Source of the DNA: Candidatus Odinarchaeia archaeon
Lineage (GTDB): Archaea; Asgardarchaeota; Odinarchaeia; Odinarchaeales; Odinarchaeaceae
Direction of reading: 5' to 3'
NCBI GenBank assembly: GCA_029856525.1
Contig: JAHQXC010000002.1
Span: 1-44,960, forward strand
Length of the DNA stretch: 44,960 bases
The translations under genes were made by a program, and so were the position numbers. The notes beneath the pieces were generated by a model. It did not search any database. It was not told the origin of the DNA and saw nothing but the letters and a program-made list of their open reading frames with translations. Below are positions 1-44,960 of the stretch, in pieces (position 1 is the stretch's first letter; each line of letters begins with the position of its first letter).

Positions 1-458
1 TCTAACATTTTTAGCACATCACTCCACTTCCATTTATCCCTATTGCTTAACTCGATTTTCTGCCGGACACTCATCCTAATAAATTTAGCTGTGAATAAAT
101 CAAAGAACGTGTCAATAATGTTTTTAACAGTAGGATCAGAATCATCATAGTGAACGTAGTATACATCCGGCTCAGGGTTTGAAAAACAGATTTTCCCAGT
201 ATCTGTTTTAAACCAGTTTAAAACCGCTAGGAACTCTTTCAAATCATTTTCAGATAAAGTGAGTTTACCGTTAAACTTCGCGTCTACTGGTTTGAAAATA
301 TTTTCTGGAATCCTGTCTGGAATGTTTAACAGCGGTTTATCAAGCTCTCTTAAGACCTCGCCTTTAGAGAGATATCTGTCCTCTGATCTGCCTATTAACA
401 GATCTAAAACCTCTTTTTTAAGACGTTTAAGATTATCACCTATCTCTTCCATGTCCAT
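1..458 (-). CDS. Partial CDS running off the left edge; unknown protein (MDMEEIGDNLKRLKKEVLDLLIGRSEDRYLSKGEVLRELDKPLLNIPDRIPENIF...)
   Basis: Reverse strand is open from ATG at 458 to position 1; starts a few nt after the stop of the PelG-like gene, same strand. Not in the ORF track because it is truncated. Confidence 0.65.
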   Translation of the reverse strand, partial: MDMEEIGDNLKRLKKEVLDLLIGRSEDRYLSKGEVLRELDKPLLNIPDRIPENIFKPVDAKFNGKLTLSENDLKEFLAVLNWFKTDTGKICFSNPEPDVYYVHYDDSDPTVKNIIDTFFDLFTAKFIRMSVRQKIELSNRDKWKWSDVLKML

Positions 459-463
459 CCATC

Positions 464-2062
464 CTAAAGAAGAGTTGAATAAGCTCTATACGGGAACTCC
501 ATAATATTCTTTTTTACTAATTGGAGTCCTATCACTGTTCCTAGTATGAAAGCTGAGATGTAACCTAAAACAGCGAAATAAACTGATCCGCTTATAATGG
601 TTAGTAGCGGGCATAATACAATATTAGCCATGAATGTTAAAAGCATAAGCCAAACGTTTAAAGAATGCTGTTCAAGGTACATTAAACCTAAATAGCAGAG
701 GATTGTAGCAGTGTGGAAGATTACGCCTATCGTAGCCATTCTAAAAACGAATAACGCTGCAGGCATAGTGAAACCGAGTATTGTAATCTTAGGAGTTAAA
801 GGATCGCTTAAATTCAGAAAAATAGAGATAATATTTTCACCGAATATATTCAAAACTATCGTAAACCCTAATATCACCAACATTGAAGTGACCACCAGCT
901 TTCTGAAGAATTTATAAAAACTCTGGAGGTTTCTCTCTAAACTTGGAAGAGGGTCTTTATAGGTTCCTGAAACCGCTCTCTGAAAGTTAGGTGTAAATAA
1001 CTCCATTAAAACAGCGATTAAGCCAACTCCCGGGATCAGAATCCATTGAGCTATATTTATACCGGTCTCGTAAAAGACATTAAAAGCTAAAAATAAGCCG
1101 GCTGTAGCCTGCCCTGAAACAAACCAGACGAAGAATCTATCCGCCCATAGCGTGGCGAAATATAACATGTTTGCTAAAAATAAAGCTATAAAATTTTTGA
1201 GACTACTAGCTACAGTAACTTCACCGTGTTTTCCAAGATTTTTAACTTCACTTATATCATGTTCTATTTTCATTAAAAGCTGGCCGAACTCTTTAACAAG
1301 CTTCTGATATTCTTCTAAAAATATTTCCCCTTTCTCGAAACGGATTCTTATATCTTCTAATATTTTGAAAAGCGCGACTCTTCTAGCAGCTAACTCAGCG
1401 GCTACATTCTTACCGGTTTTCAATATAACATTAAGATATATGAATGTGCCGATTGAAGCTGAGAAAAACCCTAAACTTTGGAAAATGATAACTCCGCTCA
1501 CCCCGAAGTTTAAAGCTCCGAACACGGATAAAGCGTATCCGATGATGCTTCCAGCAGCGAATATTACAGTTAACTGGCCGAATTTCCTTAACCCTATTAT
1601 AGGGGCTACAGCAACCCATAAAAATGAGAGAGCGGAGAACTGGAGTGCGAAGAGCAGGCTATTAGATAAACCGCCTGTGAGCATATTTTCAACAACTATC
1701 GCTATAACAGCTGACATTAGACAGAGCACGCCAGTTAGCGCGTATATTTTTAAAGTAAATCGCGCAGCTGTTTTATTATCGCCTATAGCGATTTTATCTA
1801 AAACTATTTTAGTTTCTAAAGCTTGAAAGCCGGCTGTTGAAATTAAGCTTAGAGGGGTTGCTAAACTTATTATTAGACCTAAAGTAGCTCTCTCAGATGG
1901 AAGGAGAGCGGAAGCTATATAATATCCTGTAATTGTGGAGCATACTATTACTAGAAGCCATGGGCCGTTAGCTAGAAGACTATAAGATAGAAATCGGCCT
2001 ATAAGCTTAATTTTACTGTCCTTTCTACTTTCAACCTGGACTTCGCTTATACCGGTTTCCAT
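464..2062 (-). CDS. PelG-like polysaccharide exporter/flippase (multi-TM)
   Basis: 532 aa, many TM segments; N-terminal 'SYSLLANGPWLLVIVCSTITGY' and mid-region 'DRFFVWFVSGQATAGLFLAFNVFYETGINIAQWILIPGVGLIAVLMEL' resemble the PelG layout; divergent from a PelF-like gene. Confidence 0.7.
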   Translation of the reverse strand: METGISEVQVESRKDSKIKLIGRFLSYSLLANGPWLLVIVCSTITGYYIASALLPSERATLGLIISLATPLSLISTAGFQALETKIVLDKIAIGDNKTAARFTLKIYALTGVLCLMSAVIAIVVENMLTGGLSNSLLFALQFSALSFLWVAVAPIIGLRKFGQLTVIFAAGSIIGYALSVFGALNFGVSGVIIFQSLGFFSASIGTFIYLNVILKTGKNVAAELAARRVALFKILEDIRIRFEKGEIFLEEYQKLVKEFGQLLMKIEHDISEVKNLGKHGEVTVASSLKNFIALFLANMLYFATLWADRFFVWFVSGQATAGLFLAFNVFYETGINIAQWILIPGVGLIAVLMELFTPNFQRAVSGTYKDPLPSLERNLQSFYKFFRKLVVTSMLVILGFTIVLNIFGENIISIFLNLSDPLTPKITILGFTMPAALFVFRMATIGVIFHTATILCYLGLMYLEQHSLNVWLMLLTFMANIVLCPLLTIISGSVYFAVLGYISAFILGTVIGLQLVKKNIMEFPYRAYSTLL

Positions 2063-2176
2063 TAATTTTCACCTTGAATTTTGTAGTCTAACAATATACT
2101 TAATATAGTTTTATATTAAGAATAGTATTATAAATATAATAAAGTTTTGCGAGAAGCTGTTTAAAGGTGGGTTAAG

Positions 2177-3604
2177 TTGAGGGATCTCAGAGTCTGCATG
2201 GTTACCGAGGGAACATACCCGTATTTTGTAGGCGGCGTAAGCTCCTGGGTTCATAGATTAATCACCCAGCTAAAACATATTAAATTTGACATACTCGCTA
2301 TTATACCCCCAGGTGAATTAAAAGAGAAATACCAGCCTCCGCCGAATCTCGAAAACATTTACAAGATACCTATAACAGACGAGCAGAAGTTCACGCAGCC
2401 ACGTCTTAAAACAGGGGAGTATTACGATAAATATATTAGAACAGTGAAATGGCTCCACCAGTATCTTAACGAAGAGGATTTTAACAATGCTTCAGAGTAT
2501 GTGGTGAAACTTTACACTCAGCTTGAAAACGATAAACCACGGTTCTGGGCTAGTAAAGTAGGCTGGGAGTATTTAAAAGAACAATATTATAAAAGAGAAG
2601 ACCCTCCTTCTATGATCGAATGGATACTAGCTTGGAAGGACACGCATATTCCTCTGCTAAATCTATTAGCTAACAGTATACCGGAAGCTGATATCTACCA
2701 TGGAACCAACAGCGGTTACGCTGGTTTCCTCGCAGTTATAGGAGGACTCAAATATAATAAACCTGTTGTCATCACCGACCACGGAATATTTCTCAGAGAA
2801 CGGTTAATGGAGTTAACTAAGGCTAAAGTGAAAGGTTTAGCTGAAGAAATGTGGCTGGATGTCTTAACAGGGTTAAGTAGATTCATATACATGAACTGTA
2901 CGCTTGTAACTTCAGTTTGCAATTATAACGTTAACTGGGTTACAGAGAAGCTTAGAATCCCTAAAGATAAATTCAAAGTCATATATAATGGAGTGGACCC
3001 TGAAAGATTAAAACCTGTAGAAGTGCCTAAACCACCATACAAAGTGGTTGGAAGCATCAGCAGAATTCACCCGATTAAAGATATTAAAATGTTTATTAAA
3101 GCCGCGGAGATTGTTTCAAAAAAAGACGGAAACGTGAAATTCTTCGTAGTCGGGCCTGTAGATGACCAGAAATATTATAAAGAATGCTTAAACCTTATTA
3201 AAAAACTCGGTTTAACCGAAAACTTTATTTTCACAGGTTCCAGGGGAGAAGACATATTATACTGGTATAATTTATTCGATATATTCGTGTTAACAAGCAT
3301 CTCCGAGGGTTTTCCGATGTCAACTATCGAGGCGATGGCGTGCGGTACACCGGTAATAGTCACAGATGTCGGTGGAGCTGCTGAACCTGTTGAAGGATGC
3401 GGTTACGTTGTACCATCAGGAGATGCTGAGCAACTAGCAGAGAGAATACTTGAAATAATTCAAAACAAAGAGTTAGCTGAGAAATTATCTGAAAACGCTA
3501 GGAGAAAAGTTGTAGAACAGTTCTCGCTTCCAAAAATAATGGAGGAGTATAGTAAAGTATACCAACAGATTTCCAAGCAATCCGCAGGTCTCCCTGAAGA
3601 ATAG
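2177..3604 (+). CDS. PelF-like glycosyltransferase, GT4/GT-B fold (TTG start)
   Basis: N-terminus 'VCMVTEGTYPYFVGGVSSWVHRLI' is the PelF-type signature; C-terminal 'SEGFPMSTIEAMACGTPVIVTDVGGAAEPV' GT4 motif. Confidence 0.85.
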   Translation: MRDLRVCMVTEGTYPYFVGGVSSWVHRLITQLKHIKFDILAIIPPGELKEKYQPPPNLENIYKIPITDEQKFTQPRLKTGEYYDKYIRTVKWLHQYLNEEDFNNASEYVVKLYTQLENDKPRFWASKVGWEYLKEQYYKREDPPSMIEWILAWKDTHIPLLNLLANSIPEADIYHGTNSGYAGFLAVIGGLKYNKPVVITDHGIFLRERLMELTKAKVKGLAEEMWLDVLTGLSRFIYMNCTLVTSVCNYNVNWVTEKLRIPKDKFKVIYNGVDPERLKPVEVPKPPYKVVGSISRIHPIKDIKMFIKAAEIVSKKDGNVKFFVVGPVDDQKYYKECLNLIKKLGLTENFIFTGSRGEDILYWYNLFDIFVLTSISEGFPMSTIEAMACGTPVIVTDVGGAAEPVEGCGYVVPSGDAEQLAERILEIIQNKELAEKLSENARRKVVEQFSLPKIMEEYSKVYQQISKQSAGLPEE

Positions 3605-3786
3605 AGGTTTCCCTCTCAAATCCAATCTGTAGTAGCTATCATAGTGAGATAAAAAGTATTGTTTAAGGTGACGGTCACAAACTTTTACCGGAGTGAGACG
3701 CTTACATAAAAGTTAAAGACAGCTAGCAGAAACAACGAAAAATAAAAAAAGAGGTTAACTAAAATCTATAAAATATTAGAAAGGGG

Positions 3787-4563
3787 TTAGATGGAAACCC
3801 CCTCATCAGGTTTGAACATAGGTTCAAGCGGGCTGGATTCCTTTTTCTCAACAGTTTTAGCTAACTTTTCTTTTTTAGGTAGAATATAACCACCGATTTT
3901 ACCGCCTACAGCCCCTGTAATCAACGCGATAATCACGTTTATTATAAGAGCGAGGATAATAGGTTGAAGAATACTAGCTATTAAAGTAGAAATATCGAAG
4001 CCGCCGCCGAAACCTGAGAGTATGAATGTGATCAGCGAGTCAACTAAGCCTCCTATTACCGGAGCGCTTAAAATAGCTATTATATCAACGCCTGCAGGCG
4101 GACTTGTTATAAGCGACATTAATTGCGCTTGAACAGTAGGATTACTCATCACGGTGAAAGCGCTTAAAACACCGAACCCGGCCATTAAGAGAAAACCGAA
4201 AAAGAGAGTCGAAATAGCTACAGCGACACCACCTTTCCCTGAACCAGCTATTAACCCGCCTACTAAAGCAGCGCCTACTAGAATAGAGATATGTATAAGA
4301 TCATCGTAAGGCCCGAGTAAAGCGTAAAATTCGGTTAAAATAATTGTTAAGTTTACTCCGAAAACAGGGTTAAACCATGTGATAAGCATAGCGTAGCCTT
4401 CTGGTAGAAACATAAGAGTTAAACCGAAAATCATCGCCATTGATATAATCCAGCCTAATAGCTTGCTACCCGTTATAAACACCTCCGTGAAGTTAAACAA
4501 TTTTTGAAGTGAACTACCGCTATCTAAATCCGGTGGCTTGTAACCTCGCACTGAACCGTTCAC
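3787..4563 (-). CDS. Integral membrane protein of unknown function
   Basis: 258 aa, several Gly/Ile-rich hydrophobic segments, charged C-terminal tail; no family recognised. Confidence 0.65.
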   Translation of the reverse strand: MNGSVRGYKPPDLDSGSSLQKLFNFTEVFITGSKLLGWIISMAMIFGLTLMFLPEGYAMLITWFNPVFGVNLTIILTEFYALLGPYDDLIHISILVGAALVGGLIAGSGKGGVAVAISTLFFGFLLMAGFGVLSAFTVMSNPTVQAQLMSLITSPPAGVDIIAILSAPVIGGLVDSLITFILSGFGGGFDISTLIASILQPIILALIINVIIALITGAVGGKIGGYILPKKEKLAKTVEKKESSPLEPMFKPDEGVSI

Positions 4564-4570
4564 AAGTACA

Positions 4571-4695
4571 CTGTGAGAGGTTGAGGCTGGTTCACATCAG
4601 CCCAACTCCCCATCATATAGTCGAGGAGCCTGCTACCTATATTCACGCCACCGAATTCATCCACCGCTTAAAAGCGGCGGTCTTCTAGCGGTGAA
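4571..4695 (+). mobile_element. Solo IS200/IS605-type right end / TnpB omegaRNA-like scaffold (no tnpB in window)
   Basis: 'GTTGAGGCTG..CAGCCCAAC' stem (4580-4589/4598-4606), 'ACTCCCCATCATATAGTCGAGGAGCC', then 'GAATTCATCCACCGCTTAAAAGCGGCGGTCTTCTAGCGGTGAA' with hairpin 4661-4669/4672-4680; this layout is typical of IS605-family right ends. Confidence 0.6.
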
Positions 4696-4765
4696 ATTTA
4701 TAAAATTATGTACTGTTAAAAAGAAATATAATGATATCGTAAATCTTCATGGAAAAGTTTAGATT

Positions 4766-6256
4766 CTAAGATTCAGCCATCAGCTTGTTGATCGCTTCTA
4801 TTATAGCTTCAACACCGGCGATAACAATATCCTCGCTAGAGCCTCTTGAAGTAAAGCTTCTCTTTTTTTCATCCTCTATAGTCACGATTGTTTCAGCTAC
4901 AGCCTGAGTCCCCCCTGTGATAGCTTCCAGCCTAAACTCTTTAAGCTTGAAGGGGGCTACCTCTTCGCTCGCGTTTCTTATAGCGTTTATTGCAGCATCT
5001 ATCGGGCCAACCCCGTTCGCGGCGACTATAACTGTTTTACCGCCTATGTGAAGTTTAACAGTCGCAGTCGGGTTTATTTTATTACCTGTCACAACCAGTA
5101 TATCCTCTAGCTTAATCTTCTTCATATGAGGTGGTAGACTTTGAATCACAGATCTAGCTATTGAACTAATATCCGCCTCTGTAACTGTGATTCCCTTATC
5201 TCCTAAAGCCTTTATTTTATCAACGATTATCCTCAACTGCTCAGGTGTATATTTAAAGCCTAAATTCTCCAGAATTTTCCCTACCCCGTGAGCTCCACTC
5301 TGCTTGCCTGCTACAATCCTGCTTTTAGCCCCTATCTCCTCAGGGGAGATAGGCTCATACGTCATAGGAGATTCTATAACACCGTGAGCGTGGATACCGC
5401 TTTCATGTGAGAACGCGTTAGCGCCTACAACAGCCTTATTAGGAGCTAAAGGAACACCGGTCAACCTCATTATTTTCTGAGATGTTTCATAAATTTTAGA
5501 GTAATCTAAGTTGAGTTTAACACCGTACATATATTTTAAAGCCACCGCTACTTCTTCAAGAGCAGCGTTACCAGCTCTTTCACCTAGACCATTCATACAG
5601 CAATGAGGTTGAACAGCCCCCTCCTCTATTCCAGCTAAAGTATTAGCTACAGCTAAGCCCATATCATTATGACAGTGAACTGAAATATTAGCTTTAGTAA
5701 CACTTTTAACCTCGCTAACTATTTTCTTCATCGCAATAGGGATCGCCACGCCTACAGTATCAGGTATATCTAGATAGGATGCTCCGGCTTCGGCGACTTT
5801 AGTAAACACTTCTTTTAAAAATTCGAGTCTAGTCCTCGTAGCGTCTTCAGCTGAGAATTCAACTTCAATACCATGATCTCTAATATATTCTACAGCCCAA
5901 ACAGCTCTCTCAACAACCTGCTCAGGATCCATGTGAAGCTTATACTTCATGTGAATATCACTGGTGGCTATAAAAGTGTGAATCCTAGCCACATTACAGT
6001 CTATAGCCTTATCGATATCTTCTTTTTTAGTTCTAGCTAAAGCGCATATCTTAGCTTTAAGACCCTCATTAGCTATCTGTTTAACAGCTTTAGCCTCACC
6101 CTCGCTGGAAATCGGAAAACCAGCCTCTATCACATCCACTTTAAGATCGTCTAGAAGATGTGCGATCTCGATTTTCTCATCGATTGTTAAAGCAACACCT
6201 GGAGTCTGCTCCCCGTCTCTTAGAGTAGTGTCGAAAATATATACTTTCTCAGGTAA
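4766..6256 (-). CDS. 2-isopropylmalate synthase / citramalate synthase family (5' end uncertain; called ATG at 6139)
   Basis: HMGL-like domain with 'SVHCHNDMGLAVAN' and LeuA dimerisation domain; in-frame upstream codons encode 'LPEKVYIFDTTLRDGEQTPGVALTIDEKIEIAHLLDDLKV'. Confidence 0.85.
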   Translation of the reverse strand, partial: LPEKVYIFDTTLRDGEQTPGVALTIDEKIEIAHLLDDLKVDVIEAGFPISSEGEAKAVKQIANEGLKAKICALARTKKEDIDKAIDCNVARIHTFIATSDIHMKYKLHMDPEQVVERAVWAVEYIRDHGIEVEFSAEDATRTRLEFLKEVFTKVAEAGASYLDIPDTVGVAIPIAMKKIVSEVKSVTKANISVHCHNDMGLAVANTLAGIEEGAVQPHCCMNGLGERAGNAALEEVAVALKYMYGVKLNLDYSKIYETSQKIMRLTGVPLAPNKAVVGANAFSHESGIHAHGVIESPMTYEPISPEEIGAKSRIVAGKQSGAHGVGKILENLGFKYTPEQLRIIVDKIKALGDKGITVTEADISSIARSVIQSLPPHMKKIKLEDILVVTGNKINPTATVKLHIGGKTVIVAANGVGPIDAAINAIRNASEEVAPFKLKEFRLEAITGGTQAVAETIVTIEDEKKRSFTSRGSSEDIVIAGVEAIIEAINKLMAES

Positions 6257-6365
6257 ATTATTAAAGGAGAAAGATATTCCTCCACGCCAACACCAACACC
6301 TACCGTTATAACACCTTTAAAAATATGTGAAACCCTATATTAATATTATTATTCTTCACAAGCAG

Positions 6366-6770
6366 TTATATTAACCTTATAAGATGAGATGGACAATTAT
6401 TTTTACAATCCGTGGAGCCGAAGCCGGGTACCGGGACCCCGGAAAAAAATATTTTTTTAACAAGTTCGCATTCAGTTAAAACCTCGTCTTCAATAATACA
6501 GACCCCTTTAAGCTCAGCGTATTTTGAAGAAAGCAAGTAGTCTATATGCCAGTGATTCCTCTTATGAACTCGTAGATGCCTTATAACTCTATTCAATAAT
6601 TCACCGCTATTCCCTTCACCTTTACCTGAACCAGCGTAAACGTAGAACCCTTTCTTAAAGCTAACAGAGCCTAATGAGCCTATTTTAAGCTGAAAATTCC
6701 TTCGAACATAGATTAAAAGATAATAAACTCCTTTCACACTCTTACCTTCTAGAATACTACGATAATTCAC
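6366..6770 (-). CDS. DUF123 / GIY-YIG-like (COG1833) small protein
   Basis: 'KGVYYLLIYV...KIGSLGSVSFKKGFYVYAGSG...RVIRHLR..K..HWHIDYLL' matches the COG1833 pattern. Confidence 0.8.
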   Translation of the reverse strand: MNYRSILEGKSVKGVYYLLIYVRRNFQLKIGSLGSVSFKKGFYVYAGSGKGEGNSGELLNRVIRHLRVHKRNHWHIDYLLSSKYAELKGVCIIEDEVLTECELVKKIFFSGVPVPGFGSTDCKNNCPSHLIRLI

Positions 6771-6776
6771 TTAATA

Positions 6777-6846
6777 GTAACCTGGCGTAGGCTACCAGGC
6801 GGTTACATACCTGTTTTAAGTGTAAGCTGGTTTACAGGCAGCCTGT
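6777..6846. other. Strong inverted repeats in a 420-bp intergenic region
   Basis: GTAAC-CTGG-loop-CCAG-GCG-GTTAC (6777-6806) and ACAGGC-A-GCCTGT (6834-6846). Confidence 0.45.
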
Positions 6847-7193
6847 CGACGAGTATAAAAGATTCAGGGTATCGGCTGGTGGGTAATTTAACGTCTCTAA
6901 GAGAATATTAAAGATCAGAGTCACCTTCACGTGAACCTGCTCCTCTTTTAAGTAAAGTTGAAACACCGGTCGGAACAGTCAACCGTCAGCAAACTCTAAA
7001 TAGCATTCTACGATATTTAAGATTAACCGATATTCAGCTCTATACGCTAGCATACAGCGCTCGCCTACAGATTTAAGATAAAAGTTTAAGGAAGTTGAAG
7101 CCGCTAGCTCGGAGATCAACCCTGATTTAAAAATATTATTAAATGGTGAATAGCATTATTTAATTAAGAGAAAATAGAATGGTGGATTGGTAA

Positions 7194-7967
7194 ATGAATG
7201 ATTTTCAAATTAAACAGTTTTTAAAAATCGATCCTGACGCGTTAAAGAATCCTATAGCCATAGTTGGTATGCCTGGTATAGGTAATGTGGGTAAAAATGT
7301 TGTTTTAACATGTATTGAAAATTTGAAAGCTGATAAGATTTTAGAAATATTTTTCCCGGATTTTCCTGCTCAAGTATTAGTAGACGATAATTCACTTTTA
7401 GAAATACCCTCAGCTACTATTTATTACCATAAATCTGAAGAAAAGGAGCGGCATCTATTCTTTTTAACAGGGGACTATCAGCCTTCAACAACTAAAGGAA
7501 TATATGAATTTTCAGAGAGAGTAGCTCAAATATTCTATAATTTTAGAGTAAAACTTGTAATAGCGGCAGGAGCTTTTATGACGAACACTCAAGTTTTAAC
7601 ACCTAAAATTCATGTTTCCGCCACGTCACCTGAAACCCTCCGCGTATTCCTCTCATATAAAGATGCGGTTATAATGGATTACGGTACTATAAGCGGGGCT
7701 AACGGTCTAATACCTGTAATCGCCTATAAGAAATTCGGAATAGAGGGGGCGTGCCTGCTAGCTGACACAAACCCTTTAGGTATGATAGACCCGCTGGCTT
7801 CGAAAACAATTTTAGAACTTCTTAACTATGTGTTTAACTTAGACATTGATTTAAAAGGTTTACTAGCTCAAATCAAAAATATGGAGGAGTTATTAGAGGA
7901 GATAAAAACCCAGTTTACACAGAGAAAACCATCTGAAGATTTAAAACGCCAATCCTATATTAGTTAA
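7194..7967 (+). CDS. PAC2 family protein (proteasome assembly chaperone-like, COG2047)
   Basis: 'NPIAIVGMPGIGNVGKNVV' N-terminus, 'FLTGDYQPSTTKGIYEF', 'SGANGLIPVIAYKKFGIEGACLLADTN'. Confidence 0.85.
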   Translation: MNDFQIKQFLKIDPDALKNPIAIVGMPGIGNVGKNVVLTCIENLKADKILEIFFPDFPAQVLVDDNSLLEIPSATIYYHKSEEKERHLFFLTGDYQPSTTKGIYEFSERVAQIFYNFRVKLVIAAGAFMTNTQVLTPKIHVSATSPETLRVFLSYKDAVIMDYGTISGANGLIPVIAYKKFGIEGACLLADTNPLGMIDPLASKTILELLNYVFNLDIDLKGLLAQIKNMEELLEEIKTQFTQRKPSEDLKRQSYIS

Positions 7968-8061
7968 CCGCTCACTACTCTGTAAATTAAAATCTAGTAT
8001 AGCAAATCTTTATAAAACATGAATTAATTTAAAAGAAGCCTATCAATAATGGACGGTTAGG

Positions 8062-8424
8062 TTGATGAGTCTAAGGCTGATCGTTGAAAAATTAATTAAA
8101 CTATATGAAGAGTTTGAAACTTTCTATAAGAAAAATGTTTTTCTCAAACTTTTAGGTTCAGCTATAGTTCAAGTTAAGGTCACAGATACAGGGGAATGCT
8201 TTAACATAGTAATAGGGAAGCGCTTAAGCTTGGAGAATTGCGGTTTAAGAAAAGAGAATATTATTTTAACAGGGGACTTTGAAACTTTGAAAAATATTTT
8301 AGATAAGGGGAGTGGTGCATGTTATAGAAACCATGAAAGAGAGGGGCGTGTAAAGCTTAAAGCCTGTAATCTTAAAGGGAGAGTGTTTTTATCACGATTT
8401 AAGAAAGCGGTTAACATTGTGTAG
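8062..8424 (+). CDS. Small protein, possibly SCP2-like (sterol carrier) fold
   Basis: 120 aa; 'VQVKVTDTGECFNIVIG...IILTGDFETLKNIL...GRVKLKACNL' resembles an SCP2-like pattern; weak. Confidence 0.45.
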   Translation: MMSLRLIVEKLIKLYEEFETFYKKNVFLKLLGSAIVQVKVTDTGECFNIVIGKRLSLENCGLRKENIILTGDFETLKNILDKGSGACYRNHEREGRVKLKACNLKGRVFLSRFKKAVNIV

Positions 8425-8480
8425 TTTCATAACAAAATTAATAAGCTAGTAAAGCTAAATTAATTCGAGCGTGTTTTAAT

Positions 8481-8846
8481 ATGCCATTAGGGTTGATCGT
8501 GATAAAATGGGATAATAAACTTGGAGGCGTAGTGGAGGCTAGATATCTTAGAAGAGGCTGGATACCGCCGTCGCTGCCTACAACCCTTCTATCCATGCAT
8601 TTCCCGAGTATGAAAATAGATCAGAGTGGAGTCGACTTTGTGAAAACGAAGATAGGTAACATTAGAGTTTTAAGCTATTTTATGGGTGAGAAAACTAAAA
8701 AGTCGATAGCACTAATACTCGAAGACGCGGAGAACCCGGAGTCTTTCAAGGATAAAATAGTGAAATTATCAGAAAAAATAAGCGCGGAAACAGGAGATTA
8801 CATTTGTAAACTATCAAAATATTACTCGGAGGTTTTTGAAAAATAG
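8481..8846 (+). CDS. Small protein, possibly longin/roadblock-like as seen in Asgard archaea
   Basis: 'GLIVIKWDNKLGGVVEARYL...LLSMHFPSMKIDQSG...VLSYFMG...SIALILEDAENPESF' pattern; family assignment tentative. Confidence 0.45.
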   Translation: MPLGLIVIKWDNKLGGVVEARYLRRGWIPPSLPTTLLSMHFPSMKIDQSGVDFVKTKIGNIRVLSYFMGEKTKKSIALILEDAENPESFKDKIVKLSEKISAETGDYICKLSKYYSEVFEK

Positions 8847-8888
8847 CTTTAAACTATACTTAATTATGAGAGAATTAGTATAGGAAAG

Positions 8889-9539
8889 CTAAAAGTTTAT
8901 TTTAGAGTAGAGTTCGTGTAGACTGCGAATAGTGTATTCTTCTCTAATATGACCTTTTATATCATCTCTAATAATTCTAAAAGTTTTCACACCCGCTTTT
9001 AAACCAGCCTCAAGGTCTATTTCAAGATCCCCTATGAAAACAACCTCTTCTTTTTTAAGTCCAAGACCTTCCAGACACCATAAAACACCCTGCGGCTCAG
9101 GTTTCGCGTAATCCTGTTTCTCGGTTCCGAGAATGATAATAGTTTGAAATAAATCTCGGAGGTTGAAGGCCTCTAATTCAAGTTCAACAACCCTTCTAGA
9201 AGAGTTACTTACCAATCCTAGTTTATAATTTAACGCTAACTGTTTTAAAACTGTAACATCTTCGAAAACTTTTATTACACCGGACTTTATTAATCTAAAT
9301 CGAAGATTATAATCTTTTTCATCGAAGACTCTCCAAAAATCAATAGGATCCCTTACACCCCATTTTTCAAGAATATCGCGATGCCTCCTTCCACTGCGCC
9401 AGAATTCGTCTAAAACAATATTTTTAGTATTCAACTTAAGCTCCCTTAAAGTCTCTAAAAGAATTTTATTCAGTAAAGTTATACCTGGACTTTTAATAAG
9501 AGTACCGTCTAAATCAAAGATTAAACCTTTAACCGTCAT
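8889..9539 (-). CDS. HAD-superfamily hydrolase (phosphoglycolate phosphatase-like)
   Basis: 'LIFDLDGTLIKS', 'LVSNSS', 'KPEPQGVLWCLE', 'FIGDLEIDLEAGLKAGVKT'; likely start is the internal ATG at 9539 (ORF extends to 9602). Confidence 0.85.
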   Translation of the reverse strand: MTVKGLIFDLDGTLIKSPGITLLNKILLETLRELKLNTKNIVLDEFWRSGRRHRDILEKWGVRDPIDFWRVFDEKDYNLRFRLIKSGVIKVFEDVTVLKQLALNYKLGLVSNSSRRVVELELEAFNLRDLFQTIIILGTEKQDYAKPEPQGVLWCLEGLGLKKEEVVFIGDLEIDLEAGLKAGVKTFRIIRDDIKGHIREEYTIRSLHELYSKINF

Positions 9540-9658
9540 AAACTTCACACTGTTAAAGATCAAAGATAATTTGAAACCCCGTAGATGATTATTCAAACCC
9601 ACTATTTTAATTTAGTATAAAAATGAGGTGTAAACCAGTTTAATATAATATTTTTTTC

Positions 9659-11626
9659 CTAGTAGAATATTAACGTTAGAATAGTGTTAGCTAACCCGCC
9701 TATGAGAAAAGCGATTGTGATCGTGGCGACAGGGATAATGAACGCGTATTTTAAGCCAAGTTCTCTTCCTATAACTGCGAATGTAGCGATACATGGAATA
9801 TATAAACTGATAACTAGCGCGAAAACGATTAAATTAACCGGTGTTAAAACCGTTAACAGATTGCTTGTACCTAACACCTCTATAAGCATGATAGCTGCTA
9901 ACTCTTTTCTTAAAACGCCGAAGATTAATACGACACCGGTCACGGCAGGTAAACCGAGAAGGCCGACGGTTAACGGCGCGAAGATGCTGGAGATGAAGGT
10001 TAACAAGTTAAAATATTTTAAACCGCCTAGCAGAATGCTTCCGATTATGATGATAGGTAGCGCGACTGTTAAGAAATCTTTTATTCTAAGCCAGGTTTTC
10101 TTTAAAATATTTTTAATTTGAGGAGTACGGTAAGGCGGTATCTCCATAACTAAACCTGTTTTTTCTCCTTTTAAAACCTTGTTTAAGAGATAACCTGAAA
10201 TAAAGACTATTACTATAATACATGCGAACAGTAATATTACAGGTATTACACCTATATATGATCCTATAATAGCTAGTATAACTGATATTCTAGCTGAGCA
10301 CGGGATAAGAGTGATTATAAAAGAGGCGATAACTCTTTCTCTTTTAGTTGCTAGAATCCTTGTACTCATAATAGCTGGTACACTGCAGCCTAAACCCATC
10401 ATAAGCGGGATCACAGATTTACCGTGTAAACCAAGCTTATGCATAACGCTATCGGTTAGAAAGGCTATTCGAGCAAGATACCCGGTGTCCTCAAGTAAGC
10501 CTAAAATTATATAAAATGTGAAAACATATGGTAAAACTATTGAGAGAGTGGCTTCAACACCGAGGGTTAACCCCTCTATGAAGACTGTGTTAATCATGTT
10601 ATTTGAGATGAGATTAGATATATTTGATATTAAAGGTTTTATAGCTGTATTCCATCCGAGTGAAAAAAGCTCTTCCAGAAAGCCGCCTCCGAAGATTAGA
10701 AATAAAAGTAACCCTGTTAAAACAGCTATCATTACAGGTATACCGGTTAACGGTCTTGTTGTTATTAAATCCAGTTTATCTTTAAAGCTTTGAACAGGTT
10801 TATGAAACTCTTTCACAATACTAGCTATATGCGTCGCTAAAGCGTTACGCTCCTTCATTATGCGAACAATAGAACTTTCACCGTGCTCGGCTTCGATTAA
10901 ACTCGTTAATTTAATCGCTTCCTCATATATGGTAGGTGAAGTGTCTTTAACCTGTTCGAGGATAAGCGGGTCTTTTTCAAGTATTCTAATAGCGATCTCT
11001 CTTTCTGGGAGATTAAACTTAACTCTAAAATTATTTTCTTTAAGCAATTTTACTAAAGAATCTATTATCTTCTCTATGTCTTTGCCAAATTGTAATCGAA
11101 TGGGTTTCAGAATAGTTTTCCCCTCGTATACTGATATAACTATTTTTATAAGCTCGTCTACGCCGTAACCGCGAATAGCGATAGTCGGCACTACAGGAAT
11201 ACCTAAAAGCTGGTGGAGTTTATTGTAATTTATTTTAATCCCTTTTTTTTCAGCTTCATCAATCATGTTTAAGCATATAATCATCGGGGCTTCCAGTTCT
11301 AATAATTCAAGTGTGAGAATGAGGTTACGTTCGAGATTAGATGCGTCGACAACGTTTACAATTATAGATTTATCTTTTAGCTCAAGTATTTTGTTACGTG
11401 CAACTATTTGCTCGATTGAACCTGTTCCGAGAGAGTAAACTCCAGGTAAATCTAGTATTTTAAATTCGAATTCTTTCAACTTAGAGTAACCCTCTGTGAA
11501 ATCGACTGTTGTCCCCGGGTAGTTTGAAACAGTAACACCCATACCTGTCATATTATTAAATAACACTGATTTACCAATATTCGGGTTACCTACTAACAAG
11601 ATTATAGGAGTTTTTTTAGATTCCAT
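9659..11626 (-). CDS. feoB: Ferrous iron transporter FeoB
   Basis: 'LLVGNPNIGKSVLFNNMTG', 'LDLPGVYSL', 'LGLGCSVPAIMSTRIL', C-terminal TM core. Confidence 0.95.
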   Translation of the reverse strand: MESKKTPIILLVGNPNIGKSVLFNNMTGMGVTVSNYPGTTVDFTEGYSKLKEFEFKILDLPGVYSLGTGSIEQIVARNKILELKDKSIIVNVVDASNLERNLILTLELLELEAPMIICLNMIDEAEKKGIKINYNKLHQLLGIPVVPTIAIRGYGVDELIKIVISVYEGKTILKPIRLQFGKDIEKIIDSLVKLLKENNFRVKFNLPEREIAIRILEKDPLILEQVKDTSPTIYEEAIKLTSLIEAEHGESSIVRIMKERNALATHIASIVKEFHKPVQSFKDKLDLITTRPLTGIPVMIAVLTGLLLFLIFGGGFLEELFSLGWNTAIKPLISNISNLISNNMINTVFIEGLTLGVEATLSIVLPYVFTFYIILGLLEDTGYLARIAFLTDSVMHKLGLHGKSVIPLMMGLGCSVPAIMSTRILATKRERVIASFIITLIPCSARISVILAIIGSYIGVIPVILLFACIIVIVFISGYLLNKVLKGEKTGLVMEIPPYRTPQIKNILKKTWLRIKDFLTVALPIIIIGSILLGGLKYFNLLTFISSIFAPLTVGLLGLPAVTGVVLIFGVLRKELAAIMLIEVLGTSNLLTVLTPVNLIVFALVISLYIPCIATFAVIGRELGLKYAFIIPVATITIAFLIGGLANTILTLIFY

Positions 11627-11660
11627 TTAAACCACTTATAAAATCATTCAGTTTAAAAAT

Positions 11661-12218
11661 TCAAAGCTTTCTTACAAGTATGCGGTGAGTTATATTCCTG
11701 CTTAAAGCTACTTCAAAACCGCTTATCTTCAAGATGGTTGTTCCACCGAATCTAGATTTAGCAGTTACCTCAGCTTTAACACCGGGTATTATCCCTATAC
11801 AGAGAAGCTGTTTTTCGATTATAGGGTTACCTGGTAGAATTTCAATTATTTCAACTTTAGCAGGGGGATCAACTTCCATAAGACGTTGAAACTGTTCCCC
11901 GCCAATTTTCTTTTCCTTAAAGGTCTGTGATTCTTTACTACTAGAATTAGAGAGGATCATGTTATTAGGATTCTCACTTAATTTTAAAACAAGTTCACGC
12001 CCTTTATTAGTAAGATGGATTCTCCCCCGCCAGTTAACCTTTATCAGATTCATTTCTTCAAGTAGGCGGAGGGTTTTCATAAAATCCTCTCTGTCTTTTA
12101 TATTTAACCTGTGTTGAATAGAGTCTAACGAAGTGTTTTTCCAAACTGATTCCGACTTGTATAACTCTTCGAGTATTTTACATAATCCGCTGGTAGGGGG
12201 CTGATCCATATAAACCAC
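11661..12218 (-). CDS. Winged-HTH protein fused to a FeoA domain
   Basis: N-terminal HTH-like ('KTLRLLEEMNLIKVNWRGRIHLTNKGREL') and C-terminal FeoA-type 'QLLCIGIIPGVKAEVTAKSRFGGTTILKISGFEVALSRNITHRILV'; immediately upstream of feoB. Confidence 0.8.
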   Translation of the reverse strand: MVYMDQPPTSGLCKILEELYKSESVWKNTSLDSIQHRLNIKDREDFMKTLRLLEEMNLIKVNWRGRIHLTNKGRELVLKLSENPNNMILSNSSSKESQTFKEKKIGGEQFQRLMEVDPPAKVEIIEILPGNPIIEKQLLCIGIIPGVKAEVTAKSRFGGTTILKISGFEVALSRNITHRILVRKL

Positions 12219-12270
12219 GGCTGATTAGTTAACATGACCGAAATATATTTATATGCCTCTATTTATAAGT

Positions 12271-12310
12271 ATTTCGTATATCCGAAATATTCATATTCGT
12301 ATAACCGAAT
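12271..12310. promoter_or_regulatory. Tandem palindromic operator candidate for the DtxR-type regulator
   Basis: ATTTCG-TATATC-CGAAAT (12271-12288) and ATTCG-TATAAC-CGAAT (12295-12310), downstream of an AT-rich TATA-like element (12241-12254) between divergent iron genes. Confidence 0.65.
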
Positions 12311-12312
12311 TC

Positions 12313-12984
12313 ATGATGAAAATGAAAAAAGAAGATAACCTAACTCACATGGCCGAGGATTATATAGCAATAATCTACAGGCTCCATGAGAAAAAGAACA
12401 CACTCGTAAAAATATCTGATCTCGCAGATTATCTACCGAATTCTCCGAGCACAATCACTGAAATGATTCAAAGATTAGCGGCTAAAAAATATTTAGATTA
12501 TGAACCTTTTAAAGGGGTTAGATTATCTCAAAAAGGAATTCAGCTAGCTGAAAAAATATTAAGAAGACATAGAATAATTGAAAGGTTTTTAACAGATATT
12601 TTAGATTTAAGCCCTGCTGAAGCTCACAACGAAGCATGCAAACTAGAGCATACAGTTTCACCTATAATCGAAGAGAGACTTTACAATGTTTTACATAAAC
12701 CAGTCACATGCCCTCATGGAAATGAGATAAACACTAAAATGAAGGAATCTCATCTAGCGGACATGTATAGTTTAAATGTTAGCGAGAGCGCTGTGATAAA
12801 AAAATTCATAGACGAAAGAGAGGAGATATTAAAGTCAATATATAGTTTAGGATTACAGATAGGAGTGCATTTCAAAATTATTAGAAAAGATGAAGATAGA
12901 ATTCTTATAAACATGGAAAACAATAAGTCGGTTCTATTAGATCGAAAACTAGCTGAAACAATACTCGTTGAGAGAGTTACTTAA
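12313..12984 (+). CDS. DtxR/MntR family metal-dependent transcriptional regulator
   Basis: 'MAEDYIAIIYRLHEKKNTLVKISDLADYLPNSPSTITEMIQRLAAKKYLDYEPFKGVRLSQKG', 'CKLEHTVSPIIEERL', 'CPHGNEI'; start 12313 preferred over 12253. Confidence 0.9.
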   Translation: MMKMKKEDNLTHMAEDYIAIIYRLHEKKNTLVKISDLADYLPNSPSTITEMIQRLAAKKYLDYEPFKGVRLSQKGIQLAEKILRRHRIIERFLTDILDLSPAEAHNEACKLEHTVSPIIEERLYNVLHKPVTCPHGNEINTKMKESHLADMYSLNVSESAVIKKFIDEREEILKSIYSLGLQIGVHFKIIRKDEDRILINMENNKSVLLDRKLAETILVERVT

Positions 12985-13744
12985 CTGTTCTTTTAGCGAT
13001 TAAAGCCGCGCTTATCCCAGCTGAAACACCGTTATCAATGTTAACTACAAGAAGACCTGTCGAACAAGATTGAAGCATAGAGTATAAAGCAGCTTTACCC
13101 TTCCCTCCCTCCCCATACCCTGTTGAAACAGGTACACCTATCACAGGCACGTCCACAAGCCCAGCGACCACTGAAGCTAAAGCTCCTTCCATACCAGCTA
13201 CCACAATAATACATGCGACATCAGCTTCGATCATCTTCTTAATAGCCGGGAAAAGCCGGTGGACACCAGCTACACCTACATCATAAGCGGAGATCACATT
13301 ACAATTCATGTACTCTAAGATCATTTTACACTCTTCTGCGACGGGGATATCACTAGTCCCAGCGGTTATTAACCCGACGGCTGGCTTCCGAGCTTCACTA
13401 TTAATTTTATTATTAAGGATTATTATCATTCTAGCTTTTTCATTTAAAACAAGTTTTTCACTTGGAAAAATATTTTTCAACGCTTCAAACTGTTCAGCGC
13501 TAAGTCTAGAAATAATCACGTCCCTCCCCTTAGCGTCAAGTGTTTTCACTATTTCGATTAGGTCTTCAAAAGCCTTTCCCTCCGCTAATATCACCTCAGC
13601 AGCTCCTTTACGAACAGGTCTATTAATATCGATAACCGCGATCTCCCCTATTCTTTCAACAGCATCCATTTTTAAAAGTCTCTCTGCTTCCTCTAAAGAT
13701 ATCTGATTCCGCTTATACTTTTCTAAAATATCTCTAATACTCAT
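12977..13744 (-). CDS. larB: LarB, pyridinium-3,5-biscarboxylic acid mononucleotide synthase (AIR carboxylase-like)
   Basis: 'VGLITAGTSDIPVAEEC', 'YDVGVAGVHRLF', 'VVAGMEGALASVVAGLVDVPVIGVPVSTGYG', 'VVNIDNGVSAG'. Confidence 0.92.
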   Translation of the reverse strand: MSIRDILEKYKRNQISLEEAERLLKMDAVERIGEIAVIDINRPVRKGAAEVILAEGKAFEDLIEIVKTLDAKGRDVIISRLSAEQFEALKNIFPSEKLVLNEKARMIIILNNKINSEARKPAVGLITAGTSDIPVAEECKMILEYMNCNVISAYDVGVAGVHRLFPAIKKMIEADVACIIVVAGMEGALASVVAGLVDVPVIGVPVSTGYGEGGKGKAALYSMLQSCSTGLLVVNIDNGVSAGISAALIAKRTVK

Positions 13745-13813
13745 AACACACCCCTAAATTTTTATTTACAACTTGATTAGATTATAAGGGATAATTTTTA
13801 AGGAAGCTTTAAG

Positions 13814-15076
13814 ATGAATCGAAATAAAATCCTTTTCATAGATACTAGTTTAAGCGGCTTATCAGGGGACATGTTTCTATCCGCTTTAATAGACATGGGA
13901 TTCGAAGAGAAGAATCTACAGGAAGTCTATTCGATTATAAAAAAGTCTTACAATCACCAGGTTTTCAAAGGGTTTAAGTTAACTTCAACAATAAGAAACG
14001 GGTTGCAAGCTAAAATATTATCCACGGAGATATCCGAGCAGTATCATGGTGTCGAGATAGAAGTTTTTAAAGAGATATTTTATAAAAGCCTTGAAAAAAC
14101 AGGTTTAAGAGAAGCCTACAAGAATTACGCTTCAAAAGTTGTTGAAGATTTAATTAACGCTGAGAAAAAAATTCATCAACAAGATAACGGTGAAAGCATA
14201 TACTTACATGAATTAGCTTCACCGGATACTATTTTCGATATTATAGGTGTCTCAGCAGGACTCCAATATTTTTCAATACTTGAAGAAGCTGAAGTATACG
14301 CTACACCGATACCTGTTGGAGGTGGCAGTGTTAAAATTTCACATGGAATTCTCAGGGTCCCGGTTCCGATTGTCACCGAGCTTCTCAGAAAGTACAGTAT
14401 CCCCTTTAACCTCGGCCCTGTTGAAGGAGAGCTTTTAACACCGACAGGCATAGTTTTGATAGCTAACTTGAAGCCTATATTTCAAACTATACCTGACTAT
14501 TTAACGATTCTTTGTGAAGGTTACGGTGCTGGTAACCGGCTTATTAAAAACTTCCCTAACGTTTTAAGACTGATATTATTTAATAAAATAGGCGGCAGCA
14601 TACACTTTCTAGAAAACGATTATGTAATATTACTTGAAACGAATTTGGATGATATTACAGGGGAGAGATTAAGCTACGCTATTGAAAAAATTATGGAAAC
14701 CGGCGCGTTAGATGTAACAGCTATACCGTGTTTAATGAAGAAAGGGCGCTCCGGATACATTTTAAAAGTACTCTGCACTCTAGAAGACGAGGAGAAAATA
14801 ACATCAGCTGTTTTCAATTATACGAACACGATAGGATTAAGAAGATCTATTTTATTCAGATATAAGCTTAGACGGGAAATGGAAACGTTGAAAGTTAATA
14901 TTAAAGGAGAATTATTCGAGATAAGAGTTAAAGAAGTATACACCGCGCATGGATCTAAAAGATATAAACCTGAATTCGACGATGTTAAATATATCTCGGA
15001 GAAATTAAATCTTCCATTAGATGATGTTTTAAGATTTGTAAATGAAGCTGTTGAAATAAAATTTAAAAAAATTTAA
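13814..15076 (+). CDS. larC: LarC, nickel insertion protein for the nickel-pincer cofactor
   Basis: 'LFIDTSLSGLSGDMFLSALIDMG', 'HELASPDTIFDIIG', 'GPVEGELLTPTGIVLIA', 'LETNLDDITGE'. Confidence 0.92.
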   Translation: MNRNKILFIDTSLSGLSGDMFLSALIDMGFEEKNLQEVYSIIKKSYNHQVFKGFKLTSTIRNGLQAKILSTEISEQYHGVEIEVFKEIFYKSLEKTGLREAYKNYASKVVEDLINAEKKIHQQDNGESIYLHELASPDTIFDIIGVSAGLQYFSILEEAEVYATPIPVGGGSVKISHGILRVPVPIVTELLRKYSIPFNLGPVEGELLTPTGIVLIANLKPIFQTIPDYLTILCEGYGAGNRLIKNFPNVLRLILFNKIGGSIHFLENDYVILLETNLDDITGERLSYAIEKIMETGALDVTAIPCLMKKGRSGYILKVLCTLEDEEKITSAVFNYTNTIGLRRSILFRYKLRREMETLKVNIKGELFEIRVKEVYTAHGSKRYKPEFDDVKYISEKLNLPLDDVLRFVNEAVEIKFKKI

Positions 15077-15077
15077 T

Positions 15078-16049
15078 TTAAGAATCAGAGTTTTTAATAC
15101 GCCAAAACTGTTTATCAATCCTAGTATTCTTAGACGGGACTTTTTCAATTAAACCTTTCCCTTCTAAAAACTCTAATATCTTTAAAATAGTTGAGTGATT
15201 CTCTAACTTTCTAATATAGCCTTCAAGTTTCACGTTAAAACATTTAAAAACATATTCTTCTATATCTAATAAACTAGCCTTACTATATAAGTTGAAATAT
15301 TCTAAAACCGCTCTACTCCAACACTCCTGTGTTTCTAAAGCAGCGCTTATAGTATTCGCAACATCGTATGTGACTGGGAGATCATGAGCTTGACATATTA
15401 ATTGAGGTTTAAGCTCTTTGAATAATTCTAAGGTGAAAATTCTTTTAGCAAAGGATCCTGTTCGATCAATCATAAACATATTTGGCTTATTAGAATAAGG
15501 GAATAACTCGTCACCTGAAAATAAAATATTATTTTGAGGCATCCAGAAGCATAAATGACCGTTGCAATGACCGTTAGACTCGAGTACAATGATTTTTTTA
15601 TCATCCACGGAGATTACGCTTTTATTCTCGAGTATTCGAGTTGGAGTTAAAGATTTAAAATTTATGTTGATACCTTTATGCCGTAATAGTTGACTAAAAT
15701 TTTTGTTTACTCCGAAGCTTTTAACAAGAATCTCCTCTGAATTTTTCAGTAAATCAGCTGTAGGTTGACTGCAGCAAACAATCCCTCTTGTCTTACTACT
15801 CAACCACTTAAGCCCGCCTAATATATCCGGGTGAGCGTGAGAAAGGAGAATATATGCAATGTCCTCTAAGCTTTTACCTATATTTTTCAGAGCTTCTAGT
15901 ATACTTTTCGGAGTAGAAGTTAAACCAGTATCCACGATTATAACACGTTCATCTACAATAAGATAACTATTAGAGAACCCGATATCACTTCTATACTCCT
16001 CGTAAACTCTGAAAATATCTGATGTAATCTGCTCGTAAACCACTAGCAA
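15078..16049 (-). CDS. Metallo-beta-lactamase fold hydrolase
   Basis: 'VDTGL', 'LLSHAHPDILGGLKWL', 'ESNGHCNGHLCFWMP', 'FSGDELF'; C-terminal region looks winged-HTH-like. Confidence 0.85.
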   Translation of the reverse strand: MLVVYEQITSDIFRVYEEYRSDIGFSNSYLIVDERVIIVDTGLTSTPKSILEALKNIGKSLEDIAYILLSHAHPDILGGLKWLSSKTRGIVCCSQPTADLLKNSEEILVKSFGVNKNFSQLLRHKGININFKSLTPTRILENKSVISVDDKKIIVLESNGHCNGHLCFWMPQNNILFSGDELFPYSNKPNMFMIDRTGSFAKRIFTLELFKELKPQLICQAHDLPVTYDVANTISAALETQECWSRAVLEYFNLYSKASLLDIEEYVFKCFNVKLEGYIRKLENHSTILKILEFLEGKGLIEKVPSKNTRIDKQFWRIKNSDS

Positions 16050-16192
16050 CCCACTCCAAACCGATAAAAATAATTAAGCTAAAAATTCTAAACAGCTAAA
16101 TTATATTCTGCTAAAACAATATATAAACGAGTATTATATTCTAATTTCACAGAGGTAAGCACTACAGAAATATATTATATGAGAGTGGTTTA

Positions 16193-17869
16193 ATGGCTTA
16201 CATTGAAGGAATAGATAAAGGAATGGTTAATTTAAAAATAGATGACATAGAACATAAGAAACCGGCTTCTAAAGATTTTGAACTACGTTTTAAAGGGGTT
16301 TCAGTAGGCGTCACTTATAGTTTTAACATATGGTTGCATGAGCAATATCGGTCTATCTATGGTGATAAGTATCTCTATGGAGATAGTTTTATTAATTTTA
16401 ACTCAGGTCCATTCAGCAGCGATAAACTTGAAAAAAAATTAGAGGACCTACTATATTGGAAAGCGGATAAAATAGACGTTTTAAAAAAAATATCCGGTTC
16501 AAATTGGGGGATTTACTGGTCAGGTGTAACAGGGGGGATTGATAGAATTGATAGAATACTCTTCTCAGAAACGTACCTGAACAGTAACCCGCTTATACAT
16601 TTTGAACTTCAACCTATCGAGTTAATGAACCCTGTAACTCTTAAAATATATGACACTGATTCAAATGAATGGAAGAATTCAAGCAACAATGTTAAAGGTT
16701 ATATTAGAAGACTTCTAACAATTTACAGATGCGGGTTTATAACGATAACATATTTTTTAATTTTAAATTCCGGTAAAAGAGAATGGTTGGAGAGAATCCC
16801 GCATTTAACGTTGAAAAATGATTTAACAGTCGACGAGCTGATATTTATTTTAATTAAAAAATTAAGCAGCTTCAAGCTTAGAACAGGTGAAAAAACCAAT
16901 TTAGATCAGCAGGCTACAATCGACTTTATGAAAATACTTGGAAAAATCTATGACTTAGATGAGCAGGATGTTAAGGAGACAATCAACCATCTTGCTGATA
17001 AAACATCCATCAACTATTATTCTATATGTATATGGGATATAAACTGTAAATGTAAGGAACAGCATACAAACGCCGTGGATATTATTAGAAATCATCCTTG
17101 GGAGATTTACGGTTTAAGAGGGCCAGACCGACAGTGGATGAATAGAAAAGCAGAGTATATAGTCGACTCTATCTCAGACTGGTTTAATCCTTATTCAGAT
17201 ATTGTTTTTAAACCGTTTCCTAGAGTTCATATAGAAGTCACATACCCGCTTATACGGAGGAGAACGCTTATCTCCATGGGGCCTTTCTCACCTCCTCAAA
17301 GACTATGGGAGTTTAGAGTCGTCCAGGAGAAAGTCTTCAGAACCTTCAATCAATTACTCAGCGAGGAGACATCTAAGCTTTCAAAAACACTTAAAGTAGA
17401 AGAGCTGATTGAAACAGTGAAAAACGTAGCTAATATTAGAAGAAGACTTATAGGTGTCTTAGAAGACTTATACTGGATATCTAGCAGTATCAATCATATA
17501 CCTGATCGAAATTATTTAAGCTACGCGCAAATCACAGCTGGTTTAAATAATATGAAAAACACGCTATTCGAGAAAATAAACAATTTAGTTGAAATATCTA
17601 GAGATGAAACTAATATAACTAATCTCGATGTAGGCTCGAGAATGAGCCTTATAAGAACATATGCTTCCGTTCTAAGCATATTCTTAGCTACTATAATAAC
17701 TTTAGCCAGCACTTTATCTAATATTTATATTTGGATGCTAGGGCCGAGGCCGGCAACACTTAGTTTAACAGATCAGATTATGATAATACTGCAGATCTTC
17801 GGATTAAACGCCGCCTTCCTAATACCTATCGTGTTAATAGTTTGGAGGATTTTCAAGAAATTCAGGTAG
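16193..17869 (+). CDS. Unknown 558-aa protein with C-terminal two-TM anchor
   Basis: Long ORF with good codon context; hydrophobic 'VLSIFLATIITLASTLSNIYIWML' and 'IMIILQIFGLNAAFLIPIVLIVWRIF'; no recognised domain. Confidence 0.75.
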   Translation: MAYIEGIDKGMVNLKIDDIEHKKPASKDFELRFKGVSVGVTYSFNIWLHEQYRSIYGDKYLYGDSFINFNSGPFSSDKLEKKLEDLLYWKADKIDVLKKISGSNWGIYWSGVTGGIDRIDRILFSETYLNSNPLIHFELQPIELMNPVTLKIYDTDSNEWKNSSNNVKGYIRRLLTIYRCGFITITYFLILNSGKREWLERIPHLTLKNDLTVDELIFILIKKLSSFKLRTGEKTNLDQQATIDFMKILGKIYDLDEQDVKETINHLADKTSINYYSICIWDINCKCKEQHTNAVDIIRNHPWEIYGLRGPDRQWMNRKAEYIVDSISDWFNPYSDIVFKPFPRVHIEVTYPLIRRRTLISMGPFSPPQRLWEFRVVQEKVFRTFNQLLSEETSKLSKTLKVEELIETVKNVANIRRRLIGVLEDLYWISSSINHIPDRNYLSYAQITAGLNNMKNTLFEKINNLVEISRDETNITNLDVGSRMSLIRTYASVLSIFLATIITLASTLSNIYIWMLGPRPATLSLTDQIMIILQIFGLNAAFLIPIVLIVWRIFKKFR

Positions 17870-19019
17870 ACGCGGATTCGAAGAAGGCTTGCAATCGTTC
17901 AACACCCTCCTTTAAATCCTCGTCAGGAAGCGCATAGCAAATCCTGAAATTATATTCAGAACCTTCGCCGAATATTGTTCCAGGTGAAACCGCCACATGC
18001 GCTTTATTTAAAAGTTCCATCGCTAAAGTCTCAGAGTTAAGCTTACATCTATCACGTGGAAATATGTAAAATGCTCCCTGAGGGACAGGTGTTTCTAATC
18101 TGGAGATCTTCTTCAAACCTTCTATAATAGTATTCCTTTTTCTCAAAGCTAACCCCACAACAGTTTTAACATACTCCTTATATTCAGATAATATGTCTAA
18201 ACACGCTTTTTGCGCGAATGTGACAGGGGCGGTTACAGTATGCTGCTGTACTATATTCATTCTATCAATAATATTTCTAGGCCCCGCAGCGAAACCAACC
18301 CGCCAGCCAGTCATAGAGAATACTTTAGAAAAACTATCAGTGAGAATAGTCTTCTCAAAACCGTTGCTAATAGCAGCCGGACTGTAATGAACATGACCGT
18401 CATACGTGTAAGCCCAGTCGACTTCATCCGAGAGAATATAAAACCCTTTCTCTACAGCTAAATCTACGATAAACTTTAAATCGGATTTATCTAGCACACC
18501 GCCGGTGGGATTATTCGGCGTGTTTAAAACTACTAATTTAGTTTTCCTGGTGACAGCGTTTTGAAAACGCTCATGGTTAATCTTGTAAAGCGGATCGGTT
18601 AAAACCTCTCTAATATTTTTTATACCTAGAAGCATTGGAATAGCTTTAAAACTACTCCAGAACGGTGTTAAAAGAATAACTTCATCGCCTGGTTTTAGAA
18701 GAGATGCGAAAACGCAGTAAGATGAAAACTTCGACCCAGGGGTGACGATTATTTCCTCAGGATTATAGGAGACACCTCTAGTTTCTTCGAGAAAGAGTTT
18801 CAACCCTTCTCTTAACTCGAGAAGACCCTTAGTAGGAGAATACCTATTATACCCTTCTAACACAGCTTTACAAGTAAAATTCACAGCGTTTTCAGGCGGA
18901 TCGAAACACGGCTCAGCTAAGTCAAACCGGATAACCTTAACGTTATCCCTCCTCTCAACAAGCCTAACCATATCAGTTATAGATACAGGGGAGATTGGAA
19001 TATCTTTTTTACTCCACAT
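17862..19019 (-). CDS. Class I/II pyridoxal-phosphate aminotransferase
   Basis: 'NRYSPTKGLLELREGL', 'LNTPNNPTGGVLDKSDL', 'TDSFSKVFSMTGWRVGF', 'NFRICYALPDEDLKEGVERL'; start at 19019 (MWSKKD) preferred. Confidence 0.9.
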   Translation of the reverse strand: MWSKKDIPISPVSITDMVRLVERRDNVKVIRFDLAEPCFDPPENAVNFTCKAVLEGYNRYSPTKGLLELREGLKLFLEETRGVSYNPEEIIVTPGSKFSSYCVFASLLKPGDEVILLTPFWSSFKAIPMLLGIKNIREVLTDPLYKINHERFQNAVTRKTKLVVLNTPNNPTGGVLDKSDLKFIVDLAVEKGFYILSDEVDWAYTYDGHVHYSPAAISNGFEKTILTDSFSKVFSMTGWRVGFAAGPRNIIDRMNIVQQHTVTAPVTFAQKACLDILSEYKEYVKTVVGLALRKRNTIIEGLKKISRLETPVPQGAFYIFPRDRCKLNSETLAMELLNKAHVAVSPGTIFGEGSEYNFRICYALPDEDLKEGVERLQAFFESAST

Positions 19020-19100
19020 TAAACCACCTTCCAATAGTAGAAAATAAAATATAAATAAATCTATTCGCAAAATTAATAGAAAAATTATTTTAAAAGGCTG

Positions 19101-20366
19101 ATGAAAATGGGCTCGAAAGAAATATTCGAAGCAGCTTCGAAAAGTATCCTACTAAAAGATCCATATGTTAAGAAAATCTGGAATCTTATAAACGATAAAA
19201 CCTTATTTAATAAATCACCGGATTATCTTAAAGCGCTTAGAAAAAGTCTATTAAGAGAAGCCTTAGACTTTTTTTCTAGGAGAAGCGAATACTACCAACA
19301 GACCTTTGAGAAATTAAATATTAACCCGAAGAATGCGGATTTTACAGATTTAGCGAAGCTAGCTGTTCCAGCTGATATGCTAAGAGGTGAAGGGCATAAA
19401 CAGTTCCTGATAAGGGATGTTGAGCAGGGAGGGGAATACTTTACCTCAAGTGGAACCACAGGTAAAACACCTGTTAAAATATATAGAAGCCCTTTGGATC
19501 TGGCTATAATGATTAAAGCTAACACCGATCTATTTGAATATGTTTACGGAGATGTTTTAGAGCAGGGTAAAGGTATAGCTTTATTCATGGCAGCCCCGGA
19601 GTTAAGATATAAATTAAGTTTCGTAGCGTTCGTTGATCTCACACTCGACAATAAAAATATTCCATTATTATATGGAATGAATCTTGTTCGAAACAAAGAC
19701 GGTACAACTGACTGGCAGAGACTTGAGTTAAATAAAGAGAATGTGGTGAAATTTTTGAAAAGTCGAGAGGAGCCTAAACTGTTTTTCACAGCACCGGCAG
19801 GCGTCTATCTTATGGCGGATAAATTCGATAAAATGAACTTCTTAAAAAAGCTAATATACAGGATAGCCACTACAGCCCCCCCTGTCAACCTAGGAAAAGG
19901 GGGGGTGATTGTAACCGGAGGGGGAACTAAAGGGTTTACAAATCTGCCGTCATATGATAAGATTGTGGAGCTTTCAAGAAAATATTTTAAAGCTAAAAAT
20001 AAAGCAGGGGAGGAGCACCCAGCACCTTTCATGGATGTGCTAGGGATGACGGAGACTTTAACCGCGTTAATAGATCGATTCGGTGTTATGAATAAAATAC
20101 CACACCCCTTATCCCACGTTTTCCTATTAAAACCTAGTACATTTGAGTTAATAGAAGATGATGAAGGGCAGGAAGGCGTGTTAGGTATATTCAACCCGTT
20201 TACAACATCATGGCTTGAATTATTCTATCCAGGTGATTTCATGAAAGCTCACAGCTCTAATCGATATTACGGTAAAGAATACACTTATGTTAGAAGATTC
20301 ACCCCTGAAGAGGGCTGGGAGCTTCAAAGAGCATGCGGGGGAACACTAGAAGAGATGATGAGATAA
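19101..20366 (+). CDS. LuxE-like acyl-protein synthetase / PaaK-related adenylate-forming enzyme
   Basis: 'YFTSSGTTGKTPVKIYRSPLD' adenylation motif, 'VIVTGGGTKGF', 'MDVLGMTETLTALIDRFG'; followed 17 nt later by a LuxC-like gene. Confidence 0.8.
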   Translation: MKMGSKEIFEAASKSILLKDPYVKKIWNLINDKTLFNKSPDYLKALRKSLLREALDFFSRRSEYYQQTFEKLNINPKNADFTDLAKLAVPADMLRGEGHKQFLIRDVEQGGEYFTSSGTTGKTPVKIYRSPLDLAIMIKANTDLFEYVYGDVLEQGKGIALFMAAPELRYKLSFVAFVDLTLDNKNIPLLYGMNLVRNKDGTTDWQRLELNKENVVKFLKSREEPKLFFTAPAGVYLMADKFDKMNFLKKLIYRIATTAPPVNLGKGGVIVTGGGTKGFTNLPSYDKIVELSRKYFKAKNKAGEEHPAPFMDVLGMTETLTALIDRFGVMNKIPHPLSHVFLLKPSTFELIEDDEGQEGVLGIFNPFTTSWLELFYPGDFMKAHSSNRYYGKEYTYVRRFTPEEGWELQRACGGTLEEMMR

Positions 20367-20382
20367 AACAGAGGCTTAGAAG

Positions 20383-21852
20383 ATGAAGTTAACTCCTTTA
20401 GCACCTATGAGCATAAGAGATTTTATTAGAAAAACAGTAGGAGACATAGAGGTATTAGAGCTTAGCGAAAAAAGTTTAGATGAAATCTTAAAAGAATTTA
20501 AATCGATTCAATCCTCTTTAGCAAAAACACCTATAGAAGAAAGGATTAAAATATTCGACAAGCTCGGTTTAATTTGGAGAAGAAAATTAGATAACGGTGA
20601 ACTTGAAAACTTGAAGAAAACGCTATCAGAATTGACAGGTTATAGTGAACACCTCATAGAGTTAGAGTTTAATCTAGTCTCCTATCTGTTAAACGAAGCT
20701 AATATTAGGCGTAATCTGGAAGCAGCTTTCAATAATGGAGTGGAAGGCCTTAGCAAATTCATTAAAATCGCTGAAAACGAGTACTTTAAGTATATGCCGG
20801 CTGGGCCTGTGTTCATAATAAGTTCAGGTAACTCTCTTATACCCCCACTTATCCCAACCACTTTATCGCTGGTAACAGGAAATTTAACAATACTTAAACC
20901 ATCTATTTCAAATTATCCCGGTGTTATTGAAGTTTACAGAAATCTAGAGGAGATTGCGAAAAATGATAAGACAGCGGAGACCATTCTCTCAGCGATAGTC
21001 ATCAGCTATTTCACACATGACAGCCCGGCACTCAAGCATCTTTTAACTAAAACCCCATTAGGAGTTGTTAATTTCTGGGGAGCTGAACCTGCTAGAACTG
21101 TGATAGCTAAACTTGTAGCAGAAAACCAATATCATCCACGCCTTATAGTGAACGGCCCTTTAACAGGTTTAGCGATAATAGACTCAGAGTCAGCTAACCT
21201 AGCAGCTAAAGAACTGGCGTTAAACATGATCTTATACGATCAGCAACTTTGCAGTTCACCTACGCAAGCAGTTTTTATAGGTAAATTAGAAGAAGCGGTT
21301 TCATTCGCTGAAAGTGTAGGGCGATACCTAGACCTTATCGGCGATAAAATTAAGATGAAAACTAAAGACTCTGCGCTTTACCTTCTGCAAACCGCTAGAC
21401 GAGCATTACAGTTTAAGGGAGTTAAAATACTGTTCTCAAATAAACACGACAACCCTTGGACTATAATAGTATCAAAAGAGAAAAGTAGTTTACAATCGTT
21501 ATCAGAAAGCCTACCAGAGTTTAATATCTATAATAGGAGAAGATTCATAGAAATAATAGTTACGGAAAAATTAGATGACGCGCTTAAAATAATAGAATCA
21601 GTTCGTTTAAATCCTGCTTTCAAAGAAGTAGATAAAGTTCAATCAATAGGGTTAGCGTTATCCGAGTCTAATAAAAATAAAATAATAGAGGAACTGCCTA
21701 ATACGGGAATATATAGAATCACTACTCTAGCAGATATGTATATGAGAAGCGCTATAGAACCATACGATGGAGCGTCGATACCATTACTTTTCACTTACAC
21801 AGTTTATAGAAGAGATGTTAAACATCCATATGAAATAGCCCAATTATTTTAG
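20383..21852 (+). CDS. LuxC-like acyl-CoA reductase (aldehyde-dehydrogenase superfamily)
   Basis: 'GPVFIISSGNSLIPPLIPTTLSLVTGNLTILKPS', 'VNFWGAEPARTVIAK', catalytic-Cys context 'LYDQQLCSSPTQAVFIG' (Cys codon 21250-21252). Confidence 0.85.
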   Translation: MKLTPLAPMSIRDFIRKTVGDIEVLELSEKSLDEILKEFKSIQSSLAKTPIEERIKIFDKLGLIWRRKLDNGELENLKKTLSELTGYSEHLIELEFNLVSYLLNEANIRRNLEAAFNNGVEGLSKFIKIAENEYFKYMPAGPVFIISSGNSLIPPLIPTTLSLVTGNLTILKPSISNYPGVIEVYRNLEEIAKNDKTAETILSAIVISYFTHDSPALKHLLTKTPLGVVNFWGAEPARTVIAKLVAENQYHPRLIVNGPLTGLAIIDSESANLAAKELALNMILYDQQLCSSPTQAVFIGKLEEAVSFAESVGRYLDLIGDKIKMKTKDSALYLLQTARRALQFKGVKILFSNKHDNPWTIIVSKEKSSLQSLSESLPEFNIYNRRRFIEIIVTEKLDDALKIIESVRLNPAFKEVDKVQSIGLALSESNKNKIIEELPNTGIYRITTLADMYMRSAIEPYDGASIPLLFTYTVYRRDVKHPYEIAQLF

Positions 21853-21866
21853 GAAGTGAGTTTAAA

Positions 21867-22862
21867 ATGAAAATCCTTGTAACAGGGGCCTCAGGTTTTT
21901 TAGGAGGCCACTTAGTTGAAACTTTAGCGAATAAAGGATATAAGATAATAGCTATGGTAAGAGAGACCAGTAATATAGAATTAATAAAAGACTTAGTATT
22001 CGAATTCAGATATGCTGATTTAAGTGAACCTGAAACTATCGTCGAAGCTGTTAAAGGCGTTGACGTTATAATCCATTTAGCAGCCTACTATACTTTTCAC
22101 GGTTCCAGCAAACTATATGAAAAAATTAACGTTGAAGGAACAAGATATTTAGCTGAAGCTGCTTTAAAAAATAAAATTCAACACTTCATCTACTGTAGTA
22201 CAACCGAAGTTATAGGCCCTGTTAAAAATCCCCCGGGAGATGAAAACACTGAACCTAACCCTACTTATGAATACGGGAGATCGAAACTAAAAGCGGAGAA
22301 GATAATTAAAGAATATGGTTTAAAAGGCGTAAATTATACGATTATACGACCCTCAGGAATATATGGGCCTAGAAACGTTAACGACGTATCATACTGGACA
22401 ATCACATCTTTCGCTAAAAACTCTATAGGCACACGATTTATTATAGGTAGCGGTGAAAACCTAGTTCAGTTCGTTCATGTAAAAGATGTTGTTGAAGGAT
22501 TCACTTTAGCATTAGAAAAAAGAGACATATCAAGTAGACAAACATATATTATCAGCGAGGATAAAGCTTACACATATAAGCAAGTATATGAAATTCTAGC
22601 AGATTTAACCGGTAGAAAACCGCCAAGCAAGCATATACCTAAAACATTAGCTAAAATTTTAATAGCGCCTATACAAGGAGTAAATAGAATACTCGGTAAA
22701 GAGAATTTTTTATATCATATTAGCACCGTTGACTCTGTCTGCTCTGATAGAGCCTATAGTATTGAGAAAGCTAAACGAGAATTAGGTTATACTCCCAGAT
22801 ATGATTTGAGAACAGGGTTGAAGGAAACAATCGAATGGTATACTAAAAATGGATATATCTAG
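21867..22862 (+). CDS. NAD(P)-dependent epimerase/dehydrogenase (extended SDR, 3beta-HSD-like)
   Basis: 'MKILVTGASGFLGGHLVETLA', 'YGRSKLKAEKII' (YxxxK), 'VHVKDVVEGFTLALE'. Confidence 0.92.
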   Translation: MKILVTGASGFLGGHLVETLANKGYKIIAMVRETSNIELIKDLVFEFRYADLSEPETIVEAVKGVDVIIHLAAYYTFHGSSKLYEKINVEGTRYLAEAALKNKIQHFIYCSTTEVIGPVKNPPGDENTEPNPTYEYGRSKLKAEKIIKEYGLKGVNYTIIRPSGIYGPRNVNDVSYWTITSFAKNSIGTRFIIGSGENLVQFVHVKDVVEGFTLALEKRDISSRQTYIISEDKAYTYKQVYEILADLTGRKPPSKHIPKTLAKILIAPIQGVNRILGKENFLYHISTVDSVCSDRAYSIEKAKRELGYTPRYDLRTGLKETIEWYTKNGYI

Positions 22863-22863
22863 T

Positions 22864-24396
22864 TTAGAGTAAATAGATTACATTCGATAAAGCTAATGCG
22901 ACGGTTGACAGCAATAGCATATTAGAGATTATTTGGCTAAACCAGCTCATAGAAACGTGAGAGAAAATTGTGCTAACAACCGTAGATACAGATATCAGAA
23001 TCACCATTAAATTTAATCCGAGTAAGAGAAAAGAAACATTTTGTTGAAGAATAAGAGCGACTATAAATAATTGAACTAGAAGAGAAGAAACTGTGATGAG
23101 AATTTGAAGAGTACAAGATAATATAGTAGATAACCATCCTGAACCTAGTGTGCGCTTAATTAAACCTCTGAAAAACAGCTCATAAAAGAAGAACACGCAG
23201 AAATACGCTGGGAGATATAGAAGTAAAAAAATCAATTTAACAGAAGCTGTTGAGAAAGTCGAAGCTGTATTAAAGCCGACGCTGGTATAAAATAATATTA
23301 TAAGAGAGATTCCGACGGTAAACCCTATTATAAGGTTTTGAATAAAATTTTCTCCAAGGTTATTTTTAGATTCTCGTATAAATGCGCGCCAATCAAGCCG
23401 TCTTCTAAAAATAATTAAAGCTAAAGCCCCTAAGCTGATAGAGTTTCCTAAAAATAGAGAAGTAATAAAGTTTGTGAAAAGCAGAGGGCTTATAATGAAA
23501 AAAACAGGGGATAATAATAAAGTTAAAGCAGCCCCACAGAAGCTAGCGATTATGAAACCTGAGCTGAGGTATAGAAGAGTTTCACACTTAATTTGCAGCT
23601 GTCTGACATCTGTTTCAACACGTTTTTTAGTATTAATATTTTCCAATAAAATATGAGCGGCGGGCAGAATGATCATTAAACCGGCGATTAGAGTTGAGAA
23701 AACTGAAGCCCCTATTAAATCAGAGTTAATAGTGGAAGATTCCTCTATCCCTGAAACAGCCCTGGTTACCCATTTAACAACCTCATTTATAATAACAGGT
23801 TTATATAAAATATTAAGATGATCGGAAGAATCATCTATGAAAAGCTTTTTTTCAGATCCACCTGCGAAGTATGTAATACCCGGTTCCCCTGTATTATTAA
23901 TAGAGTTATAAAATGCGTTGATAACAGCTTGATTATCAATTATGAAATCTCCTTCAGAGATGATGAGAAGAAGGTTCCTAGGAGTAGTAAGATTAACAGA
24001 GTTCGAGGAGATAGCTGGGGCTATTCCGATAGTTGCAATAGGTTGAAGAATTTTACTCATGTTAACCGCTACACTCCCACCCATACTGTGACCTATAAAA
24101 ATAAGCTGACTTATATTACCTATTTTGTGAAAGATAAGCGAATCTAATACGGCTTGAATATCAATGTCGAAGCGGTTTATATCACTCATGCTTCCCCCGC
24201 TATCGCCATGCCCTCTCAGATCAATTAACACGCTAATAAAATTTCTTTCAGCTAAAGCAAGCCCTATCATCTTCATCATTTTTCTGTTACCTGAAAATCC
24301 GTGAATTAGAAATATGAGAGGGGCTTCATTGCTAGTAGAAGGTTTTTTAATAATATCGAATACTATTGGAACACCGTCATCGGTTACGGCGTGCAT
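22864..24396 (-). CDS. Alpha/beta hydrolase fused to a multi-TM CPBP-like domain (true 5' end probably upstream)
   Basis: 'IFLIHGFSGNRKM', 'LIDLRGHGDSGG', 'FIGHSMGGSVAVN'; C-terminal TM region with 'FFYELFFRGLIKRTLG'. Confidence 0.75.
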   Translation of the reverse strand: MHAVTDDGVPIVFDIIKKPSTSNEAPLIFLIHGFSGNRKMMKMIGLALAERNFISVLIDLRGHGDSGGSMSDINRFDIDIQAVLDSLIFHKIGNISQLIFIGHSMGGSVAVNMSKILQPIATIGIAPAISSNSVNLTTPRNLLLIISEGDFIIDNQAVINAFYNSINNTGEPGITYFAGGSEKKLFIDDSSDHLNILYKPVIINEVVKWVTRAVSGIEESSTINSDLIGASVFSTLIAGLMIILPAAHILLENINTKKRVETDVRQLQIKCETLLYLSSGFIIASFCGAALTLLLSPVFFIISPLLFTNFITSLFLGNSISLGALALIIFRRRLDWRAFIRESKNNLGENFIQNLIIGFTVGISLIILFYTSVGFNTASTFSTASVKLIFLLLYLPAYFCVFFFYELFFRGLIKRTLGSGWLSTILSCTLQILITVSSLLVQLFIVALILQQNVSFLLLGLNLMVILISVSTVVSTIFSHVSMSWFSQIISNMLLLSTVALALSNVIYLL

Positions 24397-24595
24397 AGTT
24401 AAACATGGATTATTAATATTAACACTAACTAAAACTGTTAGTGAAGGTGTTAAGATAATTAAACCGATTAGAATAGAGGCTAAATGAGCTTTTTTAAATT
24501 TGAAAACACCTCTCCAGTTTTTTCAAATATTGAATTATCATTATAATAAGCATTTATAATTTATAAAATTTTTATGAAAAAATAGGGGAGTAGTT

Positions 24596-25189
24596 TTATT
24601 CTTTCTTCTGCCATGGACCTAGCGGTAATACTGTTCTATTATACATTCCATTTAAGATTATTCCAGCGGCTGTATACATTGCACTGGCACCGCATACTAT
24701 GCCCTCTAAACCTGTGATTGTTAAGACCAGTGTGCTTCCAGTGAGATATATTACAGTGTTTGAAATAGCGAGCAAGTAGAATAGAATAGCTAAGCTACCT
24801 AGCACAAATGATAATGCTTTAGTAGTTTTAAATGAGCCTACAAAGAATATTGTGGTGAAAACACCCCAAACAAGCATTGTCCAAGCAAGGTCTATAACTG
24901 TAATAGTCGGGAATAACCCCATTGAACTAAGAGATAAAGCGGTAGCTAAACCTATCCAGAATAAACCGTAAGAGCAGAAAGCTGTTCCACCGAATGTGTT
25001 ACCTTTTCTAAGATCGATTATACCAGCTATTACTTGAGCTAAACCACCGTAAAAGAATCCGTAGCCGATAGCCATCGTATTTGCAACACCTAATAAACCT
25101 AGGTTATGTAAATTTAGTAATACAGTCGTTAAACCGAAGCCGAATAATCCTAGCGGACTAGGATCAGCCCATGTTTGTTTTTCAGACAT
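24596..25189 (-). CDS. GPR1/FUN34/YaaH (SatP) family acetate transporter
   Basis: 'ADPSPLGLFGFGLTTVLLNLHNLG', 'GYGFFYGGLAQVIAGIIDLRKGNTFGGTAFCSYGLFWIGLA'; start 25189 (MSEKQTW) preferred. Confidence 0.92.
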   Translation of the reverse strand: MSEKQTWADPSPLGLFGFGLTTVLLNLHNLGLLGVANTMAIGYGFFYGGLAQVIAGIIDLRKGNTFGGTAFCSYGLFWIGLATALSLSSMGLFPTITVIDLAWTMLVWGVFTTIFFVGSFKTTKALSFVLGSLAILFYLLAISNTVIYLTGSTLVLTITGLEGIVCGASAMYTAAGIILNGMYNRTVLPLGPWQKKE

Positions 25190-25488
25190 TAATTTAACCT
25201 CCGAATAGTGGTTAAATATTGTCAGTTTAGCGTTAAATATATAATGTTTACGATTATTTTCGCTCAGCACAGTAAAGCATATGAATTTAAGCGTATGAGA
25301 CTAGCAGTGGTGAAATTAGTTCCAGCGGTTTATCAGCCAGTTAAAGTTGAGGATATTTCCTCTTACTATAGATTTAGTAGGTTTACTGGTTAACTATGTC
25401 AGGTTCTAGTTTGAATCTTAGTGGAAAAGTTTTTTTATATAAAAGTCTGAAATTAATAATTATTTAGATTATTTTGAAGGTGAATTAT

Positions 25489-26760
25489 TTGGAGAAAACC
25501 TCGAATATAAGCGGATTTTATAAATTGAATATCGCTCAGAGAAGGCGTGTGGTTAAAGAATTTGCAGGTTTAACCGATGAAGATTTAGAGCTTCTTGGAG
25601 ATATCAACGATCCGTTAACTAGTATAGCTGATAAAATGATTGAAAACGTTATAGGAACCACTAGGATTCCTTTAGGGATAGCGGTTAACTTTCTTATAAA
25701 CGGGAAAGATTATCTTATTCCCATGGCTATAGAGGAGCCTTCAGTGGTTGCGGCGGCTTCTAACGCGGCTAAAATCGCTAGAATAAGAGGCGGATTCACA
25801 GCCACCAGCACCGATCCTATCATGATAGGTCAAATCCAGGTACTCGACGTTAAAGATCCTCATGCTAAAAAATTTGAAATTTTAAAACATAAAACAGAGC
25901 TTCTCCAAATAGCTAATGAACAGGACCCTGTTCTAAACAGATTCGGTGGAGGCGCTAAAGACATAGTTGTGAGAGTGATTGAATCTATAAGAGGACCTAT
26001 GCTTATCATACACCTACTTGTAGATACAAGGGATGCTATGGGAGCGAATGCAGTTAATACTATGTGTGAAGCGCTCACTGATAAAGTAGCTCAGATAACA
26101 GGGGGGAGAGTTGGTCTACGGATTATTTCAAATCTTGCAGTTTACCGGTTGTGCAGAGCTAAAGCGATATTCGATAAAGAAGCTTTAGGCGGAGAAGATG
26201 TGGTTGATAAAATATTAGACGCATATGCTTTCGCTGAAGCTGATATATTCAGATGCGCTACGCATAATAAAGGTATTATGAACGGGATAACAGCGTTAAT
26301 GTTGGCGACTTGTAATGATACTAGGGCTGTAGAGGCGGGGGCGCATGCTTACGCTGCTTTAAACGGCGGGTATAAACCTCTAACACGATGGGAGAAAGAT
26401 AGCGAAGGGAATTTGGTAGGTTCAATAGAGTTACCTATGGCTGTAGGTCTGGTGGGAGGCGCGACTAAAGTTCATCCGATAGCGCAGCTAGCTATAAAAA
26501 TTTTAAATGTAAAAACAGCTAACGAGTTAGGGGAGGTTGCAGCTTCACTGGGTTTAGCTCAAAACTTCGCGGCGATTAGAGCTTTAGCCACCGAGGGTAT
26601 TCAGAAAGGACATATGCGGTTACATGCCCGGAATATAGCGATCACAGCCGGGGCTAGCGAGGATATCGTGGATAAAGTGGTTGAGGAGCTTGTTAAAATC
26701 GGTAAGATTAGAGTGGATATAGCTGAGAAGATTATTAAAGAGTTGCAACAATCTAAATAG
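25489..26760 (+). CDS. Hydroxymethylglutaryl-CoA reductase, class II (degradative/bacterial-type)
   Basis: 'ENVIGTTRIPLGIAVNFLINGKDYLIPMAIEEPSVVAAASNAAK', 'DTRDAMGANAVNTMCE', 'GLVGGATKVHPIAQLAIKIL', 'GLAQNFAAIRALATEGIQKGHMRLHARNIA'; TTG start at 25489 after GAAGGTGA. Confidence 0.92.
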   Translation: MEKTSNISGFYKLNIAQRRRVVKEFAGLTDEDLELLGDINDPLTSIADKMIENVIGTTRIPLGIAVNFLINGKDYLIPMAIEEPSVVAAASNAAKIARIRGGFTATSTDPIMIGQIQVLDVKDPHAKKFEILKHKTELLQIANEQDPVLNRFGGGAKDIVVRVIESIRGPMLIIHLLVDTRDAMGANAVNTMCEALTDKVAQITGGRVGLRIISNLAVYRLCRAKAIFDKEALGGEDVVDKILDAYAFAEADIFRCATHNKGIMNGITALMLATCNDTRAVEAGAHAYAALNGGYKPLTRWEKDSEGNLVGSIELPMAVGLVGGATKVHPIAQLAIKILNVKTANELGEVAASLGLAQNFAAIRALATEGIQKGHMRLHARNIAITAGASEDIVDKVVEELVKIGKIRVDIAEKIIKELQQSK

Positions 26761-27814
26761 AGTCTAAGAGTTCACGCCAAGATACATGATCGTAAACCAT
26801 TTTCTTTGTTAAATTTATCCTAGAAGTGTCTGATGGTTTAATCTTACCCGTAAGGCCCTCGAGAATTTTAACAGTGGAATATGTGTCGTGAGGAACCATT
26901 ATCACAGTAATGTTTTTTTCACTAGCTTTAACTAACACTTGCTCTGAAGGCCTCAAGTTCCCGGTTAACACTATAACAGAGGCGTTAGTCTCCACAGCTG
27001 CGGATATTATATCAGCTCTATCCCCGCCTGTTATAATCGCATTATTCCCGCTTCTTCTAAAATATCTTAGAGACGACTCTGTTTGCATGGCGCCTATGAA
27101 AATGTTTTCGATAACGCGATTGATATCGCCTTTAACAAGCACTTCTCCTTCCAACAGCTCTAAGAGTTCTCGAACTGTAGGTGAGGAAATCTCATAGCTT
27201 CTAGGTATTACCCCCCAGACTTTAACACCATGCCTGTTAAGTAGCTCGGTGTACTCGCCTTCAGCTTTCTCCATCATATATGGTGGGATCTGATTTAAAA
27301 CAGCGCCTACTAGTTGAACGCCACGCATATCTAGAATACTTTTATAGAACAGTATCTTCTCAATAGAGCTGTCGCTTACACCCCCTGAGATAGCTAGAAC
27401 CTTTGAGTTTAAAAGTTCAGCTATATCTATATTATTTAAATTAAATGCCGTCATGGTTTCAGGTGAAACACCGCCTTCAACTATTATTATATCAGAGTTC
27501 TCCGATAGTTTACCGTATTGTTTCAAGATCATACTCCTTAAATCTGCAACATCTCGTTTAGCGTAAACACTTAAATAGTTAGGTTCAATTAAAATAGGTG
27601 TTAACTCATCTAGGGTAAAAGGAAGTTTTAAAGTCTCTTTCATTAAGAGAACATCAGGATCTACAGCTCCTTCTGTAACAGATGTTTGAGGTCGACCGAC
27701 AGGACGGAAATAGCTTACTTTAAAACCGTTCTCCACTAAGACCTGGGATAAACCTAGTATGAAAGCTGTTTTACCTGAAAACCCTTCCCATGAAACTACA
27801 AATAAGGATTTCAT
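26753..27814 (-). CDS. BioD-like/DRTGG domain protein (COG0857, phosphotransacetylase N-terminal-like)
   Basis: 'FVVSWEGFSGKTAFILGLSQVL', 'IIVEGGVSPE', DRTGG-type 'NNAIITGGDRADIISAAVETNASVIVLTGNLRPSEQVLVKA'. Confidence 0.85.
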   Translation of the reverse strand: MKSLFVVSWEGFSGKTAFILGLSQVLVENGFKVSYFRPVGRPQTSVTEGAVDPDVLLMKETLKLPFTLDELTPILIEPNYLSVYAKRDVADLRSMILKQYGKLSENSDIIIVEGGVSPETMTAFNLNNIDIAELLNSKVLAISGGVSDSSIEKILFYKSILDMRGVQLVGAVLNQIPPYMMEKAEGEYTELLNRHGVKVWGVIPRSYEISSPTVRELLELLEGEVLVKGDINRVIENIFIGAMQTESSLRYFRRSGNNAIITGGDRADIISAAVETNASVIVLTGNLRPSEQVLVKASEKNITVIMVPHDTYSTVKILEGLTGKIKPSDTSRINLTKKMVYDHVSWRELLDSI

Positions 27815-27834
27815 ACTATCACCTATAATTTTTT

Positions 27835-29949
27835 TCAAATATATAAAGACATTTTAACATCTACAGCGATACAGCCCTCACCTTTATTATAAACGAATAA
27901 AGGATTAACATCCAACTCTGATATAACTGGAAACTCTTCTACTAATTGTGAGACGGCTAGAATAGTTTTAATAACCGCATCTATATCAGCAGGCTGCTCT
28001 CCTCTAACACCTTTAAGTAGATTATACACTTTAGTCTCTTTTATCATTTCTTCAGCGTCGTTAAAAGTAACTGGAACTATTCTAAAAGCAACATCTCTTA
28101 GAAAGTTAACATATACTCCTCCAAGCCCGAACATTAGTAGATGACCGAATTGAAGATCCTTATTAACCCCGATTATAACCTCTTTACCTTTCTCAACATA
28201 CTCGTATACTTCAACCCCGTATATTCTAGCATTAGGGAAAAGCTTATGCGCGTTAGCGACCATGCCTATGAAGATTTTTCTCACGTCTTCTTCATTCTTC
28301 ACGTTTAAAGCAACACCGCCTACATCAGATTTGTGAATTATATCAGGGGAGGCTATTTTCAAAGTAACAGGGTAACCGATCTCGGCAGCAGCCTCACAGG
28401 CTTCTTCACTATTGGAAGCTAGATGAACTTTAGGAGTTTTAACATTGTAAAAACTTAATATTTCGCAGGCTTCACTGGATAGCAGTGTTCTTCGATTTTC
28501 ACTTAAAACTCTCTTAATTATTTCACGAATAGGTTCCTTATCCACTGGAATCTTAAATTTTCTATGAGACATCTTCTTTTCACGAATAAGCTTATATCTT
28601 GTTAAAGCCGCTATGCTTTCAACCGCGTCCTCTGGGAAACTGAAGACAGGTATATTATTCTCGGATAAAATTCGTTTAGCTTCAGCTACCTGCTCACCGC
28701 CTATTAGGGAAAAAGCAACTGGTTTATCTATCATACTGGTAAGCTTAACTAATTCTAAAACTGTTTCAGTTGGTTTAGTTGTAGCCTGAGGTGTTAAAAT
28801 AATAATTAGAGAGCTGACGTTATCGTCATCTTTAAGCGTCTCTAAAGCCTTATAATATCTTTCAGGCTGAGCGTCGCCTAGGATGTCTACGGGATTATAA
28901 ATAGACGCGTTTGGTGGCAGCCGTTCTCTGAGATTATTCAAGGTCTCATTTTTAAGCTGAGCTAGTTTTAAACCGTGTTTTTCACACGCATCCGTCGCTA
29001 TAATTCCAGGGCCGCCTGCGTTGGTTAAAATACAAATAGAGTTATCTTTCGGAAGCGGTTGAGTTGAGAATACTTTCGCATAGTTGAATAAATCGGATAT
29101 AGTTTCAACCTGTAAGGCTCCGAATTGTTTAAACACAGTTTCATAAGCTATCCTGCTTCCTGCAAGAGACCCTGTATGAGAGGCAGCTGCCCTCTGCCCT
29201 GCCGTTGATGAACCTGACTTTAAAACTAGCACAGGTTTTATTTTAACAGTTTTTTTAAGAGATTTAATGAATTTACCACCGTCTTTAACATCTTCAATAT
29301 ATAATAATATAACCTTCGTGTTATTATCAGCGGCTAAGGCGTTGATGAAATCTGATTCATCTAAGTCTGCTTTATTACCTAAACTTATCACTTTACTAAA
29401 GCCTATTCTATTCTTAAAAGACCAGTCTAGTATCGCTGTTCCCAGAGCTCCGGATTGAGAGATGAACGCTATATTCCCTTTCAGAGGCATCTGAGCTGCG
29501 AATGAAGCGTTTAAAGGTGTGAAAGTGTCTATAACTCCAAGGCAGTTAGGTCCAAGTAAGTTCATCTTATATTTTTTACATATATCTTTAAGCGCTCTCT
29601 CTCTTTCAGCGCCCTCTTTTCCAGTCTCCTTAAACCCAGCGGATATCACTACGAGATTTTTAACCTTACTAGCACCACATTCTTCAGCTACTTTAACAAC
29701 GCTCTCAGCCGGTATCACTATTACAGCTAAGTCTATTTCATCGTTTATCTCACTTATATTAGAATACACTTTTAAGCCGAGAATCTCTTGATAATTAGGG
29801 TTCACAGGGTAAACTCTCCCCATGTAACCGTATTTTATTACATTCTCTAAAATATTATAGCCTAGTTTACCTGGCTTAGAAGAAGCCCCTATTATAGAAA
29901 CAGATTTAGGGTTAAATAACGTTGACAGGAGAATGTCAGGTTTATGCAT
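27835..29949 (-). CDS. ADP-forming acetate/acyl-CoA ligase, fused alpha-beta (ACD)
   Basis: CoA-binding 'VSIIGASSKPGKLGYNILENV', phospho-His region 'AAASHTGSLAGSRIAYETVFKQFGAL', C-terminal ATP-grasp 'GYPVTLKIASPDIIHKSDVGGVALNV'. Confidence 0.95.
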   Translation of the reverse strand: MHKPDILLSTLFNPKSVSIIGASSKPGKLGYNILENVIKYGYMGRVYPVNPNYQEILGLKVYSNISEINDEIDLAVIVIPAESVVKVAEECGASKVKNLVVISAGFKETGKEGAERERALKDICKKYKMNLLGPNCLGVIDTFTPLNASFAAQMPLKGNIAFISQSGALGTAILDWSFKNRIGFSKVISLGNKADLDESDFINALAADNNTKVILLYIEDVKDGGKFIKSLKKTVKIKPVLVLKSGSSTAGQRAAASHTGSLAGSRIAYETVFKQFGALQVETISDLFNYAKVFSTQPLPKDNSICILTNAGGPGIIATDACEKHGLKLAQLKNETLNNLRERLPPNASIYNPVDILGDAQPERYYKALETLKDDDNVSSLIIILTPQATTKPTETVLELVKLTSMIDKPVAFSLIGGEQVAEAKRILSENNIPVFSFPEDAVESIAALTRYKLIREKKMSHRKFKIPVDKEPIREIIKRVLSENRRTLLSSEACEILSFYNVKTPKVHLASNSEEACEAAAEIGYPVTLKIASPDIIHKSDVGGVALNVKNEEDVRKIFIGMVANAHKLFPNARIYGVEVYEYVEKGKEVIIGVNKDLQFGHLLMFGLGGVYVNFLRDVAFRIVPVTFNDAEEMIKETKVYNLLKGVRGEQPADIDAVIKTILAVSQLVEEFPVISELDVNPLFVYNKGEGCIAVDVKMSLYI

Positions 29950-30111
29950 ATCAACTCATCATTATTATATTAAAGTTTCATATATCTATTAGACCTTTAT
30001 TGTTTTAGTGAACTGCCTGGAGGGCATGCTCAGCATCTATAATCAACTAAATTAGAATGCTATATATTAGCTTTATTCACTTACTCTATTCTAAAAATAG
30101 TGGACACCGGT

Positions 30112-30504
30112 TTAAAGTGTTAGAATAATAACACCGACGATTATTATCAGGATTCCTAGAATCTCCCGCCAACTTAACTTCTCTTTGAGAAATCGGTTAC
30201 AGTAAAAAGCTGTGAAAATATATGTAGTTGATAAGACTGGGACGATTACACTAACCTGGTAACGGGAGAGAGCCATTAAGAATATCAGCCAGGCTGAAAG
30301 TTGAAGAATTATAGCCAAAGCCATATCCTTGTTAAGCAGTTTTTTAACATTTCCTTTAAAATCTTTTTTAAACTCTTGAACTTTTATTTCTCCAACAGGC
30401 ATCGTCGCCTTCTTAAAAAGAAGTGTAGCTACACCGAATATGGCTGATGCGAGTGTAGCTAATAATATGCTAACAAGGAGGTTTTCTAAAGGTATTTGAA
30501 ACAT
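30112..30504 (-). CDS. Half-size DMT (EmrE/EamA-like) transporter subunit
   Basis: 130 aa, about four TMs, 'VPVLSTTYIFTAFYCNRFLKEKLSWREILGILIIIVGVIIL'. Confidence 0.8.
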   Translation of the reverse strand: MFQIPLENLLVSILLATLASAIFGVATLLFKKATMPVGEIKVQEFKKDFKGNVKKLLNKDMALAIILQLSAWLIFLMALSRYQVSVIVPVLSTTYIFTAFYCNRFLKEKLSWREILGILIIIVGVIILTL

Positions 30505-30932
30505 TAGGAGTGTTCACCTCTCACCTCATTATTAAGCTGTTTATTATTCGAGAAATGGCTTAACAAGTAGATTCCTAATATAATGATAAATATTCCTATA
30601 GTTTTAGGAACCGTTACGCTTTCACCTAGCAAAATATTTGAGAGAACAACTATCGTGATATAAGAGGCCCCGCCTGAGAGAGGATTAATTATTGAAGCTT
30701 TACCTTTAGATAAAGCTATAACATATACTATGCTCCCTACGAAGGCTAAACTCATTCCAAGTAGAAAATGCCAGTTTAGAAGTAATGAAAACCATCCTAT
30801 AATATCATAGAATAAAAAATTATTAAGGCCGGCCGCCTCCATGCTAATTTTTATAAGCGGATCTCCGAACCCGATTAAACCTCCAGCTAAGGCGGCTACA
30901 GCCTCGTTTTTAACCGTGTTAATCAGCCTCAA
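30504..30932 (-). CDS. Half-size DMT (EmrE/EamA-like) transporter subunit
   Basis: 142 aa, four TMs, 'INPLSGGASYITIVVLSNILLGESVTVPKTIGIFIIILGIYLL'; TAATG overlap with the following paralogous half. Confidence 0.8.
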   Translation of the reverse strand: MRLINTVKNEAVAALAGGLIGFGDPLIKISMEAAGLNNFLFYDIIGWFSLLLNWHFLLGMSLAFVGSIVYVIALSKGKASIINPLSGGASYITIVVLSNILLGESVTVPKTIGIFIIILGIYLLSHFSNNKQLNNEVRGEHS

Positions 30933-30939
30933 AAAAGAA

Positions 30940-33156
30940 TCAAGTTTTATAAATGAATCTCTCCCATGATTTCACTGTAGGAAGTTCTTCTGGCATGCCT
31001 TTCCTCTTTCGAATTTCGAGGATCTTAGGTACTTGAAGATTTTCAGGTAAAGGCTGGAATCCGATGAACTCGTATCCGAAGAATGCTTTACCGGATGTTG
31101 CGCTTCTAAACTCATCCGCTATTCCAAGAGTTTCAGCTGTGGGGATTGATGCTGTTATAACAGCTGTATCCTCCTCCGCCTCCATGCTGGTGATTTGACC
31201 TCTATGTTTATTAACCACTTTAATGATTTCGCCCTCAGTTCCTAAAGGCGTCTTAATATTAACTTTAAGAACAGGCTCGTAAAGTTTAGGTTCACCGGTG
31301 AGAAAACTGATATTAAGGGCGGATGAAACCATTCCCGCTATCTCATGATAACCTGTGTGAGCTGGATCAACGTGAACAGTCGCATCGGTCATAACAACTT
31401 TAAGATTCATAACAGGCTCTTTAGCGAGGGTTCCACCGTTTATAAAATCTCTGAAAACGGATATAATATAGGATTTTATTCTCTCCAGTCTCTGCACACC
31501 ACTAGTATTATCTATGAAGACGCTTGTCCCGTAAATATCCCATATCTTTCTCACTAGTTTAGCATCCCAGTTAGCTTTCATTCTAAGAATATCCCCTCTC
31601 ACCTTAGCATCCTGTTCTATTGTAACCTCACCCTTCTTTATAAGCTCAACTGTAGTCTCGTCTAAAGGTTCGATGTAAAGTTTTATACGGTTATGTCCGT
31701 TCGGAGACTTTGTATGAATTTCAATCCCCTGCTTTGTAGCCTTCTCCCTGTATACTATGACAGGCGGGCTTACGTTTATCGGAACTTGATCGTTTATTCG
31801 CTTGGTTAAAATTTCAATTTGAAGAGGGTCGATGCCACTGAGAATATATTCACCACTCTCCTGGTTGAATTTAAACTCGGCGGTTGGATCAGCCATAATC
31901 CATTTAGATACAACTTCACCTAGCCTAGCTAAATCCTGGGGGTCAACAGGTTTTATACTCTTACTTACCACAGGTTCAGCTACATAAGTGATTTCTTCGA
32001 ATGGTGGGATATTTGAACCCGGCTGAATGAATGTTTCTCCTGCAGGTGTAATAAAACCGAATACAGCGAATAAGTTACCTGCCGGTACACTATCACAGTC
32101 AAGTATATCGGTTATCTCCATTAAACCGAGTCTTTTAATTCTCTCCTCTTTTTTCTGGTTAACTAGATAGATCAGATCACCTGTTCTTAGGGTACCGGAG
32201 AAGACTCTACCTATTAGAGTAGGCCGCTTTGACTTAGGGTCTATGAAGATTTTTGTAAACATTCCTAGAAGAGGACCGTCCGGATCGCATTCAGCTATTT
32301 TTCTACCAATCTCTGAATTAACATCACCAGACCAGATTTTACTTAACCGGTATTTCTGAGCAGTTTTCGGATCAGGTAAATGCTGGATGACCATTCTAAG
32401 AATAGCCTCATCTAAGGGGAGATTCTGACGAAGCCATTTAATTCCCTCCTCACCCTGCTTATATTTTTCAAAGAATATAAGAGGCGGAATATTCTTTTCT
32501 TTTATAATATCGTAGGTTACAGCCCATCCGTGTTTCGCTGAACCGAAAGCCACGCTATTATTATCAAATCTAACCATCCAGCTCTTCGCTAATTCAGGGG
32601 GAGCGATTTTGAGTATAAGATCGTTAACCTTATTGATTATTTGGTCAAGTTTCTGAGAGACCTTTTTAGGCTCTAATCTTAGCTCGCTGATCAATCTATC
32701 CACTTTGTTTATGAATAAAACTGGTTTACACAATTCAGCTCCTACAGCTAATCTTATATTCGTTTCAGTCTGTGTCATAACCCCTTCTAGAGCGTCCACT
32801 AGAATAACTGCACCGTCTGATCCTCTTAAAGCTCTAGAAACTTCTCCAGTAAAGCTTATGTGACCTGGCGTATCATTGATTTGAAACAGGTATTCCTTCC
32901 CTTTATACTCATAGCTTAGCTGAGCTACACTTGTAAAAATAGTAATGTTTCTAAGCTGCTCTTCAGGGTCGCTATCCGTCATAAGAACCATGCCAGCAGC
33001 GTCATCGCTCATTAACCCGGCTCTTCTAAGAAGATAATCAGTCATGGTTGTTTTACCGTGATCTATATGAGCGGTAATGGAGAATATTCTCCTCTGCTCA
33101 TAAGGACAATTAAGAATAAGATTACGTATCTCATCAGCGTTCTTTATCTTCACCAT
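30940..33156 (-). CDS. Archaeal translation elongation factor 2 family (aEF-2; altered diphthamide loop)
   Basis: 'RRIFSITAHIDHGKTTMTDYLLRRAGLM', 'NDTPGHISFTGEVSRALRGSDGAVILVDALEGVMTQTE', 'FINKVDRLI'; start 33156 (MVKIKNADEI) preferred. Confidence 0.95.
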   Translation of the reverse strand: MVKIKNADEIRNLILNCPYEQRRIFSITAHIDHGKTTMTDYLLRRAGLMSDDAAGMVLMTDSDPEEQLRNITIFTSVAQLSYEYKGKEYLFQINDTPGHISFTGEVSRALRGSDGAVILVDALEGVMTQTETNIRLAVGAELCKPVLFINKVDRLISELRLEPKKVSQKLDQIINKVNDLILKIAPPELAKSWMVRFDNNSVAFGSAKHGWAVTYDIIKEKNIPPLIFFEKYKQGEEGIKWLRQNLPLDEAILRMVIQHLPDPKTAQKYRLSKIWSGDVNSEIGRKIAECDPDGPLLGMFTKIFIDPKSKRPTLIGRVFSGTLRTGDLIYLVNQKKEERIKRLGLMEITDILDCDSVPAGNLFAVFGFITPAGETFIQPGSNIPPFEEITYVAEPVVSKSIKPVDPQDLARLGEVVSKWIMADPTAEFKFNQESGEYILSGIDPLQIEILTKRINDQVPINVSPPVIVYREKATKQGIEIHTKSPNGHNRIKLYIEPLDETTVELIKKGEVTIEQDAKVRGDILRMKANWDAKLVRKIWDIYGTSVFIDNTSGVQRLERIKSYIISVFRDFINGGTLAKEPVMNLKVVMTDATVHVDPAHTGYHEIAGMVSSALNISFLTGEPKLYEPVLKVNIKTPLGTEGEIIKVVNKHRGQITSMEAEEDTAVITASIPTAETLGIADEFRSATSGKAFFGYEFIGFQPLPENLQVPKILEIRKRKGMPEELPTVKSWERFIYKT

Positions 33157-33355
33157 ACTCGTCCACCACATTAAAAGTTAAACAATCCCACTAAAGTTAT
33201 TATAAGTTTTTTAAAGGCTTAAAAGCCTAAACTATGAATTTAACTCTATCCTCCGTAATTTATATTTTATAAACGTGAAAAATTAAGCAGATACTATTTT
33301 TAAATTTTTGCATAATAATAAATAAGCTACTATAAAAAGTTTTAGAGGGGCGAAT

Positions 33356-34861
33356 GTGAATAAATCAAATTACATCCATTTTTTAAATCTTACCGTTTTA
33401 ACATTGATATCTTTAATAATTCGTGTAGCTTATAACCCTTTAAGAGCTACGGGAAACCTTTACCCTGATGAAGCATATTATCTAGTAAATTCGAGAAACA
33501 TTACCGAGATAGCTTCTAATCCTATTCTTCTTTTTAGAGCGACATCTTTACTAACCTATTTCTTAATCTATTATTTATTCGGTTTTTCACTAGATATTTT
33601 CATTTGGGTAAACTACTTGTACGGGGTTTTATTAACTATAGCCGTATATCTGATAGTTTTAGATATCACGCGAAAACAGCTGACAGCGTTGTTTAGCAGT
33701 GTTTTTATAACATTAAGTAGTTTTTTTATTCATGCAAGTCAAAGTAATCTAATAGATTTACCGATCGCTTTCTGGCTGCTCATATTATATTATTTTTTAT
33801 ATAAAACACATTACGAGAAAAAATATATTCTACCTTCAATTATAACAATGGTAGTCTGCATATTTACAAAGGAAACAGCTTTTTACGCTATTCCAATCCT
33901 AATCTTCATCAATATACTTTTTATTAAAAATTATAGAATCCGTATAATTGGTTTAATTTTATCAGCTATAATCTTGTTTACTGCTGTATTTTTAATAGGC
34001 GGCTATATCGAAATCCGCGGCTACTCTAATTTATTCTCAATAGAGAATGCTAAACGATTCATATACAACTTAGGTTGCATTCTTACAACAAATTTTTATA
34101 TATTATTTAACATATTCACATGGACGTATGAAAAGTATCTTACCATAATAGTTTGCGTTCTCTTTATCTTTATAGTAGTTAAGGCTTGGTATTATAAGCG
34201 AGCAAGTATTTACGAGATAAGCCTACTCTTTTTCGCTGTTCTATTTTATTTAACGCTATTATATGTTAACCCTGCTAAGGTTGCTTTAAATATCGGTTGG
34301 AGATATCTGCTACCGTCGATGCTAAGTTTACTACTATTATTTAGCGTGTTAATCACTGATTCAATTTATTTAGTAAAAGAAAACATATCAAATATGGTAG
34401 GGGATAGTATAAGCCTAATTGTTAAAAATAAGAAAGAGATGGGGAAGATTATTTTAACGATTTTATTAATAGCGATGATAATCTCACTACCAGTCTATTA
34501 TGCGTTCTCAGAGCTTAATTTCTATAATAGATACGTAAAAGTAACGATGTATGAATATGATAGTTTAAGGAGAGCTTCCTTAATCGTAGCGGATTTGAAA
34601 CAAGATAATGAGAGCACGATACTGGCGCCATTCATATATCAGGTGAGCATATGGACTGATTTCAAATTTGAGAAATATTATTCTTTCCCGAAAAATAGTG
34701 TAGATCTGCACACCTTGCTCAACGAGACAATATTCGATTATATTATAGTATCAGACTGGTGGGTTTACCATCCATTTGAACTTATTCAGGAAAAATATTT
34801 GCTACTCTACTCTATTACAGACGCAGCGAATCACACTACTAAAATATATAAATCAATTTAA
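33356..34861 (+). CDS. GT39/ArnT-like membrane glycosyltransferase (GT-C)
   Basis: ~12 hydrophobic segments, 'NLYPDEAYYLVNSRNI' acidic first-loop motif, extracytoplasmic C-terminal part. Confidence 0.75.
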   Translation: MNKSNYIHFLNLTVLTLISLIIRVAYNPLRATGNLYPDEAYYLVNSRNITEIASNPILLFRATSLLTYFLIYYLFGFSLDIFIWVNYLYGVLLTIAVYLIVLDITRKQLTALFSSVFITLSSFFIHASQSNLIDLPIAFWLLILYYFLYKTHYEKKYILPSIITMVVCIFTKETAFYAIPILIFINILFIKNYRIRIIGLILSAIILFTAVFLIGGYIEIRGYSNLFSIENAKRFIYNLGCILTTNFYILFNIFTWTYEKYLTIIVCVLFIFIVVKAWYYKRASIYEISLLFFAVLFYLTLLYVNPAKVALNIGWRYLLPSMLSLLLLFSVLITDSIYLVKENISNMVGDSISLIVKNKKEMGKIILTILLIAMIISLPVYYAFSELNFYNRYVKVTMYEYDSLRRASLIVADLKQDNESTILAPFIYQVSIWTDFKFEKYYSFPKNSVDLHTLLNETIFDYIIVSDWWVYHPFELIQEKYLLLYSITDAANHTTKIYKSI

Positions 34862-35389
34862 ATTATGAGTCGAATTATGTTTACTAAGTATTAATTTAAC
34901 AAGAGTTGTGAACGCTTCCTCGATGTTTTCACCGGTTTTAGCGCTTGTTTCAAAGTATGGGTAACCTGTTTCCTTAGTTATTTTTTCAATACTGGATGGT
35001 TTAACTTCAATAGATATTTTTAAGTCTTTTTTATTACCTAAGATAGTACAGGGTATATCTGGTTTAGAGTATTCTTTAACTCTTAGAATCCAAGCTTTAA
35101 GGTTTTCAAATGTTTTAATTCTAGTTAAATCGAAAACAGCTATACAACCGTCTGATCCTTTAAAATAATTTTTATGCATGATCTCCCAGCCTTTCTGGCC
35201 TGCAATATCCCAGATAGATAAATCCACGACCCTACCGTTTATATTTAACTGCTTATAGTATATGTCAACTCCTAAAGTGGGAAGATACTCTGTGCTAAAT
35301 TTCTCTTTTATAAAACCTCTAACAAGGCTTGTTTTCCCAACAGCCGCGTCGCCTACTATAACTATTTTAAATGTAAACTTACCCGCCAT
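34853..35389 (-). CDS. Rab/Ras-like small GTPase (eukaryotic-signature type)
   Basis: G1 'GDAAVGKTSLV', 'YLPTLGVDIYYK', 'LSIWDIAGQKGWE', G4 'GNKKDL', G5 'ETSAKTGENIEEAF'. Confidence 0.95.
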   Translation of the reverse strand: MAGKFTFKIVIVGDAAVGKTSLVRGFIKEKFSTEYLPTLGVDIYYKQLNINGRVVDLSIWDIAGQKGWEIMHKNYFKGSDGCIAVFDLTRIKTFENLKAWILRVKEYSKPDIPCTILGNKKDLKISIEVKPSSIEKITKETGYPYFETSAKTGENIEEAFTTLVKLILSKHNSTHNLN

Positions 35390-35502
35390 GTATAATCCCT
35401 GTTTAACAAAGTTTTTATTGTGACTAGCCTCTAATATATTTAACTGAAAATTCGAATATAATTAGATTTTTAAATTAAATTTCATTTTTTAACGGTGGTA
35501 TT

Positions 35503-36114
35503 GTGCAAGAGGACTGGGAGACTCAATGGAATAGAGCTTGGTCTAATGTACCTTTATGGTGGGTTATACTCTGGCGTGGTTATAAAAAACTGCTTAAAGA
35601 AGTTGATTTGAAATCGCCTAAGATAATAGAGCTTGGTTGCGGTAGTGGTAGAACTTCACTAGCATTAGCTAAGTTATTTAACGGCGAGGTTACATTAGTT
35701 GATAACTCTAAGGCTGCGATACGGAAGGCTAAGCAGACTTTTTATAACCAGAATGTTAACACCAAGTTTATTATAGGAGACCTGTTTTCCCTAAAACTAG
35801 AAGGAGGCTATGATCTAGTCCACAGCGAGGGGTTAATCGAACATTTTAAAGAGAGACAGCTTAACGAGCTTGTTAAACTGCACTCCTCGCTCTGCAACCC
35901 GGAAGGATATGTGATTATTTTCGCTCCAACTCTTTCTAAAACCTATAAGATTTGGAGGTTTATACAGGAAAGACTAGGAGTATGGTATTATGGAGATGAG
36001 AAGCCGATGTTAGAGGGGGAGCTTAAAACTTTATGTGAGCGAAACGGTCTTAAAGTTTTAAAAACAGTTAAAACACCCTTCCAGGTAGGTGTTTTATGTA
36101 AACCTGTAGGATAG
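35503..36114 (+). CDS. SAM-dependent methyltransferase (class I)
   Basis: 'KIIELGCGSGRTSLALAKLFNGEVTLVDNS', 'YDLVHSEGLIEHF'; GTG start. Confidence 0.88.
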   Translation: MQEDWETQWNRAWSNVPLWWVILWRGYKKLLKEVDLKSPKIIELGCGSGRTSLALAKLFNGEVTLVDNSKAAIRKAKQTFYNQNVNTKFIIGDLFSLKLEGGYDLVHSEGLIEHFKERQLNELVKLHSSLCNPEGYVIIFAPTLSKTYKIWRFIQERLGVWYYGDEKPMLEGELKTLCERNGLKVLKTVKTPFQVGVLCKPVG

Positions 36115-36129
36115 GCTAACGTTTTTAAG

Positions 36130-37638
36130 GTGAGAGCTTTGAAGATTATGCTTGTCGCCCCTCCTCTTAATTTTAGGAGAAGTTACAAGGAGCTCTATGA
36201 AGAATATACATGTGACGGAAGCCTTCCGCCGATGGGTTTAATGTATTTAACTGCTGTGCTTAAAAATAACGGTTTCGACGTGAAATTATTCGATCTCAGT
36301 GCTATTCCGGTCACACCTGATTATTTTAGAAAACTCGTTAAAGAATATGATCCGGATATTGTTGGGTTCTCAATTATCGCAGATGCTGTGAACACGAGTA
36401 TAATATTAGCGGGTGAAGTTAAAAAATTAAATCCTAACTGTATTGTTATAGGAGGCGGAATCTCCCCTACATTCTTGTATCGTGAGATTTTAACAAACTG
36501 CCCTTATTTTGATATTATAGTGAGGGGGGAAGGGGAGTATTCGATGTTAAAAATAGCAGAGTTAGCTGAGAAAAATATGTTATGGGAGAATATAAACCAT
36601 TTAAAAGGTATCGTCTATCGCTCCAGTAATGGAGTTGTTAAAGTCAATGAGGGAATTAATCTCATCAACAACCTTGACGAGCTTCCTATGCCTGATAGAT
36701 CAGCTCTTACATTCAACTATACATATCAGTTCGGTCAACTAGAGCTCAGCTCTAAAAAATTCACCACTATACTAACTTCTAGAGGCTGCCCCTTCCAATG
36801 CAGGTTTTGCGCCTGCTCCGCGTTCACACAGTCAACTTATAGAGCTAGATCGCCTGAAAAAGTATTAGATGAATTCGAATACATTTACAGTGAAGGCTAC
36901 CGGCAGGTTCTGATAACAGACGATCATTTCTTTCTCACCCCTAAAAGAACAATTGATATTTTGAAAGGGTTAAGAGAGAGAGGCGTGGACATGGAGATTA
37001 TCTGTGAGAGTAGAGTCGACTTCGCTAGATCTGAGGTCTTAAAAGAAGCATATAAAAGCGGGGTTAAATCAATCTTCTACGGTATGGAGTCAGGGAGTCA
37101 GAGAATACTAGACTACTATCAGAAAAAGATTACTATACCTCAGATTATTGAAGCTGTTAAAAAAACCAGAGATGCGGGTATTAACATGGTTGTAGGCTCA
37201 TTTATGTTCGGCGCGCCGGGTGAAACATGGGAGGATATGCTTTTAACTGTAAAGTTGATTTTAAGTTTAGATATAGATGTCCCGATACTTAATATCGTGG
37301 ATGTTCTACCAGGTACAGGTTTATGGTTTGAAGCTGAGAGAAGAGGCATACTTCCAGCTGATGCTTGGAGGAGAACCGTGAACGCGGCTAAAATATTCCC
37401 GGACACTGTTCCACTCGACCGTATAAGATTTTTAATAGATAAAACTTATAATCTATTTATTAAGAGAGGAGGGTATATAGGCAGACAGCTGATTAGAACT
37501 TTTGGAGATAACTGGAGGCGGGGGTTAGTTTACAGAAATATAAGGAGACTCGGTTTAACTAGGATTACAAAAGTCTTCAAGGAATATACGTCTTCACGCC
37601 GCATGTATAAATATCAGTTAAAAAATCAGGTTAGCTAG
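36130..37638 (+). CDS. Cobalamin-binding radical SAM protein
   Basis: N-terminal B12-binding-like domain ('PPMGLMYLTAVLKNNGFDVKLFD', 'DIVGFSI'), radical SAM 'TSRGCPFQCRFCACSAF' (CxxxCxxC). Confidence 0.92.
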   Translation: MRALKIMLVAPPLNFRRSYKELYEEYTCDGSLPPMGLMYLTAVLKNNGFDVKLFDLSAIPVTPDYFRKLVKEYDPDIVGFSIIADAVNTSIILAGEVKKLNPNCIVIGGGISPTFLYREILTNCPYFDIIVRGEGEYSMLKIAELAEKNMLWENINHLKGIVYRSSNGVVKVNEGINLINNLDELPMPDRSALTFNYTYQFGQLELSSKKFTTILTSRGCPFQCRFCACSAFTQSTYRARSPEKVLDEFEYIYSEGYRQVLITDDHFFLTPKRTIDILKGLRERGVDMEIICESRVDFARSEVLKEAYKSGVKSIFYGMESGSQRILDYYQKKITIPQIIEAVKKTRDAGINMVVGSFMFGAPGETWEDMLLTVKLILSLDIDVPILNIVDVLPGTGLWFEAERRGILPADAWRRTVNAAKIFPDTVPLDRIRFLIDKTYNLFIKRGGYIGRQLIRTFGDNWRRGLVYRNIRRLGLTRITKVFKEYTSSRRMYKYQLKNQVS

Positions 37639-37653
37639 AAACGGCTGATTAAC

Positions 37654-39324
37654 GTGGATAAGAAAACTTTGATTTTAACCATGCTGCTGATTTCATCGAC
37701 GAGTATTATAATCAGATTAGCTAATATTTTACGGTTCCCGATTCTACCAACCGCCTTCGATCCATGGTATCACATGGCTATCGTTAACTCTATTATTAAA
37801 CACGGCGAATTAAACTTATCATTGTACAGAGGGGGTTTCCTTTTACACTTATTCACCGCTTTAATAAGCTTAGCCACCGGGATAAGCATATTCGATATAG
37901 TTAAATATCTACCTTTATTCATCAGCCCTTTAACGGTTTTAGCTACCTATCATCTAGCTAAAAATATCACAGGAAACCGGGAAATAATTATCTTAAGTGT
38001 TTTCTCATTAAATTGTTTATCATTCAGCTTTATTTTCGCTACAAATCAGTTTTGGCCTGAGCTTTTAACCCTACCTTTAGCTCTTCTAACTGTAAGTTTC
38101 TTTTTAAAAGCTGTTTTCAAAAAAAACAGTTTATCAGCGGTTATAAGCGTGCTATTATATGCGATTATAATGCTTACACACGATTTCTCAGCGATTATGA
38201 CGCTTATAATAATCCTTTCAATAATTGTTTTCTTAACTTTCACAACCGGTTTAATCTCAAAACACGCTATTTTAATCACATTGGCCTGTTCAGCTTTAAT
38301 GACAGGTTGGAGTTTAATATTCACTACGGCTACAGTTTTATATAGCATTATCACTAAACTTTACTTTTTAATACCTGTTTTCGCGTTGATTTTTTCAACT
38401 ACAGTTTACATATTTAGAAGAATTAGAGTGCAGGGAGACTATGAGAGTATAAGGTTATCAAGTTTTACATACCCGTTATGGGCTTTCTTCACTTTAACAG
38501 GCTTGGTTTTAACTCTGGTAATAACTTTTATTCCACCAATCTCCTACACTTTAACGTTAACTGTTGAATATATCAGTATAGCTTTACCTGGAACTGTGGT
38601 TTTTATATCGCTGATCAGCTTAGGCTCATTGATTATATTTCAAAACTATCATCGACAATCCAGTATAATAGTAGGAGTTATAGCTGGACCTGTAGCTTTA
38701 ATACTACTCCCTTTAATATTATATTTAGTCTCATCGCCTTTAATTGAACCTGAGCGAATCTTAGAATTCACTTCTATAGGCGGGGCTTTAATATCAGGTC
38801 TAGGTTTAACAGTTATCCTAAATAAGATATCCCGCGCAGACTCAGATGAAAGAAGAAAAATCTACACAGCTATCTTAATACCAGCATTATGTGTTAGCGT
38901 GATTTCATCAACGCTCTGGGCTTATCCTACGCCAAGCGAGGGTTTAAGATACTTGAATTGGAACACATACTCAGAGTTAGATTTAGCTTTATGGTGTTCA
39001 AAACATATTAACGGTCAGACTATAATATCTGACTGGAGATTAGGATATATTTTAACCGGGTTTTTAGCTGATCCACCCGACTATAATATTATAATTAACG
39101 CTTTACTATTATATGAGAGTAATAGAAGTGTAATACTTTCTATCCCCTATAAACTAGGAGTTTACCTAGTTTTAGATGATTGGATGATTAAACACGGACC
39201 TACACAGCCACCCTCCTACGGGTTAACAGCGCCTCTTGAAAGCTCTAAAAACTATTATGATGCAAGCAGCGAGTACGTGAAAATATATGATAACGGTTAT
39301 GAATGGGTTTACTTCACGCAGTAA
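37654..39324 (+). CDS. Multi-TM GT-C-type glycosyltransferase-like membrane protein
   Basis: 'TAFDPWYHMAIVNSIIKHGEL' acidic motif after TM1, many TMs, soluble C-terminus; GTG start. Confidence 0.65.
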   Translation: MDKKTLILTMLLISSTSIIIRLANILRFPILPTAFDPWYHMAIVNSIIKHGELNLSLYRGGFLLHLFTALISLATGISIFDIVKYLPLFISPLTVLATYHLAKNITGNREIIILSVFSLNCLSFSFIFATNQFWPELLTLPLALLTVSFFLKAVFKKNSLSAVISVLLYAIIMLTHDFSAIMTLIIILSIIVFLTFTTGLISKHAILITLACSALMTGWSLIFTTATVLYSIITKLYFLIPVFALIFSTTVYIFRRIRVQGDYESIRLSSFTYPLWAFFTLTGLVLTLVITFIPPISYTLTLTVEYISIALPGTVVFISLISLGSLIIFQNYHRQSSIIVGVIAGPVALILLPLILYLVSSPLIEPERILEFTSIGGALISGLGLTVILNKISRADSDERRKIYTAILIPALCVSVISSTLWAYPTPSEGLRYLNWNTYSELDLALWCSKHINGQTIISDWRLGYILTGFLADPPDYNIIINALLLYESNRSVILSIPYKLGVYLVLDDWMIKHGPTQPPSYGLTAPLESSKNYYDASSEYVKIYDNGYEWVYFTQ

Positions 39325-39331
39325 ACATCGG

Positions 39332-40231
39332 TTAAAGTATCACTGAGCCTGTTAAAGCAAAATTTAGTATAAATTTCTTGAAACCTGTGATGGTCTCTAG
39401 GATCCTAGCTGAAAGCCATTCTTCAGCCGGAGGTTTAGGCTCGTAAACGATAATTCGCAGATAGGTGTCTTCAACTATAAGTTCTACTCTTCCAATAAAT
39501 GAAAGCTTTTTAAAATTAAATAATAGTCTTGTCAACCAACGATATGATGGTAGTAAACGAAGTTTACCCTCGTAAAGTTTAGTATTCTTCCATATAATGT
39601 TGTTATCTACGATCAGCTCTAATTTATCATATTGGTTTTTAAGATTCTCCTCGTAGATAAGATACCTCCCCGAGATACTCTTATAAAAATCTGTTATTTC
39701 AATCTTAGACTCTACTCCATTAGTTAAAATATATGTGTTGTAAAAAAGACTTGTTTTTAAGGCAGAGTCATTTAATTCTAACTCGACTGCAACGTCGACT
39801 TGCCTAGGTTTACTCTCAATTTTATAATTTTGAAAGATCGCTGCTAGAAAATCTCTCTCTAATCGTGTAAGTTCAGCTAAACTATTCTCTAATAGAGAGG
39901 CTTTAAAATATTTTGATTTAAGCCAGCTGCACAGCCTGTTTAAAATAAGATTGAAAGGGATAATAATTATGAAAACTACAAGTATTAGGTAAACAGTGAA
40001 GGTTAAAGGCGAGACTGGAACGATGAAAATAAAGTTGTATAGAAACGGGAGGAGGATAATTGAAATAACGGTTACTAATATAACCTCTATGAGAAGGTAA
40101 CCAGGGTTCTTTAAGGCCTCGTTTAAACGTAGTATTTTATTCCTATAAGCAGCCGTCTTAAATTCTTTTAAGATGCTCGTAATAGCCTCGCGCTCCGAGT
40201 TAAGCTGGCTGATAATTTTTTCCACGCTCAT
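39332..40231 (-). CDS. Unknown membrane protein
   Basis: 299 aa with two adjacent TM segments; no family recognised. Confidence 0.6.
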   Translation of the reverse strand: MSVEKIISQLNSEREAITSILKEFKTAAYRNKILRLNEALKNPGYLLIEVILVTVISIILLPFLYNFIFIVPVSPLTFTVYLILVVFIIIIPFNLILNRLCSWLKSKYFKASLLENSLAELTRLERDFLAAIFQNYKIESKPRQVDVAVELELNDSALKTSLFYNTYILTNGVESKIEITDFYKSISGRYLIYEENLKNQYDKLELIVDNNIIWKNTKLYEGKLRLLPSYRWLTRLLFNFKKLSFIGRVELIVEDTYLRIIVYEPKPPAEEWLSARILETITGFKKFILNFALTGSVIL

Positions 40232-40385
40232 TTAGATCACTGTTTAAATCTCAAATATATATTAGAGTTTGAAAATTAAGGATTTTAACTCTATCGAATA
40301 ATATCGTTAAAAATGTCGCGAAAAATATTATAAAATAATAATTTTCCCTTAAGATTCTAGAGAACTGAGATTATCTTTTTCTATC

Positions 40386-40471
40386 ATTAAGCTTGATCAG
40401 CTTAATCTACACTTATTTGAAGATATTAAGCATCGAAAGTCGAAGCGCCGTTCTAATCTAAGAGGCTTCGA
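40386..40471. other. Two perfect inverted repeats in intergenic DNA
   Basis: ATTAAGCT-TGATC-AGCTTAAT (40386-40406) and TCGAAGC...GCTTCGA (40440-40446/40465-40471). Confidence 0.4.
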
Positions 40472-40519
40472 AAATATTTAAAAATAATCCGCATTCAAGC
40501 TTGTTAACGGCGACCTCTA

Positions 40520-40711
40520 ATGGCTAAAAAGAAAAAAAGTTTATTAAAGAAATTTCTAGTTTCAATTGCAGTAGGTTTTATCAGCTTAGCTACCTCTTTA
40601 GCTATTATCTCAGCTTTAAACTATGGGTTAAGTCTGATAGTATTATTTCAATGGTTTTTTATAAGCGCCCCGGGTATTCTCATACTCATTTCTCTAAGCG
40701 AAGGTGATTAG
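40520..40711 (+). CDS. Small membrane protein, unknown
   Basis: 63 aa, KKKK N-terminus and two TMs; followed directly by the next CDS. Confidence 0.55.
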   Translation: MAKKKKSLLKKFLVSIAVGFISLATSLAIISALNYGLSLIVLFQWFFISAPGILILISLSEGD

Positions 40712-41101
40712 ATGAGTTTTAAAAAATATTTTATAAGAATTCTAATAGTGTTTTTCACTGGAATTCTAATCTTAAACATATTAACCAGTCTAATAAGAAA
40801 TGTTACCGTTATGATATTACTCTTCATAACACCTATAGCAGTCGCCTTCATCCTATTAAATATTAGAGAGTTAAACACATGGATTAGAAAAAATTATAGG
40901 AGAGGTGAGAGGGGAGTGTTATCATTTAAAAAAACGGGTGATAAAATAAACCTCTTAATTAAACCGTTCATCCCGTTAATAAATCAGATCTGCGAGGATA
41001 TAAAACAGGCTGAGGATAGAAAACTAAAAGCGTTAAACCTTACATACGGGGAAAATTACTTGAAGCCTTTAATGGATATTATAAAAAGATTAGAGGAGTA
41101 A
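40712..41101 (+). CDS. Small membrane protein, unknown
   Basis: 129 aa, two N-terminal TMs, charged C-terminal half; start abuts the previous stop. Confidence 0.6.
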   Translation: MSFKKYFIRILIVFFTGILILNILTSLIRNVTVMILLFITPIAVAFILLNIRELNTWIRKNYRRGERGVLSFKKTGDKINLLIKPFIPLINQICEDIKQAEDRKLKALNLTYGENYLKPLMDIIKRLEE

Positions 41102-41102
41102 A

Positions 41103-41597
41103 TTAATCTGATAAAACAGATATATGTGGAAGTAATAGGTTATATGTTTGCTCAATTGTCTCAATTAAAACTCTAGCACCCCCGATTACCTCCATAAATC
41201 CTAATTCAGACCTATACCGGGGAACGACATGAACGTGAAGATGTTTTATGCTAGCGCCACTGTTCTCGCCGATGTTAACTCCTATATTAAAACCCGGTGG
41301 ATTGTAAACTTTTTTTAAAAGATTAATTACAGCGGCGACCTTATTAAACAGGTAAGCGATCTCAGCTTCATTAAGCTCAACTAAGCTTTCAACATGTCTA
41401 GTTGGAACCACCATTAAATGACCGGGGTTATAAGGATACTTGTTTAAAACCACCATAATTTTTTCATTTTTAAAAAGTATTTTAACATCAGATTCTTCAG
41501 GTTTCTTGAAAGCTTTACAGAATATACACTCAAGGTTTTTATCCTTGTTAAGGACGTAATCCTTCTTATCTGGAACATATAATATATCCTTGAATAT
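41103..41597 (-). CDS. HIT family hydrolase (called start 41456 truncates it; possible ATA start at 41597)
   Basis: HIT motif 'HLHVHVVPR'; in-frame upstream codons encode 'KDILYVPDKKDYVLNKDKNLECIFCKAFKKPEESDVKILFKNEKI'. Confidence 0.85.
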   Translation of the reverse strand: MFKDILYVPDKKDYVLNKDKNLECIFCKAFKKPEESDVKILFKNEKIMVVLNKYPYNPGHLMVVPTRHVESLVELNEAEIAYLFNKVAAVINLLKKVYNPPGFNIGVNIGENSGASIKHLHVHVVPRYRSELGFMEVIGGARVLIETIEQTYNLLLPHISVLSD

Positions 41598-41886
41598 TTC
41601 AGGTCACCTTGCAAAACAGGCTTCCAATTTAAACTGTAACGGTTATAAGACCTCTTTTAATAGGAAGAGGGTTCAAGCTGATAAAATTAGATAATTCTTC
41701 TATCTTTATAATATTTTTGAGAGAGACTGGTTAAAGCGAATCTAAGCTAACAAAGACAGAGACCGGCTTATAAAACTAGTATAGTCGTTAACTGGGAAGC
41801 CTTGAGAAAAATAAGAAATTAACTTAAACAATACATTATATAAAGTTAATATATTTTTAGCGTGTGAAAATTTATAGACGACAATT

Positions 41887-42510
41887 TCAAAAATCAGTTT
41901 TATTATATTCAGGAGGCGGAGTAGACTTTACCTCGTGTTTTAAAAAATTGTAAATATAGAAAACAGATGTGAAATAGTTTTCAGCGAGACTTAAACTAAC
42001 CCCGTTATTCTCTAAAGCGTACCTTAACCTATTCTCCCATATATCAATTAATTCAATTAGAGATAAACTAAAATAGTTTTTACATGTAAAAAAGTGTTTA
42101 AGATTCGAAGATTTAACGTATTCTAGTAATTTGAGTAAAACTAGGCGACTAAGCTTCACCGCTTCAACCGGTTTATTCAATCTTAATAAGTTATCTATTA
42201 GCCTAAATTTTTTAATAATATAAGTATCAGACGCTTCTTTTAGTGATCCTGTGATCTCATCTCTTAAAAGCATATTTAACCAGCTTATTTTTTTAATGAA
42301 AGCAGTTAAACTCTTCTTTTTAAAGTATACTATGCTTATAATAATAAATCCTAGTAGCGTAGAGAAAGAGGCGAGAATATAAGTGTAAACACTTGGTGGT
42401 AGAATTTTCAGGTAGTAGACTGGTATTAGAATAAATGAAGTTAAACTTATTAAAGCTGATAATATGATTAGAGTTTTCACGGCCTCATGTATTTTCAATT
42501 TAAATACCAT
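41887..42510 (-). CDS. Unknown protein with two N-terminal TMs
   Basis: 207 aa; hydrophobic 'LIILSALISLTSFILIPVYYL' and 'YILASFSTLLGFIIISIVYF', helical C-terminus. Confidence 0.6.
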   Translation of the reverse strand: MVFKLKIHEAVKTLIILSALISLTSFILIPVYYLKILPPSVYTYILASFSTLLGFIIISIVYFKKKSLTAFIKKISWLNMLLRDEITGSLKEASDTYIIKKFRLIDNLLRLNKPVEAVKLSRLVLLKLLEYVKSSNLKHFFTCKNYFSLSLIELIDIWENRLRYALENNGVSLSLAENYFTSVFYIYNFLKHEVKSTPPPEYNKTDF

Positions 42511-42793
42511 AATGTTTCAGTTAAAGCGGTAAATTAATTAAATATGAACATCTAAAAAATATCTGGTTTTTATAAAACTTTATCGGATTTTTAGAATTCT
42601 CAAATATTTTTTATCAAAGATTTAAGGGTTTAAAACAGCTATAATTTTAAAATAAGCTGTAAAAAAACCTAATTAAATAAAATTTTTAAACACCTGTCCA
42701 TGAAAGCCAGGTAGTGAATGTTAAAAAACGCGACATTTTAGACAGCAATAAAATAATCTGAATGAAAGCGTGCTATCGTCTAGTAAACTACCG

Positions 42794-42816
42794 AAGCGTT
42801 TTTAAATAGAACGCTT
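42794..42816. promoter_or_regulatory. Perfect inverted repeat flanking a TATA-like box
   Basis: AAGCGTT-TTTAAATAG-AACGCTT about 22 nt upstream of the ATG at 42838. Confidence 0.5.
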
Positions 42817-42837
42817 ACCCGGCTATACTCGAGCTGT

Positions 42838-44829
42838 ATGAGTAAGATAAAAAAAGCGTTAGCAGTTTTAGCGATTCTAACCCTGATTATACCTGCAGCG
42901 AATTCTATAGTTCAAGGGAATGGAAACACTCAGTTAAACAGTAGTATACTCATCTTATATGATCAGAGAGATCAAAACGCTTTAAACTGGTATAATTTTT
43001 TAAAAAATTATGGTTATAATGTTTCAATTCAGTCAATGCAGATAATATTCGCTAACCCTATATTACTGAAAAATTTTAGACTTATAATACTCGACAACAC
43101 TACTAATAATTTAAACGGTGATCGATGGAAGACAGAGGAGTATAAGCTACTAGCTGATCAAAAAGTGCCTTTAATAGCCAACGGATTCGGGGGATGGTTA
43201 ATTCTTAAGCTTAGCGGTGTAAACTCGATGCGATTATACGATAAAACATCATATCTTAAAGTTAATTTAGAAGATTATAATTTAAGCATCTTCCACAGTC
43301 CTTACGAGTTAGATTTCATTAATCAAAGCTCTATTTTACTCTTAAAAATAAGCGACACATACTATAACTCAACGTTCTTCCTTCCAGCGGATATACCTAT
43401 GTTGAAAACCTATTACTATAGGTATTCTGACTGTGCTATTGGAAAATATGAAGGCTACTCTAATAACACGAATATATTCTTCAGCTTTATATATGATCCG
43501 AGCGCGCTTTCAGAAAACGGTAGAAGAGCTTACGTTAACCTGGTGGAGAATGCTTTAAGCAGACAAATTATAAAAGAGAAAACATTTCTCACGATAATAT
43601 CAGATGACATTCTATTCGTAAACGAAGAGTATACTATAATCTTTAAACTTATAGATGAAAAAGGGAACGGGGTTAACGCTCCTATTAGAATCTTATTCAA
43701 TAATATAGAAAAACAGCAAGCTTACACTAACAGTGAAGGGGTCTACAAGTTAAACTATACCCCAGGCTATACGGATACAGGTTTAATAGAGATCACCGCG
43801 TATTTTGAAGGAAACCAAATATATGAGAGCTCATATTCTATGAAAGATATTATTATAGAAGAGAAACGAGTGACATTCCTAAATTTAACGGGCCCTAGTT
43901 TAATAGTCTACGGTGAAAAAGCTTACTATACAGCAATTCTAACAGAAGAAAACGGTTCAAAACTCTCAGGGAAAAATATAAAATTCTACGTTAACAGCTT
44001 GCTAATATGTGAAGGAGTCACAGATTTAGAAGGGAAAATAATATTCGAGTACACGCCAAGTAAGCTGGGAAAAATAGTTTTAAAGTGTATTTTTAACGGT
44101 GAAAAAGAATATTATCCGTGTTATTCAAATGAACTAGAATGCGAGATTACAGCTCCGAGTTTAAGAAACACGGTTTTAACGTTAAAAACACCTAAAACAG
44201 CAATTGTAAACGAGAGCGTTTTAATTGAAACCAAACTTTTAGATAGTTCAATGAACCCGCTTGAAAATAAAAATATCTATCTCCTATTAAACAATCAGGT
44301 TTACAATATAGGTGTAACTGATTTAAACGGTTGCGAAAACTTTTCAGTAATCTTCAACCAGAGCGGCTACTATAATATCACTGTTTTATACCCAGGGGAC
44401 GGTGAGTATAGTAAATCGAAGAAAACCAGTCTTCTAGTAGTTGATAGAATTCCTACTAAAATATTATTAACCATCGAAAAAATTACAACTAACAGTGTAT
44501 TCAAAATAAACTTGAAATTATTAAGTGAATTTAACCAGCCGATTAGTAATCAAACCATCACAGTTTATTTGAACGATGTTAAATTACAGAGTCTCATCAC
44601 AGATGAATACGGATCAGCCACTTATACCGTAAACCTTGGAGAAGGATTAAAGAGTATAAAAATTGAATTCAAGTATAATGGAGATGAAATTTATAAGAGT
44701 TGTTCTGAAACATGCGAGTTAACTGTTGAAAACGGACCAGCGGAGAACGGGGTTCCATTAGGTTTGACAGCTATCACCTGCTGTGCTGTGGCTTTAACCA
44801 TAATACTGAGAAAGCTAAGGATACCGTGA
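42838..44829 (+). CDS. Secreted/surface-anchored protein with tandem Ig-like (Big-type) domains
   Basis: N-terminal signal 'KKALAVLAILTLIIPAANSI', about four ~95-aa repeats (TDxxGxxxxxYTP...G...Y.Y), C-terminal TM 'GLTAITCCAVALTIIL' then KLR. Confidence 0.85.
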   Translation: MSKIKKALAVLAILTLIIPAANSIVQGNGNTQLNSSILILYDQRDQNALNWYNFLKNYGYNVSIQSMQIIFANPILLKNFRLIILDNTTNNLNGDRWKTEEYKLLADQKVPLIANGFGGWLILKLSGVNSMRLYDKTSYLKVNLEDYNLSIFHSPYELDFINQSSILLLKISDTYYNSTFFLPADIPMLKTYYYRYSDCAIGKYEGYSNNTNIFFSFIYDPSALSENGRRAYVNLVENALSRQIIKEKTFLTIISDDILFVNEEYTIIFKLIDEKGNGVNAPIRILFNNIEKQQAYTNSEGVYKLNYTPGYTDTGLIEITAYFEGNQIYESSYSMKDIIIEEKRVTFLNLTGPSLIVYGEKAYYTAILTEENGSKLSGKNIKFYVNSLLICEGVTDLEGKIIFEYTPSKLGKIVLKCIFNGEKEYYPCYSNELECEITAPSLRNTVLTLKTPKTAIVNESVLIETKLLDSSMNPLENKNIYLLLNNQVYNIGVTDLNGCENFSVIFNQSGYYNITVLYPGDGEYSKSKKTSLLVVDRIPTKILLTIEKITTNSVFKINLKLLSEFNQPISNQTITVYLNDVKLQSLITDEYGSATYTVNLGEGLKSIKIEFKYNGDEIYKSCSETCELTVENGPAENGVPLGLTAITCCAVALTIILRKLRIP

Positions 44830-44873
44830 TAATTTTTTCAAGGAACGGTTAAGCAGCCTATTTAGATTGAAAC

Positions 44874-44960
44874 ATGAATAAACTGGAGAATATTATTCAA
44901 AAGAAAAAGTTTAACGAAAAAAGTCTAGTTTTACGTTACCAGCTGCTTCGCGTGAAACCT
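44874..44960 (+). CDS. Partial CDS running off the right edge
   Basis: Open 29 codons from ATG (MNKLENIIQKKKFNEKSLVLRYQLLRVKP). Confidence 0.4.
   Translation, partial: MNKLENIIQKKKFNEKSLVLRYQLLRVKP

Follow-up and report, generated by a model that had tools for sequence, protein, structure and literature searches.

The sequence at positions 4509-4699 of the window (the whole stretch of DNA that was analysed, 44,960 nucleotides) is, with high confidence, a core-deleted and transposase-free element of the IS200/IS605 family (tnpB type), which is of the kind described as PATEs and lies on the minus strand. It is an ordinary IS200/IS605-derived, tnpB-less element whose kind is already known, and its novelty is limited to the occurrence of such an example in this lineage. 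The window represents contig C14 of a genome of 1.32 Mb in 127 contigs, which is 93% complete. The element, its parts and its neighbours are located as follows:

4509-4699, minus strand: entire element of 191 bp, a PATE-like copy of IS200/IS605 type with a deleted core and no tnpB, delimited by the alignment of copies
4700-4704, minus strand: TTTAT, adjoining the left end on its 5' side (target or transposon-adjacent motif)
4650-4699, minus strand: left end, outer stem CACCG/CGGTG enclosing AGAAGA, an 8-bp hairpin and GATGAATTC
4661-4680, minus strand: 8-bp hairpin of the left end
4566-4652, minus strand: remnant of the TnpB C-terminus, GGVNIGSRLLDYMMGSWADVNQPQPLTVY, located by tblastn with the TnpBs of genome G010
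4509-4649, minus strand: tnpB 3' end and right end, corresponding by homology to the part of tnpB elements that encodes the omegaRNA
4585-4602, minus strand: short stem-loop GGCTGATGTGAACCAGCC from the consensus fold of nine copies (the CAGCC stem of the earlier note)
4509-4549, minus strand: right end, GCGAGG...CCACCGGATTTAGATAGCGGTAGTTCAC; in the window copy its terminal hairpin has about 4 bp
4489-4508, minus strand: flank directly 3' of the right end, TTCAAAAATTGTTTAACTTC, the position of a guide if an omegaRNA is made
4766-6139, minus strand (the same as the element): upstream LeuA-type gene with HMGL-like and LeuA dimer domains
3787-4563, minus strand: downstream membrane-protein open reading frame from the ORF list, beginning within the element in its longest reading

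The 191 bp contain neither a transposase gene nor tnpB, and the only coding trace is the 29-codon remnant, which showed 52% identity over 29 aa to the C-terminus of G010 TnpBs (tblastn, E = 0.001-0.002). A tblastn search of the window with four TnpBs returned this remnant and one weak match elsewhere (E = 0.05). In this search and the profile searches, no TnpA or TnpB gene was found on the contig, in agreement with the earlier note. The collinear copy on C121 keeps the TnpB zinc-finger region (PF07282) between the same two ends.

The orientation of the element was assigned from its ends. A motif composed of AGAAGA (or a near variant), an 8-bp or 5-bp hairpin and GATGAAT closely precedes tnpA on C44 and tnpB on C93, and it was also found upstream of tnpB in the genomes G030 (L028, L070) and G010 (L066, L067). 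In the window, it comprises positions 4686-4653 of the minus strand, and the outer stem framing it was observed here as well as in L015, L016 and L067. At the other side, the similarity between the aligned copies ends after GTAGTTCAC or a variant of it, which corresponds to position 4509 and marks the true right end; the right end could be aligned with the other copies and with the right ends of the G010 tnpB elements. Since the left-end motif lies 5' of tnpA or tnpB, the remnant is in frame with TnpB and the copies end in common with GTAGTTCAC, the element is, by sequence comparison, read on the minus strand, and its motif is the left end, which had previously been viewed from the opposite strand. 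The TTTAT motif immediately precedes the left end in 7 of the 11 copies in the home genome.

A 261-bp query around the motifs had 13 matches elsewhere in the same genome, the best of them on C77 (E = 1.1e-24), C125 (8e-21), C121 and C33 (both 1.5e-14). The motifs quoted before are present at their location, and these matches are far beyond chance. Including the window copy, eleven dispersed copies were counted, a number that takes in C33b, which has kept its left end and whose right end is unrecognisable. A model (R1) built from nine solo, i.e. tnpB-less, copies found 10 places in the home genome, including one on C111 that was new. Rearrangements in common were observed within two pairs of copies: C37a and C37b have a common internal deletion, and C24 and C82 carry the same left-end hairpin inverted in place (L023 950-1150, L024 917-1100). 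Because these rearrangements are private to each pair while the flanks are unrelated, the gutted forms seem to have moved after the deletion. Outside the element, an identical 16-base block TATATTTCTTTTTAAC was observed at positions 4715-4730 of the window and at 1134-1149 of L023 (both minus strand); the flank similarity between the window copy and the C24 copy reaches E = 3e-5, and C77 has a similar TTAACGGT at this flank. The block might represent an extension of the left end, a common target repeat or a promoter.

A congener represented by a single contig of 1.418 Mb (G001) served for comparison. It is free of the element at the sites of C121 and C37b, the two sites that were comparable on both sides; there, the two genomes align up to a point near the left border and again from the right border, or from a position beyond it, onwards. 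The best joins in the border scan of C121 were 1231-1233 with 1636-1637 compared to the predicted 1228 and 1637, with no target duplication. The empty sites gave the borders of C121 and C37b within a few bases, and that of C121 backs the borders of the window copy. Model R1 had no match in this genome. Its best leuA homologue ends after 112 residues inside an open frame of 13735 residues, which is most likely masked sequence.

Outside the home genome, model R1 found seven places, six of which (four in G010, two in G030) comprise TnpB C-terminal coding sequence, while the seventh (G014) has only a zinc-finger-like frame upstream. That a model of solo copies recovers tnpB 3' ends in other genomes speaks for the IS200/IS605 derivation. 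The G010 elements (L066-L069) contain the closest TnpB found and a homologous right end finishing with GTAGTTCAC, and two of them (L066 and L067) share the left-end motif of the window copy; they differ from it in that their tnpB is full-length or largely complete between the ends. Other solo elements with a similar left end were observed in G007 and G037 (L026, L027, L029, L030). Among these, L026 comprises at about 344-655 a left end, about 240 nt and then GGTGGTAGTTCAC as its right end; some of its frames resemble a TnpB C-terminus, and it has no tnpB ORF. Rfam gave no match for these elements.

Altogether, the earlier note is right on the IS200/IS605 derivation, on the absence of a tnpB gene and on the element being a remnant or non-autonomous copy.

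PATEs (palindrome-associated transposable elements) were described in Haloquadratum walsbyi as elements without transposase or inverted terminal repeats that have IS605-type near-terminal palindromes and in some cases arose via core deletion (PMC3119063). In one of them, HqIRS71, part of a C-terminal coding region is still present, its frames being disrupted (PMC3119063). The element of the window resembles them in being transposase-free, without inverted terminal repeats, core-deleted, equipped with IS605-related near-terminal hairpins, present in several copies and missing at sites in a close relative, and it shares with HqIRS71 the partial C-terminal coding region. The left hairpin is the one of the C44, C93, G010 and G030 elements, and the right hairpin is positioned as in G010 and is weak in the window copy. 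Insertion without duplication was observed for the sister copies C121 and C37b. With the lack of a transposase gene, the near-terminal palindromes, the dispersed copies and the duplication-free insertion, all PATE features that could be tested are present. Differences are that Haloquadratum represents another lineage and another sequence family and that the copies are fewer here; the ends were compared with the tnpB elements of related genomes and not with those of Haloquadratum.

The present state of the locus can be explained as follows. The element sits 3' of TTTAT, with a leuA-type gene on one side and a membrane-protein gene on the other. The same motif has been reported at the left end of solo-tnpB elements in Sulfolobus islandicus (PMC10640517), and insertion 3' of a target motif without duplication is the mode of the IS200/IS605 family (PMC8612924). 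An internal deletion has removed most of tnpB, and the left end, about 29 C-terminal TnpB codons and the right end remain. Based on the known mechanism of the family, the element was probably transferred in single-stranded form by a Y1 transposase that was provided in trans and acted on the hairpins at both ends. The window copy is now drifting along with its ten sister copies, and most likely the element does nothing for the cell.

The insertion also affects the annotation of the downstream gene. Its longest reading starts with GTG at 4563, and the element encodes the first 18 residues (MNGSVRGYKPPDLDSGSS), for which reason the true start is probably located downstream of 4509. The predicted protein is hydrophobic, comprises 258 aa and showed no Pfam match and no relative in a scan of the genome contigs. 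It was not found in the congener either, where the region in question may be masked.

Regarding the enzymes of the family, matches to the Y1 transposase (PF01797) were restricted to C44 in the home genome, while TnpB (PF07282) was matched on C93, C44 and C121, with two further matches below the threshold on C125 and C93. Two TnpB ORFs are uninterrupted, those on C93 and C44, and they showed about 30% and 38% identity to the G010 TnpB over partial alignments, compared to 61% over 41 aa for the relic on C121. Judged by these alignments, the TnpBs of C93 and C44 belong to other groups than that of the element. An intact cognate tnpB was not found in the 93% complete genome, where only the C121 relic was observed, and neither was a TnpA with a matching left-end sequence, the sole TnpA (C44) having a different one. 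The parent element could be missing from the assembly. The C93 TnpB lies nearly at the end of its contig (L016 6500-6806), which stops exactly at the right end ...GGAGTAGCTCAC, as if the right end were the repeat that broke the assembly. A glutamate is expected in RuvC motif II; at this position the TnpBs of L015 (1081-2403) and L066 (413-1621) comprise VVGNLKGIR and VFGDLKNVR, and their catalytic residue is possibly relocated.

Since the element retains the region from which guide RNAs of this family originate, it could be asked whether it serves as a solo omegaRNA on the minus strand for a TnpB from elsewhere in the genome, with the flank 4508-4489 as guide. We consider this very unlikely. 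In ISDra2, the reRNA consists of the tnpB 3' end and the right end, and its last approx. 16 nt derive from the flank (PMC8612924); the guide position in the window was deduced from this example. The origin from the tnpB 3' end and right end and the guide position in the 3' flank are common to both. The required position on the sense strand at the tnpB 3' end and right end is found on the minus strand (4649-4509) and not on the plus strand, and a guide RNA made on the ISDra2 pattern would be a minus-strand transcript ending with TTCAAAAATTGTTTAAC within the leader of the membrane-protein ORF. Ten copies have retained a recognisable right end and tnpB 3' region, uninterrupted TnpB ORFs are present on C93 and C44, and read-through from leuA could give a sense transcript. 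However, these two TnpBs are of other groups, a cognate TnpB is not available apart from the C121 relic, and in contrast to ISDra2 the terminal hairpin has decayed to about 4 bp. The fold of the right-end RNA is no better than that of shuffled sequences (z = -0.9), and in the nine copies the pairs of the stem-loop are mostly kept with almost no compensatory change. A search for targets of the approx. 20 nt downstream gave only the self match as an exact one; the best other match, on C18 with one mismatch, has no adjacent TTTAT, and no second target with this motif was found. A literature search at the level of titles and abstracts found no direct precedent for trans-acting solo omegaRNAs. The suggestion of a guide-RNA locus usable in trans is not supported, as the cognate tnpB was found only as the C121 relic and the terminal hairpin has about four pairs. 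It is also very improbable that some of the eleven copies are still transcribed on the minus strand and supply guides in trans to a resident or unassembled TnpB. If true, they would form a dispersed guide set, with the guide of the window in the leader of the membrane-protein gene.

The reading of the earlier note, an IS605 right end or omegaRNA on the plus strand at 4571-4716 with the guide AATTTATAAAATTATG just 3' of it, is barely credible. On this strand a stem is indeed followed by GAATTCATCC, a hairpin and TCTTCT, and the strand folds moderately (z = -1.7). Yet in C44, C93, G010 and G030 the same motif lies 5' of tnpA or tnpB in the opposite orientation, which identifies it as the left end, and it is the minus strand that carries both the tnpB remnant and the GTAGTTCAC end. 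The motif orientation in tnpB-bearing elements refutes the plus-strand reading. The interval comprises the motifs, misses 62 bp at the right end and includes the target motif and flank at 4700-4716. The adjacent DNA, described as not being tnpB, harbours on its minus strand the remnant of the tnpB 3' end, and the guide was assigned to the wrong side, as it would be TTCAAAAATTGTTTAACTTC if made. Virtually no weight can be given to a transposon-unrelated non-coding RNA or regulatory element of the host, which would fit an intergenic, repeated and hairpin-bearing sequence and is disfavoured by the homology to tnpB 3' ends, by the absence from the tested congener sites and of any R1 match in that genome, and by the lack of Rfam matches, both for the window at the gathering threshold in a covariance search for known RNAs and among 15 related loci at E <= 0.1.

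The value of the core-deleted element lies mostly in annotation, as it provides an example, from outside the haloarchaea, of a gutted PATE-type IS200/IS605 element, and its host genome has kept the parent tnpB solely as a relic. Caution is called for as well, since AGAAGA, hairpin and GATGAATTC mark the left end in these archaea, and reading this motif from the other strand leads to a spurious omegaRNA with a wrong guide.
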